Assembly (NCBI GenBank): GCA_903850425.1
Contig: CAINLR010000106.1
Span: 171,585-235,584 of the forward strand
DNA: 64,000 nt
Direction: 5' to 3'
Origin: an uncultured Verrucomicrobia subdivision 3 bacterium
GTDB lineage: Bacteria; Verrucomicrobiota; Verrucomicrobiia; Limisphaerales; UBA11358
Below are positions 1 to 64,000 of the stretch, in pieces; positions within the stretch are counted from its first letter, which is position 1, and each line of letters opens with the position of its first letter. The notes below the pieces were generated by a model. That model saw only the letters and a list, made by a program, of their open reading frames with translations. It had not been told where the DNA came from and did not search any database. Position numbers and translations under genes: made by a program.

Positions 1-240
1 GATACCGGCCCCGGCATCCCGGTCAAATATCACAAGAAGGTGTTTGAGAAATTTGGCCAGGTGGAAATACGCCAAGATCGCAAGGTGCCATCGTCTGGGC
101 TGGGTCTCGCTTTTTGCAAACTCGCGGTGGAAGGACAGGGTGGCAGCATCCTGCTCGAAAGCGAACCGGGACGCGGCACGACTTTTCATGTGCGCCTGCC
201 GAAACAGGCACCTGCACAAATAATTAAAACGACCAGATAA
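1..240 (+). CDS. Histidine kinase, C-terminal HATPase_c fragment (5' end outside window)
   Basis: Frame +1 open from base 1: DTGPGIPVKYHKKVFEKFGQVE...SSGLGLAFCKLAVEGQGGSILLESEPGRGTTFHVRLP (G1/G2 boxes). Near-duplicate of 3729-3934. Confidence 0.85.
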   Translation, partial: DTGPGIPVKYHKKVFEKFGQVEIRQDRKVPSSGLGLAFCKLAVEGQGGSILLESEPGRGTTFHVRLPKQAPAQIIKTTR

Positions 241-306
241 TTTAACCAAAAACTTTTCGCGCAGCCTCGGCTGCTGGCTAGCCAAGCAAGTTTTCGAGTT
301 CTTTCC

Positions 307-541
307 CTAGCTCGCCAACTCTTTGTTTTTGAACTGTTCCTTGGTTTTTGGGAGCACCCCAATGGTTTTACGGATGGCATAAATCATCTCCTGCGGTTCA
401 ACTGCTTGGTCTGTGCCCATGGCTTTGCCTTCATGCACGGCCAAGATGGTTTAGCATCAAAACTTCTGTGGACTTTGACCTCCACTTGAATTAAACCCTT
501 GATGTAATTCACGAAGCGAAAATTAGAATTCAATTTTCCCT
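307..541 (-). pseudogene. Possible frameshifted C-terminal gene remnant, family unknown
   Basis: Minus strand reads NFRFVNYIKGLIQVEVKVHRSFDAK, then after a frame change TILAVHEGKAMGTDQAVEPQEMIYAIRKTIGVLPKTKEQFKNKELAS*. Both pieces look coding; no intact gene. Confidence 0.35.
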
Positions 542-551
542 TCAATGAGCA

Positions 552-2231
552 ATGAATCTTTTGAAAGAAAAAGCCCCATGGATTTACCGATTTCTTGGCT
601 TTGGTAGCCGGGAAAAATCGCTTCAGGAAGCTTTGCTGGAGGCCAATCTTCAGATGGAAATGGAATTCAATCATTTGCTGTTCGACACATCCCCGGCGTT
701 CATTGTGGCGATTGGCTTGGACGGGAGGACCATAAAAATGAATCGGGCGCTGTTGGAGGCAGTTGAATATACCGCTGAGGAGGTCAAGGGAACCGACTAC
801 GTGACCACTTTCGTGCCCGAAGAAGACCGGGAGAAGGTGTTGGATAAATTTCGGGAAATAGTCCAGGAAACAAAGCCGACCGTTAATGAAAATCGCGTTC
901 GCAGCCGTTCGGGTAGGTTGTTTTGGGTGGAATGGCATGGCCGGCGCGCACGCCATGAAAGTGGAGGGCTGGAAATGTTTGTGGGCGTGGGCATCAATAT
1001 CACCGAGCGTCGGCAGGCGGAAGAGGAATTGCGGGTGAGTGAAAACCGTTTTCGCGCCATCTTTGAACAGGCGGGCGTCGGCATCTCCCTGGTAACACCC
1101 ACGGACGGTCGCTTTGTGAGGTGCAACCGGGCGCAGGCCGAGATGCTGGGTTACGACATGGATGAATTATGTCGCCTGACCATGCAGGACATCAGCCTGC
1201 CGGGTGACATGGCGGAAAATCAAGCGCGCTGGGACAAACTCATCGCGGGCGAACTGGCCCGGTTTCAGGTTGAGAAGCAGTTCCGGCACAAAAACGGTCA
1301 GCCCGTGTGGAGCCGGCTCACGGCGACGGTGATCCGGGATGCTCAAGGCGGAGTGCAATTTATGGTTGGGATGGTGGAGGCCATTGGCGAACGCAAGCGG
1401 GCGGAGATGGCCCTGCGTGTGTTGAATGAAACCCTCGAACAGGAAGTCATTGCCCGCACCCAGGAACTGCAAGCCGCCCTCGTCCGGGCCGAGGCCGCCG
1501 ACCGGATCAAATCGGCCTTTCTGGCCACGATGTCGCATGAGCTGCGCACGCCGTTGAATTCCATCATCGGCTTCACGGGAATCCTGCTCCAAGGCCTGGC
1601 CGGGCCGCTGAACCCGGAACAGGCCAAACAGTTGGGAATGGTGCGGAACAGCGCGCGCCATCTATTGGAACTCATCAACGACGTGCTCGACCTTTCAAAG
1701 ATCGAGGCGGGCCAGCTCGAAGTCCGGTCAGAACCTTTCGACGTGCGAATTTCGCTCGAACGCGTGACCGCCTTGGTAAAACCTCTGGCGGATAAAAAAG
1801 GTCTGGCGCTGAACTCAGTCCTGCCGCCGGAACTGGGCGAAATGGTCAGCGACCGGCGGCGGGTGGAGCAGATCCTCCTAAACCTCCTCAATAATGCCAT
1901 CAAATTCACCGATAAAGGCAGTGTGACACTCGCTGCTGAACGGATTGTTGATTTTCAACCGACGCCGGAAGCACCGCCGCGAACGGTTCTGCGCCTCCGG
2001 GTGAAGGACACCGGCATTGGCATCAAGGCGGAAGATCTCGCGACGCTGTTCCGGCCTTTCCGGCAGATTGACACGGGCCTTTCACGCCAGCACGAGGGTT
2101 CGGGCCTTGGCCTGGTGATCTGCCGCCGCCTGGCGACGTTGCTGGGCGGTGAAATTTCTGCGGCCAGCGAATGGTCTACAGGCAGTGAGTTTACGGTCAC
2201 CTTCCCCTTGCAAAAACCATCCACTCCATGA
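552..2231 (+). CDS. PAS-domain sensor histidine kinase
   Basis: Two PAS-like segments, HisKA H-box MSHELRTPLNSIIGF, HATPase boxes DTGIGI and GSGLGL. Confidence 0.93.
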   Translation: MNLLKEKAPWIYRFLGFGSREKSLQEALLEANLQMEMEFNHLLFDTSPAFIVAIGLDGRTIKMNRALLEAVEYTAEEVKGTDYVTTFVPEEDREKVLDKFREIVQETKPTVNENRVRSRSGRLFWVEWHGRRARHESGGLEMFVGVGINITERRQAEEELRVSENRFRAIFEQAGVGISLVTPTDGRFVRCNRAQAEMLGYDMDELCRLTMQDISLPGDMAENQARWDKLIAGELARFQVEKQFRHKNGQPVWSRLTATVIRDAQGGVQFMVGMVEAIGERKRAEMALRVLNETLEQEVIARTQELQAALVRAEAADRIKSAFLATMSHELRTPLNSIIGFTGILLQGLAGPLNPEQAKQLGMVRNSARHLLELINDVLDLSKIEAGQLEVRSEPFDVRISLERVTALVKPLADKKGLALNSVLPPELGEMVSDRRRVEQILLNLLNNAIKFTDKGSVTLAAERIVDFQPTPEAPPRTVLRLRVKDTGIGIKAEDLATLFRPFRQIDTGLSRQHEGSGLGLVICRRLATLLGGEISAASEWSTGSEFTVTFPLQKPSTP

Positions 2232-2638
2232 AACAAACCGTGCTGTTGATTGAGGACAACGAGCAGAACCGCTATCTCGTGACATTTCTGCTGGAGCGGC
2301 ATGGTTGGAAGGTCGTTTCCACTACGGACGGCCAACACGGCATCGAGATCGCGCAGACGTTTGTGCCCGACGTCATCCTGCTGGATATTCAACTGCCCAC
2401 GATGGATGGTTACACTGTGGCCCGCAAGCTGCGTGAAATCGAGTCGCTGCGCCGTGTTCCAATTATCGCCGTCACGTCCCATGCGATGGTGGGTGACCGG
2501 GAAAAATCACTGGCCGCCGGCTGCGACGGCTACATCGAGAAACCGATCAATCCAGAAACCTTCGTGTCGGAGATCGTGAGCCATTTAATCCCGCAGCCGC
2601 AGTCCAAGGAACCCCATGAACCGCATCCTGATCGTTGA
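2228..2638 (+). CDS. CheY-like single-domain response regulator
   Basis: LLIEDNEQNRYLV...DVILLDIQLPTMDGY...IAVTSHAM; ATGA overlap with the upstream kinase. Confidence 0.92.
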   Translation: MKQTVLLIEDNEQNRYLVTFLLERHGWKVVSTTDGQHGIEIAQTFVPDVILLDIQLPTMDGYTVARKLREIESLRRVPIIAVTSHAMVGDREKSLAAGCDGYIEKPINPETFVSEIVSHLIPQPQSKEPHEPHPDR

Positions 2639-3968
2639 TGACAAGGACGAAAATATTTACTACCTGCACACGTTGTTGACGGGGCATGGTTTCACGGTGG
2701 ACTCCGCGCGGCACGGTGCCGAGGCGCTGGTCAAAGCGCGGCAAGCCCCGCCCGACCTCGTCATCTCTGACCTGCTCATGCCGGTGATGGACGGCTACAC
2801 CCTGCTGCGTCATTGGAAGACCGATACCCGTCTCAAGCATGTGCCGTTCATCGTTTACACCGCCACTTATACGGAGCCAGAGGATGAGCGGCTCGCGCTT
2901 GACCTTGGTGCCGACGCTTTCATCCTCAAACCAGCGGAGCCGGAGGATTTTCTTGCCCGGCTCCGCGAGGTAAAGGCCAATGCCGCCACCACCGCCCCGG
3001 TCCCGCCAAAACATCCCGTGGGGGACGAACTAGGTTTGCTTGAGGTATACAGCCAGACGTTAATCCGGAAGCTGGAGGAGAAGACGTTGCAACTGGAAGC
3101 GGCGAACCGCACCCTGCAGCATGACATTACTGAGCGCGAACGGGCGGAAAAAGAACTGAACAAATACCGGAATCATCTGGAGGAACTCGTGAAAGAGCGC
3201 ACCGCCGAACTCCGGCAGGCTCAAGACAAAACGGAGGCCGCCTATCGGAAATTGGTTGAACTGGAAAAGCTGCGTGACGACTTGGTTCACATGGTGGTTC
3301 ATGATATGCGCTCCCCGTTGGCCGGCCTGGTTATGTTCCTCGAATTGCTCTCGCCGGAGGAAGTGAGTGAGCCAGATTTTAAAGAAAATCTCCGCATGAT
3401 GCGGGAAGCCAGCCATGGTTTGTCAGATATGGTCACCTCGCTCTTGGACATAAGTCGCTTGGAAGCCGGCCAAATGCCACTCCAATGCAAAACCAGCGAC
3501 CTGGAGCAATTGACCCGCGCTGCCCTGCAACGATTGAGTGGTTTGGCCCAAGGCCGTCACATAGCCGTTCGCGCTTTCGTTTCTCCGGTCTTGGCTTATT
3601 GCGACCCGATCATCACGGAGCGCATCTTGCAGAATCTACTGGGCAACGCCTTGAAATTTACGCCCACATCAGGCTCGGTTCGGATTGAACTTGTCGCGGA
3701 AGTCTTCTGGGCACGCTTTTCGATCACCGATACCGGCCCCGGCATCCCGGTCGAATATCATGAGAAGGTTTTTGAGAAATTTGGGCAGGTGGAAATGCGC
3801 CAGGATCACAAGGTGCCATCGTCCGGGCTGGGTCTCGCTTTTTGCAAACTCGCGGTGGAAGGACAGGGTGGCAGCATCCTGCTCGAAAGCGAACCGGGAC
3901 GCGGCACGACTTTTCATGTGCGCCTGCCCAGGCACGCGCCAGGAAAAAGCTGGGGGAATGCGGCTTGA
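2616..3968 (+). CDS. Hybrid response regulator-histidine kinase (REC-HisKA-HATPase)
   Basis: N-terminal REC (ILIVDDKDEN...DLVISDLLMPVMDGY), then VVHDMRSPLAGL H-box and an HATPase domain. Confidence 0.92.
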   Translation: MNRILIVDDKDENIYYLHTLLTGHGFTVDSARHGAEALVKARQAPPDLVISDLLMPVMDGYTLLRHWKTDTRLKHVPFIVYTATYTEPEDERLALDLGADAFILKPAEPEDFLARLREVKANAATTAPVPPKHPVGDELGLLEVYSQTLIRKLEEKTLQLEAANRTLQHDITERERAEKELNKYRNHLEELVKERTAELRQAQDKTEAAYRKLVELEKLRDDLVHMVVHDMRSPLAGLVMFLELLSPEEVSEPDFKENLRMMREASHGLSDMVTSLLDISRLEAGQMPLQCKTSDLEQLTRAALQRLSGLAQGRHIAVRAFVSPVLAYCDPIITERILQNLLGNALKFTPTSGSVRIELVAEVFWARFSITDTGPGIPVEYHEKVFEKFGQVEMRQDHKVPSSGLGLAFCKLAVEGQGGSILLESEPGRGTTFHVRLPRHAPGKSWGNAA

Positions 3969-4009
3969 TTGGTGCCACCAGTCGCCACACAATCAGTGCG
4001 AAACCTCGT

Positions 4010-4669
4010 ATGAGTTCAAGCGCCCTTCAAATTCTGCTGGTGGACGATCACACGATCTTGCGTCGCGGCCTGCGTCTCATGCTGGAAAAGTTGCCGGGAG
4101 TCAAAGCCGTCAGCGAAGCCGGCAGTTGTCTGGCTGCGTTGGAACAGCTTGCCGCCACCATGCCGGACTTGGTGATTCTGGATGCACATCTGCCGGAAAT
4201 GGATGGCGTCGAAGGGACGCGCCGAATGCTGGCACAACATCCCGGCATGAAAATCATCATGCTGTCCGGCGATTCCAACGCCGGGCTTGTTCTGGACGCC
4301 TTGCGCGCGGGCGCTTTGGCCTATGTCATCAAGGAAAATTCCCTGGAAGAAGTGACCCGAGCCATTCAGTCGGTCATGTCCGGCAAAGCCTATTTTTCAC
4401 CGGAGGTGGCGGCGGCGATTGCCCGGCATTGTCGGGAAAATGAGACCCCATTCGCGAATGTCACGGCCAAGCCAGCGCTTTCTGATTCTGAAAAAAAGCT
4501 GCTTCAGTTGGTCGCCCAAGGCAAACGCAACAAAGAAATTGCCGTCCATTTGAATGTTTCCACCAAGTCGGTCGAAGCCTACCGCTCCCGGCTGATGAGC
4601 AAGCTGGGATGCGCCAGTCCTGCCGAGTTGACCCGGTTTGCCATCCGCGAAGGCATTGCGGAACTTTAG
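4010..4669 (+). CDS. NarL/FixJ-family response regulator (REC-LuxR HTH)
   Basis: LQILLVDDHTILRRGL...VILDAHLPEMDG; C-terminal SEKKLLQLVAQGKRNKEIAVHLNVSTKSVEAYRSRLMSKLG. Confidence 0.93.
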   Translation: MSSSALQILLVDDHTILRRGLRLMLEKLPGVKAVSEAGSCLAALEQLAATMPDLVILDAHLPEMDGVEGTRRMLAQHPGMKIIMLSGDSNAGLVLDALRAGALAYVIKENSLEEVTRAIQSVMSGKAYFSPEVAAAIARHCRENETPFANVTAKPALSDSEKKLLQLVAQGKRNKEIAVHLNVSTKSVEAYRSRLMSKLGCASPAELTRFAIREGIAEL

Positions 4670-4976
4670 GCCGGAATTTCCTTAGCGGTCGTTTTGGATC
4701 TTCAGCCGGGGAAACCTCTCGTTAGTGACAGTGTTCCTTATTTTCCCACATTTCAAATTATGCCCCTCTGCGGTTCCGAGGCGCAGACACGGTGAAGCGC
4801 TTCCTTGATCAAGGTTTTCCCCAGAACCGGGTAGGTTTTCAGATGCTTTAGAATCCGTAGTTGCTTCCGATTGCCATGTAACAGGCCAGAGTTTGGGTTG
4901 CGTTGGCAGGCATTATCCTGCTTGCGCCTTGGTGGGCAATGCCACACCGAGACAAAAGCCACGACAGGCAAAAAAT

Positions 4977-6620
4977 ATGAATCACTGGACCATTGGAAAA
5001 CGCGTGGTGCTCGGCATCGCCATCCTCACACTCATTGTCGCCGGCGTCGGCGGGTTGGGGTTTGTGGGGTTGAAAAACACCATCACGCAGGCACAAAGCA
5101 TCACCCAGCGGACCAAGGATCGCGGACGGTTTCTGGCGGAGTCCATCAACCTAGCCCGCTCTTCGCAACTGGATTTCAAGAAACAAGTGCAGGAATGGAA
5201 AGACACCTTGCTGCGCGGCAATGATCCGGCGTCGTTCAAGAAATACGCCGACCAGTTTGTGCAGCGGGAAGCCACCGTGGATCAGGATTTGGCGGCGCTG
5301 CAAAAATTATTTGCCGGTGCCGGCGTGGACACGAAACTGGTGGATCAATCGCTCGCCGAACACCAAAAGCTCGGCGCGCTCTACCACGACGCGTTGAAAA
5401 GCTACGACTGCACCAAACCGGACAGTTGTTTCGTCGTGGATAAATTGGTCAAGGGCATTGACCGTTCCGCCACGGATGCGATTGACGCCATCGTCCAACA
5501 AGTGCAGCAGTTCGAGGCCGACACCACCAAGACAACCGAGGAGCATTTCCGGCAGCAAACCGCGCGGATTCAGAACTTAGTCTTACTGGGCCTGCTGACC
5601 GGCGTGGTCTTTGCCGTTGGATTCGGCTGGGTTTTGATTCGCTCGCTGACGAGGCAACTTTCTCGCGTGGCCGAAAGTCTTGGCGGCACCAGCCGCGAAG
5701 TCGCATCGGCGGCCAGCCAGGTATCTACCACCAGCCAGTCGCTGGCCGAAGGGTCCAGCGAGCAAGCTGCCTCGATTGAAGAAACCAGTTCATCATTGGA
5801 AGAGTTGTCGAGCATGACCAAGCGAAATGCCGAAAATTCCGCAAAAGCAAACGAATTGTCCAAGCAGACCCGGACCGCCGCCGACAAAGGCGTCGCGGAT
5901 ATGCAGGAGATGAATACCGCGATGGCGGCAATCAAAGCCAGCAGCGACGACATCGCCAAGATCATCAAAACCATTGATGAGATTGCGTTTCAAACGAACA
6001 TTCTGGCGCTCAACGCGGCGGTGGAAGCCGCCCGCGCGGGGGAAGCGGGCATGGGGTTCGCCGTGGTCGCCGACGAAGTCCGCAACCTCGCCCAGCGCAG
6101 CGCGCAAGCCGCCAAGGAAACAGCTTCCAAGATTGAAGGGGCCATCAGCAAGACCGCGCAGGGCGTGGCCTTGAGCAGCAAAGTGTCGCAGGCGCTGAAC
6201 GATATTGTGACCAAGGCGCGGCAGGTGGACGAGTTGGCGGCGGAAGTGGCGGGCGCATCCCGCGAACAAACGGAAGGCATCGTTCAGATTAACACGGCGG
6301 TGGGACAAATGGATAAAGTCACGCAGAGCAATGCGGCGAGCGCCGAAGAAAGTGCCGCGGCAGCGCAGGAATTGAACGCGCAAGCGGAACTCATGAAACA
6401 ATCCGTTGCCGAATTATTGCGTCTGGTCGGAGGTCAGCCGCTGGCGGATCCGGTCCCAACAACAGTTTCCAACCACCGGGCCAAGCCCGTCCGTTCGGTC
6501 GGGCCGGCGAGCAACCCCCGCCTGGGACCAATGGCCATGGGCATCATCCGGGCCGGGCCGCGCCCACCCAGCGGAATGAACCCGCAACGGCTGAAAGCTT
6601 TGAAAATTTTTGAACCATAA
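4977..6620 (+). CDS. Methyl-accepting chemotaxis protein
   Basis: Two TM segments; MCP hairpin tip [48 protein letters not shown]. Confidence 0.95.
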
Positions 6621-6626
6621 AAATGT

Positions 6627-7136
6627 ATGAACACTGAAATCAAAACGGCCAAAAGCCTGAACGGAAAATATCTGACGTTCACCTTGCATCATGAATCCTA
6701 CGGTATCGACGTGTTGAAAGTGCGCGAAATCATCCGCCACAGCAACATTACTGCGGTGCCGCAGATGCCGGCGCATATCCGCGGGGTCATCAACCTGCGT
6801 GGCAAAATTATCCCCGTGATGGATCTGCGGCTGCGCTTTGAATTTCCCGCCACGGAAGGTAACGAGCAGACCTGCATCGTCGTGGTGCAAGTGAAATTGC
6901 CCGATGGCAAAACCACCGCGATGGGCCTGTTGGTGGACGGCGTGGAAGAAGTCATCAATCTTAATGCCGCCGACATCGAGGAGACGCCCAGCTTTGGCGG
7001 GCAGATTTGCACGGATTATATCATCGGCATCGCCAAGGTCAAAGGCGCGGTCAAGGCGTTGTTGGACATTGACGGCATCGTCGGGGCCGACACGCTCAAA
7101 AGCCTGCGTGCCATAACCGCCACTGCTGCTGCTTGA
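6627..7136 (+). CDS. cheW: Chemotaxis coupling protein CheW
   Basis: YLTFTLHHESYGIDVLKVREI...VPQMPAHIRGVINLRGKIIPVMDLRLRF. Confidence 0.94.
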   Translation: MNTEIKTAKSLNGKYLTFTLHHESYGIDVLKVREIIRHSNITAVPQMPAHIRGVINLRGKIIPVMDLRLRFEFPATEGNEQTCIVVVQVKLPDGKTTAMGLLVDGVEEVINLNAADIEETPSFGGQICTDYIIGIAKVKGAVKALLDIDGIVGADTLKSLRAITATAAA

Positions 7137-7186
7137 ACTAGGTCGCAACCACCAAAAACAAAAACAACGAAGAAGGACAGTATCCC

Positions 7187-8794
7187 ATGAAAAATCTGAC
7201 CATTGGAAAACGCATCGCCTTGGGCTTTGCCGCTGTGCTCGTGCTCGTGGCCATTCTGGCCGTGGCCGCCGTGCTCTCATTGCGCACCATCCATAAAACC
7301 CTTCCCATGATCACGGAAGATTCCCTGCCGGGAGTCACCGCAATGGCCCAAATCGGCAGTTTGTCACAAGACATTCATATTGCCACCTTGAAGCACCGGA
7401 TGTTGACCAAGGCGGCGGATAAAGAGTCATGTGAACAGGATATCCAAGCCAAAGAACAGGAGTTAACAAAGCTAATGGAGGTTTACGCAGCGACCATCCA
7501 TCTGGAAGAAGACCGCCAAAACAACGGCCAATTAAAGGACGCATGCAATAACTACTTTAAAATCATCGGTCCATTGCTTGAGTTGAGTCGTGCGGGCAAG
7601 ACGGAGGAATTGGCGGATTACCGAACGAAGATTCTGCTTCCAACCGAACACACCCTCTCGGCGGTTGTCGCCAAGATGTTCAAATGGAATGCGGACTATG
7701 GTGTCGCCGGGGCGACGCAAATTGACCATGTCATCAACCAAGCCACGCTCATTATCTCCGTGCTTTCAGTAGCGGCGGTGCTGGTCGGCATCGGCTGCGC
7801 CTTCCTGATCGCCATCACGGTGGGCCGGGTGCTGGCGCGGGTTTCCGAAACACTAAATGAGGGTGCCAATCAAGTCGTCGGGGCGGCGAGTCAGGTTTCT
7901 GGTTCCAGTCAGAGTTTGGCCGAAGGTGCCAGCGAACAGGCCGCTTCAATCGAGGAAACCAGCGCGTCACTGGAAGAAATGGCCTCCATGACCAAGCGTA
8001 ATGCCGACAACGCCCGCAACGCCAATGATCTCGCCAAACAAGCACGCGAAGCCGCCGACAAAGGTGTGAACGACATGCAAACCATGTCCGCCGCCATGGA
8101 AGCCATCAAGGTTTCCAGCAATGATATTTCCAAAATCATCAAGACGATTGATGAGATCGCCTTTCAAACGAACATCCTCGCGCTGAACGCGGCGGTGGAA
8201 GCCGCTCGTGCGGGTGAAGCCGGCATGGGTTTCGCTGTGGTGGCGGATGAAGTGCGCAGCCTCGCGCAGCGCAGCGCGGCGGCGGCCAAGGAAACGGCGG
8301 ACAAGATTGAAGGTGCCATCATCAAGACCGGACAGGGCGTGGAGATCAACAGTAAGGTGGCGGCGGCCCTGAACGATATCATGACCAAAGTCCGGCAGGT
8401 GGACGAGCTGGTAACGGAAGTGGCCAGTGCCTCGCGGGAACAAACCGAGGGCATCACGCAGATCAACACCGCCGTGGGCCAGATGGACAAAGTCACCCAG
8501 AGCAATGCTTCAAATGCGGAAGAATGCGCCGCATCAGCCGAAGAATTGAATGCCCAAGCTGGGGTCATGAAGCAATCCGTGGGCGAACTGCTCAAACTGG
8601 TCGGCAGCACGCAGGTTTTCGCCGTTAGCCAGCAAGCAAGTCACGGCCGTCTGACCAAGGAAATTCGCCCCACTTCAGCTATCAAACGCGCATCGCCGGC
8701 CAATGGCAACGGGAACGGTCACCGCATACCAGCCATGACTACTGACAAAAGCCGGGAACAAATCCCGCTGGAAGGCGACTTCAAGGATTTTTGA
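7187..8794 (+). CDS. Methyl-accepting chemotaxis protein (paralogue of 4977-6620)
   Basis: Same start (M.NLTIGKRI) and signalling hairpin as the upstream MCP. Confidence 0.95.
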   Translation: MKNLTIGKRIALGFAAVLVLVAILAVAAVLSLRTIHKTLPMITEDSLPGVTAMAQIGSLSQDIHIATLKHRMLTKAADKESCEQDIQAKEQELTKLMEVYAATIHLEEDRQNNGQLKDACNNYFKIIGPLLELSRAGKTEELADYRTKILLPTEHTLSAVVAKMFKWNADYGVAGATQIDHVINQATLIISVLSVAAVLVGIGCAFLIAITVGRVLARVSETLNEGANQVVGAASQVSGSSQSLAEGASEQAASIEETSASLEEMASMTKRNADNARNANDLAKQAREAADKGVNDMQTMSAAMEAIKVSSNDISKIIKTIDEIAFQTNILALNAAVEAARAGEAGMGFAVVADEVRSLAQRSAAAAKETADKIEGAIIKTGQGVEINSKVAAALNDIMTKVRQVDELVTEVASASREQTEGITQINTAVGQMDKVTQSNASNAEECAASAEELNAQAGVMKQSVGELLKLVGSTQVFAVSQQASHGRLTKEIRPTSAIKRASPANGNGNGHRIPAMTTDKSREQIPLEGDFKDF

Positions 8795-8939
8795 TGCCGC
8801 GCACCACTGGCCGCCGGTTTGCAACGAACTCAAAATTGAACAACCAAAAACAAATGAGTTTTATGCCAAAGATTGAACGCAAGCCCACAGACAAACCCGA
8901 TGAAGCTGCCCGGCCGTTTACATTTCAGCTGGCACGACT

Positions 8940-9857
8940 TTGGCAGTAATAAATCAAAAAATGACCACAACCGTTTACCCTCATGAAGCAGACCATGAGC
9001 TGAATGCAAAAAGCACCTGCCATGAGGAAATACTCCGGTGCGCCGACCAAATTCCCCCACTGCCGTCGAGCGTGCTTAAGGTGTTGGAAATACTTGATGA
9101 TCCAGCCAGTGATGCCATGGAATTGGCGGATGCGGTCAGCGTTGACACCAACCTAACTATGGCTTTACTAAAACTGGCTTGCTCGCCAGCCTATCCCAAG
9201 CCGAATGGAATTCGGTCTGTGGCAGAGGCCATCACCTTGGTGGGGTTGATTCAGTTGCGGGCATTGACGCTGACAACCTCGCTAATTGGACTCGCCAAAT
9301 GCGAAACCGTTGACCATCTGGTTTGGGAAAATTCCGTTGCCACGGCCATCATTGCACGCCGCCTAGCCGAGGAAATCGTGACCCAACACCCAGAGGAAAT
9401 ATTCCTCATGGGCTTGCTGCATGGCCTTGGTCAATTTGCTTTGTTAGCCAACCCCAAGACCCGCTTGGCTTATGGCCGAGTGCTCCAGCGCATCCAGGAT
9501 TCGGGCGTGGATTATGCCACAGCAGAATTGGAAGTATTCGGTTTCTCTCATAACATGATTGGGGCCTTAGTGGCCCAGCGGTGGAATTTCTCTCCTGAAT
9601 TATCCGAGACCATCCTGCATTATGCCGACCCAGTAGAACCAATTGTCTCTCACGCCGGACAAAAGCGATTGCTGGTAAAACTGGCTGACTTGTTAGCGCA
9701 CGCCGCCTTTGTCGGACGTCCACCAGGATACCCCATTCAGCTGGAATTAATCCAGCAACTCAGCACGGTATTAGGAATAAAGCCAGCCGGAGACTCTTCT
9801 GTAGTCGAAATGATAGTAATGGCTAGGAATATATTACAAGCCAAGGCCGACTTCTGA
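8940..9857 (+). CDS. HDOD domain-containing protein
   Basis: PPLPSSVLKVLEILDDPASDAMELADAVSVDTNLTMALLKLACSPAYP...LMGLLHGLGQFAL. Exact start uncertain. Confidence 0.87.
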   Translation: MAVINQKMTTTVYPHEADHELNAKSTCHEEILRCADQIPPLPSSVLKVLEILDDPASDAMELADAVSVDTNLTMALLKLACSPAYPKPNGIRSVAEAITLVGLIQLRALTLTTSLIGLAKCETVDHLVWENSVATAIIARRLAEEIVTQHPEEIFLMGLLHGLGQFALLANPKTRLAYGRVLQRIQDSGVDYATAELEVFGFSHNMIGALVAQRWNFSPELSETILHYADPVEPIVSHAGQKRLLVKLADLLAHAAFVGRPPGYPIQLELIQQLSTVLGIKPAGDSSVVEMIVMARNILQAKADF

Positions 9858-9957
9858 ACTTCTTGTGCAGCTCCTGATAGTTCCTTCGGAACTTTGGCCG
9901 GTGGGGAGATGCGGGGAAAATTGACAGCGGGGAATTATTTTGTTGAACTTCGCGTCC

Positions 9958-11361
9958 ATGAATCCCTTTCATTCCAATGTCAGAAAAATATTCTTATTTT
10001 CATGCCTGATTTTGCTGGGGTCGCTTTTGGCTCCGTCGTTGGCGGCCGCCGATCCGGCGGCCCAACTTCAGCCGTCCGTGGCGCCGATCGTCACGATCAA
10101 TAATGGCGATAATGCCTGGCTGCTCGCCAGTTCGGCGCTGGTGCTGATGATGACCGCGCCGGGCCTGATTCTCTTTTACGGCGGTCTGGTGCGTCCGAAA
10201 AATGTTTTGTCCACGATGATGCACAGCCTGATTTTGATGGCGCTGATCTCGGCGGTGTGGATGGTCTATGGCTACAGCCTGGCCTTCGGCGCGGGCAATG
10301 CGTTTTTCGGCAATCCACTTTCCCATTTATTTTTGAAAGGCGTCGGCGGCGCCCCCGATGCCGATTATGCCCCCACGATTCCCGCCCAGACCTTCATGCT
10401 GTTCCAAATGATGTTCGCCATCATCACGCCCGCGCTGATCAGCGGCGCGGTGGCGGAGCGCGTGAAATTCAAGGCCTATGTCCTCTTCATGCTGGCGTGG
10501 ATGACGGTGGTGTATCTGCCGCTGTGCCACATGGTCTGGGGCAAGGGCGGCTATCTGAACTGGGCGCTCGGCGGAAAAATTCCCGTGCTCGATTTCGCCG
10601 GCGGCACGGTGGTCCACATCAGTTCCGGCGTGTCAGCGCTGGTGTTCGCCATCATGCTCGGCAAGCGCACGGGCTTTCCGCGCGAACCGATGGTGCCGCA
10701 CAACGTCGTGCTCTCCCTCGTCGGCACGGGACTGTTGTGGGTCGGCTGGTTTGGTTTTAATGCGGGCAGCGCCTTGAACGCCGGCACGCTGGCGACGAGC
10801 GCTTTTGGCGCCACGCATTTTTCAGCGGCGGCGGCGGCGCTGAGCTGGGCGGCGGTGGAATGGAAATTAAAAGGCCGCCCGAGCGTGCTCGGCGCGGCGG
10901 CCGGCATGGTCGCGGGCCTGGCCACCATCACGCCCGCGTCGGGCTTCGTCACGATTCCGGCGGCGTTTGGCATCGGCCTCGTGGCCGGCGTCGTTTGTTA
11001 TTTCGCGGTGACGAAAATCAAATCGGTGTTCCGCTACGACGATTCGCTGGACGTGTTCGGCGTGCATGGCGTCGGCAGCATCATCGGCATGTTGATGCTT
11101 GGTTTTCTGGCGAACGCGGAGGTGAATCCCGCCCTGGCCACCACGTTCAAGGCCAATGGGATCGCAGTTTCGCTCGCGGGCGGTTCGCATCAATTCATGA
11201 ACCAACTCCTCGGGGTCTTGTTCGCGGCGGTGGGGAGCGGCGTGGCCACATTCATCATCTTAAAAATCCTCGGCGCGTGCATGGATCTCCGGGTGACCCA
11301 GGAAGACGAAAGTATTGGACTAGACCTTTCCCAACACGGGGAGAGTGCCTATAATGAATAA
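9958..11361 (+). CDS. amt: Ammonium transporter (Amt/Mep/Rh family)
   Basis: Signal peptide, then DNAWLLASSALVLMMTAPGLILFYGGLVR...VHGVGSIIGML; about 11 TM segments. Confidence 0.95.
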   Translation: MNPFHSNVRKIFLFSCLILLGSLLAPSLAAADPAAQLQPSVAPIVTINNGDNAWLLASSALVLMMTAPGLILFYGGLVRPKNVLSTMMHSLILMALISAVWMVYGYSLAFGAGNAFFGNPLSHLFLKGVGGAPDADYAPTIPAQTFMLFQMMFAIITPALISGAVAERVKFKAYVLFMLAWMTVVYLPLCHMVWGKGGYLNWALGGKIPVLDFAGGTVVHISSGVSALVFAIMLGKRTGFPREPMVPHNVVLSLVGTGLLWVGWFGFNAGSALNAGTLATSAFGATHFSAAAAALSWAAVEWKLKGRPSVLGAAAGMVAGLATITPASGFVTIPAAFGIGLVAGVVCYFAVTKIKSVFRYDDSLDVFGVHGVGSIIGMLMLGFLANAEVNPALATTFKANGIAVSLAGGSHQFMNQLLGVLFAAVGSGVATFIILKILGACMDLRVTQEDESIGLDLSQHGESAYNE

Positions 11362-11706
<345 letters not shown>

Positions 11707-11763
11707 TCGGGGCTCCGCTCGGTCGGCCCGCGCCGAGGATGCAGGCGGCACCCGTGCGCGGTG

Positions 11764-11813
11764 ATCCGTCTCCATCCGCGGTTAAGCCGCTTTGTTGCGG
11801 CCTGGATACGGAT
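11764..11813. terminator. Nested inverted repeat after amt-glnK, probable terminator or repeat element
   Basis: ATCCGTCTCCA (11764-11774) pairs with TGGATACGGAT (11803-11813) with one mismatch; inner stem GCCGC-TTTGTT-GCGGC at 11786-11801. Confidence 0.5.
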
Positions 11814-11861
11814 TAACTCCACCGCAGGTCGGCGGCGGTTTTGCCGCCGGGCGGTGCCGGC

Positions 11862-12299
11862 TCACTTGATGTAGTAGCCAGAAACCTTCCACTGGCCATC
11901 CGGGGCGAGCATGGGCGTGACGGTTTCCACTGCTTCTTTTTTGTTCGCGAACGACGTGTCGAATTGGACAATCACATATTCGCCATCCGGCGCGCCGGGA
12001 GCGGTTTTAGTAGATTGGGCACCCTTCAACTTGCGGCTGACCAGCGCGCCCAGCGGCTGGCGCACCGCAATCATGCTCTGTTCCCACTGCGCTTGGGAAA
12101 CCGCCGACTGAAAATAGCTGGCAGCGGTTTTCCAGCTCTCGGCATAGTTGGCCGCATCCACCAGGGCCAGCCACTGTTCGGCTGATTTTTGGGCGGCGGC
12201 TTCGGTCGGCGAAACGACCGGGACGCTCGGGCTATCGGTCTTGGGTGAACAGGCCGAAACAAATAACACGAGCACCAGGCTCAAGGTGATGTTTTTCAT
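11862..12299 (-). CDS. DUF4019-like lipoprotein
   Basis: Lipobox-like LFVSACS; AAAQKSAEQWLALVDAANYAESWKTAASYFQSAVSQAQWEQSM resembles DUF4019. Confidence 0.7.
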   Translation of the reverse strand: MKNITLSLVLVLFVSACSPKTDSPSVPVVSPTEAAAQKSAEQWLALVDAANYAESWKTAASYFQSAVSQAQWEQSMIAVRQPLGALVSRKLKGAQSTKTAPGAPDGEYVIVQFDTSFANKKEAVETVTPMLAPDGQWKVSGYYIK

Positions 12300-12488
12300 A
12301 ATGTGGGGACCGTTTAATGGTGGTCTGCCAAACAGCAGCCAGCGCGCATGACGGCCTATTCTCCCGCGCGACTTTGAGTGTGGGTCACCGTTTGGTTTCT
12401 GTCCAGCCCGCTTTGGGATGGCGATTTCCCGTCAAACCCCATCAGTGGTTTCCTGCGCGAGCTGGCTGGCCGATTCCCCAAGAAATGA

Positions 12489-12890
12489 TCAATAGTGGAT
12501 TCGGGTGAAGCCATCCACGAACCGTGAATAAACCAGCGCCCCTAAAATCAGCAGGATGAGGGAGGCAACCAAGACGCCCACAAAAATAATGGCGGATAGA
12601 AAAATCAATGCGAGGGTGCGTGGCACGCCGGCAATCTCCCGATGCCAGCCTCCGCGATAGAGACTGACAAAGGTCACCGAGACTGGCAGGACGGCATAGA
12701 CCAACAAAATGGCCCGGCCCTCCAGCAGCCCGACGAGCGGTCGAGCGGCCCAATAAGTGAGCCCCAGACAAAGCAGACATACCCATGCGGAAAAGCCAAT
12801 CGGCGACTTGACCGCTGAGGCGCGGTCATCTGAGTGCGTCGCGGGCCGGCGGTCGCAGCCAAGCGTGAATGGTTTAGGAATGTGGTGCAT
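12489..12890 (-). CDS. Hypothetical membrane protein
   Basis: Hydrophobic segments WVCLLCLGLTYWAA, AILLVYAVLPVSVTFVSL and a long C-terminal TM stretch; internal ATG at 12890. Confidence 0.5.
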   Translation of the reverse strand: MHHIPKPFTLGCDRRPATHSDDRASAVKSPIGFSAWVCLLCLGLTYWAARPLVGLLEGRAILLVYAVLPVSVTFVSLYRGGWHREIAGVPRTLALIFLSAIIFVGVLVASLILLILGALVYSRFVDGFTRIHY

Positions 12891-13344
12891 ATCAATCAAT
12901 AGACACCTCGGCGGAAATTTGTAAAGTCGCCCGCGTTCATTTCTAACCGGGGCATGATCGCCGGGTTGGCACAGAGTATCCGTTCTACTGCAACAGCGCG
13001 TCCTGCCATCACCATTCGGCAACGCCAGCCATTCCCCTTGCCGGGGCGGCGTGGGACTCTAGCCGAGCCGTTGACGGCAACGGGTAACGCCCTCGTTAGG
13101 GGGATGGTGGTCATATGTGTTGGATTTCAACCTGATGATGCCGGCGTTGGCAACTCCCGAAACACATTCCCGAAATACATTCCGGCAACCGTGACTCTGT
13201 TGGTGGTTGGCGCGGCCAGCCGCGGCGGCCCGTTTTTTAATCTTCTAATAAACCGTCCGCTCGCGTGTCATATCCTGTGACCACGATGTCCTTTGGGATT
13301 GGAAGCATGGCTGATCCCAGCTTGAATATGGAGACTCGCCAACC

Positions 13345-13902
13345 ATGGCCGTGATGCGACCAGACGAAACCAGCGCGGAGCCGCCCAAGTGGGAAACGAT
13401 CGAAGAGCTGTTCGCAGCTCTGGAGGCACCGCTTTTGGGTTACGCCCTGCGCTACACCGGCGAGCGGGCGCAGGCGGAGGACGTGGTGCAGGAAGCGTTC
13501 ATGAAACTTCACGCCCAATTTGAATCAGTCGAGCAGCCGCGCGCGTGGCTGTATCGCACGGTTCACAACCTCGCGCTCAATACACGGCGGGCGGCGGGCA
13601 AAACGGTTTCACTCGATCAATTTTCCGAAGCAGATGATTCCCCCGCCGCCGACACCGCTGATCCCGCGCTGCTACCCGATGAACAGATCATCCGGCTTGA
13701 GGGCATCGGATTGGTGCGGATCAGTCTGGCCGCGCTCGACGCGCGCAGCCGGGAATTGATCCGGCTCAAATTCAACGAAGACCTTTCCTACAAGGACATC
13801 GCCGCGCGGACGGGACTGACCACGGGCAACGTCGGCTTCATTCTGCATCACGCACTGAAAACCATGGCCGATGAACTGGCCAAGACGGGAGTTGCGCCAT
13901 GA
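13345..13902 (+). CDS. ECF-type RNA polymerase sigma factor
   Basis: Sigma2: LLGYALRYTGERAQAEDVVQEAFMKLH...WLYRTVHNLALN; sigma4: LIRLKFNEDLSYKDIAARTGLTTGNVGFILHHALK. Confidence 0.9.
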   Translation: MAVMRPDETSAEPPKWETIEELFAALEAPLLGYALRYTGERAQAEDVVQEAFMKLHAQFESVEQPRAWLYRTVHNLALNTRRAAGKTVSLDQFSEADDSPAADTADPALLPDEQIIRLEGIGLVRISLAALDARSRELIRLKFNEDLSYKDIAARTGLTTGNVGFILHHALKTMADELAKTGVAP

Positions 13903-13922
13903 ACCAGAGAGGAAAACATTCT

Positions 13923-14010
13923 ACATTCAACGCTCAACGCTCAACGCCCAAGTGCGCGCCGCGTGTGCGTTTCATTGAATGTTGGGCGTTGAATGTTGAC
14001 TGTTCGATGT
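13923..14010. repeat. Inverted pair of 7-bp tandem arrays
   Basis: Left ACATTCA ACGCTCA ACGCTCA ACGCCCA (13923-13950). Right arm, reverse complement: ACATCGA ACAGTCA ACATTCA ACGCCCA ACATTCA (13976-14010). Confidence 0.8.
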
Positions 14011-14026
14011 TTCTCCGCCAAGCGCC

Positions 14027-17000
14027 ATGAACCCGAACCAACCATCACGCGACGAGATCGAGGCCAAGCTGACCGCGCTGCTGCTCGGTGAACTGCCGGA
14101 CGAGGAAGCCAAGTTGTTGCGCTGGGCCATCACGCAGGATGCCGAACTGGCAAAATTACACGACCGGCTCAAGCTTGCCATCGGCCTGGTCCGCGAAGTC
14201 ACCGTGAAGCCCACGGAAACGGTGCCGTTGAAACTTTCCGACGAGCGGCGCAAGCAATTGTTCGCGCATTTCAAGACGCCGCGTCCGCATGAATCATTTT
14301 GGTTGAAGCGGCTGGAACTGCCTTCGCTCATTCCGGTCTTGGCGGCTTTGGCCGTTGTGGCGTTGCTCGCGGCGCTGCTGCTGCCGTCGCTCGCCTCGGC
14401 CAAACGGAAGTCAACCCGGGTGGCGGCTTTGAGCAGCGTGCGAATGCAGGAAATGAGTGCTGCCTACGCCGCCAAGGATGAGGCGTTGGGGCAGGCCACG
14501 TCGCCGGCGCTGCCGCCGCCAGTGGCAATTACCGTTGCTCCCGAACCCACGCTCGCGCCACCACCGACGGAAATTGTTCTGCCATCGCCGGACGCGACTT
14601 CGGCTGGAATTACCGCTCAAACCGCTCCAGTTGTCGTTCAACCCAGCGTCGTCACCCGGCAATTATTCGCTCAACAAAACGGCATTGGCCAGAACGTCGC
14701 ATTCGGCGGGAGTCCGTCATCGGCAACGGAGTCGCCGCAAGCTCCGGCGACCGCCGCCATTATCCTGCCGCAGGGCGAAGTGAGGGTAGAAGAAAGGATG
14801 CCTGGCATTTCCGGTTCGGAAAGACGGCCGCAATTGGCCAATGGCAGGCCGGAAGCCGAAACGCTGGCGAAGGTGGGCAAACCGCTTTATGAAATGGGCA
14901 AATTGAAGGAGTTCGAGGCGAAGTTGAATTCGGCCGTGAATGGGGACGGCGACAATCGCAGTGCGGCTTACTACTTCGACTTCGCCAACAAGGCAGCGAA
15001 TAAGCCGGAGGTTGATACGCTAGGGCGCGTGGCCCAGGTGGAGAAACCATTGACGCCGCCTGCGGAAGATAAATTGAGCCGCGAGAATAAAACCGCTCCA
15101 GACGCCGAATCCAGCCGTGATCATGGCATGGCCGTGGCCGGCACGGTCAGAGGGTTTTATGACGATAGTGTTTCAGGTGTCCAAAAAGGGGATGTCGGCG
15201 TCAGTGGCGGCAGCACCTTTGCGTCGCGGATGGATGGGTTCGCTAACGGAGTCTCCGATATAAACGGTGGTCGTGGCGCAAGCGGCGGCGGTGGCGGTGG
15301 CGCGGCTCCCGGATCGCCCAGTGTCGAATTGAATTTGAGTCGTCTGCAAAATGAGCTGCCAGCGGTGGCACCGGTGCTAAAGCCAAACGCGACGCTGGCC
15401 GGGAACGACTCCGGCCTCGACCGTGCGCGCACGGAAAATCAGCCGGCGAGATTCGGACGTGGATTTCCGCTCGCGGGTCCGATTGAAACTGCTGGCGAAG
15501 CTTCGCCAATGTCCGCAGACAGCTTCGGATTAGCCGACCGTTCCACCGACCTGAATTTGAGGGCGAGAAAATTAGCCGTTAAGCGCGAAGGTCCCGAGCG
15601 GCCAACACCGATGCGGGCAACGCAGGAAACTACTGCAATCAACAATTTTGATTTCAATGGCGAAATTGCCGGCACGCCGACGCGGGCTGGCGGGGCGGAA
15701 CGATTTTTTCGCAACCCGGCAGGCGAAGTTACTGCGGACAAACCGCCGGTGTTGGGCGATGTGCCGATGTTGGGAAAATTATTCAGTTCGCGCGCCAGCG
15801 CACCCGCCAAGCCCATGAAGGGAGTGTTGGACGACAGTGACGCTGACGGCAATTTGGCCAGGGTCAGCAAAATGACGCCGCTGCCGGGCGGCAGTAGTGT
15901 GGCGCTCGGCGTTCCGAAAGAGGAAGGCAAGGATCCGGTTGTTTACAACTTTCCAACCGAACCTCTACGCCAACGGGCGGACCTTTCCTTTAAACTGCTA
16001 GACCAGGCGCCCACTCAGCCGGCCCCGCAAGTTCAGACCACAAATGCCATCGCGACGGCTGGCTTACCGATGAATACATTTGACCGAGCCGTGGTGGCAA
16101 CAACCTTGCCCGCGTTGGCTCAAAAAACGGAAGCTGGAAAGGCGGATGGAGATGCGGCTTATCAAGCAGCCAAACAGCGTCGGGACCAGCTGGTGAAGCA
16201 GCACGAGCTTTTATACGCGAAGCTAGCCGCCGAAAGCTTGGACTATGAAATTCCCAAAACCAGCATGGTTCAAATTACCGACACGGCCGAGCCGGCCAAG
16301 CATCAGACTTTAGTGCAAAAGCTCACCGGCGAGTATGAAAGCAACGCACGCATCAAAGTTGAGAGTGATGTGAATGATATCGCGAGCATGAATGGAGCAC
16401 AGACGGCGGCCAGCAGTTCCTATGATCCCTACTTTGTGCAGACCACTTTTGAGATCATTCAGTCGGATGCCGTGCTGGGCAAAGTGGTGGAGGCGTTGAA
16501 GCTGGACCAAGTCTGGGCAGGAAAATATGGCGGCGAAAACCTGAAAAAGCAGGACGTCATCGCCTTGCTCAAGAAACGGCTCAAGCTTCAGCCGGTGCGT
16601 AACACCAGGCTGATTTCGATTGGAGTTACGAGCGATAATCCGGAAGAAGCTGCAAAAATCGCCAATGCCGTGGCCGATGCATATGTGAAATACCGCAGGG
16701 ACAGCCGGGTCCAGCTTACCGCTGCGGCAACCAAAAGACTGGAAGAACAATTAAATGAGCAGGAGCAAAAGGTTCTTCTCGCGCAAGCTGAGGTGGATCG
16801 TCTGGCAAAAGCATCCGGCAGTGAGCCGGTTGACGTTGTGGCCCTCAAACCCGCCGCCAACGCGCCGGTGCCGCAGCCGGAAATCCAGGCGAGCGAAAAC
16901 GCCTTCTCCACCTTCTCCCTCAATGTCAGCGATGTGTCGTTCAAGCTCGCGGCGGCGAGTTTGGAAAAGGGCCAGATGCCCGACGCGGCTTCGATCCGCA

Positions 17001-18205
17001 GCGAGGAATTCATCAACGCCTTTGATTACCGTGACCCGGAAGCAGTGGCGGGACAGCCGCTGGCGTTCGCATCGGAACGCGCGCGGTATCCGTTCGCGCA
17101 GAATCGCGACCTGCTGCGGTTCTCCGTCAAGACGGCGGCGGCGGGACGGGCGGCGGGACGCGCGTTGAACCTGGTTCTCCTGCTCGACAATTCCGGTTCG
17201 ATGGAACGCGCCGATCGCGTGCAGATCATCCGCGAAGCGTTGCGGGTGCTGGCCACGCAGTTGCACCCGCAGGACAAGGTGAGCATAGTCACCTTTGCGC
17301 GCACGGCGCGGTTGTGGGCGGATGGCGTGTCGGGCACGGACGCGGGCGCGGAGCTGGAAAAAATCGGCGGTCTCACGCCGCAGGGCGGCACGAATCTGGA
17401 GGAGGCGATGCGGCTGGCCTACGAAACGGCGCGGCGGCATTACCTCGCCAACGGCCTGAACCGCGTGGTGCTGCTCACCGACGGCGCGGCGAACCTCGGC
17501 AACGTGGACGCGGCGGTGCTCAAGGAAAAAGTCGAGGCGCAGCGCAAACAGGGCATCGCGCTCGACTGCTTCGGCATCGGCTGGGAAGGCTTTAATGACG
17601 ACACGCTCGAACAGCTTTCGCGCAATGGCGACGGGCGTTACGCGTTTCTCAATTCGCCGGAGGATGCGGCGAAGGAATTTGCCGCCAAGCTCGCGGGCGC
17701 GCTACAAATCGCCGCGTCGGACGTAAAGGTGCAGGTGGAATTCAATCCGCAGCGCGTGGTCTCCTATCGCCAGGTCGGCTACGCGAAACATCAGCTCACC
17801 AAGGAACAGTTCCGCGACAACACGGTGGACGCCGCCGAAATCGCCGCGCAGGAAGCGGGCAACGCGCTCTACACCGTCGAGACCAAACCAGACGGCAGCG
17901 GCCCGGTGGCGACGGTGCGCGTGCGCTACAAAGTTCCCGGCACGACGGACTATCGCGAGCGCAGTTGGGACGTGCCTTACACCGGCAATGCGGTTTCGCT
18001 CGCACAAGCCAGCGCGGCCATGCGGCTCGCGGCCACGGCCAGCGCGTTCTCGGAATGGCTCGCGGCGAGTCCGTTCGCGCAGGAAGTGTCGCCGGATGAA
18101 CTGCTCAAAACGATGAGCGGCGTGCCGCAGATTTATGGGGCGGATGAGCGGCCGAAGAAATTGGAATGGATGATCCGCCAGGCGAAGAGTCTGTCGGGGA
18201 AATAA
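14027..18205 (+). CDS. vWA domain protein with anti-sigma-like N-terminus and embedded Wzz/GNVR-like segment
   Basis: C-terminal vWA with MIDAS (LVLLLDNSGSMERADRV) and DUF3520/YfbK-like tail; central YDPYFVQTTFEIIQSDAVLGKVVEAL...DNPEEAAKIANAVADAYVKYR; N-terminal TM helix after a short acidic domain. Confidence 0.85.
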   Translation: MNPNQPSRDEIEAKLTALLLGELPDEEAKLLRWAITQDAELAKLHDRLKLAIGLVREVTVKPTETVPLKLSDERRKQLFAHFKTPRPHESFWLKRLELPSLIPVLAALAVVALLAALLLPSLASAKRKSTRVAALSSVRMQEMSAAYAAKDEALGQATSPALPPPVAITVAPEPTLAPPPTEIVLPSPDATSAGITAQTAPVVVQPSVVTRQLFAQQNGIGQNVAFGGSPSSATESPQAPATAAIILPQGEVRVEERMPGISGSERRPQLANGRPEAETLAKVGKPLYEMGKLKEFEAKLNSAVNGDGDNRSAAYYFDFANKAANKPEVDTLGRVAQVEKPLTPPAEDKLSRENKTAPDAESSRDHGMAVAGTVRGFYDDSVSGVQKGDVGVSGGSTFASRMDGFANGVSDINGGRGASGGGGGGAAPGSPSVELNLSRLQNELPAVAPVLKPNATLAGNDSGLDRARTENQPARFGRGFPLAGPIETAGEASPMSADSFGLADRSTDLNLRARKLAVKREGPERPTPMRATQETTAINNFDFNGEIAGTPTRAGGAERFFRNPAGEVTADKPPVLGDVPMLGKLFSSRASAPAKPMKGVLDDSDADGNLARVSKMTPLPGGSSVALGVPKEEGKDPVVYNFPTEPLRQRADLSFKLLDQAPTQPAPQVQTTNAIATAGLPMNTFDRAVVATTLPALAQKTEAGKADGDAAYQAAKQRRDQLVKQHELLYAKLAAESLDYEIPKTSMVQITDTAEPAKHQTLVQKLTGEYESNARIKVESDVNDIASMNGAQTAASSSYDPYFVQTTFEIIQSDAVLGKVVEALKLDQVWAGKYGGENLKKQDVIALLKKRLKLQPVRNTRLISIGVTSDNPEEAAKIANAVADAYVKYRRDSRVQLTAAATKRLEEQLNEQEQKVLLAQAEVDRLAKASGSEPVDVVALKPAANAPVPQPEIQASENAFSTFSLNVSDVSFKLAAASLEKGQMPDAASIRSEEFINAFDYRDPEAVAGQPLAFASERARYPFAQNRDLLRFSVKTAAAGRAAGRALNLVLLLDNSGSMERADRVQIIREALRVLATQLHPQDKVSIVTFARTARLWADGVSGTDAGAELEKIGGLTPQGGTNLEEAMRLAYETARRHYLANGLNRVVLLTDGAANLGNVDAAVLKEKVEAQRKQGIALDCFGIGWEGFNDDTLEQLSRNGDGRYAFLNSPEDAAKEFAAKLAGALQIAASDVKVQVEFNPQRVVSYRQVGYAKHQLTKEQFRDNTVDAAEIAAQEAGNALYTVETKPDGSGPVATVRVRYKVPGTTDYRERSWDVPYTGNAVSLAQASAAMRLAATASAFSEWLAASPFAQEVSPDELLKTMSGVPQIYGADERPKKLEWMIRQAKSLSGK

Positions 18206-18282
18206 GTGAGTCATGAAAATCCGAATTCCAACATCGGCGGGAGCGGCGCAAAGAAACAGCGCAAAATTGAATTCGGCCGTAT

Positions 18283-18385
18283 CGCAGATTTGCAATCTGC
18301 GGCGCTGCCAAACCGCAAAAGCGACCAGGAATATCGCGCGCGCTGCCGAGTTCAACTTGGCGATACGGCAGATTGAAAATCTGCG
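18283..18385. repeat. Two copies of a palindromic REP-like hairpin
   Basis: CGCAGATTTGCAATCTGCG (18283-18301) and GCAGATTGAAAATCTGCG (18368-18385), each next to GTATC/GATAC. Confidence 0.65.
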
Positions 18386-18479
18386 CTGTCTCGGGTTGCG
18401 AGCCTGACAACTTTTTTACAGACCTTTGACCCGCGCCTGACAAACCGCCGGTGCTTTCGCTGGCAAACTGAATCAAACT

Positions 18480-21400
18480 ATGAAAACGAAACTTGCAACT
18501 GGATGCTGCGCACTTTTTCAAATCAATCGCCTCCACGCCGTCGTCGTCATGCTGCTGCTGTTTTGTTTCAGCTCCCGCGCTGGCATCACGTTGCAGGATT
18601 TCAAACTGACCGCTGATCTTGGCGGCGAGGTGGCGGCGTTCACGCTCACGGCGAACGCGAAAGTCGAGGACGCCAAGGGCGGCTCGCTGGAGTTGCTGGC
18701 CGGCCCGGTCGCACTCACCAGCATTGGCATACGTCAGAAATGGCAGATTAACATTGATCAAAACCGGTTCATTGCCACATTCGACCGCAGCGGAACCTTT
18801 CCGATTGAACTGCATTTCAACACCGCCGTCACGCGGAGCAACGACTGGAGCGCGGTGGATTTTCACGTCGCGACGAGCGCGTTGCAGCCGGTCGTGCTGC
18901 AGGGGTTGGCGGCGGACACGGAATTTCAATTTGCCAGCGCGGCGCGGCCGGAGCGCACCGGCACTAACTTCACCAGTTATCTGCCCGTGGATGGCGCGGT
19001 GAAATTTTCGTGGAAGCAATCGCGCGCCGCCGCCGAGGGGAAATTATTTTACGCGGCGGAAATGATCTCGCAGATCAGCGTCAGTCCCGGGCTGATGCGG
19101 CAGGCATCGCTGTTCAACGGAAAAATCATGCAGGGCGAGATGAACCGCTTGGTGCTGCAATTGCACGGGGCCGGCGAAGTCACGCGCGTGCAAGGCGAGG
19201 CGGTTTTGTCATGGAATGTCGAGGGCGTGACGAACACCCCCGACCGACGGTTGGTCGTGCAGTTTAACCAGCCCCAGCGCGATGCGTTCGCGGTGCTGGT
19301 GCAGATGCAGACGCCGCTCGGGGCCTTCCCGCAATCGGCCGAAGCGATGCAGGTGCAGCCGGAAGGCGCAACGCGCTTCGCCGGCACTTTCCGCGTGGTG
19401 AACGACGGTGCGGTGCGGTTGGAAGTCGCGCAGGCAAGCGGGCTGTCGCAGATTTCGCCGGAGCAATTCCCGGAGGCGAATGGGTTTCATGCGACGGGCA
19501 CGCAGCGTTTCGCCTACCGCTTTTCCAGCGCGGATTTTTCGTTGAGGATCCAGGCGGATCAAATTTTACCCGAGATCGGCGTCTCGGAAGTGCTCGCCTA
19601 CAACCTTGGCGAAAGTGAGCTGGCGGTGGACGCGGAGATCGAACTCGATATCCGCGAAGCGCCGTTGCGCGAACTCTTGCTGAACATTCCCAAAGGCTAT
19701 GCCATCGCAAAGATCACCGCGTCGGGCATGAGCGATTATTTCACCGGCGACAACGCGGCGCACGCTGGCGCGGAACTCCGCATCGTTTACGGCCAGCCCG
19801 TTTCCGACCGGCAGGTGATCCAGCTTCGGCTCGAACGCAATCAATCGCTTGGCGAAACCAACTGGATGTTGCCGCGCATCGAAGTGGCGCGGGCGAAATC
19901 CGTGCGCGGGTTTGTCGGCATTTCGGCCGACAGCGGTTTCCGGCTGACGGCGGAACGCACGCAGTCGTTGACGGAAATTGCCACCGCATTTTTTCCGAGG
20001 CAGCTCGCGGGCATCCAGTCGGCGTTTCGTTTGAGCGAGCCAAACTGGACGGCAGCGTTGCGCGTGGAGCGCCTGCCACAGACGGTGCAGGCGGACGCGC
20101 TCCATCTTTTTTCCATCGGCGAAGGCATCGCCTACGGGAGCAGTGTGATGAATTATGTCGTGAGCGGCGCGCCGGTGGCGGCGTTCCGCGTCGAATTATC
20201 GGACGAATATTTTAATGTGGAGTTCACCGGCAAAGACATCCGCAACTGGGAAAAAACGACGAACGGTTTCATCGTGCAACTGCACACGCCGGTGGCGGGG
20301 GCTTACACGTTGCTCGCGACTTACGAGCGGCCGTTCAAGCCGCAAGGCGAGACGCTGGCGTTCACCGGCGCGCGTCCGCTCGATGCGCAATCCGAGTCCG
20401 GCCACACCATCGTCATCAGCGCGTATCAATTTCAAGTCAAGCCCGCCGACGTTTCGCCCGGCCTGCTGCCGCTCGAACCCGGCGAAGTGCCGGCGGAATA
20501 CCGTTTGTTTTTCGACAAGCCGGTGCTTGCGGCGTATCGCTATTCCTCACGGCCGTTCAATTTGAAACTCGCGTTGAGCCCGCTCGCGCAGGGCGATTCG
20601 CTCGGCCAGGTCGTGGATCGCGCGTCGCTCATCACGCATATTTCCAAGGAAGGCCAGGCGCTCACCGACGTGCATTATCTCCTGAAGAATCGCGGCAATC
20701 CAAATTTCCGTGTGACGCTGCCGGACGGAACACAACTGTGGTCAGCCACGGTCAACGGCGCGGCGGTCGTGCCGGTGATGGACGGAAAATCCAATCTCAT
20801 TCCGCTGCCGCAGCACGCCGACCCGGATGCCGTGCTGACGATTGATTTGAAGCTGGCCGCGCGTTCGCCGGATGCGAAACGTCTGAGTATCGCCGCCCCG
20901 GTCGTGGCCGCGCCGGTGATGCTCGCGGAATGGAAGCTGAAACCCGGCGAAGGCCAGCGGTTGATTTATTGCAGCGGAACACTGACGCCCGCCGGGGGCA
21001 CGGACGAGGTGTCGGGCTTCGCCCAAATCGCGCAACTGACGCATGGCAATGGAGCGGGCGAGGCCTTGAGATCGTTTGGTCTGGCGCTCGCCTTAGTGCT
21101 GTGCGCGATGTTCGTCTGGCGCTGGGCGGCAGGTGAAGGCGTTCACAAATTCAGCCCGCGTCATCTGCTCGGTGCGGTGGCGGGTCTCGCCGCCGTCATG
21201 GTTGCCGCTGGTTCGCTTGTCCATGCGGCTGGCGCATTTGAATATCTGACCACGACGGTGCCGGAAGATTTGACGTTCCTTGCGCCAGTGCAGCAGGCGA
21301 ACAGCGCATTGATTGTGGAAGTTTCCAATGTCGCGGCAGCGCAAGCGGCGGCGAGTCCAATCGGGCATGCGTGGCCGGTGCTGCTGGCGCTGGTCGCGTG

Positions 21401-24400
21401 GGTCTTTGCCTGGTCGAGAAATGACAAATTTCCCAAGGGGGCCTTTGGAATTCTCGGCTGGACACTGCTCGCGTGGGCCGCCCTGCGTCTGCCGAACGGT
21501 GCGCCTTTATTCGTTGCCGTGGTCGGCGCGTTCCTGTCTTTGCACGTCGTCGTGCCGTCACTAAAACAGCTCTGGCGACTGCCGGAAATTGCGGATTCCG
21601 ACGTTCCGCCCACGGAAGGCGACGCGACTTCGACGGTCGTCTCGCTGCTGATCGGACTATGTCTGTTGGGCGGCACGATGAATGGACGCAGCGCGAATCC
21701 TGCGGCGGCGATTCCCGAATCCGTCACGCAGCAAATCCGCATCGAAGACAAATTTGCGCTGGCAACGGCGAAAATCCACTGGCAGGCCGAAAGGGGACAG
21801 GTGCTGCCGCTGCTATTCGAGCCGGCGGTGTTGACGCACGTCACTTATCCCAAGTCGCTGAAACTGGCGGCGGCACCCGCCGGTTCGCGCAACTCGCAGC
21901 AGCTCGTGGCGCAATCTGGCGGCGCGTTCGACATCGAAGTGCAATATCAGCTTCAAATCGCGAAACGCGACGCCGACAGCGGTTTCCTGCTGCCCGTGCC
22001 GAGCGGGCTCATCAACCGCGCCACGCTTTCGCTTGTGAATCTCGACGTGGATGTTTTCTCGCCGCAAGCCGTGTCCGTCCAGCGCAGCGCGAGCGGCAGC
22101 AACACCGTCGCGACGCTGGTGCTTTCGCCGGGCGGCTCGTGGATCGGCTGGAAACCGCGCCGTCGCAATGTGAAAAATGAAAAATCCGTTTTCTACGCGG
22201 AAATCTCACAACTCTACGTTCCATCGGCGGGCGTGGTGGAGGGCGTGCATCAAGTTTCCATCCGCCCGGCGCAGGGCGAACTCGGCGAACTCATCTTCAA
22301 CGTGCCGGCGGGCGCAACGATCACGGATGTGACGGATGGGGCGGATGCAAATCCGAAATCGCTTGTCTCGCTCTGGCGTTTCGATCCGGATGCGCGGAAA
22401 CTACGCGTGACGCTGAACCCAGCGCAAAGCAAGCCGTTTGCGCTGGTCATCCGCTCGCAGGTCGCGACGGGCACTTTGCCGTTCACGCAGCGCGTCGGCT
22501 TGATCTCCGTCGAGGGCGCGGCGGGGCAGATCGGTTTGCTCGGCGTCGCCACGGGCAATGAAGTTCAACTGGATGAGGTCGGCGTCGAAAAAATTTCCGC
22601 GATCAACCTGGAAGATTTTCCGGCCAACGTCGCGCCGCCGCTCGTGGCGCAATTCCCCGGGCTAACGGTGCGCCGCGCGTTTCGTTATTCTGATACCTCA
22701 GCGACGGCGCTGGTGAAAGCATCGCCGGTCGAGCCGGACGTGCGCGTGGAAACGCAGGACACGCTTTCGCTCGGCGAAGACCGCAGCGTGCTGGCGTCCA
22801 CTGCGACCGTGACCATCACGCGCGCCGGAATTTTCCGTTTGAGCTTCGTCATGCCGGATGGCTTTGACGTAGAATCCCTCAGCGGCGCGGTGTTGAGCCA
22901 TTGGACGGAATTGAAGACGGACGCCGGCCGCGTCATCACCCTGAATCTCACCGGCAAGACGGAAGGTCAGCAGCAATTTGTCATCAGTCTTTCCGGGCCG
23001 GGCGTGAAGTCCGGCAATGCGTGGGCCGTGCCGCAAATCGTTTTGCGCGAGGCGGGCAAGCAGCGCGGGACGCTGCTGGTCGTGCCGGAACAGGGAATGC
23101 GTTTGCAGGTGGCCACGCGCGACGGCGTCACGCAGCTCGACCCGCAAAAATCTGGCATCCGGCAGAAAGGCGTGCTGGCGTTCCGCATTCTGGAGACGCC
23201 GTGGAAGCTCGCGCTCGATATCGAACAGGTTGACCCGTGGATTCAAGTCACGAGCTTGCAGCACGCGACCGTCAACGAGGCGCAGGTGAAAGTCGCCGCG
23301 AATTTGCAGTATCAAATCGAGAACACGGGGCTGAAAGTGTTTCGCATTTTCATCCCGACCAACGCGGAAGGCGTGGTGTTTCACGGCGATCAACTCGCCG
23401 ATTTTCTCGCGGCGGATGGCGCGGTGACCAACGGTTTGCAGGCTTGGGATATCAAGCTGCACCGGCGCGTCATCGGCCAGTATCTGTTGCAGGTGAATTA
23501 TCAGACGCACATGGCCGACGAGTCTGGCGAAACGATTTTGCGCGGCGTGCTGGCGGCGGACGTGAATTTGCAGCGCGGTTTTGCCACCGTGCAATCCGCC
23601 GGGCGCCTGCAAGTGCGCGTGGATGATTTGCCCGCCTCGCTCCAGCCGACCGAGTGGCAGGGCATTCCGCGCGCGTTGCAAAAAGATTTGCCCACGGTCT
23701 CGGCGAGCTTCGCGTATCGCCTCGTCGAACCGGATTTTCAACTGCCATTAAAACTTGAACGTCACGAAGCCGCGAAACTGCTGCCGGCGCGCGTCAATAA
23801 TATCACGTTCACCTCGGTGATCTCCGACGCGGGCGTCATGCTCACCCAGGTGCGGCTGGAAATTTTGCCCGGCGACAAACGCCTGCTGCATCTCACGCTG
23901 CCGAAGGACGCAAAATTCTGGTTCGCGTTCGTGAACCAGAACGGCGTGTGGCCGTGGCGCGAGGCGGATCAGATTTTGATTCCGTTGGCGCAGCAATCGC
24001 GCGGCGACCAGACGTTGCCCGTGGAAATCTTTTTCAGCAGCGAAGTCGGCAAGCCGGGTGGCGGGTCGCTGGATCTCGATCTGCTCGCGCCAAAATTTGA
24101 TCTGCCGCTGGAAAACCTGACCTGGCGTGTTTTCCTGAACGACAAGTGGCAGGTGAAAAAATGGGACGGCGCGTTGCAATTGCAGCAGTCCGAACTCGTG
24201 GCCAACGGCGGCGCGCTGGATCTGCAAAGTTATTTGCAGACCGAATCCAGTTTGCAGAAGGAAAAAACCAAGGAGGCCGAGCAGATGCTCGCGTTGGGAA
24301 ATTCCGCGTTGCAAAAAGGCGACCCGCAGCAAGCGCGGCGCGCGTTCCAGTCCGCCTACGGCTTGTCGCGCAACGACGCGGCGTTCAACGAGGATGCGCG

Positions 24401-24866
24401 CGTGCAGTTGAACAATCTGAAATTGCAGCAGGCGTTGGTGGGCTTGAACGTGCGGCAGTCGGCCGCCGCCGGTGGGAACAGCGCGATCGTCACCAAGCTG
24501 AACGACCTGCGCAACAACGGCGAGGCGAACTATACGCAGTCGGACGCCAAGCAGATCATTGACAACAACAGCGCCGACGAAAACGCCGCGCTGATGAAAC
24601 TCGCGGGCCGGCTCATCCAGCAGCAGGACGCCGCCGTGCCAAACCCCGCCGTGATCCGCGCGAACATTCCCGAACAGGGCCGCCTGCTCACCTTCAAGCG
24701 CGCCGTCGTGGTGGACACTTGGGCGGACTTGAACATCGGCCTGCAAGCGCGCACCGCCAACAGCGCGCCCTGGAACCAGCGCCTGCTCGTGCTGACGCTC
24801 ACCGCGCTGGTGCTGGCCGGACTGGGCTGGCTGGCGCGCCGGGCGGCGAAAGCCCCTCGGGCTTGA
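18480..24866 (+). CDS. Very large (2128 aa) membrane-anchored protein with C-terminal TPR-like segment
   Basis: Single long ORF with signal region, repeated beta-rich segments, central TM cluster, TPR-like ALGNSALQKGDPQQARRAFQSAYGLSRND and a final TM helix. Confidence 0.8.
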   Translation: MKTKLATGCCALFQINRLHAVVVMLLLFCFSSRAGITLQDFKLTADLGGEVAAFTLTANAKVEDAKGGSLELLAGPVALTSIGIRQKWQINIDQNRFIATFDRSGTFPIELHFNTAVTRSNDWSAVDFHVATSALQPVVLQGLAADTEFQFASAARPERTGTNFTSYLPVDGAVKFSWKQSRAAAEGKLFYAAEMISQISVSPGLMRQASLFNGKIMQGEMNRLVLQLHGAGEVTRVQGEAVLSWNVEGVTNTPDRRLVVQFNQPQRDAFAVLVQMQTPLGAFPQSAEAMQVQPEGATRFAGTFRVVNDGAVRLEVAQASGLSQISPEQFPEANGFHATGTQRFAYRFSSADFSLRIQADQILPEIGVSEVLAYNLGESELAVDAEIELDIREAPLRELLLNIPKGYAIAKITASGMSDYFTGDNAAHAGAELRIVYGQPVSDRQVIQLRLERNQSLGETNWMLPRIEVARAKSVRGFVGISADSGFRLTAERTQSLTEIATAFFPRQLAGIQSAFRLSEPNWTAALRVERLPQTVQADALHLFSIGEGIAYGSSVMNYVVSGAPVAAFRVELSDEYFNVEFTGKDIRNWEKTTNGFIVQLHTPVAGAYTLLATYERPFKPQGETLAFTGARPLDAQSESGHTIVISAYQFQVKPADVSPGLLPLEPGEVPAEYRLFFDKPVLAAYRYSSRPFNLKLALSPLAQGDSLGQVVDRASLITHISKEGQALTDVHYLLKNRGNPNFRVTLPDGTQLWSATVNGAAVVPVMDGKSNLIPLPQHADPDAVLTIDLKLAARSPDAKRLSIAAPVVAAPVMLAEWKLKPGEGQRLIYCSGTLTPAGGTDEVSGFAQIAQLTHGNGAGEALRSFGLALALVLCAMFVWRWAAGEGVHKFSPRHLLGAVAGLAAVMVAAGSLVHAAGAFEYLTTTVPEDLTFLAPVQQANSALIVEVSNVAAAQAAASPIGHAWPVLLALVAWVFAWSRNDKFPKGAFGILGWTLLAWAALRLPNGAPLFVAVVGAFLSLHVVVPSLKQLWRLPEIADSDVPPTEGDATSTVVSLLIGLCLLGGTMNGRSANPAAAIPESVTQQIRIEDKFALATAKIHWQAERGQVLPLLFEPAVLTHVTYPKSLKLAAAPAGSRNSQQLVAQSGGAFDIEVQYQLQIAKRDADSGFLLPVPSGLINRATLSLVNLDVDVFSPQAVSVQRSASGSNTVATLVLSPGGSWIGWKPRRRNVKNEKSVFYAEISQLYVPSAGVVEGVHQVSIRPAQGELGELIFNVPAGATITDVTDGADANPKSLVSLWRFDPDARKLRVTLNPAQSKPFALVIRSQVATGTLPFTQRVGLISVEGAAGQIGLLGVATGNEVQLDEVGVEKISAINLEDFPANVAPPLVAQFPGLTVRRAFRYSDTSATALVKASPVEPDVRVETQDTLSLGEDRSVLASTATVTITRAGIFRLSFVMPDGFDVESLSGAVLSHWTELKTDAGRVITLNLTGKTEGQQQFVISLSGPGVKSGNAWAVPQIVLREAGKQRGTLLVVPEQGMRLQVATRDGVTQLDPQKSGIRQKGVLAFRILETPWKLALDIEQVDPWIQVTSLQHATVNEAQVKVAANLQYQIENTGLKVFRIFIPTNAEGVVFHGDQLADFLAADGAVTNGLQAWDIKLHRRVIGQYLLQVNYQTHMADESGETILRGVLAADVNLQRGFATVQSAGRLQVRVDDLPASLQPTEWQGIPRALQKDLPTVSASFAYRLVEPDFQLPLKLERHEAAKLLPARVNNITFTSVISDAGVMLTQVRLEILPGDKRLLHLTLPKDAKFWFAFVNQNGVWPWREADQILIPLAQQSRGDQTLPVEIFFSSEVGKPGGGSLDLDLLAPKFDLPLENLTWRVFLNDKWQVKKWDGALQLQQSELVANGGALDLQSYLQTESSLQKEKTKEAEQMLALGNSALQKGDPQQARRAFQSAYGLSRNDAAFNEDARVQLNNLKLQQALVGLNVRQSAAAGGNSAIVTKLNDLRNNGEANYTQSDAKQIIDNNSADENAALMKLAGRLIQQQDAAVPNPAVIRANIPEQGRLLTFKRAVVVDTWADLNIGLQARTANSAPWNQRLLVLTLTALVLAGLGWLARRAAKAPRA

Positions 24867-24873
24867 TGGGCCC

Positions 24874-25689
24874 TCACTGGTTCCGCACGAATAATTTCCC
24901 CGGCAACTGGCGCACCACGCGCTTCATCTCCAAACCAAACAACGTCACGCTCACGGCGGAACTCGGCAGCCCGCTCGCGCGGATGATTTCGTCCGTCGTC
25001 AGTTCGTCGTCCGGCTTCAGCGCGTCGAATACTTTTTGCTCGTTCGGAGAAAGTTCCAGCGCCGGCAAAACCCCGGTTTCATTGGGCGCGGCCGGCCGGT
25101 TGCTGGCGGGAAATAAATATTCAAACTCGCTCAGGACATCCTCCGCGCCTTCGCAGAGCTTCGCGCCTTTTTTGATCAGCTCGTGACAGCCTTTGCTGCG
25201 CGGCGAATCAATTCGGCCGGGCACGGCGAAAATCTGCCGGCCGTATTCCGTCGCGAAATTGGCCGTGATCAGCGCGCCGCTGGAGAGGTTCGCCTCCACC
25301 ACCACCGTGCCCAGCGTCATGCCCGCCACGATGCGGTTGCGGATGGGAAAACTCTGTTTGTCCGCCGGCCGGTTGAAGGGAAATTGCGTGAGCACCGCGC
25401 CGTTGGCCGCGATGCGCTCAAACAACTCCGCGTTCTCCGGCGGGAAAATCAAATTAATGCCCGTGCCCAGCACCGCGATCGTGCGGCCTTTGGCGCTCAA
25501 GGCCCCTTGATGCGCCGCCGTGTCAATGCCCCGCGCGCCGCCGCTCACCACCGTCACGCCGACGTAGGCGAGTTGATACGCCAGCTTGCGCGCCGTCTCG
25601 AGGCCGTAATGCGTCGTCTGCCGCGAGCCGACCATGGCCACGCAGTTTTTATCTTTCGCCGTCAATTCCCCTTTGACGTAAAGCACCAT
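24874..25689 (-). pseudogene. Truncated DprA/Smf copy lacking the N-terminal part
   Basis: Starts at MVLYVKGELTAKDKNCVAMVGSR, equivalent to an internal site of the full copy (31386-32492); the upstream part is missing. Confidence 0.8.
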
Positions 25690-25711
25690 TTACGTTCCAA
25701 TATGTAAAAAC

Positions 25712-26536
25712 TCACGAAACGCCTGATTTCAGAGCCATCTTCTTGCTAAAAACGCTGTCGCCGCCCCGTATGTTTGTGGGTGAGACAACTTCGTCAATCA
25801 TTCCCAGCGCGTTGAGGGTGCGGGGATAGCCGATGTATGGCAACAGTTGGGTGACGACGTCAATCAAACGCGCGCGGTCGTTTCCAATTTTGAGATTGCC
25901 GGTTACATGACCTTTGACCTGCGGCTCGCAGCCACCGAGCGAGATCAACATGGCAAACGTCAGCAGCTCCCGCGTTTTGAGATCAATTCCGTTGCGAGTG
26001 TAATAGTCGCCAAAGCAGTTGGCGGCGAGAAAGTCCTGAATGTGTAACTGGTCCGAGGGAGCCTGCTGCCGCATCTTGTCAATCGCCTCTCCGAAGATTG
26101 CCTTCTGCGCCGCGACTCCCTTGTCGAAGCGAGTTTCTGCCGTGGTGGTGGACTGGCTTTCCAAGGGCAACTCGATTCCTTGTTCTCGGAAGACTGCGTT
26201 GGTTGCGTGCAAAAAGTCGAAAACCTTCGCCACACCGACATAGGGCACAGACTGATAAAGAATCTCTTTGATCACAACCGGCGTCAGACCGACGTTGAGC
26301 GCCGCGCCAACCATGACCTTGTATTCGCCGAGCGCCTGCGATGCGATGGTTGACGCCAGAATCATCATCACCCGTGTCTTGGTGTCCAACTGGCTCTGGC
26401 GGATGACTTCGTCGAACGCCCAATTGTCGAACAGCGCGATGAACTCCGGATCTGTCTTTTGCAGTTTGGATTCGTGATTCGGGAAAAGCTCTTCGTGATG
26501 CTTAACGGCGTTCTCGGTGATGTGAATTTGTTTCAT
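25712..26536 (-). CDS. Carboxymuconolactone decarboxylase family protein
   Basis: DTKTRVMMILASTIASQALGEYKVMVGAALNVGLTPVVIKEILYQSVPYVG; second repeat LKTRELLTFAMLISLGGCEPQVKGHVTGNLKIG. Confidence 0.85.
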   Translation of the reverse strand: MKQIHITENAVKHHEELFPNHESKLQKTDPEFIALFDNWAFDEVIRQSQLDTKTRVMMILASTIASQALGEYKVMVGAALNVGLTPVVIKEILYQSVPYVGVAKVFDFLHATNAVFREQGIELPLESQSTTTAETRFDKGVAAQKAIFGEAIDKMRQQAPSDQLHIQDFLAANCFGDYYTRNGIDLKTRELLTFAMLISLGGCEPQVKGHVTGNLKIGNDRARLIDVVTQLLPYIGYPRTLNALGMIDEVVSPTNIRGGDSVFSKKMALKSGVS

Positions 26537-26576
26537 AATTTGGTCGGGCGTTTAGCCACCTTGTTGGCTGACTGCC

Positions 26577-27173
26577 TCAAGATTCCTTGTGAACACCAAG
26601 ACTGCTCCTGATTTCACGCCCCGGCGTCATCGCGAGTTTGACCACGAGATCCGCCACGCTCTTGCGCGAGACCACCTCGGCGGCGTTTTTGAAAGGCTCG
26701 CCTTTGCGCGTCGTCCCGTATGCGATTTCGTCCCGGTCGTTCAGCCACGCGGGCCGCAGGATGGTGAAATCGAGCCCGGATGCTTCAATGATGCTGGCTG
26801 ACTTGCAATAGGGTTCGAGAATGCTGCCGTGACGTTCACCCGGAATCTCATCGTAGATGCCCATCGAGCTGATGAAGATCAGCCGCTTGAGGCCGGTCTT
26901 CTCCATGGCCTTCACGATACACCGGGCCTGCTGTTCCAACTGACCGGCAAGATTGGCATAAACAACATCCTGGCCGGCCATGGCCGACTCCAGCGCCTTC
27001 GTGTCCAAAACGTCACCTTCCACCACGCGCACGCGGTCGGCGTGGCCGGATAATTTGAGCCGCCGGACGTTGCGCAGGTAAAGCGTCAGCCGCGCGTCAG
27101 TGCCTTTCAAGAATAGGTCGGTGGCCACACGGGCAATCTGCCCGTGGGCACCGAGAATCAAGATTTTGGTCAT
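26577..27173 (-). CDS. NAD(P)H-binding atypical SDR
   Basis: ILGAHGQIARVATDLFL...VVEGDVLDTKALESAMAGQDVVYANLAG. Confidence 0.85.
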   Translation of the reverse strand: MTKILILGAHGQIARVATDLFLKGTDARLTLYLRNVRRLKLSGHADRVRVVEGDVLDTKALESAMAGQDVVYANLAGQLEQQARCIVKAMEKTGLKRLIFISSMGIYDEIPGERHGSILEPYCKSASIIEASGLDFTILRPAWLNDRDEIAYGTTRKGEPFKNAAEVVSRKSVADLVVKLAMTPGREIRSSLGVHKES

Positions 27174-27194
27174 CGCAGCAAAAATGGTTCGGTC

Positions 27195-28214
<1,020 letters not shown>

Positions 28215-29075
28215 TTACTTTGGAGCAAGTTCGCCGAACCAATAAGCCGCCGTCACTCCGCCATCCATGAGGAAGTCGCTGCCGGTAATAAACGCGCCGT
28301 CAGAACCCATGAGGAGCGCGCCGACAGTTCCCACTTCGTCCGGGGTGCCAGCTCGTCCGGCCGCACACGCTTCCATCATGCGGCGGTAGCCCGCGCCACG
28401 CGGCCCTTTCAATTCATCATTCGCCAGCGGGGTGATGATGATGCCAGGGCTGATGGTATTGATTCGCGCACCGCGCTTCCCCCAACGGACGGCTTCTGCC
28501 ATCACCCGCAACGAGTTTCCGCGCTTTGAAATTTGGTAGGCATTAAGAGGGTCATTCACCTTATCGAGCTGAAGCATCGGGAGAGCGAGCAATTCTTCGA
28601 CCGGCGTTGTTGCGAGTGCTTTGTCCTGTTCGGCAGAGAGTGCTGGCAGGCGATGCCCGGACATTGACGCGATCACGACGCCAGCGCCTCCGCTTGCGAT
28701 GACCTTGCCAAATTCCTCCAGCACCAGCGCCGTTCCGTAGAGATCAACCTTCAGGATGGTTTCCGGCGAAGCTTGGGAAGGGGAAACGCCAGCGGCATGA
28801 ATGACACCGGAAATTTCGCCAAAGGATTTGGCGGTCTCAACCAGCGCTTGAACCGAGGCACGCGACGACACATCAACTTTCGCAGTGCTCACGTCGAAAC
28901 CGGCATCGCTCAATATCTTTGCCGCAGTGTCGGCATTTTCCTGACGCAAATCCGCGAGCAAGACGTGTTTGCCTGCGCTAACCCGCCGCGCAATCGCTTG
29001 GCCAATCAATCCCGCACCAATGACGACAACAACATTTGTCTGTGTATTTTTGTTCATAAAGTTCTCCATGCTCAT
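28215..29075 (-). CDS. SDR family oxidoreductase
   Basis: VVVIGAGLIGQAIARRVSAGKHVLLADLR; YQISKRGN; C-terminal FITGSDFLMDGGVTAAYWFGEL. Confidence 0.93.
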   Translation of the reverse strand: MSMENFMNKNTQTNVVVVIGAGLIGQAIARRVSAGKHVLLADLRQENADTAAKILSDAGFDVSTAKVDVSSRASVQALVETAKSFGEISGVIHAAGVSPSQASPETILKVDLYGTALVLEEFGKVIASGGAGVVIASMSGHRLPALSAEQDKALATTPVEELLALPMLQLDKVNDPLNAYQISKRGNSLRVMAEAVRWGKRGARINTISPGIIITPLANDELKGPRGAGYRRMMEACAAGRAGTPDEVGTVGALLMGSDGAFITGSDFLMDGGVTAAYWFGELAPK

Positions 29076-30133
29076 GCTTTGAGTGAAGCCATATCAATCG
29101 AGAACCGGTATTTCACATCGCCTTTGGCCATGCGGTCGTAAGCTTCATTGACCTTCTGGATCGGGATGACTTCGACGTCGGCGGTGATGTTGTGCTGGGA
29201 GCAGAAATCGAGCATCTCCTGCGTCTCGGCGATGCCGCCGATGGGAGAACCCGACAGGCTGCGGCGGCCCATAATCAACGAAAAGGCGGAGATGGCGTGA
29301 GGCTTCTCCGGCGCACCGACGAGGGTGAGATTACCGTCCACCTTCAACAGATTGAGATAAGCGTTCACGTCGTGCGGGGCGGCGACGGCATCAAGGATGA
29401 AATTGAAACTGCTGGAGTGTTTATTCATCTCTTCGGCGTTGCGCGAGAGGACGACCTCATGCGCGCCGAGGCGGATGGCATCGTCCTTTTTGCCGGGCGA
29501 AGTCGTGAACACCACCACGTGCGCGCCGAAGGCGCGGGCGAATTTAACTCCCATGTGACCGAGGCCGCCGAGACCGACGATGCCGACTTTCTGGCTTGGG
29601 CCGACTTTCCAATGGCGCATTGGGGAATAGGTCGTGATGCCGGCGCAGAGCAGCGGGGCGACTCCGGCGAGCGGAAGATTCTTCGGCACGCGAAGGACGA
29701 AATGTTCGTCCACGACGATGCTTTCCGAATAGCCGCCGTAAGTGGGCAGGCCGAGGTGTTTGTCCGTCCCGCCATACGTCCAAACCTGAGTGGGCGAAAA
29801 CTGCTCGTTGCCCGCGCGACAGTGCGGGCAGGACAGGTCGGCATCCACGAGACAGCCAACGCCGACAAGATCGCCGGGTTTGTGTTTGGTGACAGCAGAA
29901 CCGACACTGGTGACGCGGCCAACGATCTCATGGCCCGGCACGCATGGGTAAACGGTTTGCATCACGCTGCTCCACTCGTTGCGGGCGTAATGCAGGTCGG
30001 AGTGGCAGATGCCGCAGAAGAGGATTTCAATTTTCACGTCGCGCGGCGTCGGCTCGCGTCGCGGAATCGTGGCGGAGGCTAATGATGAAGTCGCGCTTTG
30101 CGCGGCGTAGGCTTTGGTTTTTGTCGTGTTCAT
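29072..30133 (-). CDS. Zinc-type NAD(P)-dependent alcohol dehydrogenase
   Basis: ILFCGICHSDLHYARNEW...VPGHEIVGRVTSVGSAVTKHKPGDLVGVG...VGIVGLGGLGHMGVKFA; ATGA overlap with the SDR. Confidence 0.94.
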   Translation of the reverse strand: MNTTKTKAYAAQSATSSLASATIPRREPTPRDVKIEILFCGICHSDLHYARNEWSSVMQTVYPCVPGHEIVGRVTSVGSAVTKHKPGDLVGVGCLVDADLSCPHCRAGNEQFSPTQVWTYGGTDKHLGLPTYGGYSESIVVDEHFVLRVPKNLPLAGVAPLLCAGITTYSPMRHWKVGPSQKVGIVGLGGLGHMGVKFARAFGAHVVVFTTSPGKKDDAIRLGAHEVVLSRNAEEMNKHSSSFNFILDAVAAPHDVNAYLNLLKVDGNLTLVGAPEKPHAISAFSLIMGRRSLSGSPIGGIAETQEMLDFCSQHNITADVEVIPIQKVNEAYDRMAKGDVKYRFSIDMASLKA

Positions 30134-30289
30134 AATTTCAATCTTGGTATTCAAATGTTGAAGAGACTTTACCTCGGATGGTCGGAGCTGTCGCACCCGG
30201 TCTTGCTCCACCTGTTCTGATATTGCTCAAATCCGCCGGTCAGGGCACGGGCCGAAAATTCACCGGGAAGCCTGACAGTAAACGGGAAA

Positions 30290-31243
30290 TCAACGCTGCT
30301 GGCGATAATCGCTGGGAGAAAGGCCGGTTTCCCGGCGGAAGAATCGGGCGAAATGGCTGGGGTTGGCGTAGCCGACATCCAAGGCAATTTCCACCACGCT
30401 CCGTTTCGTTTCACGGAGCAGTCGTCTGGCTTCGTCCATCCGCAAGGTCAGCAGGTAGCGAGATGGCGACACACCCTTGGCATTCTTAAACAGGCGGGTG
30501 AAGTAAAATTTGCTCACCCCGGCTTGGGCCGCGAGTTGATCCAGATTGAAGTCTTCGGCCATGTGTTCCGCCATCCAGTTGGATATTTGCTGGAGCTTGA
30601 AACCCGGCAGGGACGGGCTGCCGCTCGGCGACTCCTTGACCGCCTCGGCATAGTTTCGTGCCAGATGGATGGCGATGGCCTGCGCGATGCCTTCCAGAAA
30701 AAGCGGGCTTGCATGCCGTCGCATTAATTCCTCATGCACTCGCTCCATCAACGAATTCAACGCAACGTCAGTGAACGCAGAAATATTCCGCAACCGGGCG
30801 TGCGCCGCATCTTCCCCAAACACTTCTGCCAGCGCGAGCTCAAGCAGCGGCAGTGCGATGAATACCGCCATGGATTCAAACGGCTCGGCAGTCACCGCTT
30901 TCCATCGGCAATCATAGGGAGCGCCTCCCGACGTGAGAAAGAAAGAACCCTTCTTAAGCCGTTGCGTGGTCCAAGGCCCGTTGCCTTCCCGCTCCTGAAA
31001 CTCGACCTCACCCGAAGTGGTCCAAGCGAGGAACGGTTCGCTGACTGAGGGAAGAGGCAAAACATCGACGACGCGTGGCAGGGCGACGGTCCACGCTTTG
31101 ATGTCCCGCCAGGCATCGCCGCTACCAACCCGCAAACATTTCCCGCCAACATAACGCTCGAAGGCCTCGGCAGACGTTGTCTCAGGAACCGGCATGAGGA
31201 CAGAATTACCGATGTTGGCAGAAAAAGGCCAGACCGTTTGCAC
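30290..31243 (-). CDS. AraC family transcriptional regulator
   Basis: C-terminal FYFTRLFKNAKGVSPSRYLLTLRMDEARRLLRETKRSVVEIALDVGYANPSHFARFFRRETGLSPSDYRQ. Confidence 0.95.
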   Translation of the reverse strand: MQTVWPFSANIGNSVLMPVPETTSAEAFERYVGGKCLRVGSGDAWRDIKAWTVALPRVVDVLPLPSVSEPFLAWTTSGEVEFQEREGNGPWTTQRLKKGSFFLTSGGAPYDCRWKAVTAEPFESMAVFIALPLLELALAEVFGEDAAHARLRNISAFTDVALNSLMERVHEELMRRHASPLFLEGIAQAIAIHLARNYAEAVKESPSGSPSLPGFKLQQISNWMAEHMAEDFNLDQLAAQAGVSKFYFTRLFKNAKGVSPSRYLLTLRMDEARRLLRETKRSVVEIALDVGYANPSHFARFFRRETGLSPSDYRQQR

Positions 31244-31385
31244 GCTCAGAGATGAAGCGAGGAAAGCGGTGATTTTTATTTTCGTTTATTTCGCTAATAA
31301 AGTCGCAGCTCGTCCACTGGGTCAGTCGGCTTGTTTCACAAGCAATGGTTGATTTGACCCAATACTTTCGATGCTGGTGACTCTG

Positions 31386-32492
31386 TTACCGGTTCCTCAA
31401 AAATATTTTGCCTGGCAACTGTTTTAATAATCGTTTCATTTCCAAGCTGAACAACGCAACCGAAACTGCCGAGCTCGGCAGACCGGATTTGCGGATCACT
31501 TCGTCAATTGCCATCCCCTCATGGCTAAGCAAATCATAAACCAGCTTTTCGTTTTCGCTCAATTCGATCGCCGGCAACACGCCGGTTTCGCCCGGCGACG
31601 GCGGCTTGTTGGACGACGGGAACAAGTATTCGAACTCGCTCAAAATGTCCTCAATGCCTTCGCACAGTTTTGCACCTTTCTTGATGAGGTCGTGGCAGCC
31701 CTTGCTGCGCGGCGAATCAATTCGGCCTGGGACAGCAAACACCTGCCGGCCATACTCCGTCGCAAAATTGGCGGTAATCAGCGCCCCGCTGGTAAGATTA
31801 GCTTCGACCACCACGGTGCCGAGCGTCATACCCGCCACGATGCGATTGCGGATGGGAAAACTCTGCTTGTCCGCCGGACGGTTGAAGGGGAATTGCGTAA
31901 TCACCGCGCCGTTGCTGGCGATGCGCTCAAACAGCTCCACATTTTCCGGCGGCCAAATTAAATTTATTCCAGTTCCCAAGACAGCAATCGTCCGGCCCTT
32001 GCCGCTTAGCGCGCCCTGATGCGCCGCCGTGTCAATGCCACGCGCGCCACCGCTCACCACCGTCACGCCGGTGTAGGCGAGCTGATACGCCAGCTTGCGA
32101 GCGGTTTCGATGCCATAGTGCGTGGTCATCCGCGAACCAACCATCGCCACGGCGTTCTTGTCCTTGGCGGTGAGTTGCCCTTTGATATAAAGCACCAGCG
32201 GCGGGTCGTAGATTTCGCGCAGTGAGGCAGGATACTGTTCGTCCGACGAGATCAAAACGTGGCAGCCGAAGTCAGCAATGCGTTTCAACTCGCCCACGAG
32301 GTCAATGGAATTCTCCCAGCCGGAGATTTTTTCCGCGATGTCCTCGCCGATGTTGCGCACGCGGAGCAGCTCGTGTTTGGAGGCGCGCAAGATCTCCGGC
32401 GCCCCGCCAAAATGTTCGATCAGCGAGCGCGCCCGCACCGGCCCGACGCCTTCGATGAGGTTCAGCGCGATGAATGCTTCCCGGGAGTCCAT
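31386..32492 (-). CDS. dprA: DNA-processing protein DprA
   Basis: MDSREAFIALNLIEGVGPVRARSLIEHFGG...VAMVGSRMTTHYGIETARKLAYQLAYTGVTVVSGGARGIDTAAHQGAL; start at 32492. Confidence 0.93.
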   Translation of the reverse strand: MDSREAFIALNLIEGVGPVRARSLIEHFGGAPEILRASKHELLRVRNIGEDIAEKISGWENSIDLVGELKRIADFGCHVLISSDEQYPASLREIYDPPLVLYIKGQLTAKDKNAVAMVGSRMTTHYGIETARKLAYQLAYTGVTVVSGGARGIDTAAHQGALSGKGRTIAVLGTGINLIWPPENVELFERIASNGAVITQFPFNRPADKQSFPIRNRIVAGMTLGTVVVEANLTSGALITANFATEYGRQVFAVPGRIDSPRSKGCHDLIKKGAKLCEGIEDILSEFEYLFPSSNKPPSPGETGVLPAIELSENEKLVYDLLSHEGMAIDEVIRKSGLPSSAVSVALFSLEMKRLLKQLPGKIFLRNR

Positions 32493-32592
32493 GCGGCTTG
32501 ATAGCGGCTCGCGCGCCGGGCGGCAAGAATTTGTTTTGAAAAATCGAAAGCCATTTACGCGCTGCCGCCGGCGGCGGGAGCCAGGGTAAATC

Positions 32593-33846
32593 TCATTTGG
32601 CAGCGGGATTGCCCACCCGGCCCGTATGCCGGGCATTGGCGCGGAACATCGGCCAGGAGCTTTTGGCCGGCGGCGACCGTTCGCCCGGCGGCTGGATGGC
32701 ATACAGGACGCCATCTTCGCCCACCGCATAAATGATGCCTGCAGCCGTGACCACCGGCGGCGCGGTCAGATTGCCCTGAAGCGTGGCGACCCAAATCTGC
32801 TGCGTGAAATCGGCCGTGACGCCCGCCAGCGTGCGCCAGGGTTGCGAGGCATAGACGCCGCCCGTGGCCACGGTCGGGGACACCTCGATGGGGATGGCGG
32901 ACGGCCAGCCGCCCCGGCTTTGCCCGGTTTTGGAGACCGACCAGGTGGCGTTGTTGACCGGCAGAAAAATATTCTCGTTTTCGTCCAGCACGGGCGAGGA
33001 ATCCAGCGCGGCCCCCGAGTGATAGCGCCATTGTTCCTTCCCGTCAGGATTCAGCGCGTAGAGATTCCCGTCCAGCGAACTGAAATAAATCACGCCGCCC
33101 GCGCCGATGGCAGGCGACGAAATAATTTCCGCGCCGGTGAGAAAGGTCCAGCGCACGGTGCCGTCCGGGTTTACGGCGTAAAATTTCCGGTTGTGCGCGC
33201 CAAAATAAATCGTCCCATCCGCCCCGATGGCCGGCGAGGAGTCCACGATGCCGCCCACGGCCAGCTTCCATTTGAGCGAGCCATCCGGATTCAACGCATA
33301 AAAATGATTGTCCCATGAACCAAAATAGACAGCCCCCTGCTGGGCGATGGCCGGCGAGGAATCCACCCACGCCCCGGTGGCGAAGCGCCACTTTAATTGT
33401 CCGTCCGGCGTGACGGCGTAAAACTGGCGGTCCCGCGAACCAAAATAAATCGTCCCGTCATCCGCAATGGCCGGGGAGGATTTGATTTCATGCCCGGCTT
33501 TGAACCGCCACTTTTCTTTGCCATCCGGGCGGATGGCGAACAGCGTGCCGTCGAACGTGGCCTGGTAAATGGTCCCGTCGGACGCCAGCGCCGGAGTGGA
33601 TTTACTCTTGTTGTAAGGATAGCTGGAGGCGAGCGGAAATTTCCAGAGATTGGTGGCCGTCAGCGGCGGGGGCGGTTCGGCGTGAACCGCCAGGCCCAAG
33701 CCCAGCAATAAACCGAGCCAGAACGCCGGTCTGGCGGCACTCAGGGGCATGCCCTGCACGCCCGCAGCGGCGCTTTTGGCCGGATGACACGAATTCATGC
33801 CGGCGAGTAAAGCAGTGGCTGCCGCGCGCCGCAAATGCAAAGACAA
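32593..33846 (-). CDS. PQQ-like beta-propeller repeat protein (BamB-like fold)
   Basis: About seven repeats of [PDG..KW.F.TG..I.SSPAI..DGTIYFGS.D..FYA.N]. Confidence 0.9.
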   Translation of the reverse strand: MSLHLRRAAATALLAGMNSCHPAKSAAAGVQGMPLSAARPAFWLGLLLGLGLAVHAEPPPPLTATNLWKFPLASSYPYNKSKSTPALASDGTIYQATFDGTLFAIRPDGKEKWRFKAGHEIKSSPAIADDGTIYFGSRDRQFYAVTPDGQLKWRFATGAWVDSSPAIAQQGAVYFGSWDNHFYALNPDGSLKWKLAVGGIVDSSPAIGADGTIYFGAHNRKFYAVNPDGTVRWTFLTGAEIISSPAIGAGGVIYFSSLDGNLYALNPDGKEQWRYHSGAALDSSPVLDENENIFLPVNNATWSVSKTGQSRGGWPSAIPIEVSPTVATGGVYASQPWRTLAGVTADFTQQIWVATLQGNLTAPPVVTAAGIIYAVGEDGVLYAIQPPGERSPPAKSSWPMFRANARHTGRVGNPAAK

Positions 33847-33889
33847 ACAGGATCCGATCGAAGTTTATTGCCCGCGCCACGCGCGACCC

Positions 33890-35035
33890 TCATCCACCTT
33901 TGCCCAGCACTTCGTGGTAAATCTCCAGATGCCGCTGCGCGATGACCCGGGGATGGAACCGCCGTTGCGCCTCGGCGTGCGCGTTGGCCGCCAATTGCTG
34001 TGCAAACGTGCGGTCGGCCAACAGGCGGGCCACGCCGGCGCCAAAACTCTCCGGCCGTTGCGGATCGCAGAACAAGCCGGTCTGTTCCGTGGTGATCAGG
34101 TCCGGCACGCCGCCGACGTTGGACGCCAGCACGGGCAAGCCCGCTGCCATCGCCTCCAGCACCACCATCGGGCAGTTGTCCTCCAGCGTGGGCAGCACCA
34201 GCAGCGTGGCCGCTTGAAAATATTTCTTCACCTGGTCGCGGCTGGAAAACGGGACGTGCCGGCACCACGGCCGCGCCTTGACTAATTCAAAGAATTCCGC
34301 GCCGTAGGCATCGTTCTCCACCTGGCCGAGAAAAACCGCTGAAAAGTTTTTTTGCTTCGCCAGCGGGTCGAGCGCGCGGATGAAGGCGTTTTGATTTTTT
34401 CGCTGACACACCGCGCCGACGCACAAGACCACCGGCACCGCGTTGGCATCGGGCGCGGATTGCACTTCAAAAAAGCTGGCGTCCACCGCGTTTGGCAACA
34501 CCCAGGTGCGGCGCGCGAGCGGTTGCACGGCGTCGCGGGTGTAGCGGCTGATGCACACCACGCCGCCCGTGCGAGGCAGCGTGAATCCTTCCAGTTTCGC
34601 CGCGAGCCAGAAAAAGGAAAACGGCTTGGCGTGGTTGACCGCCGCCACCAGCCGCATGTTGCCGTGGATGGTCAGCACGTTGGGAAAGCCGGAGAACACC
34701 GCGCTGATGGCGCAATCGCGTTCCGTGCCCTGGCCGTGGACGATATCCGGCTGAATGGCTTTTAGTTTTTTTCGCACCGCGCGGATGCAGCCCTGGTAAC
34801 CCGTGCGCAGCCAGCCCAGTTTCGGCACCACGAGGCTGTGGTAAAAAATGTTGGGCGCGATTTTTTCCGGCGATCGCACCGGCTGCTGCACGCAGGCAAC
34901 CACATGAATTTCCGCCGCCGGCAACTGCGCGAAGCCGGCCAGCAACGCCGCCGGGGCCGTGCCAAAAAAAGGTTCCGGCAAACTGTGGTCGTGCGAGTGC
35001 TCGCGATTGTCGGTGGTGAGCAGGGCGATTTTCAT
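33890..35035 (-). CDS. Glycosyltransferase family 4
   Basis: VLCVGAVCQRKNQNAFIRAL...LLVLPTLEDNCPMVVLEAMAAGLPVLASNVGGVPDLI. Confidence 0.92.
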   Translation of the reverse strand: MKIALLTTDNREHSHDHSLPEPFFGTAPAALLAGFAQLPAAEIHVVACVQQPVRSPEKIAPNIFYHSLVVPKLGWLRTGYQGCIRAVRKKLKAIQPDIVHGQGTERDCAISAVFSGFPNVLTIHGNMRLVAAVNHAKPFSFFWLAAKLEGFTLPRTGGVVCISRYTRDAVQPLARRTWVLPNAVDASFFEVQSAPDANAVPVVLCVGAVCQRKNQNAFIRALDPLAKQKNFSAVFLGQVENDAYGAEFFELVKARPWCRHVPFSSRDQVKKYFQAATLLVLPTLEDNCPMVVLEAMAAGLPVLASNVGGVPDLITTEQTGLFCDPQRPESFGAGVARLLADRTFAQQLAANAHAEAQRRFHPRVIAQRHLEIYHEVLGKGG

Positions 35036-36189
35036 TTCGGACCGCGCCCCCAGCGCATGATTGGCAGGGAGACATAACGATAGACCAATGCCGAGGCCAT
35101 GAAAGTGAGGGCGATGGGAACAAACACAATGAAAAGAGACAGCCCGAAAGAGCCGCTGGCGTTATCCACCAAGTCGTGCCGGAAAAAACGCAGGACTGGA
35201 TCATGAATCAAGAACCATTCGTAGCTAATGACCCCGACAAACCGGAGGGGTGGCAGACTTAAAATGCGCGCCCCGATCGTGGTGGGATCAAAAACGAAAA
35301 ACAAAATCAAGAAAGCCGAGAGCCCAGTGACCAGCGGTTTAATTTGATGGCTCATCCGTTCAGGAAATGTGTAAAAAGCAAACAACAGCAGGCTGCCGAG
35401 CAGCATGGCTCCGCCCAGGTAACCCCAGTTAGACCATGATTTTTCCAGCTTGTTTTGATGGTTCTGCAGGACAAAGAAGCCGGCCAAAATCACGCCCCAG
35501 GCAAAGCCGTCGAGTTGGTTGGGAAACCGCCACGTCACAAAGCCGGCCACGACGGGGCTGGCAGTTGCAGGCCAGGTTAAGAACCGGCTTAAATACGGGA
35601 TAAAGAACAGGAGTCCAGCTATCCCCCAACACATCCACGCATAAGCCGCGTTACGGAACAGAAAAAAAAGCAGTGGCAAAACCAGATAGAAATGAAGTTC
35701 AACCCACAAACTCCAATAGGGACCGTTGAAGTAACGATCCTGATAAACGTAGTGCGCAAAACCGGTGGCCCACTTCAAACCCAGGGAAATATAGGAGGCA
35801 TCACCGGACCGGGCAAAATAGAAGACCATCAATGCCGCCACGGAAAGATAGAAGGGCGGAAATATTTTCAAGGCCCGTCGCCAGACATAGCCTTTGGGAT
35901 ACCACGTCGCCGGCGTTCGCAATCTTTGTTTGAAGAATGGATAACTAATCAGAAAGCCGGAAATCGCAAAAAAAATTGGCACACCCATCCACCCGGCTCC
36001 GGCAACTTTTTCCATGAACCGTGTAGCGCCATTCGCGTTTGGGTTGTAATAGATGCCGTGAAAGAGCACGACCATGATGATGGCAATCCCCCGCAAGCCA
36101 TCCAAACAATTCAGGTGCAGCCCGGAACTGGATGAAACAGACCAATCGGCCAGCAGTCCGCCAAAGTAATGGTTGCACTTCTTAAGCAT
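35032..36189 (-). CDS. Acyltransferase 3 family membrane protein (OafA/YrhL-like)
   Basis: LNCLDGLRGIAIIMVVLFHGIYYN...VPIFFAISGFLISYPF; multiple TMs. Confidence 0.92.
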   Translation of the reverse strand: MLKKCNHYFGGLLADWSVSSSSGLHLNCLDGLRGIAIIMVVLFHGIYYNPNANGATRFMEKVAGAGWMGVPIFFAISGFLISYPFFKQRLRTPATWYPKGYVWRRALKIFPPFYLSVAALMVFYFARSGDASYISLGLKWATGFAHYVYQDRYFNGPYWSLWVELHFYLVLPLLFFLFRNAAYAWMCWGIAGLLFFIPYLSRFLTWPATASPVVAGFVTWRFPNQLDGFAWGVILAGFFVLQNHQNKLEKSWSNWGYLGGAMLLGSLLLFAFYTFPERMSHQIKPLVTGLSAFLILFFVFDPTTIGARILSLPPLRFVGVISYEWFLIHDPVLRFFRHDLVDNASGSFGLSLFIVFVPIALTFMASALVYRYVSLPIMRWGRGPK

Positions 36190-36216
36190 TTTCGTGATGG
36201 ACTGCCGTGGCGCAAA

Positions 36217-37191
36217 TCACTTCGGAATCAAGCCCAGCCGCTTGCCAATCCCCCGCTGAACTCGATGGATGATCTGTGCCTTGGGCCGCCAGCGTTCCCG
36301 GTTGTAGCGGGCAAAATCCGCGTCGGAGAGCGGTTCACGGTTGTAGGGGAAGAAACCGTCCGGCGTGATGAGAAAGCCGTTCACGGCCAACGGATCAAAG
36401 GTCGGCGCGGGCATCGTCCGCTTTTGAAAATGGATGTAGGCGTATTCGTCGTCATTGATACCCCGGTCGCAATTGTAATAGGCGTGAAACACTTTTCCCT
36501 GATGCCAGTAAAAGACCTGCTCGGGGTGGTTGCGGATGGCGGTGCCTTCGAACCGCGTGATTTTCCAGCGCGTGGGTGGCACCACGTCCACAATGAATTC
36601 GTCGTGGAATTGCGGGAGGTTGTGATAGCGGTAAATCAGATGCATGCCGTGCCACTCGTCGAATTGATACGGCTGGCCGGCCTGAAACACCTCGCGGTAA
36701 GGCCGCACTCCCGGACAGTCTTTCATGAAGTGACGGTTCGCTTCCGAGGTGTTGCGATACAGCGTCAGGTGGCCGCGGCAGAGAATCTTGTCGTGCGCGG
36801 CCAGGATGTCTTCGCGCAAAAATTTCCGCAGGTCGCCAAAAATCATGTCCAGATCGCAGCAGCCCCAGAAGTCGTAACCGGCGAGCTGTGCCTCAAAAAA
36901 AATCCCAAAGGCGGGCTTGAAGACCGTCAGCAGGTCGCTGTTCGGCAGGTTGACCGTAAAGCCCAGTTTGGCGGAAAACAATTGGCGCATTTCCGCCACG
37001 CTCGTCAAGTGAGTGCGGACGTTGGGTGGGAAATTTTTCCGTGAGGGATTGTCGGTAAGGATCAGCCAGTCAATGTCCGGGTTGGCCGCGCAGGAACGCA
37101 GCACGCAGTCCATGTAGGGCAGATAATCGCCAAACCACCAGCGGATGAGGCAAATGGAACTGCGCGGGCGGTTGGTTGTGGTTTCGACCAT
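36217..37191 (-). CDS. DUF6625-like / putative glycosyltransferase
   Basis: SICLIRWWFGDYLPYMDCVLRSCAANPDIDWLILTDN...YDFWGCCDLDMIFGDLRKFL (DxD-like). Confidence 0.75.
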   Translation of the reverse strand: MVETTTNRPRSSICLIRWWFGDYLPYMDCVLRSCAANPDIDWLILTDNPSRKNFPPNVRTHLTSVAEMRQLFSAKLGFTVNLPNSDLLTVFKPAFGIFFEAQLAGYDFWGCCDLDMIFGDLRKFLREDILAAHDKILCRGHLTLYRNTSEANRHFMKDCPGVRPYREVFQAGQPYQFDEWHGMHLIYRYHNLPQFHDEFIVDVVPPTRWKITRFEGTAIRNHPEQVFYWHQGKVFHAYYNCDRGINDDEYAYIHFQKRTMPAPTFDPLAVNGFLITPDGFFPYNREPLSDADFARYNRERWRPKAQIIHRVQRGIGKRLGLIPK

Positions 37192-37343
37192 AACGAGACT
37201 GGCGCACGCTAACGACATCGCGCGCATCTTTCAATTCTGGATTTGCGGCGCGAGCGGAATTGAAACCGGCTTCGCTCGTGGCCACCCACGCGAGGAGGCT
37301 CTAATTGTTTTCACTTTTCAATCGGAGCCTGCCCCTGACGCCG

Positions 37344-38537
37344 CTACTTTTTTGGCCATTCATCTTGGCCGCAGACTTGCGCGATCAGCCGTGCATATGC
37401 CGCCACCACGCGCTCCCAATCGTAAGTTTGCTGGCAGGCCGCCCAGCCATCAGCGGCAAGCTTTTGCCGGAGCGCGGGCGTCAACGCCAGTTGGCGCATT
37501 TTCTCCACCAAGTCAGCCTCTGACCGCGCCACCAGGCCGCCGGGTAATTCGGAAACACAGCCGGTGTCCGTGGAGAGCCACGGGGTGTGACTCGCCATCG
37601 CCTCGAGCAACACGATGGGCTGCGTTTCCGCCTTCGCCGCCAGCACGAACAAATCGGCGACCCGGTAGGCGGCGCAGGTCTGGGGGCGGGATAATTTTTC
37701 CAAAAACACCACGCGCCCTTTGGGAAATTCGTTTTGCATGGCTTCATCCAGCCGCCGCGCCTGTGCCGCATAGTCATTGAACTCGCTGCCGATGAGCACC
37801 AGCGTGGCGTCCGCGATTTGGGCGCGGCGGAAAGCGCGCACCGCCAGTAATTGATTTTTGCGGTCGCAATAATTCGCCACGCAAAGCAGGAGCAGCCCGG
37901 AGCCGAGCTTGAACTCCTGGCGAAAATCCGGGAGCGCATCGTCATTGAATTCGCGCGCGACCGCGCCGTTGGGGATGATGGAAAACTTTTTATACCCCGT
38001 CCACCGCGCCATCCGGTGGTCGAGGAAACGGCCAAAGTCCTGCCGCTTGCTTAACACCACCAAGTGATCAAACCGGCGCAACAGCCACGGCGAGCGGAAC
38101 AGCAGCGGCCAGCCGCCCATCCAGACGCCGAGGCCCCACGGGAATTTTGGCTGCGGGACCCAGATCTGCGGGATGTAGCCGTGGCTCACCAGAATCTTTT
38201 TGGCTTTGAGTTGCGGTAGCAACGGCTCCGCCAGAGAGGTGGGCCAAGCATCCCAGTTTTCAAAGATGATCAGGTCGCCGTCGAACGCGCGCAGGAATTG
38301 TTGAAAGGCCCCGGTCTCGCCGCGCACCGGGTTGCGCCAGTTGCTGGTGCCGGCCATTTTGAACTGCACCACCCGCGGATTGGCTTCCGGCGCTTCGGGC
38401 TGGCGTTCGGCCAGAAACGTAGTCGCCACCGTCACAGCATGACCAGCCCGCACCAGGCCGCGCACCAGCACCGCCGCCGCCTCGGAACACCCGTCCGCCA
38501 GCGGCGGATAGGTGAAGGTGGTGAGGAGAATTTTCAT
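37344..38537 (-). CDS. Glycosyltransferase family 4
   Basis: N-terminal TYPPLADGCSEAAAVLVRGLVRAGHAVTV; C-terminal DLFVLAAKAETQPIVLLEAMASHTPWLSTDTGCVSEL. Confidence 0.9.
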   Translation of the reverse strand: MKILLTTFTYPPLADGCSEAAAVLVRGLVRAGHAVTVATTFLAERQPEAPEANPRVVQFKMAGTSNWRNPVRGETGAFQQFLRAFDGDLIIFENWDAWPTSLAEPLLPQLKAKKILVSHGYIPQIWVPQPKFPWGLGVWMGGWPLLFRSPWLLRRFDHLVVLSKRQDFGRFLDHRMARWTGYKKFSIIPNGAVAREFNDDALPDFRQEFKLGSGLLLLCVANYCDRKNQLLAVRAFRRAQIADATLVLIGSEFNDYAAQARRLDEAMQNEFPKGRVVFLEKLSRPQTCAAYRVADLFVLAAKAETQPIVLLEAMASHTPWLSTDTGCVSELPGGLVARSEADLVEKMRQLALTPALRQKLAADGWAACQQTYDWERVVAAYARLIAQVCGQDEWPKK

Positions 38538-38552
38538 CGGCGCGCGGAACCC

Positions 38553-39308
38553 TCACGGCTTGGTCGCGAAGGCCACGGTCGTGCCGCCGATGCGCGCGGG
38601 CCGGAAGGAGCTTTGCAACAGGTAACGCACGACGCCGGGATCTTGATGGCGGCAATCATGCCAGGCAATGATTCCGCCACTGCGCAGCATCCGCCAGCCT
38701 TTCTCCGAATCGCTTTTGACGTAATCAAAATTGTGCGCGCCGTCCACGAAGACAAAGTCCATTTTCCCGACCAAAGGAGTTTCGTCGAACTTAGCCGAGT
38801 CGCATTTCAAAAACTGGATGCGGGGGCGCAGGTCTGCCGGGACGAGGGAGCCTTTGCCGGTTTCCACGGCGATGGCGGCGTCTTCGGGGTCGGTGCCAAA
38901 CTGGGTGTTCAACGATTCGTCGGGCAAATCCAGCGTGTAGATGTCGCTGCCGGGCGGCAGGTTCAGGGCCAGTTGCGTGATGGAAATGCCCTTGAAGGTG
39001 CCGAATTCAAAAATCCTTTGGGAACGGGCGCGCTTGAGCAGGAGGAGCAGCGCGGTGAATTCCAGCAGCGAAATGGAGGCGTGGGTTTTGGGGAACATCA
39101 GCATCTTGATTTCCCACAGGTCGCCAGAAGTCGGGAGCAGATCGTTGACATCCACGACCGGCAGTTGCAGCAAGTCGCAGGCGTTATCCACGACGTCATC
39201 CGAAGCCGAAAGGGCGGTGCCGAGCACGTGGGACAAGCGGCGCGGGTTGGTCGCGGCGATTTTCACCAGTCGCGCGCCGAGTTGCGCTGCTTTGCCAAAC
39301 GAATTCAT
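38553..39308 (-). CDS. Class I SAM-dependent methyltransferase
   Basis: RIFEFGTFKGISITQLALNLPPGSDIYTLDL...KMDFVFVDGAHNFDYVKSDSEKGWRMLRSGGIIAWHD. Confidence 0.88.
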   Translation of the reverse strand: MNSFGKAAQLGARLVKIAATNPRRLSHVLGTALSASDDVVDNACDLLQLPVVDVNDLLPTSGDLWEIKMLMFPKTHASISLLEFTALLLLLKRARSQRIFEFGTFKGISITQLALNLPPGSDIYTLDLPDESLNTQFGTDPEDAAIAVETGKGSLVPADLRPRIQFLKCDSAKFDETPLVGKMDFVFVDGAHNFDYVKSDSEKGWRMLRSGGIIAWHDCRHQDPGVVRYLLQSSFRPARIGGTTVAFATKP

Positions 39309-39406
39309 GGACGCAAAATAGTTGAAGGTGATTTGCCACAAAAGGACATTCTCGAATCCGCAGAAGATTATTGTGCGCTGGCGGACTTGTTGCTAACTAG
39401 GCGCAG

Positions 39407-39991
39407 ATGTTTTTGAAAGCTGTCATCAAGCTGGCCTTTACGGATACGCTAGCTGCTTGGTCGAACCGCGCGCAGCGGGCAAAATTGCGCGCTGGCGGCG
39501 TGGCGTTGCATCCGCAGGCGATCTTGATCCTGAAAACGAATAATTACAGTTTCGGCAAGGGGGTGACGATTGACGCGTTCAACTACGTTTGTGTCGTGCC
39601 CGACGCGACCGACCCCACTTACGACGGCGGTTTGTTCGTGGGCGACGAGGTTTACATTGGCCAATGGAACAATATTCGCGCCGCCGGCGGGGTCATCCGG
39701 ATCGGCAAAGGCACCATGGTTTCCCAAATGGTCAGCATCCTTGCCGCCAATCACCAGATGAAACGGGATCAGCCCATCTGGGTGCAACCCACCGAACGCA
39801 CGCGCACGGGCGTCACCATTGGCGAAGACGTCTGGCTGGGAGCCGGATCCACCATCCTGCCCGGGGTTGAAATTGGAAATGGCGCGGTGATCGCCGCCGG
39901 AGCGGTCGTGCGCGAAAACGTCCCGGCTTTTGCCATTTATGGCGGCGTGCCGGCGAAACCAATCGGGATTCGCGACGCCCCAGGTGCTTGA
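39407..39991 (+). CDS. Hexapeptide-repeat acyltransferase
   Basis: GVTIGEDVWLGAGSTILPGVEIGNGAVIAAGAVVRENVPAFAIYGGVPAKPIG. Confidence 0.92.
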   Translation: MFLKAVIKLAFTDTLAAWSNRAQRAKLRAGGVALHPQAILILKTNNYSFGKGVTIDAFNYVCVVPDATDPTYDGGLFVGDEVYIGQWNNIRAAGGVIRIGKGTMVSQMVSILAANHQMKRDQPIWVQPTERTRTGVTIGEDVWLGAGSTILPGVEIGNGAVIAAGAVVRENVPAFAIYGGVPAKPIGIRDAPGA

Positions 39992-39999
39992 TGGCAGAA

Positions 40000-41544
40000 T
40001 TATCTGATGCCAGCCCGGACCAAAATCGACCGGCCCCAATTCGGCAACCGGTCAGCCATTTGCGAGCGCAACATTTTTTCCAGGCCGTGGCGTAAGAATG
40101 CCCAGGTCGTCCACAGGCCAAAAACACCGCCGCCAATTCCCAACCGCATCACAGGGGACAAGTCGCGGGTGAGCCACCAAGTCAAAATACCCATCGGTGC
40201 CAGCCAGAGCGTCAGCACCAGGGCCGGTTTTTGCCAGCCCACGATTTCACGCCAGCTCAAACCGAAGTATTTCCGCGTGCGATACAGGCCATACGGCAAA
40301 CTCAACAGGGAGGTGCAGACGATGGAGGCCACCAGCATCGCGGTGATGCCGCCATGTTGGTAACAGGCAATGGTCAAGCCCACAAAGGCCGCGCCTTCGA
40401 TAAAAAATATGTAACGCATGAACTGGAATTTTTTGGACAATCCCACCAGTCCCGTATGCGCGTGCATGGCCACGCAGACCACCAGCCAGACGGCCAGCAG
40501 CAGATCGTTCACCGGCGGCCAGCCGATTTTGTCATCGTGCAACCAGACCGCGATAAACGCGCTGTTACACAGCGCAAACACGCCCCCGGCGGCCACGGCC
40601 GCGCCCAGCGAAAAAATCACGATCTGCTGAAAACGCTCCGCCAGGCGCGCTTTTTCCCCGCGCACCATCATCTCCGCCAGCGCCGGCGCCGAGTAGTCGA
40701 AGAACCGGAAGATGACCTGGGTGAGCAGTTGATAGACGCGCGTGCCCACCGTCCACACCGCCGCCGTTTCCAGGCCCAGCAGCCGCGTGAGCAGGATGGA
40801 CTGGCTGGCATTAATTAATTGGGTGCCGAGCGAATAAAGAAAGATGTCATTGCCGAAGGCGAACAGTTCCCGGAAGCGCGCCCGAGTCGCCACGCCCCAT
40901 TCGCGGCCGCGCGGCAGCAACTCCAGCCGCAGACAGCCGACGACGTTGACTGCAATATTGCCCAGCGTCATCACCGCCTGTCCCAAGAGGAAGCTGTAAA
41001 TCCCCAACCCGGCCGCGAAGCCCGCCCACATGGTGGCCAGATTGACGAGAAAAAACACCGACGCGCCGTAGTTGAAAACATCCACCCGCTGGTGGGCCTG
41101 CAGCAGGTGGCCGAAAATCCGCGCGGCAAACGTCAGGCCCAGCAAAACGGACTGCCCGATCATGAGCCAGACAAATTCCCCGCGCAATTCCGCTTTCACA
41201 TGCAGCAGCGAGCCGGCCAGCGTTGAAAGCGCGATTCCCACCAGGACAACAATCGCGCCCTGCACCACGCCGACCAGCGCACCGGTCTTGATGACGCTGC
41301 CATACGCGCCGTTCTGCCGTTCGTCCTTGTGGTCAATTAAGATGCGCGCCACCGAGCCGGCCATGCCCAGGTCAATCAGCGCGAGGTAGCCGCCGATGGA
41401 CGAGACCAGCGCCCAAAGCCCGAACTCCGCCGTGCCGAGGTAATGCCACGCCAGCTTGACGGACGCCAGCGTGTAAAAGATGTTCGCCCCCAGCATCAGG
41501 TAGCCGGCGAGCAGCGAGCGGGTGAATTTTTTCAGGCGGGACAT
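40000..41544 (-). CDS. Wzx-type polysaccharide flippase
   Basis: About 12-14 TM segments; N-terminal LLAGYLMLGANIFYTLASVKLAWHYLGTAEFGLWALVSSIGGYLALIDLGMAGSVARI. Confidence 0.88.
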   Translation of the reverse strand: MSRLKKFTRSLLAGYLMLGANIFYTLASVKLAWHYLGTAEFGLWALVSSIGGYLALIDLGMAGSVARILIDHKDERQNGAYGSVIKTGALVGVVQGAIVVLVGIALSTLAGSLLHVKAELRGEFVWLMIGQSVLLGLTFAARIFGHLLQAHQRVDVFNYGASVFFLVNLATMWAGFAAGLGIYSFLLGQAVMTLGNIAVNVVGCLRLELLPRGREWGVATRARFRELFAFGNDIFLYSLGTQLINASQSILLTRLLGLETAAVWTVGTRVYQLLTQVIFRFFDYSAPALAEMMVRGEKARLAERFQQIVIFSLGAAVAAGGVFALCNSAFIAVWLHDDKIGWPPVNDLLLAVWLVVCVAMHAHTGLVGLSKKFQFMRYIFFIEGAAFVGLTIACYQHGGITAMLVASIVCTSLLSLPYGLYRTRKYFGLSWREIVGWQKPALVLTLWLAPMGILTWWLTRDLSPVMRLGIGGGVFGLWTTWAFLRHGLEKMLRSQMADRLPNWGRSILVRAGIR

Positions 41545-41619
41545 GCGGTCGTCAGTTCATTGGAACGCGCCGGGCGCCGTTTGTTCAAACAGGAAAGTGA
41601 AACTCATGGTGTTTCGCGT

Positions 41620-42864
41620 TCAGCGAACGTGCTGCGCCACCGCTTGCGCATAAAAATTCCGCATCGTCTCGTTGATCTGGCGCATGGTGAAATTTTTCTG
41701 CACATGCGCGCGGGCGGCGGCAGACATCGTGGCGAGCAACGCGCGGTCGCGGTCAATTTTTTCCAGAAAGCCGGCGAGGGCGGCGACGGCTTCCGCCGGA
41801 TTCGTCGCGGGCGCAGCGAAGCCGGTTTCCGGCGTGATCTGCGAGGCGGGCCCGCCGATGTCCAGACACGCGACCGGCCGGCCGGCGGCCATCGCTTCGA
41901 GACAGACATTGCCGAAACCTTCGTGCAGCGCCGGGTGCAGCAGCACATGCGACTGGCCCAGTTTCTCCAGCACATCGGCATACTTCGGCAGCGTGCCAAG
42001 AAATTTCACCCGCGCCGCCACGCCGCTGTTGGCGGCGGTTTTCTCCAATTCACCACGGAACGGGCCGTCGTTCACAATCCACAACTCGGCGGCGGAATTA
42101 TTTTTCGCGAACTGCGCAAAGGCGCGGATGGCGAGGTAAAATCCCTTCCAATGCACATGCCGGCCCACGCAGATGGCGCGCAGCGGACCGGGCGGCGGCG
42201 CGGGCAGGGCGGCGAATTGCGCGAGATCTTTTTCCGTGAGCGCCATCTGCGGCATCTGCTCCACGCGCCGCGCGCCCAGTCGTTTCAACGCCGCGCACGT
42301 CTCGCGTGTGACACCGATGGCGATGGTCGCGGCGGCCGCCGTCGCGCGCAGCGCCGTGCTGCGTTCGCAGAAATTCCGCGCGCCATCGCGGGCAACTTCG
42401 GACAGCCGGTAGCGCAGTGGCAGTGCCGAAACAAAGGCGCGCGGCGGCGTTTCGGCGGCCCCGACCGGGCCCCAGATGAACGGCAGATTCAATTCCCGCA
42501 AACCGCTGGGCGACCAGTAGCGGCCGTAGGTCACGTGGTGGACCAGATCGAATTTTATCTTCGCGTGCAGGTCGCGCACCTGGCGGCGCAGCCGGCCCTG
42601 CCAGAGGTGGTAGTGCAGCGCGTTGGTGGCGGCGGGGGGGGCCAACCAACTTAACGGCGGCGGCAGCTCGAAAAAAATCGGATGAAAATTCGGCAGCGGA
42701 TTTTGGGCCAGCCACGGTTCGGTGAGTTCGCGGTAATGATGGTTGTCGCAGATGACCGCCCAGACCTCGTGTTCCTTCAGGGCTTCGTTGATGGTGCGCC
42801 AGGCGTTGCCCGGCTCGGAGGTCTGGCAGGGAAAACACGAATAGGTCGAAAGCAAAACTTTCAT
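41620..42864 (-). CDS. Glycosyltransferase family 4
   Basis: MKVLLSTYSCFPCQTSEPGNAW...HVLLHPALHEGFGNVCLEAMAAGRPVACLDIGGPASQI. Confidence 0.92.
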   Translation of the reverse strand: MKVLLSTYSCFPCQTSEPGNAWRTINEALKEHEVWAVICDNHHYRELTEPWLAQNPLPNFHPIFFELPPPLSWLAPPAATNALHYHLWQGRLRRQVRDLHAKIKFDLVHHVTYGRYWSPSGLRELNLPFIWGPVGAAETPPRAFVSALPLRYRLSEVARDGARNFCERSTALRATAAAATIAIGVTRETCAALKRLGARRVEQMPQMALTEKDLAQFAALPAPPPGPLRAICVGRHVHWKGFYLAIRAFAQFAKNNSAAELWIVNDGPFRGELEKTAANSGVAARVKFLGTLPKYADVLEKLGQSHVLLHPALHEGFGNVCLEAMAAGRPVACLDIGGPASQITPETGFAAPATNPAEAVAALAGFLEKIDRDRALLATMSAAARAHVQKNFTMRQINETMRNFYAQAVAQHVR

Positions 42865-42865
42865 T

Positions 42866-43702
42866 TCACATCCGGTTCCACCAAACCGCCGTGGGTTTGG
42901 CCACCTCAAATTTCACGCGGCGATCGGGGCTGGGCTTGGTGTAAATAGCGTAGCTCGTCGGCCCCAGCTTGAAATGGCCGGCGTAGAAACGGCGCAGGCG
43001 GTGGCTCACGATCCACAGTGGTTTCAAGAGCCGCAGCCAGGCGGGAATCATCCGCTCGGTCTCGGCCTTTTCGCGGAGCGCGTTCGGCTTCATGTTCATG
43101 TTCTCCCCGGTGTCGGCGAACGTGGAGGTGAAGGTGTCGCACACGCCCATCGGCACTTGGTTTTTCAGCAGGGCCAGCGTCCAGTGAAAATCGCCGAGGT
43201 CGCGCCAGCGCGTGTCGAAAAACAAATTCCGTTCGGTGATGACTTTGCGGCGCAGAAACACCGAGCTGGTCAAAAAGGGAAACCGGAACCAGATGTGGCG
43301 CGGATTCGGCGGGAGCAACTGGCGGTGGCAGATGTAATTGCCGTCGCCGTCGGTGATGATGCTGCCGGCGAGCGCGACTTCGACACGCGGATTTTCCTCA
43401 AAAAATTTCTGCACCGCCGCGAGCGCGCCGGGCAGGTATTGTTCGTCGCAATTCAGATACGCCAGAATGTCGCCGGTCGCGCGGCGGTAGCCCCGGTTGA
43501 CGGCGTCATACATACCGGCATCCTTTTCGATGAACGCCTTGACGCGCGGGTCGTGCGGCAGCCAGTCTTGGGTGCCGTCGTCGGAACACGAATCCTGCAC
43601 GATGTGCTCCACCTCGACGCCGTGTTGATCGGCGATGGACGCAATGCACAACTTGAGCCACGCGGAATTGCGGAAGCTTGGCGTGATGATGGAAAATTTC
43701 AT
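42866..43702 (-). CDS. Glycosyltransferase family 2
   Basis: MKFSIITPSFRNSAWLKLCIASIADQHGVEVEHIVQDSCSDDGT...GDILAYLNCDEQYLPGAL. Confidence 0.92.
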   Translation of the reverse strand: MKFSIITPSFRNSAWLKLCIASIADQHGVEVEHIVQDSCSDDGTQDWLPHDPRVKAFIEKDAGMYDAVNRGYRRATGDILAYLNCDEQYLPGALAAVQKFFEENPRVEVALAGSIITDGDGNYICHRQLLPPNPRHIWFRFPFLTSSVFLRRKVITERNLFFDTRWRDLGDFHWTLALLKNQVPMGVCDTFTSTFADTGENMNMKPNALREKAETERMIPAWLRLLKPLWIVSHRLRRFYAGHFKLGPTSYAIYTKPSPDRRVKFEVAKPTAVWWNRM

Positions 43703-43895
43703 GTGCAGCCCGGTTTCAAATCAAAAAGCCGTATGCGGGAGCGGACGGCTCGGAGCCAAGATAAGCCAATCGTTTTTGCGCCGTCAAACTATCCTTGGAG
43801 TTTTCCCGCCGCCGGGTGCGGGCGGTCCTTTTTTGGAATCCCTCCTTGTCGAGGCCAATTCCAGTCCCTACTTTGGGGCACCGATTTTTCCACTC

Positions 43896-44435
43896 ATGAA
43901 AACCATTGCAAAAGCATTCTGGCTGTTTGGCCGGTCCGGGGCCGGCAAAACCACCCTGGCGCAACGGCTGCGCACCAGCCTGCTGGACCGCAACCTGCCC
44001 GTGGTTTGCCTGGACGGCGATGAGATGCGTGCGACCCTGTGCTCGGATTTGGGTTTCAAGTCGGAGGCCCGGCTGGAAAACCACCGGCGCATCGCTGAAA
44101 TCGCCCGGCTCCTCAACAACCAGGATTTGAACGTAGTGGTGGCCACGATGGCGCCCGAGCACCTGCACCGCGACACGGTCGCGAAAATTCTCGGCCGGCA
44201 TCTGGTCTGGTTTTACATCCACGCGCCCTTGGACGTGTGCATCGAGCGGGATCCGAAAGGGCTCTACAAACGCGCGCTGGCGGGGCAAATCCAGCAGTTG
44301 ACCAATTATCCGTTCGAGCCGCCCCGGCCGGCGGAGCAGGAAAATTACATCAACACCGTGACGCAGGACATTGCCGGCTGCCACCAGTCAATGCTCGAGA
44401 CGGTCCGGAACCATTTGAAAGACTTCACCATTTGA
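43896..44435 (+). CDS. cysC: Adenylyl-sulfate (APS) kinase
   Basis: KAFWLFGRSGAGKTTLAQRL...VCLDGDEMRATLCSDLGFKSEARLENHRRIAEIARLL...VWFYIHAPLDVCIERDPKGLYKRA. Confidence 0.92.
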   Translation: MKTIAKAFWLFGRSGAGKTTLAQRLRTSLLDRNLPVVCLDGDEMRATLCSDLGFKSEARLENHRRIAEIARLLNNQDLNVVVATMAPEHLHRDTVAKILGRHLVWFYIHAPLDVCIERDPKGLYKRALAGQIQQLTNYPFEPPRPAEQENYINTVTQDIAGCHQSMLETVRNHLKDFTI

Positions 44436-44445
44436 ACGGCGGCCG

Positions 44446-45846
44446 TTAGTCCTCCATTTTGGAAAATTCCAGCCGGATGCGGCCCAGCGTGAGGATCAGG
44501 ATTTCCAGCAGGATGAAGCGCGTAAAGAAGTTCCAGGCAAACACGCCCAGGTTTTGATAATCCGCATCGCCGTCATATTGCACCAGCGGGGCGATCAAGG
44601 AGCTGAAGAGCACAAACAACGTGGCCCAGCGGGTGTTGACCACCAGCGCCAGCAGGGCGCACGGAACCCCGTAAAACACGATGAACATCAGGTGCGGGTT
44701 GGCATGGAGGTGGACAAAGGCGACCACGCCCAGCATCGCCGCGGCCGACAAGATCGTCAGCCGGTGAACCTGGAGGTCCCGCAGCAGCGAGGTCCGCTCG
44801 TCCACCGCGCCCGACGGCGGATTGACCAGCCATTTTTTGAGCAGGCGGTAAACACGCAGCCACACCAGCGGCAGAAATTCAAATCCCGCCCGCACCGCTG
44901 AATCGTAAAAGGACAACCCCCGGCCCACCACGTTGTGATAAACGAATTCGACCGGGCCGGGTTCCGTGGCCGGGGCGCTGGCCGCCGGCCGGAGCGAGCC
45001 GGCTTGGAGCCGTTCCCAGCGCTGGCGGTAGCGATCCAGCTTTTTGCGGATGCCGGGCGAGACCAGTTCCTGCGCGTATTTTTGGCGCTCAATGATGCCG
45101 CGCCGCAAGTAGGCGTGGTGCGGTGCTTTGTAAATGGCCGACAGGTCGGCCTGATTGAGTTGCAGCATCTGCGCGGCATACGGCACCTCGAGAAACTGGC
45201 AGAGTTCGCGGCAAACTTTTTCCGTCTGGTCCACAATATCCGCGTAGCTCACCCGGAAAATCCGCGCGCCGTGCTTTTCGATCTGCGCGGCCTGCCGGAT
45301 GGCCTGTTCCTGCTGGTAAATCATCCGGCTCAACATGCCGGGCTTGCCGAAAAAACGGGAGGTTTGCCCGGCCTTGAGCACGCTGCGGTAGATCTCCGCC
45401 GGGTCGCGCCACACGATGACGAAAGCGGCACCCGGATAGTGCGCGTGGAGCTGCCGCAGGCGGTCGCAATAAAACGGCGACTTCTCGCCGCAGACCGCTG
45501 CGCTTTTCAAGTCGCCAAACGCCCGATACAAGTCCGAAGGCGCGCGGATTTTTTTCAAGGTCGCCAGGTCTTTGCCCGCCACCAGCCGGTGCCGCGAAAG
45601 CGCCCGGTTGTAAAATTCGATCCGCTCGGCCCAGTCGCGCCGGAACCGGGCGGCCAGCAGGGGCCGGGGAAAATTCCACACGTCGCACTCATACATCAGA
45701 GCGATCTGGGGATTCTGATTTAAGATCGAGCACAGCAACGAAGTGCCGGAGCGAAAAACTCCAATGACTAGAATCGGCTTGTCAGTTGTCACGGTGAAAT
45801 CTTCATTTTGATCGGTGGTTTTCTCCGGGTTGACGTCGGTCCTCAA
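44446..45846 (-). CDS. Sulfotransferase fused to a C-terminal membrane segment
   Basis: PAPS loop PILVIGVFRSGTSLLCSILNQNPQ; VIVWRDPAEIYRSVLKAG; about 110 hydrophobic residues at the C-terminus. Confidence 0.87.
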   Translation of the reverse strand: MRTDVNPEKTTDQNEDFTVTTDKPILVIGVFRSGTSLLCSILNQNPQIALMYECDVWNFPRPLLAARFRRDWAERIEFYNRALSRHRLVAGKDLATLKKIRAPSDLYRAFGDLKSAAVCGEKSPFYCDRLRQLHAHYPGAAFVIVWRDPAEIYRSVLKAGQTSRFFGKPGMLSRMIYQQEQAIRQAAQIEKHGARIFRVSYADIVDQTEKVCRELCQFLEVPYAAQMLQLNQADLSAIYKAPHHAYLRRGIIERQKYAQELVSPGIRKKLDRYRQRWERLQAGSLRPAASAPATEPGPVEFVYHNVVGRGLSFYDSAVRAGFEFLPLVWLRVYRLLKKWLVNPPSGAVDERTSLLRDLQVHRLTILSAAAMLGVVAFVHLHANPHLMFIVFYGVPCALLALVVNTRWATLFVLFSSLIAPLVQYDGDADYQNLGVFAWNFFTRFILLEILILTLGRIRLEFSKMED

Positions 45847-47498
45847 GGTTGCGCCCGGAATTTTTGCGCCACCGGAATCCGCCGGCCCATGCCGAAGGCG
45901 CGCGGCGAAATCTTCAACGCCGGCGCGGCCTGCCGCCGTTTGTATTCGCTGAAATTCACCTTGTTCACCACGTCGTTCACCGTCACCGCCGCAAAACCGC
46001 GCGCGACGATCTCCAGTTTGCTCAAGTTCTTCACGACGTAACCATCCAGGATCGCGTCGAGCACCTCATACGGCGGCAGCGAATCCTGATCCGTCTGGTC
46101 TGGCCGCAATTCCGCGCTCGGCGGCTTGGCGATGGAATCGTGCGGAATGATTTCGCGGTCGCGGTTGACCCAGCGCGCGAGCTGGTAAATCTCCGTTTTG
46201 AAAACGTCCGCGATGGGTGCCAGCGCGCCGTTCATGTCGCCGTAAAGCGTGCAATAGCCGACGGCCATCTCCGATTTGTTGCCGGTCGTCAAGACCAGCG
46301 CGCCAAATTTATTCGACAGCGCCATCAACGTCACGCCGCGCAGCCGCGACTGGATGTTTTCCTCCGCCTCGTTCCGCTTCGTGCCGGCGAAAATATTTTC
46401 CAACTGCTTTTCCACCGCGTTGAACACCGGTTCGATGGGCAGCACTTCGTAACGCAGACCGAGATTTTTTGCCAGCAACTCGGCATCCGACAAACTACCG
46501 CTGCTCGAGTAGCGCGCGGGCATCGCCACACCGAAAACATTCTCCGCCCCGAGCGCCTCGGCCGCGAGCACCGCCACGAGCGCGGAATCAATGCCGCCGG
46601 ACAAACCGAGGATCACGGACTTGAAGCCGCATTTGCGAACGTAATCACGGATGCCCAGCGCCAGCGCGGAAAAAACCTGCGACTCGCGCGGAGGGAATTC
46701 CTTTTGAAGGTTGAAGGTTGAAGGTTGAATTTCCGACGCCAGTTCCACCACCAAGATTTCTTCCGCGAACCCTTGACCCAGCGCCAGCAATTCGCCGCTG
46801 GCATTCAGCGCCACGCTGTGGCCATCGAAAATTAATTCGTCATTCGCTCCGACCAGGTTCACCTGCGCCAGCGGGATTTTTTCGTCGCGCGCGACGCGCC
46901 GGAGCATCGCCAGCCGCGTCTTCTCCTTGCCCACGTTCCACGGCGACGCCGAGATGTTCAAAATGATTTCCGCGCCCTGCGCCACGAGTTCCTTCACCGG
47001 ATCGCGGCGATACAAGCGTTCCGGCCAGAAATCCTCGTCGTTCCAAATGTCTTCGCAAACGGTGATGCCGAGCCGGCGACCGTTAAAAACGAACGGCTCC
47101 ACTTTCTTGGCCGCCTCAAAATACCGGTCTTCGTCGAACACGTCGTAAGTTGGCAGCAGGCTTTTGTTTGTGCGCCAGATGATTTCGCCGTGCTGCAACA
47201 CGGCGGCGGCGTTGCGCAGCGCGCGACCGGGTCGCTCCGAGTTGGCATCCACAAAACCAACGCACAGCGGGACGGACCCGATCTGTTTGGCGGTGGCGGC
47301 GAGCGCCGCGAGATTGGCCTCAATGAAATCCGGCCGCTGCAGCAGATCGCGCGGCGGATAGCCGCAGAGAAAAAGTTCGGGCGCGAGGACAAATTCCGCG
47401 CCCTGGGCGACCGCCTGAGCGTAGGCGGCGACCAGCTTTTCGCGGTTGGCCGCGAAATCGCCGATGGTCGAGTTGAGCTGGAGCAGGCCGATTTTCAA
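45843..47498 (-). CDS. nadE: Glutamine-dependent NAD+ synthase
   Basis: N-terminal nitrilase domain (FVLAPELFLCGYPPRDLL); synthase domain VILGLSGGIDSALVAVLAAEALG...LVLTTGNKSEMAVGYCTLYGDMNGALAPIADVFKTEIYQLA. Confidence 0.96.
   Translation of the reverse strand: MKIGLLQLNSTIGDFAANREKLVAAYAQAVAQGAEFVLAPELFLCGYPPRDLLQRPDFIEANLAALAATAKQIGSVPLCVGFVDANSERPGRALRNAAAVLQHGEIIWRTNKSLLPTYDVFDEDRYFEAAKKVEPFVFNGRRLGITVCEDIWNDEDFWPERLYRRDPVKELVAQGAEIILNISASPWNVGKEKTRLAMLRRVARDEKIPLAQVNLVGANDELIFDGHSVALNASGELLALGQGFAEEILVVELASEIQPSTFNLQKEFPPRESQVFSALALGIRDYVRKCGFKSVILGLSGGIDSALVAVLAAEALGAENVFGVAMPARYSSSGSLSDAELLAKNLGLRYEVLPIEPVFNAVEKQLENIFAGTKRNEAEENIQSRLRGVTLMALSNKFGALVLTTGNKSEMAVGYCTLYGDMNGALAPIADVFKTEIYQLARWVNRDREIIPHDSIAKPPSAELRPDQTDQDSLPPYEVLDAILDGYVVKNLSKLEIVARGFAAVTVNDVVNKVNFSEYKRRQAAPALKISPRAFGMGRRIPVAQKFRAQP
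46704..46731. repeat. 7-bp tandem array inside nadE
   Basis: TTGAAGG TTGAAGG TTGAAGG TTGAATT; encodes QPSTFNLQ on the minus strand. Confidence 0.85.
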
Positions 47499-47546
47499 TG
47501 GGGGGAGAGGTTAATGCCAAATTGAAGATTCTGAAACCACGAAATC

Positions 47547-48755
47547 TCAGCCGGTAGTTGCCACGCTGCGGAGCGCGGCGGCCAGTTCCGCCAGGTGCTG
47601 CTCCATGGAGAACCGCGCCAGGAAATTCGCGCGCCCCTGCTGGCCACTTTTCACCGCGAGCACCTGCAAAATGGCCTCGGCGATTTTTTTCGGATCCTGA
47701 TCGTCCACCAGCCCGGGATAATTGGGCGGGAGCATTTCCGGCAGCGAACGCCAACGGGTCGTGACGATCGGCAGGCCAAAGGCCATGGCCTCGATGAGAT
47801 TGACCGGCTGGTTTTCACCAAGGTAGCGCGTGGGGAACAGAAACAGGTCGGAGGTGCGCAGTAGCTGGTCCTTTTGCGCGCCGGAAACGAAACCCAGGTG
47901 TTTGATGACGGCGGCGAACTCCGGGTTTTCCCGGAGCCGGTCGAACTCCGCCTGTTCCTCGGCCGTGACAAAATTGCCGGCCGTGGTGAGCTTCAATTGC
48001 ATCGGCAGATGGCGGGCGACGAGTTGGCGGTTGACCAGCAGCACGGCTTCGGCGGCGGCGAACAGGCCTTTTTCCCGCGTGCAGTGGGCGAGATACAAAA
48101 CCTGCACCGTGACGGGCGCGGCCGCGGTTTCCCCGGCAAAAAATTGGACGCGCCGGGCAAAGCGTTCACGGCGCTGCGGCAGGACGGCGGTTTCAAAATC
48201 CGGGCACGGGTCCGGAATGCCGTTGTTGACCACGCGGACGTGATGCGACAGCAGTTTCTCCGCATCGGCCACATTGTATTGCGAGAGGACGATGCTGAGT
48301 TCCACGGGCTGGAACAGCCGGTAAGTGATGGTGCGCGAGCCGATGGTGGTGGCCGTTTCCAGCCATTTCGCCAGGCCGGCCGCGTGCCAGTGCAGGATGA
48401 TGTTCTTGAAAAACGGGCGGCAGAGCAGCATGACCAGCCAGTCGCGGTAGAGCGCGACGTGCTTGCCGGGCGCAGGCACATAATAAAAATTGGTCACGCC
48501 GTAACGCAGCCGGACCCAGATGGCCTGCAGGCAAAACCAAAAGATAAGGAAGATCTTGGTGCCTTGAAATTCCCCGACGTCCGAGAGGCCGCGCGAGAAC
48601 CGGGCGTTGACGTGGTAGCATTCGATGCCCAGCGGGGACGGCGCGCTCGGTTTGTGCCAACGGCGGTCGCCGCCAAAGCCGGCGAGCATGAGTTGAACCA
48701 TGTAGCTCTGGCCGTGGTGCGGCGGTGGCGTGTGGGCGAAAACCAGCAATTTCAT
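47547..48755 (-). CDS. Glycosyltransferase family 4
   Basis: LLVFAHTPPPHHGQSYMVQLML...DLFLFPTRYLGENQPVNLIEAMAFGLPIVTTRWRSLPEML. Confidence 0.92.
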   Translation of the reverse strand: MKLLVFAHTPPPHHGQSYMVQLMLAGFGGDRRWHKPSAPSPLGIECYHVNARFSRGLSDVGEFQGTKIFLIFWFCLQAIWVRLRYGVTNFYYVPAPGKHVALYRDWLVMLLCRPFFKNIILHWHAAGLAKWLETATTIGSRTITYRLFQPVELSIVLSQYNVADAEKLLSHHVRVVNNGIPDPCPDFETAVLPQRRERFARRVQFFAGETAAAPVTVQVLYLAHCTREKGLFAAAEAVLLVNRQLVARHLPMQLKLTTAGNFVTAEEQAEFDRLRENPEFAAVIKHLGFVSGAQKDQLLRTSDLFLFPTRYLGENQPVNLIEAMAFGLPIVTTRWRSLPEMLPPNYPGLVDDQDPKKIAEAILQVLAVKSGQQGRANFLARFSMEQHLAELAAALRSVATTG

Positions 48756-48888
48756 TTACGATTTAGGATTTACGATTTAGGATTCACGGCCTGATGCTGA
48801 CTGCAAAAACGATCGCCCCCACACGGTTTGCACCGTGGCATGATCTGCCGACTTGCGTGGAAATCGTAGATCATCCATCGTAAATCGT
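48755..48888. repeat. Inverted pair of 7-bp arrays spanning a divergent promoter region
   Basis: Left TTTACGA TTTAGGA TTTACGA TTTAGGA (48755-48782). Right AAATCGT AGATCAT CCATCGT AAATCGT (48861-48888). Hairpin CACGG-TTTGCA-CCGTG at 48822-48837. Confidence 0.8.
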
Positions 48889-48890
48889 AA

Positions 48891-49655
48891 ATGACGAAGC
48901 GTGTCAATGTCCTCGGCGTCGGGATCAGCGTCCTTAATTTGCAGACGGCACTGGCCGCCATCACCGACGCGGTGCGAGCGCGGCGCAAGGGTTATCTCTG
49001 CATCACCGGCGTTCACGGCGTGATGGAGGCGCAGGACGATGTGGGCTTCAAAAATATTTTGAACCAGGCATTTCTTTGCACGCCCGACGGCATGCCCATG
49101 GTGTGGGCGGGAAAACTAAACGGCCATCGCGACATGCGCCGCGTCTATGGCCCGGACCTCATGCTGGACGTGTGCGCGTGGAGCGAAACCAGCGGCTGCA
49201 AACACTTTTTCTACGGCGGCGCGGCGGGCGTGGCGGAATTGCTGGCGCAAAAGCTGCAGGCAAAATTTCCGAAACTGACGGTGGTGGGCACTTACACGCC
49301 GCCGTTCCGAGCGCTCAACGCCGACGAACAAAATCAATTGCGCGAGCAAATTCGCGCCGTGCAGCCGGACATTTTGTGGGTGGGCTTGAGCACGCCCAAG
49401 CAGGAAAAATTCATGGCCGAATATCTGCCCAAACTGGAGGTGACGCTGATGGTTGGCGTGGGCGCGGCCTTTGACTTTCACAGCGGCCGCGTCAAGCAGG
49501 CACCGCGTTGGATGCAGCGCTCCGGGCTGGAATGGTTTTATCGTCTGTGCCGCGAGCCGCGCCGGCTGGCCAAACGCTACGGCCGCAACAACCCGCTGTT
49601 TGTCCTGAATTTTCTCGCCCAGTTGACGGGTCTGAAAAAATTCCCGAACCCGTGA
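48891..49655 (+). CDS. WecG/TagA/CpsF family glycosyltransferase
   Basis: VNVLGVGISVLNLQTALAAI...GVMEAQDDVGFKNILNQAFLCTPDGMPMVWAGK...VGLSTPKQEKFMAEY. Confidence 0.93.
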   Translation: MTKRVNVLGVGISVLNLQTALAAITDAVRARRKGYLCITGVHGVMEAQDDVGFKNILNQAFLCTPDGMPMVWAGKLNGHRDMRRVYGPDLMLDVCAWSETSGCKHFFYGGAAGVAELLAQKLQAKFPKLTVVGTYTPPFRALNADEQNQLREQIRAVQPDILWVGLSTPKQEKFMAEYLPKLEVTLMVGVGAAFDFHSGRVKQAPRWMQRSGLEWFYRLCREPRRLAKRYGRNNPLFVLNFLAQLTGLKKFPNP

Positions 49656-51169
49656 AGTCTTCTGCCACCGACCACTCTTCCCGCGCCGGCTGGATATTTT
49701 TGGCGGGAGCCATGTTGGCGTGTCTGCTGGCGATCACGGGGCGCAGCCTTTGGATTGACGAAATTGAAATCGCGCGCGTCGCCGCGCAACCGACGCTGCC
49801 GGGTGCCTGGCGCGAACTCTGGGCGATCCACGGTTCAGACCTGCAAATGCCGCTGTATGCCGCGTGGATCTGGGCGTGCGCCCAAATCTTCGGTGCCGGC
49901 GAACTGGCGCTGCGGGCGGTCAACCCGCTATGGTTCATCCCGGGCGTGCTGGCCTTCACGCTGGCCTGCCCCGGACGCGCAACGCGGAATTTTATTTTTC
50001 TGCTCGCCGCCGGCAGTCCGTTGCTCTGGTATTATTTGAACGAGGCCCGCGCCTACTCGATGCAGGCGGGCGCCAGCCTGCTGGTCTTCGCAGTTCTTCT
50101 GCACTGGTGGCAAAACCCTGAATCGCCGGCGCGGACGGAAGGGCGGCGCGTGCTGCTCTTTGCGATGGCGCTGGTGCTGCTCGGCGGCAGCAGCATGTTA
50201 TGTTTGATCCTCGCAGCGACGCCGGTGCTGGCGGCGCTGGTTTTGTTGCCGGGCAAACGGCTGGCGGAATTCGCCCGTGTTTTCTGGCCAGCCTGGCTGG
50301 CGGTGCTGGGCCTGTGGCTGCTGCTGGGGATCTATTATTTGTGGACGCTTCATCTCGGTGCCCGCGCAACGGTCCTCGCGCCCATGGGCTGGCGCAACGT
50401 CATTTTCATCGGCTACGAACTCTTTGGCTTCGATGGTCTGGGGCCGGGGCGATTGGAAATCCGCGACGGCGGTCTGGGCGTATTCCGGCCGTATGCGGCA
50501 GAATTGTGCGGTTATGCCGCCATGCTTTCCATTCTAACCTGCCTGGGGGCACAGGCCTTGGCGCGGCAGTTGGGCCGAAAAAAATTCCTCGCGCTGACGC
50601 TGTGCGTGCTGCTGCCGGCCGGCTTCATCGTGGCGGCGGGCATGGCGCTGAAATTTCGCGTCCTGGGCCGGCATTTCGTCGCGCTGTCGCCGGTAGTGTT
50701 TTTGTTACTCGCCGCCGGCGGACTGGCGACGTGGCGGCGCGGTCAAATCGGCAAGCTGCTGGTCATCGCGTTTTTTGCCGGCTGGCTGGGGTCGTCGCTG
50801 TCGTTACGCTCGGCCACGCGTCACGAAAAGGATGATTACCGCGCGGCGGCCATCGCGGCGCGGGCCGCCTTGGCCGACGGGCGGACCGTCTGGTGGAACG
50901 CGTTGATCAATGGCGCAAGTTATTATCAGGTGCCGCTGGCGGCGGACGGCACCACGCGTCCGGGTGCGCGAGCGATGCTCAATCCGGCGCGCTCAACGCT
51001 GTTGACGGCGGTGCCACCGGACCTGATCATCGCTTCGCGGCCGGACGTGTTTGATCAAGCCGGAACCCTGGCCGATTTTCTGGCCCGGTCGCATTACCAA
51101 CTGGTTTCCAACCTGACGGCCTTCACCATCTGGGCGCGACCGGCGACCACACCAATGGTCCCGCGCTGA
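49652..51169 (+). CDS. Polytopic membrane glycosyltransferase-like protein (GT39-like)
   Basis: GTGA overlap with upstream gene; RSLWIDEIEIARVA near the N-terminus resembles the GT39 acidic loop; many TMs. Confidence 0.7.
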   Translation: MKSSATDHSSRAGWIFLAGAMLACLLAITGRSLWIDEIEIARVAAQPTLPGAWRELWAIHGSDLQMPLYAAWIWACAQIFGAGELALRAVNPLWFIPGVLAFTLACPGRATRNFIFLLAAGSPLLWYYLNEARAYSMQAGASLLVFAVLLHWWQNPESPARTEGRRVLLFAMALVLLGGSSMLCLILAATPVLAALVLLPGKRLAEFARVFWPAWLAVLGLWLLLGIYYLWTLHLGARATVLAPMGWRNVIFIGYELFGFDGLGPGRLEIRDGGLGVFRPYAAELCGYAAMLSILTCLGAQALARQLGRKKFLALTLCVLLPAGFIVAAGMALKFRVLGRHFVALSPVVFLLLAAGGLATWRRGQIGKLLVIAFFAGWLGSSLSLRSATRHEKDDYRAAAIAARAALADGRTVWWNALINGASYYQVPLAADGTTRPGARAMLNPARSTLLTAVPPDLIIASRPDVFDQAGTLADFLARSHYQLVSNLTAFTIWARPATTPMVPR

Positions 51170-51235
51170 AATTACGCGAATTTGTTTGAGCAAATCGCGG
51201 GGTTTCGTTATCTCAATGCTGCCCGTTTGCAAACT

Positions 51236-52333
51236 ATGTCCGCCAACGAAACAAAAAAAACGCCGCCGATCCTGGGCTGGCTGTGGCCGCACGAAATCCC
51301 TTTTCTGGCGTTGCTCGGCTGGGCGCTTTACCAGGCCAGTCCCGAGTTCCGGGGCTCGCCGCTGCCGGTCATCCTCTTTGGCAGTTCGGTGGCGGCGGGC
51401 GTGGTCATGCTGGCCTTGCGTTGCCGCGACGAATGGCCGGGGTTGCCGAACAAATTTTTCTTTTTCAGCCTGGCCGGCGTGTGGGTGGCCCTGTTCATTT
51501 TGCTCGGCAATTCCACCTTCGGCTATCTCGACTCGAACTCGATTTTTTCGTGGGCCTTCGACACCTACACGGGCACGAATTCGGACAATGAATACAGCTT
51601 GTTCATCCCGTTCGTGGTGCTGGGCCTGTTCTGGTGGAAACGTGGCGAACTCACCGCGCAGCCGCTCGGCCTGTGGTCGCCGGGAATTGTCATCGTCGCG
51701 GTCGGCTTGCTCGCCCATCTGGTCGGCTATGTGGCGCAGCAGCCGCGCTTGTCGTTCATCGGATTTTTCATCGGCCTTTACGGACTGACCGGACTGGCGT
51801 GGGGCAAGCACTGGCTGCGGGCCAGTTTCTTCCCGTTCTTTCTGCTCGCCTTCTGCATCCCCTTCTTCGGCACAGACGCGCTGACGTTCCGCATGCGGCT
51901 GCTGGTGTCGTGGATTGTGGAACACATCGCTCACCTCGGGTTGGCCCCGGACTTGATCCGCGACGGCACGCAGTTGTTTGATGCGCAACGCACCTTCGGC
52001 TATGAAGTGGCGGCGGCGTGCAGCGGCATCCGCAGCCTCATCGCGCTGCTGGCGTTGACCACGATTTATGGCTTTGTGAATTTCAAGTCGCCCGCGAAAC
52101 GCGCGGTGATGATTCTGTCGGCCTTTCCGCTGGCGATTCTGGGCAACGTGCTGCGGTTGTGTTTCACCATCATGGTGGCCGAGACGTTCGGGCAAAACGC
52201 GGGGAAATCGGTCGAGACCAACGTGGGGTTCATCACGTTTGCCGTGGCCATCGCCGGCGTGTTCCTGCTGGCGCGCTGGCTGGAAAAAAGTGAAGTGAAA
52301 GCCGATTCGGAAACGAAAGCCGCCAACCCATGA
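51236..52333 (+). CDS. Exosortase/archaeosortase family protein
   Basis: Polytopic; catalytic-Cys motif AAACSGIRSLIALLAL and Arg motif AILGNVLRLCFTI; followed by EpsI. Confidence 0.88.
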   Translation: MSANETKKTPPILGWLWPHEIPFLALLGWALYQASPEFRGSPLPVILFGSSVAAGVVMLALRCRDEWPGLPNKFFFFSLAGVWVALFILLGNSTFGYLDSNSIFSWAFDTYTGTNSDNEYSLFIPFVVLGLFWWKRGELTAQPLGLWSPGIVIVAVGLLAHLVGYVAQQPRLSFIGFFIGLYGLTGLAWGKHWLRASFFPFFLLAFCIPFFGTDALTFRMRLLVSWIVEHIAHLGLAPDLIRDGTQLFDAQRTFGYEVAAACSGIRSLIALLALTTIYGFVNFKSPAKRAVMILSAFPLAILGNVLRLCFTIMVAETFGQNAGKSVETNVGFITFAVAIAGVFLLARWLEKSEVKADSETKAANP

Positions 52334-53055
52334 ACCGTCAAAAAATCATTTTAGCCGCCGTGGTGCTGGTGCTGGTCGGGGTGGTTGCCGGCGTGCTGGC
52401 CCGCACCAAATCCCACCAGAAACTGGGCGAGCCCGGGATCCAGACGCGGCCCCGGGCGGGCAGCAAAAATCTGGAAATCCTGCTGCCGGAAACCGCGCCG
52501 GGGTTTACGTCGGAAATTGTCACCAACGCCGAGGAAGTGCTGAAGGTTTTGCCGGCAGACACCAGCTTCCGGGTGCGTTTTTACAAGGCGGAGGATGGCT
52601 TCGCCGCGCAGGTGAGCGTGGTCTTGATGGGCACCGACCGCTCCAGCATCCACCGGCCGCAGATCTGCCTGACCGGCCAAGGCTGGGCCCTGGACAGCGC
52701 TCTTTCGGGAGTGGAGTCAATTCATCTGGAGCGTCCGTTTCCCTATGATTTGCCGGTCAACAAGCTCATCGCCACCAAACAGCTTCCAGGCGCGGATGGC
52801 CAGCTGCAAACCGCGCGGGGCATTTATATTTATTGGTTTGTCGCGGAGGATCATTACACCGCCAGTTCCGAGCAGTGGATGCTCTGGTGGATGCCGCGCG
52901 ACCTGCTGCTCCACGGCCTTCTCGAACGCTGGGCTTATATTTCCTACTTTTCCGCGTGCAGCCCGGGCCAGGAAGCGGCGACGTATGCGCGGATGAAGAC
53001 GCTGATGGCCGCCACCGTGCCGGAGTTTCAACGGGTGCCGCGCCCCGGCAAATGA
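52330..53055 (+). CDS. epsI: Exosortase-associated EpsI family protein
   Basis: VSVVLMGTDRSSIHRPQICLTGQGWALDS; ATGA overlap with the exosortase gene. Confidence 0.87.
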   Translation: MNRQKIILAAVVLVLVGVVAGVLARTKSHQKLGEPGIQTRPRAGSKNLEILLPETAPGFTSEIVTNAEEVLKVLPADTSFRVRFYKAEDGFAAQVSVVLMGTDRSSIHRPQICLTGQGWALDSALSGVESIHLERPFPYDLPVNKLIATKQLPGADGQLQTARGIYIYWFVAEDHYTASSEQWMLWWMPRDLLLHGLLERWAYISYFSACSPGQEAATYARMKTLMAATVPEFQRVPRPGK

Positions 53056-53118
53056 ATTGAATTTATCCGGCCAGCCACTAAACTCCGAACCTTAGGAAGA
53101 TAAAAGCAAGTAATCACC

Positions 53119-54516
53119 ATGCTACAACGCGACCGCCACATTCGCACCCAGATGCAACAAATGGGGGATGCCGGCATCTTTGCCTTGAGCTTCTGGCTGG
53201 CCTACGCGCTGCGCGGCACCCCCTGGTTTCTAGGCTGGTTTGGCTACGAGCCGCTCACGCCGGATGCCTTCGACAAGGTGGCTTGGCTTTACTTCGCGCT
53301 CGTGCCCGCCGCGCCCCTCGTGCTGGAATCCCAGGGCTTTTACAACCGCTCCGTGGTCGGTTCGCGCACGGCCATGTTGTGGCCGCTGCTCAAGGGCTGC
53401 TTTATCGTGACGATCGGTTTGGTGCTGCTCGTGTTCATGGTCCGGCAAATCATGCCGCGCGGCGTGCTGATTTATTTCGGCGTCATCAGCTTTCTGGTGG
53501 TGTGGATCAAAGAAGAATTTTTGCGGCTGGCGTTGCACAGCCGGCTCGCCCGCGAGCAATACAAACGCCGCGTCGTCCTCGCCGGCACGCTGGGGGAAAT
53601 CGCCCGGCTCCGTCAAATGCTCAAAAACCGGGCCAACGACAGCATGGAAGTCGTGGCGGAATTTGATCTCGCGCATGCGCCGGTGCCGAAACTGGTCGAG
53701 CTGCTGCACGAACATTCCGTCAGCGGCGTGTTTGTCAGCGCCAAAAACACGCAACTGGAGCGCGTGGAAAGCGTCATCCAGCTCTGCGAAATCGAGGGTG
53801 TCGAGGCGTGGCTGGTGGCGGATTTTTTTGCCACGCAGATTGCGCGCGCCAGTTTCGACGAGATGTTCGGCCATCCGCTGCTGGTCTTCCGCAGCACGCC
53901 GGAAGCCTCCTGGCAGATGCTCGCCAAGCTGCTGCTGGATTTCTTTGGCGCGCTGATTTTGATCCTCCTGGCCGCGATTCCGATGCTGTTCATCGCGCTG
54001 CTGATCAAGCTGACCTCGCCCGGCCCGGCCATTTTCCGCCAGCAGCGTTCCGGCCTGAACGGTTCGCCTTTCACCATCTTCAAATTTCGCACCATGGCCA
54101 CCAACGCCGAGCAGTTCAAACATGAACTGGCCGCGATGAACGAGATGACCGGACCCGTGTTCAAAGTCACCAACGATCCGCGCGTGACCAGCTTCGGGAA
54201 ATTTCTCCGCAAATTCAGCCTCGACGAACTGCCGCAGTTGTTCAATGTCCTGCGCGGCGAGATGAGCCTCGTCGGTCCGCGCCCGCTGCCCGTGGACGAA
54301 GTGAAGCGCTTCTCCGATCTGGCGCACCGCCGCCGCCTGAGCGTCAAGCCCGGCCTCACCTGTCTCTGGCAGGTCAGCGGCCGCAACGAGATTTCCGACT
54401 TCAAGGAATGGGTGCGCCTGGACCTGGAATACATTGACAACTGGTCCATCTGGCTCGATTTGCAAATCCTGCTGCGCACCGTCCCGGCCGTGTTTTTGGC
54501 GGCGGGCGCGAAGTGA
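53119..54516 (+). CDS. Exopolysaccharide polyprenyl glycosylphosphotransferase
   Basis: C-terminal sugar transferase: FKFRTMATNAEQFK...DELPQLFNVLRGEMSLVGPRPLPVDEV...VKPGLTCLWQVSGRNEISDFKEWVRLDLEYIDNWS. Confidence 0.95.
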   Translation: MLQRDRHIRTQMQQMGDAGIFALSFWLAYALRGTPWFLGWFGYEPLTPDAFDKVAWLYFALVPAAPLVLESQGFYNRSVVGSRTAMLWPLLKGCFIVTIGLVLLVFMVRQIMPRGVLIYFGVISFLVVWIKEEFLRLALHSRLAREQYKRRVVLAGTLGEIARLRQMLKNRANDSMEVVAEFDLAHAPVPKLVELLHEHSVSGVFVSAKNTQLERVESVIQLCEIEGVEAWLVADFFATQIARASFDEMFGHPLLVFRSTPEASWQMLAKLLLDFFGALILILLAAIPMLFIALLIKLTSPGPAIFRQQRSGLNGSPFTIFKFRTMATNAEQFKHELAAMNEMTGPVFKVTNDPRVTSFGKFLRKFSLDELPQLFNVLRGEMSLVGPRPLPVDEVKRFSDLAHRRRLSVKPGLTCLWQVSGRNEISDFKEWVRLDLEYIDNWSIWLDLQILLRTVPAVFLAAGAK

Positions 54517-54555
54517 ACCAGTTGGACCGGGGACTTTCTCGCCCCGCTTTGCGGG

Positions 54556-54735
54556 TTATTGCACCAACGCCCTCGGGCCAAAAATCACGAACGGCTCAAA
54601 TGGCCGGTCCGGTTTGAATTTCCACCAGGCTACAAACCAGGTCCATGCCAGCGTGACGGGGCGTAAAAGTCGCAAACTGAAATTGCGGTGACGGCAGAAT
54701 TTATCGTAACTTACCCGTTCCAGGCGAAGTCTCAC
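54556..54735 (-). other. Coding-looking 59-codon antisense ORF or gene remnant
   Basis: GTG-started VRLRLERVSYDKFCRHRNFSLRLLRPVTLAWTWFVAWWKFKPDRPFEPFVIFGPRALVQ*; not on the supplied ORF track. Confidence 0.35.
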
Positions 54736-54747
54736 TGGAAGAATATT

Positions 54748-56007
54748 ATGGCTGAAAAATCAAACGGCGGCTGGTGGAAATGGATTTTGATCGTCGTGGT
54801 TTTCGCGGCGGGCATTGGCGGTTATTATTATTTCCGCCACGGTCGCTCGGAGCCGCTGAGTTTCACCGCGATGCCAGTAATGCGCGGCGAGCTGACCAAC
54901 ACCGTGACCGCGACGGGGATCTTGAATCCCGTGGTGAACGTGACGGTGGGCAGCCAGGTTTCCGGCCGTATCAGCAAGTTGAACGTGGATTTCAATTCGC
55001 CGGTGACCAAGGGCCAGGTGCTGGCGGAGATTGATCCGGCCAATTATCAGGCCACGCTCGAATCGGTCACGGCGGACCTCGCCAACGCCCAGGCGAATCT
55101 GGAGTTGCAGCAGGTGCAATACACCCGCAGCAGCGAGCTCTACACCAACAAGCTGATCTCCGGCTCGGACTATGACATCGCGCTGGCCACGCTGCACTCG
55201 GCCGAGGCGACGGTGAAAATCAAACAAGCCTCGCTCAACAACGCGCTGGTGAACCTGAGCTATTGCAAGATTGTTTCGCCGGTGGATGGCGTGGTGATTT
55301 TGCGCGCGGTGGAACTGGGCCAGACGGTCGCCTCCAGTTTCAACACGCCGACGATATTTCAAATCGCCAATGACCTGACGAAAATGCAGATTGACGCGAA
55401 CGTGGCGGAGGCAGATGTCGGCGGCATTCTCGAAGGGCAGAACGTGGATTTCGGCGTGGACGCCTATCCGAACCGGACGTTTCATGGCGAGGTGCGGCAG
55501 GTGCGCAATTCGCCCACGACCCTTAACAATGTGGTCACTTATGACGCGGTCATTAGCGTGACCAACTCGGATTACAAATTGAAGCCCGGCATGACGGCGA
55601 ATGTTTCCATCATTGTCGCGCAGCGGTCGGACGCGTTGAAGCTCCGGAACGCCGCCCTGCGTTTCCGCCCGCCGGAAGCCGCCGTGATGGTGACCAACGC
55701 GCCCGTGGCCGGCGCGCCCACGAATCAAGTCGCCGGCGGTCCGCGCGGTCCGCGCGGCGAACACGGTGAGCGGGGCCAAGCCCGGGGCAACCGCAATGTC
55801 CGCACGGTTTATTTGCTGGCGGGCGAGGAGCACAGTCCCAAGCTGCAACCCGTGCAGATCAAAACCGGCATTAACGACGGCATCTTTACCGAGGTCACCG
55901 AAGGCTTGAAAGAAGGCGACAAAGTGGTCGTTGGCGTTGTCTCCACCGATGCGACCGGAGCTCCGCAGTCCTCCAACCCGTTTGGCGGCGGCTTCCCGCG
56001 TCGCTGA
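54748..56007 (+). CDS. macA: MacA-like periplasmic adaptor (HlyD/RND-adaptor family)
   Basis: LTNTVTATGILNPVVNVTVGSQVSGRISKLNVDFNSPVTKGQVLAEIDPANYQA; alpha hairpin and beta-barrel segments. Confidence 0.92.
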   Translation: MAEKSNGGWWKWILIVVVFAAGIGGYYYFRHGRSEPLSFTAMPVMRGELTNTVTATGILNPVVNVTVGSQVSGRISKLNVDFNSPVTKGQVLAEIDPANYQATLESVTADLANAQANLELQQVQYTRSSELYTNKLISGSDYDIALATLHSAEATVKIKQASLNNALVNLSYCKIVSPVDGVVILRAVELGQTVASSFNTPTIFQIANDLTKMQIDANVAEADVGGILEGQNVDFGVDAYPNRTFHGEVRQVRNSPTTLNNVVTYDAVISVTNSDYKLKPGMTANVSIIVAQRSDALKLRNAALRFRPPEAAVMVTNAPVAGAPTNQVAGGPRGPRGEHGERGQARGNRNVRTVYLLAGEEHSPKLQPVQIKTGINDGIFTEVTEGLKEGDKVVVGVVSTDATGAPQSSNPFGGGFPRR

Positions 56008-56017
56008 TCTAATTGCC

Positions 56018-56782
56018 GTGTCAACCCGCCCCGTCATCCAGCTCGCGAAAATCCACAAGGTTTATCGCACCGGCGAAGTGGACGTCCACGCCGTGCGCGG
56101 CGTGTCGCTGGACATCTTGCCCGGCGAATTTGTGGCCATCATGGGCTCCAGCGGCTCGGGCAAAAGCACGTTGATGAACATGATCGGCTGCCTCGACCGG
56201 CCGAGCGAGGGGAATTATCTACTGGATGGCATTGACGTTTCCACGCTGGATCGCGATGCCCGCGCGAAGATCCGCAACGACAAGATCGGCTTTGTTTTTC
56301 AGGGGTTCAACCTGCTCTCGCGCACGTCGGCGCTGGAGAATGTCGAGATGCCGATGCTTTACAATCATGCGCGCGTTTCAGCGGTGGAGCAAAGGGAACG
56401 CGCCCGCAAATCGCTGGAGTTGGTTGGCCTGGCGGATCGCTCGGATCACAAACCCAACCAGCTTTCCGGCGGGCAACAGCAGCGTGTGGCCATCGCGCGA
56501 GCGCTCGTGAACCAGCCGTCGCTGCTCCTCGCCGACGAGCCCACGGGCAACTTGGACAGCCAGACGAGCATTGAAATCATGGGCGTGTTTCAGAAGCTCA
56601 ACGCGGCCGGCATCACGATTGTCATGGTCACGCACGAGCTCGACGTGGCGCGCTACACCAAGCGCACGGTGATTTTGCGCGACGGGAAAATTCTCACGGA
56701 TGAAACGGTCAAAGACCGGCTGAATGCGGAGGGCGAACTGAAGAAATTGCGGCAGGCGCAGGAGGCCGTGAAACTGGCTTAA
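56018..56782 (+). CDS. MacB-type ABC transporter ATP-binding protein
   Basis: [26 protein letters not shown]...[36 protein letters not shown]; likely GTG start at 56018. Confidence 0.94.
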
Positions 56783-57196
56783 AGGATGAAGCTTGAATGA
56801 TGAATGATGAAAAGGAGAATTTGCGGGAGCGGACAAAAATGTTCGCGCGCCGGATTGTTCGACTTTACTGCGCGTTGCCGAAAAGCGACGCGGCGGCGCA
56901 GATCCTTGGCAAGCAAGCGCTGCGTTCCGGCACTTCGATTGGCGCAAATTACCGCGAAGCTTACCGCGCCAGATCGAAGGCGGAATTCATTTCCAAGATT
57001 GGAGACTGCCTGAAAGAAGCCGACGAAACACTTTACTGGCAGGAATTGCTGCTGGACGAAAATTTCGTTTCCGCGCGAAAGTTGGAGCCGTTGATGAAGG
57101 AAAACGATGAACTGCTCGCCATTCTGACCACGATCTCCAAACGCGCCAAAGGCCTCGAATGAGCGCTTCGTCTTTCATCCTTCATCTTCCATCCTT
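56782..57196. mobile_element. Candidate minimal mobile cassette: four-helix-bundle gene bounded by inverted 7-bp arrays
   Basis: Left AAGGATG AAGCTTG AATGATG AATGATG (56782-56809). Right, reverse complement: AAGGATG GAAGATG AAGGATG AAAGACG (57169-57196). It lies between the ABC ATPase and permease genes. Confidence 0.5.
56797..57162 (+). CDS. Four-helix-bundle protein (S23 / 23S rRNA intervening-sequence family)
   Basis: FARRIVRLYCALPKSDAAAQILGKQALRSGTSIGANYREAYRARSKAEFISKIGDCLKEADETLYWQELL. Confidence 0.93.
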   Translation: MMNDEKENLRERTKMFARRIVRLYCALPKSDAAAQILGKQALRSGTSIGANYREAYRARSKAEFISKIGDCLKEADETLYWQELLLDENFVSARKLEPLMKENDELLAILTTISKRAKGLE

Positions 57197-57205
57197 CGCC
57201 AAAGC

Positions 57206-58414
<1,209 letters not shown>

Positions 58415-58500
58415 TTTCCGCCGGTGATGACGCGCGGCGGTTCATTTTTTTCTGGAGAGTTTGAGACTCCTCATATCGTCTCCTACACTTTTTGCTGGCC

Positions 58501-59511
58501 ATGACCACGGAAATTTTATCAACGCACACGCCGGAGCGGTTTCGCCAGGCCGTCAGCAGCGCGGCGGAATTGTTGCGCGCGGGCGAAGTCGTGGCGCTGC
58601 CAACTGAAACGGTTTACGGCCTTGCCGCGAACGCGCTGGACCCAAAAGCCGTGGCGAAAATTTTCCAGGTCAAAGGCCGGCCGGCGCACAATCCGATCAT
58701 CGTCCATATCGCGAGCAACGCAATGGCGAGAAACTGCGTCCGCCGCTGGCCGCCGCTGGCGGAGCAATTTGCCAGATCATTCTGGCCCGGCCCGCTGACG
58801 CTGGTGTTGCCGCGCGCGGCCATCATTCCTGAGATCGTGACGGCGGGCGGCGCGACGGTGGGCCTGCGCTGGCCGAGCCACCCGTTCATGCAAGCGGTGA
58901 TTCGCGAATGCGGTTTTCCGCTGGCCGCGCCGAGCGCCAATTTGTCCAACCAGATTTCGCCGACGAACGCGGCGCACGTCCGCGCCCAGCTTGCGGGAAA
59001 AATTCCATTGATCGTGGACGGCGGCCAGTCGCAGGTGGGAATCGAGTCAACCGTTTTGGATTTGACGGTCTCGCCGCCGAGGATTTTGCGGCCGGGGATG
59101 ATTCACGCGGAGTCGCTGGCCGCCATTGGCGGCGAGGTGACGCGCGACGGGTGGCAGGCGACCGGTTCGGAAGCGCGCCGCAGTCCGGGGATGTTGCAAA
59201 AGCACTATTCCCCAAAAGCAAAATTACTGGTGCTCCAATGGAATGATGACGCGGAGCTGCAAGCCCAACTTGTCGCTCGGCACTTGTCACTCGCCACCTG
59301 CCACGTCATTGCGCACACGAAAATTCCCGCTGGTTTTGAGGCGACGAACGTGAGCGTGATTCCGCACGATGCGGAGGCGTTTGCGCGGGCGCTCTATGCG
59401 GAACTGCATCGCTGCGATGCGGCGGGTGCCAAATTAATTGTGGTGGAAGCCCTGCCGGCGACACCGGAATGGTCGGGGATCGCGGACCGGTTGCGGCGCG
59501 CAGCGGCTTGA
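58501..59511 (+). CDS. sua5: L-threonylcarbamoyladenylate synthase (Sua5/YciO/YrdC family)
   Basis: VALPTETVYGLAANALDPKAVAKIFQVKGRPAHNPIIVHI...APSANLSNQISPTNAAHV...SPGMLQKHYSPKAKLL and a C-terminal Sua5 domain. Confidence 0.95.
   Translation: MTTEILSTHTPERFRQAVSSAAELLRAGEVVALPTETVYGLAANALDPKAVAKIFQVKGRPAHNPIIVHIASNAMARNCVRRWPPLAEQFARSFWPGPLTLVLPRAAIIPEIVTAGGATVGLRWPSHPFMQAVIRECGFPLAAPSANLSNQISPTNAAHVRAQLAGKIPLIVDGGQSQVGIESTVLDLTVSPPRILRPGMIHAESLAAIGGEVTRDGWQATGSEARRSPGMLQKHYSPKAKLLVLQWNDDAELQAQLVARHLSLATCHVIAHTKIPAGFEATNVSVIPHDAEAFARALYAELHRCDAAGAKLIVVEALPATPEWSGIADRLRRAAA
59269..59303. repeat. 7-bp tandem array inside the Sua5-like gene
   Basis: CTTGTCG CTCGGCA CTTGTCA CTCGCCA CCTGCCA; encodes part of LVARHLSLATCHV. 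Confidence 0.75.
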
Positions 59512-59662
59512 AGTGATGCCGAACACCGCAGCGATTTGGCCTGAGAAATAGCGGCCGGCCAGCGAAGGGGGCAGCTTGCGGCCCGAAACAAGCGCCTGCC
59601 TGGCAATGCCGTTGAAATTATGCCGGCCCCTGAACCACGACGGGGCTTTTTCCGCCGGGCTT

Positions 59663-60358
59663 TCAAACCGCCAGCTTGTAGCCGACACCGTGAATGGTCA
59701 GCAGATGTTTCGGCTCGTGGTCGCCGAGTTTTTTGCGGAGCTGCACGATGACTTGGTCCAGCGTGCGCGTGGTGCCGTAATAATTGTAGCCCCAGACTTC
59801 GTTCAGCAATTTGTCACGCGACAACACCTCGCCAACGTGCGCTTGGAAAACTAGCAGCAGCTTCAGTTCTTTGGCAGTGAGTTCTTCCGTTACCTTGCCG
59901 CGCTGCAATTGAAACGTCTTCGGATCAATGGTCGCCGGACCAATTTGGAACGGCTGCTCATCTGCTGCTGGATTGGGATTGGCATTTCCGCCGCCGCTCC
60001 GGCGCAGCAACGCCTGGATGCGGGCCAGCAATTCCCGCACGCCAAACGGCTTCGTCACATAATCGTCCGCGCCCAGATCGAGGCCGATGACCTTATCAAT
60101 CTCCTGGCCCTTGGCCGTGAGCATGAGAATGGGGGTGGGAATTTTCTTCGCGCGAAGCTGCTTGCAGAGGTCGTAACCGCTCACGCCCGGCAGCATCACA
60201 TCCAACACGATGAGCGCCGGCTGAAACTTGGTGAATGTGTCGAGCGCGGCATCACCGCGGTTGCACGACGCGGTTTCGTAGCCCTCGCTTTTCAAAAGCT
60301 CTTCCAGGCCCAGCAGAATGTGCGGGTCGTCCTCGACGATTAAGATTTTGGTTTTCAT
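59663..60358 (-). CDS. OmpR/PhoB-family response regulator
   Basis: MKTKILIVEDDPHILLGLEELL...LIVLDVMLPGVSGYDLC...C-terminal winged helix ELTAKELKLLLVFQAHVGEVLSRDKLLNEVWGYNYYGTTRTLDQVIVQLRKKLG. Confidence 0.96.
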   Translation of the reverse strand: MKTKILIVEDDPHILLGLEELLKSEGYETASCNRGDAALDTFTKFQPALIVLDVMLPGVSGYDLCKQLRAKKIPTPILMLTAKGQEIDKVIGLDLGADDYVTKPFGVRELLARIQALLRRSGGGNANPNPAADEQPFQIGPATIDPKTFQLQRGKVTEELTAKELKLLLVFQAHVGEVLSRDKLLNEVWGYNYYGTTRTLDQVIVQLRKKLGDHEPKHLLTIHGVGYKLAV

Positions 60359-60364
60359 GTTTTC

Positions 60365-60445
60365 AACCACGGGTGGACACGGGGAAAAATCCATCGCTGC
60401 GATACGTTTCTGAATCCGTGTTTATCCGTGTTTATCCGTGGTTAA
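60365..60445. repeat. Inverted pair of 10-bp-period arrays between response regulator and kinase
   Basis: Left AACCACGGGTGGACACGGGG (60365-60384). Right ATCCGTGTTT ATCCGTGTTT ATCCGTGGTT AA (60414-60445). The right arm includes the kinase C-terminal codons and stop. Confidence 0.75.
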
Positions 60446-62479
60446 TATTGGCAAACGTAAACAGAAACAACTGCCGCCGCCTTCGCGCGGTTCATAGACC
60501 ACGTCGCCGCCATGCGCCCGGGCGATCTGCCGGGCAATCGTCAGCCCCAGACCCGAACCCTGGATGCCGCTGCTCAAGGAATCATGCGCGCGATAAAATT
60601 TCTCGAACACCTTTTCCTCGCAGCCGCGCGGCACGCCGGAGCCGCGATCCAGCACCCCGATTTCGGCATAGGGCAGCGGCGATTGCTTTTGCGCCAACTG
60701 CAAGGTGATTTCACGACGCGCCTTTTCTCCCACGCCTCCCCCGGTGGGGGAGAGGGTGGGAACGCCGCCGTTGGAATATTTTTCCGCATTCGACAAAAGA
60801 TTCACGATGATTTGCGACAGCGCATCCGTGTCGCCGCGCACGGCGATTGCCGTGGCGGGGAATTCGCATTCGAACTTGAAACCGATCGTCTCCAGATGCG
60901 GACGAAATGTTTCGGCGGTGGCGCGCACCACTTCCGTCAAATCGCACGGCTGGAAGTTGTATTTCTTTTCGCCGCTTTCCATGCGCGAAAAATCGAGGAC
61001 ATTATTAATGAGCCGCGTCAGCCGCGCCGCTTCCGCCGAGATGATGTTTAGATAAGAACGCTGCTTCGTTTCATCCGTGACGCGGCCGTCGGCGAGCAGC
61101 TCGGAAAACATGCGGATCGAGGTGAGCGGCGTCTTCAATTCGTGCGAGACGTTGCTGACGAAATCGGTTTTCTGCCGCGCCAGTTTCAGTTCGGAACTGA
61201 GGTTGCTCACGATCAGCCAGCTCCCGATGCCGATGGCCAGCACGAGCACCGCGATGAACAACCCGAGCGTGAGCCGAGCGGTGTGCGCGGCCTGCGTGAG
61301 CTGCGCCGGATTGATGAGATAAGCGGCGACTTCCCAATGCGGCAGCGCATCGCCGAGCTCCGTGGCGACGAGCGGATGCTTCCAGTTGGCTTGAAATTTT
61401 GCCTGCGAAACCACGACGGGCTTGGCGCTGTCATCGAGGAGCGCGACGCAAATTTCGCGGCGCAATTCCGGGTCGGCCTGCACCAGAGCGCGCAAACCTT
61501 CGACAACGCGCGCCAAGTTTAGCTGCGCGCCGAAAATCAGGTCCGGGTCGCGCTGGAGCCGATGCCAGAACATCAGCTTGAGTTTGTTCTGGAGAAACCG
61601 CGCGAGCATGCCGTCGGTGCCGTTGCCAATGAGCTGGCTAAATTCCCCTTCGGCAGGAATCACGCGCGACAGGTTTTTCAGCTCCTCGTCCGCCGTGTCC
61701 TTGGGCGTCTGGTAGGCCTCGATCTGCGGCGTGACCTTCCGCGCCTGGGCCTTGTAATTATTGTAGCTTTGCGACTGCGGCTCGCTGGCGGCACCAGCCG
61801 CGAGCGGCGTGGCGGATTGGGGCAACTGATTCTGGCTCCTGGTTTCACTCCTCTGCTTGGCGACGCTGGCAAAGTCCATTTGCTGCTTCGCCGGCGCATT
61901 GGCGCTGTTCGCCAAGGAGAGGGACTGCGACTGCGGGCTGCCCTGCCCGCCCTGCCCACCCTGGCCGCCGCCAAGGCCGTTGAAGCCGAACCCGCGCCGT
62001 CCATTGTTCGCGGAACTGCTGCTGAATTTGTCGGTTGGATTATTGGCGCCGAGATTGACGTTCCCATAAACCTCGGCGGGTTCGCGGTTGCCCAGAAAGC
62101 CGCCGTTATCTTCGTAGAATGTTTTTGCCTCGCCGCGCGTGTTGGCGGATGGCGAAAGAATCTGTCCCGCCCGCGTGACGCAGAAACCCACTTCGGCCAA
62201 CGGCCAGCGCTGGCGGATGGTGCTGTCGAATTGATTCGCCACCGTGCGGGCGTCCTTATCAGCAACCAGCGTTTCGACTTGCGAACTGAAATCCTGCTGC
62301 TGTTGCGAGAGATAATCCGCGATGTCTTGCGCCAGCGCATCCGTGACGCGCTGGCACAGGAGCGACTGCTGACGCTCAAGCAGGAACTGTTGGTCGCGCA
62401 GCGAACGCACGGCCAGCCACGCGAGCACGAGGCTCGGCAGCAGGACGGCGATGACAAAAACCAGCGCGACTTTTTTCAT
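60422..62479 (-). CDS. Sensor histidine kinase (HisKA-HATPase)
   Basis: FVSNVSHELKTPLTSIRMFSELLADGR; NLLSNAEKYS; VLDRGSGVP; GSGLGLTIARQIARAHGG; N-terminal TM and long extracytoplasmic region. Confidence 0.93.
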   Translation of the reverse strand: MKKVALVFVIAVLLPSLVLAWLAVRSLRDQQFLLERQQSLLCQRVTDALAQDIADYLSQQQQDFSSQVETLVADKDARTVANQFDSTIRQRWPLAEVGFCVTRAGQILSPSANTRGEAKTFYEDNGGFLGNREPAEVYGNVNLGANNPTDKFSSSSANNGRRGFGFNGLGGGQGGQGGQGSPQSQSLSLANSANAPAKQQMDFASVAKQRSETRSQNQLPQSATPLAAGAASEPQSQSYNNYKAQARKVTPQIEAYQTPKDTADEELKNLSRVIPAEGEFSQLIGNGTDGMLARFLQNKLKLMFWHRLQRDPDLIFGAQLNLARVVEGLRALVQADPELRREICVALLDDSAKPVVVSQAKFQANWKHPLVATELGDALPHWEVAAYLINPAQLTQAAHTARLTLGLFIAVLVLAIGIGSWLIVSNLSSELKLARQKTDFVSNVSHELKTPLTSIRMFSELLADGRVTDETKQRSYLNIISAEAARLTRLINNVLDFSRMESGEKKYNFQPCDLTEVVRATAETFRPHLETIGFKFECEFPATAIAVRGDTDALSQIIVNLLSNAEKYSNGGVPTLSPTGGGVGEKARREITLQLAQKQSPLPYAEIGVLDRGSGVPRGCEEKVFEKFYRAHDSLSSGIQGSGLGLTIARQIARAHGGDVVYEPREGGGSCFCLRLPILTTDKHG

Positions 62480-62524
62480 GGGCTTCCGTGACGCAATATC
62501 CCAAGTCCACCTTCATAACCAAGC

Positions 62525-63835
62525 TCATTTTGAATTGCGGCCGTTATAGCCTTGCGACTGCATCGTCTTGCGGGTGGCCGAATCATAGCCTCCATTTTCC
62601 AACTGGTTGGTAAACACCCGGAGGTAATTCAATTCGCTCCGCATCTGGCCCTGCGAGCGGGCGGGCGCATTGGCGTAAGCCCGGCTGAGCGCGCCGCCTT
62701 GGCCGGCCAGAATCGTGGCGGCCTGTTTGTAATTGCCCGCGTCCGCCTGAGCGATCGCTGCTTCCTTGGCCACGGCGGTCAACATGATTTCCTTGTCCGC
62801 GACCACGGCGCCATTCACCGAGCGGTCGGACTCCGATTGGTCCCGCGTGAACCTGATTTTCAGGATGTCAGCGGCGGTCTGCACCGTGCCGCCATTGAGT
62901 TCGTCCGTGTAATGGACGCGGACGCGCGCGACTTCCGGCTGATTGCCATTCACCTCGCAGCGCAGAAACAGATAACGATTCTGGCCCAGTGTGAACTGGC
63001 TCAAATTGACCGACGCTTTTTGATCCTGGAATTTTTCCGAGCGACCAATGAAACCCAGCGGGCGCACGCCGTCGGGACAGGTGATCTCAATTTTGATTTC
63101 GCGCGCCGCCACCGTGAGCAACTCGCCGAGTTCCTTGGCGAAAATTTCCGGCAATTTCTCCGTATCCTTGACGTAATAATAATTCGCGTCGCTCGCCTCG
63201 GCCAGGCCCGCCATCAGATCCTCATTGTAATCGTCGCCCACGCCGATGGTGGTGACGGAAATGCCGCGCTCGGACAAATCGCTGCCGCACCGCCGCAGCT
63301 CATGCGGCGAACTGGGGCCGACATTCGCGAGACCGTCGGAGAGCAGGATCACGCGGTTGATGCGCTTGCTGGAAAAATATTCCCGGATCTGGTCCGCGCC
63401 CATTTTTACGCCGGCATACAACGCCGTGCTGCCGTTAGCGGTGATGCTTTCAATCCTTTCTTTCAGAGCGGATTTGTTTTCCACCCGCTGCGCCGGCACT
63501 AGCACGTCCGCATGGTCGCTGAAAATGACCATCGAAAAGAAGTCGTTGGGAGCCAGTTGATCCACCAATTGCGTCGCCGCCTGCTTGGCTTTTTCAAGTT
63601 TCGCGCCGGTCATCGAGCCGGACTTGTCCAGCACGACCGCGAGATTGAGCGGCGTGCGCTTGGTCTTGCGCTGGTTGGCAATGGCGGAGAGGTCAATCTT
63701 GACGACGACCTCCTGCGGCGAGTCTTTCAGGACCACATCGCGATCCGGCACGAGTTTGAGCTGCAGGGTTTCTCCGGCAAACGAAGGGGCGATGCAAGCC
63801 GTTGCCAGACCAAGGGTGAGCAGTATTTTTTTCAT
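62525..63835 (-). CDS. Secreted vWA domain protein
   Basis: Signal peptide MKKILLTLGLATACIAPSFAG; MIDAS LNLAVVLDKSGSMTGAKLEKAKQAATQLVDQL. Confidence 0.93.
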   Translation of the reverse strand: MKKILLTLGLATACIAPSFAGETLQLKLVPDRDVVLKDSPQEVVVKIDLSAIANQRKTKRTPLNLAVVLDKSGSMTGAKLEKAKQAATQLVDQLAPNDFFSMVIFSDHADVLVPAQRVENKSALKERIESITANGSTALYAGVKMGADQIREYFSSKRINRVILLSDGLANVGPSSPHELRRCGSDLSERGISVTTIGVGDDYNEDLMAGLAEASDANYYYVKDTEKLPEIFAKELGELLTVAAREIKIEITCPDGVRPLGFIGRSEKFQDQKASVNLSQFTLGQNRYLFLRCEVNGNQPEVARVRVHYTDELNGGTVQTAADILKIRFTRDQSESDRSVNGAVVADKEIMLTAVAKEAAIAQADAGNYKQAATILAGQGGALSRAYANAPARSQGQMRSELNYLRVFTNQLENGGYDSATRKTMQSQGYNGRNSK

Positions 63836-63888
63836 GCCCCCACTCTGCAAGAATGGTCGGACTAGTGTAGTGTTCTGTAAATGAGGGG

Positions 63889-64000
63889 TCATAACGGTGA
63901 TGTGGCGACTTGGGCCGCCCGGGCTTTGGAAATCTTGGCCAGAATTTCCTCACCCTTCTTGCGCCAGACGTATCGCTTGGGCGCCAGATTTCGCTCCGCC
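63889..64000 (-). mobile_element. C-terminal fragment of probable IS630-family transposase (continues past window)
   Basis: Minus strand from the edge: AERNLAPKRYVWRKKGEEILAKISKARAAQVATSPL*, resembling IS630 transposase C-termini. Confidence 0.55.

Follow-up and report, generated by a model that had tools for sequence, protein, structure and literature searches.

The closest known system to the element described here is the intervening sequence (IVS) of 23S rRNA genes, described for decades as a selfish element whose origin is unclear. IVP ORFs also occur in rRNA insertions of CPR bacteria. According to the accessible text of the report on Coxiella burnetii, the 23S rRNA IVS of this species is approximately 0.43 kb long and carries one S23p/IVP ORF and terminal inverted repeats with a 28-bp stem (PMC4990558). 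This IVS sits within the rRNA, from which RNase III cuts it out, and tandem GACAGAT heptamers lie ahead of the ORF in a strain-dependent copy number (PMC4990558). That description covers one element and places the heptamers on its 5' side alone, and the accessible portion of the paper does not state them as a rule for the family. Tandem heptamers, including TAACTGA, have also been reported from Beggiatoaceae, Cyanobacteria, and Bacteroidetes as 7-nt arrays between genes, in many cases directly ahead of start codons (PMC4679880). These TAACTGA-type heptamers and the cyanobacterial STRR heptamers resemble the arms of the cassette reported below in being short intergenic 7-nt arrays. The TAACTGA-type heptamers, however, are described as direct repeats of one unit, and the accessible text links them neither to four-helix-bundle genes nor to an inverted partner array (PMC4679880). 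A search of the open-licence literature returned no statement of a rule joining the gene to inverted arrays outside rRNA, and a link between the protein and an array only for Coxiella.

We analyzed a window of 64,000 nt from an uncultured Verrucomicrobia subdivision 3 bacterium. A cassette with a single four-helix-bundle gene interrupts a MacB-type operon in this window (Table 1). By direct reading, the ATPase stop codon TAA occupies positions 56780-56782, and the 5' heptamers are AAGGATG (56782-56788), AAGCTTG (56789-56795), AATGATG (56796-56802), and AATGATG (56803-56809). The sequence-only reading had these four 7-mers begin on the last base of the stop codon, which is exact to the base. 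It also had a heptamer supply the start codon of the four-helix-bundle ORF, and the ATG (56797-56799) indeed falls within the third heptamer. On the other side, the inverted units are CGTCTTT (57169-57175), CATCCTT (57176-57182), CATCTTC (57183-57189), and CATCCTT (57190-57196), whose reverse complements are, in order, AAAGACG, AAGGATG, GAAGATG, and AAGGATG. This array had been placed about 10 bp ahead of the permease ATG, and 9 nt separate its end from that codon at 57206. Both arrays are detected by TRF, and the two arms (56782-56811 and 57167-57196) show 77% complementarity. The locus has no match in Rfam. Genes for an exosortase (EpsH), a DUF3485 protein, and a bacterial sugar transferase are located directly upstream of the mac operon, at 51182-54516.

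Table 1. Features of the four-helix-bundle cassette and its host operon in the window.
Feature	Position	Strand	Remarks
Membrane fusion protein (MFP)	54688..56007	+	PF16576 3.1e-21
ABC ATPase, MacB-type operon, intact	56018..56782	+	PF00005 9.8e-36; GTG start at 56018 is putative
Whole cassette	56782..57196	+	415 bp, between ATPase stop and permease start
5' arm	56782..56811	+	30 nt; four heptamers to 56809; purine/G-rich; first base doubles as the third base of the ATPase stop codon
Four-helix-bundle gene (23S_rRNA_IVP, PF05635; TIGR02436)	56797..57162	+	121 aa; start codon within heptamer
3' arm	57167..57196	+	30 nt; four inverted heptamers 57169-57196
MacB-type permease, intact	57206..58414	+	PF12704 6.6e-52, PF02687 2.4e-20

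The window element resembles the 23S rRNA IVS in that an IVP ORF lies in approximately 0.4-0.5 kb between terminal inverted repeats, with end heptamers like those given for Coxiella in the accessible text (PMC4990558). Unlike the rRNA IVS, it is located in a protein operon and not in an rRNA helix. The cassette protein matches Pfam PF05635 (1.2e-18, 67.7 bits; curated cut-off 33.8) and TIGR02436 (8.9e-25, 87 bits; cut-off 24). The protein is homologous to PDB 2rld (3.4e-22), a solved pentamer-forming member, and the entries 2gsc (XCC0516) and 2rld contain five chains each. To our knowledge, PF05635 proteins have no known function. The window's own genome encodes nine PF05635 genes, and family members occur in 45 of 49 genomes of the genus and in 100 of 145 genomes sampled from the phylum, many of the sampled genomes resembling draft or metagenome assemblies. 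PF05635 resembles Avd, the accessory protein of diversity-generating retroelements (PMC10053308). The fold is homologous, and weak matches to an Avd model were obtained for L001 and L061 (31 bits for the best relative), while the window protein has no match to the Avd model NF033474 (cut-off 80 bits). Unlike Avd systems, the window operon contains no reverse transcriptase, and many family-rich genomes have no RVT_1 match.

Heptamer periodicity was scored in the flanks of other four-helix-bundle genes. Best lag-7 scores around 38 PF05635 genes from the genus average 10.6 on the upstream and 11.3 on the downstream side, every other lag from 4 to 12 scores 3.3-4.2, and 285 control genes from the window's own genome have lag-7 scores of 4.0 and 4.2. 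Scores of at least 10 on both flanks were obtained for 42% of the genus family members versus 0.35% of the control genes, which places the periodicity far above the control-gene background. In genus elements, arm complementarity is 17.7 for an element's own arms versus 9.2 for arms swapped between elements. By eye, eight of the nine PF05635 genes in the window's own genome have short-period arrays on both sides, differing in sequence and mutually inverted; none were seen at the ninth, L009. The proposal that the family is mobile or repeat-associated should accordingly be limited to most of its members. Approximately 30 strong lag-7 arrays are present in the 464-kb sample that served as own-genome background, and with heptamer arrays so frequent in such genomes the gene might have come to lie between two of them by chance. 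This explanation can be given virtually no credence and is already refuted by the contrast with the control genes and by the same arrangement in many phyla. A reverse scan of the 464 kb found only two inverted lag-7 pairs with a spacing of 200-900 bp, each of which encloses a PF05635 gene.

The same arrays were found at 30 loci of the phylum, where some elements have 8-nt units on both sides. For 80 loci from other phyla, which were selected with a conserved peptide pattern and assigned to phyla from record titles, the mean lag-7 scores are 14.0 upstream and 13.1 downstream, and for 18 loci on viral contigs they are 15.4 and 8.6. Other lags in these two sets score near 4-5.6. The phyla named in the 80-locus set include Planctomycetota, Acidobacteria, Bacteroidetes, Chloroflexi, Nitrospirae, Cyanobacteria, Proteobacteria, and Patescibacteria. 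A score of at least 9 is reached by 103 of 160 element flanks versus 48 of 1385 other windows of the same loci. The flank period is mostly 7 bases, sometimes 8 or 9, with hardly any other lags. None of the 80 surveyed loci from other phyla overlaps an rRNA model, a further difference from the 23S rRNA IVS. The architecture of the gene between inverted arrays is general, from the genus and the phylum to many other phyla and viral contigs.

Anatomy was tabulated for 171 elements, with counts pooled without phylogenetic weighting and neighbour genes called from the longest ORFs. The median cassette length is 463 bp, with a median of 4.3 units per arm. Arm complementarity scores reach at least 15 in 144 elements, and the G-skew of the 5' arm is positive in 132 and negative in 11. 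The 5' arm starts at a median of 1.5 nt from the upstream stop codon. The upstream neighbour is co-directional in 104 of 129 elements and both neighbours are co-directional in 81 (63%, versus 35% for control genes). Arm-to-arm identity is 0.84 in register versus 0.74 after a shift by one unit, and unit shuffling lowers the match, indicating that the arms match unit by unit and not merely in their repeat. When 124 period-7 elements are aligned by phase, two adjacent positions show A at 0.82 and G at 0.91. In 76 of the 124, at least 80% of the units have the dinucleotide AG at one fixed phase, compared with 38 elements for GA (which overlaps AG) and one for CT. The Coxiella unit GACAGAT, as given in the accessible text, reads AGATGAC after rotation, i.e., AG-N5 (PMC4990558).

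These features could also be explained at the RNA level. The pentamer would bind its own mRNA at the AG-N5 array of the 5' leader, pairing of the arms would hide the start codon in a stem, RNase III would process the transcript, and the patchy distribution would result from ordinary loss and transfer. TRAP, which reads spaced NAG triplets, provides an analogy. The start codon inside the array of the window, the fixed phase of AG, the agreement between 4.3 units per arm and the five subunits suggested by 2gsc and 2rld, the pairing of the two arms in the predicted RNA fold (z -2.7), and the location of the cassettes in operons are all consistent with it. We nevertheless consider it unlikely. Selection for a sense-strand RNA stem, considered as a candidate in itself, was rejected, because the expected excess of G.U pairs is absent from the sense-strand arm mismatches of the 171 elements (167 G.U versus 232 A.C). 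In addition, the AG signal, strong in other phyla, is weaker in the window's own genus, period 8 arose many times on the protein tree, and mini-cassettes described below retain arms without the gene. The AG rule itself cannot discriminate between RNA and DNA, since an inverted repeat puts the AG array on both strands. That the protein subtype sets the period was also considered and rejected: period 9 corresponds to one clade, but period 8 needs approximately 15 changes on the protein tree. The period is thus loosely tied to the protein, and any reading of the array by the protein would require flexible spacing.

Among 28 readable mac operons of the genus, the ATPase/permease junction is cassette-free with overlapping stop and start codons in 19 and has a 6-7 nt spacer in two (G018 and G011), so that empty sites joining the two genes exist in relatives, as expected under the sequence-only reading. 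An insert of 413-425 nt with the gene is present in six operons (G000, G019, G012, G001, G026, and G025), and an unrelated 175-nt insert with a G+C-rich inverted repeat in one (G020, L054). In G019 only, the overlap ATGA is seen on both sides of the insert in a target-duplication-like manner, although both genes need the doubled overlap anyway. The arms of the mac inserts vary by species yet stay complementary (within-element 20.5, cross-species 15.5). The six-taxon ATPase tree alone is too weak to reveal a conflict, and the ATPase and permease data (1968 nt) were therefore used for the host tree. These data reject a clade of G000 and G001 (p-AU 0.0002), whereas the cassette gene tree joins the two with 99% bootstrap. 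The cassette gene rejects both ATPase-derived host topologies tested (lnL difference 59-60), and clade tests with this short gene alone are borderline, with p-AU 0.052 for the mac A/P copies and 0.046 for all mac copies.

The window gene's relatives at other junctions share 66-79% protein identity with it. The subfamily is also located at the MFP/ATPase junction in G036 and G013, instead of the ATPase/permease junction, and 27 of 28 arm bases match by eye in the G013 cassette. Further copies lie within a paralogous mac operon in G033 and, in G013, G021, G048, and G004, at a heptosyltransferase junction. Near-identical copies within one genome were not seen; the subfamily copies are approximately 62-81% identical in DNA, suggesting that movement is old or rare. 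Repeated occupancy of one junction could be partly due to homologous junction transfer between species. Relatives do not all have the gene at one place, and the periodicity around family members is far above background, two outcomes that leave the mobile reading of the cassette standing.

The heptosyltransferase junction was compared in 30 genomes. Five have empty overlaps (G014, G019, G034, G005, and G047) and three have full cassettes (G013, G048, and G004), with G021 as a fourth. Most others have spacers of 64-159 nt, many of which are ORF-less hairpins (64-103 nt) and some of which lack clear arms. The units of these mini-hairpins vary by lineage and include GATGAAG, GAATGAA, GGTTCAG, GTGACGA, and a 10-nt CACAGAT type. 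The within-element match of the mini-hairpins is 13.1 versus 7.3 across species, which together with the lineage-specific units indicates that ORF-less forms exist and that both arms change together. Arm matches within elements exceed those between species at mac, L001-type, and mini-hairpin sites. That the arms evolve in strict concert was rejected as a general rule: it holds at L001-type, L063-type, and mini-hairpin sites, but at mac the two arms resemble each other about as much as orthologous 5' arms do, and less so when close relatives are compared.

Such hairpins might be a mutational by-product, growing and homogenising by replication slippage in steps of 7-9 nt and by quasi-palindrome template switching, with the four-helix-bundle gene as a passenger able to tolerate the loop. 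The window's own genome and the heptosyltransferase junction have ORF-less hairpins with periodic arms of 7 to 10 nt, which would fit this explanation, as would arms that are corrected in register and switch unit together and a period that varies without tracking the protein. Against it, arrays at cassette distance enclose only this gene family (both pairs in the 464 kb), loops of 400 nt are long for template switching, an AG core common to many phyla is unexpected from slippage, and most short hairpins in the window's own genome have the opposite polarity, with the C-rich arm first. We regard this origin as quite improbable, more so than the RNA-level explanation.

Empty, full, and ORF-less states are found at orthologous junctions, and one subfamily occupies several unrelated junctions. 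Mobility is supported by the empty and filled sites, by the presence of the same subfamily at several sites, and by the conflict between host and cassette trees. We therefore think it probable, if well short of certain, that the window unit is one representative of an IVS-like cassette of very wide distribution, which acts as a slowly moving, non-autonomous element at gene junctions within operons. The sequence-only reading had proposed a non-autonomous cassette with the arrays as its ends; the occupancy states and the tree conflict favour this, although no transposition event was seen. Under the preferred mobile-element reading, the cassette would typically settle starting at the stop codon of the upstream gene. 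The arrays would be the element ends, recognised by the putatively pentameric four-helix-bundle protein, given that AG often occurs once per unit and each arm has approximately 4-5 units. Pairing of the arms in the mRNA may make the insert tolerable or allow its excision, in the way that RNase III removes rRNA IVSs, and strand exchange would be provided in trans by a separate enzyme. ORF-less mini-cassettes may be deletion derivatives of full cassettes.

REP/REPIN elements, which depend on Y1/RAYT transposases, and MITEs are short intergenic inverted-repeat elements mobilised in trans. The cassette is MITE-like in its terminal inverted repeats and in the empty sites in relatives. It contains no recombinase. 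The trans-acting recombinase that the sequence-only reading suggested searching for was not identified among the reverse transcriptase, Y1, and DDE counts examined in the phylum genomes. Per-genome PF05635 counts correlate with those of Y1 transposase (Spearman 0.61), weakly with RVT_1 (rho 0.30), and not significantly with DDE_Tnp_1 (0.14), which served as a control, in the phylum sample (G000 and G049-G192) with genome size and phylogeny uncontrolled. A reverse transcriptase was rejected as partner, being absent from many family-rich genomes, including one with 18 copies and no RVT_1 match. Y1 transposase is kept as a lead only: the counts correlate, but the flanks of genus Y1 transposase genes, although inverted, lack the lag-7 signal, and the cassette differs from REPIN/RAYT systems in this respect.

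Across related species the cassette gene appears at gene junctions and disappears from them, and it looks like a widespread, largely overlooked kind of mobile element. A rule of one gene with inverted arrays of 7-9 nt units, with empty and ORF-less forms and outside rRNA, unites the S23/IVP family, the rRNA IVS, and tandem heptamer repeats. A bolder proposal, which we offer tentatively and think more likely wrong than right, is that the S23/IVP pentamer forms a ring reading AG every 7 (8 or 9) nt, one per subunit. It would be the recognition protein of domain-wide hairpin elements, both gene-bearing and ORF-less, and much unexplained bacterial tandem heptamer DNA and the rRNA IVSs would be its traces.

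Other short-period repeats were also observed in the window and its genome. Hairpins of the AACATTC/GAATGTT type, with no gene inside and the C-rich arm first, are located at window 13915-14004, L010:4685-4780, and L014:15055-15153, and further ones at L015:7253-7348 and 8306-8382 and at L027:8177-8268 and 18043-18139. Their polarity is opposite to that of the four-helix-bundle cassettes, and they apparently represent a separate repeat class. A perfect TTGAAGG array of 3.7 units (window 46704-46729), with no inverted partner noticed nearby, lies apparently inside a minus-strand coding region. Inverted ATTTACG/ATTTAGG arrays with a 77-nt loop (window 48752-48894) lie apparently between divergent genes and resemble the ORF-less hairpins. 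Hairpins with 10-nt (CACGGATNNA) or 9-nt (ACGAAATAC) arms are present in the window's own genome at L019:11705-11869, L018:18527-18673, L024:9295-9404, and L014:3919-4002, indicating that the inverted-array design is not confined to 7 nt.
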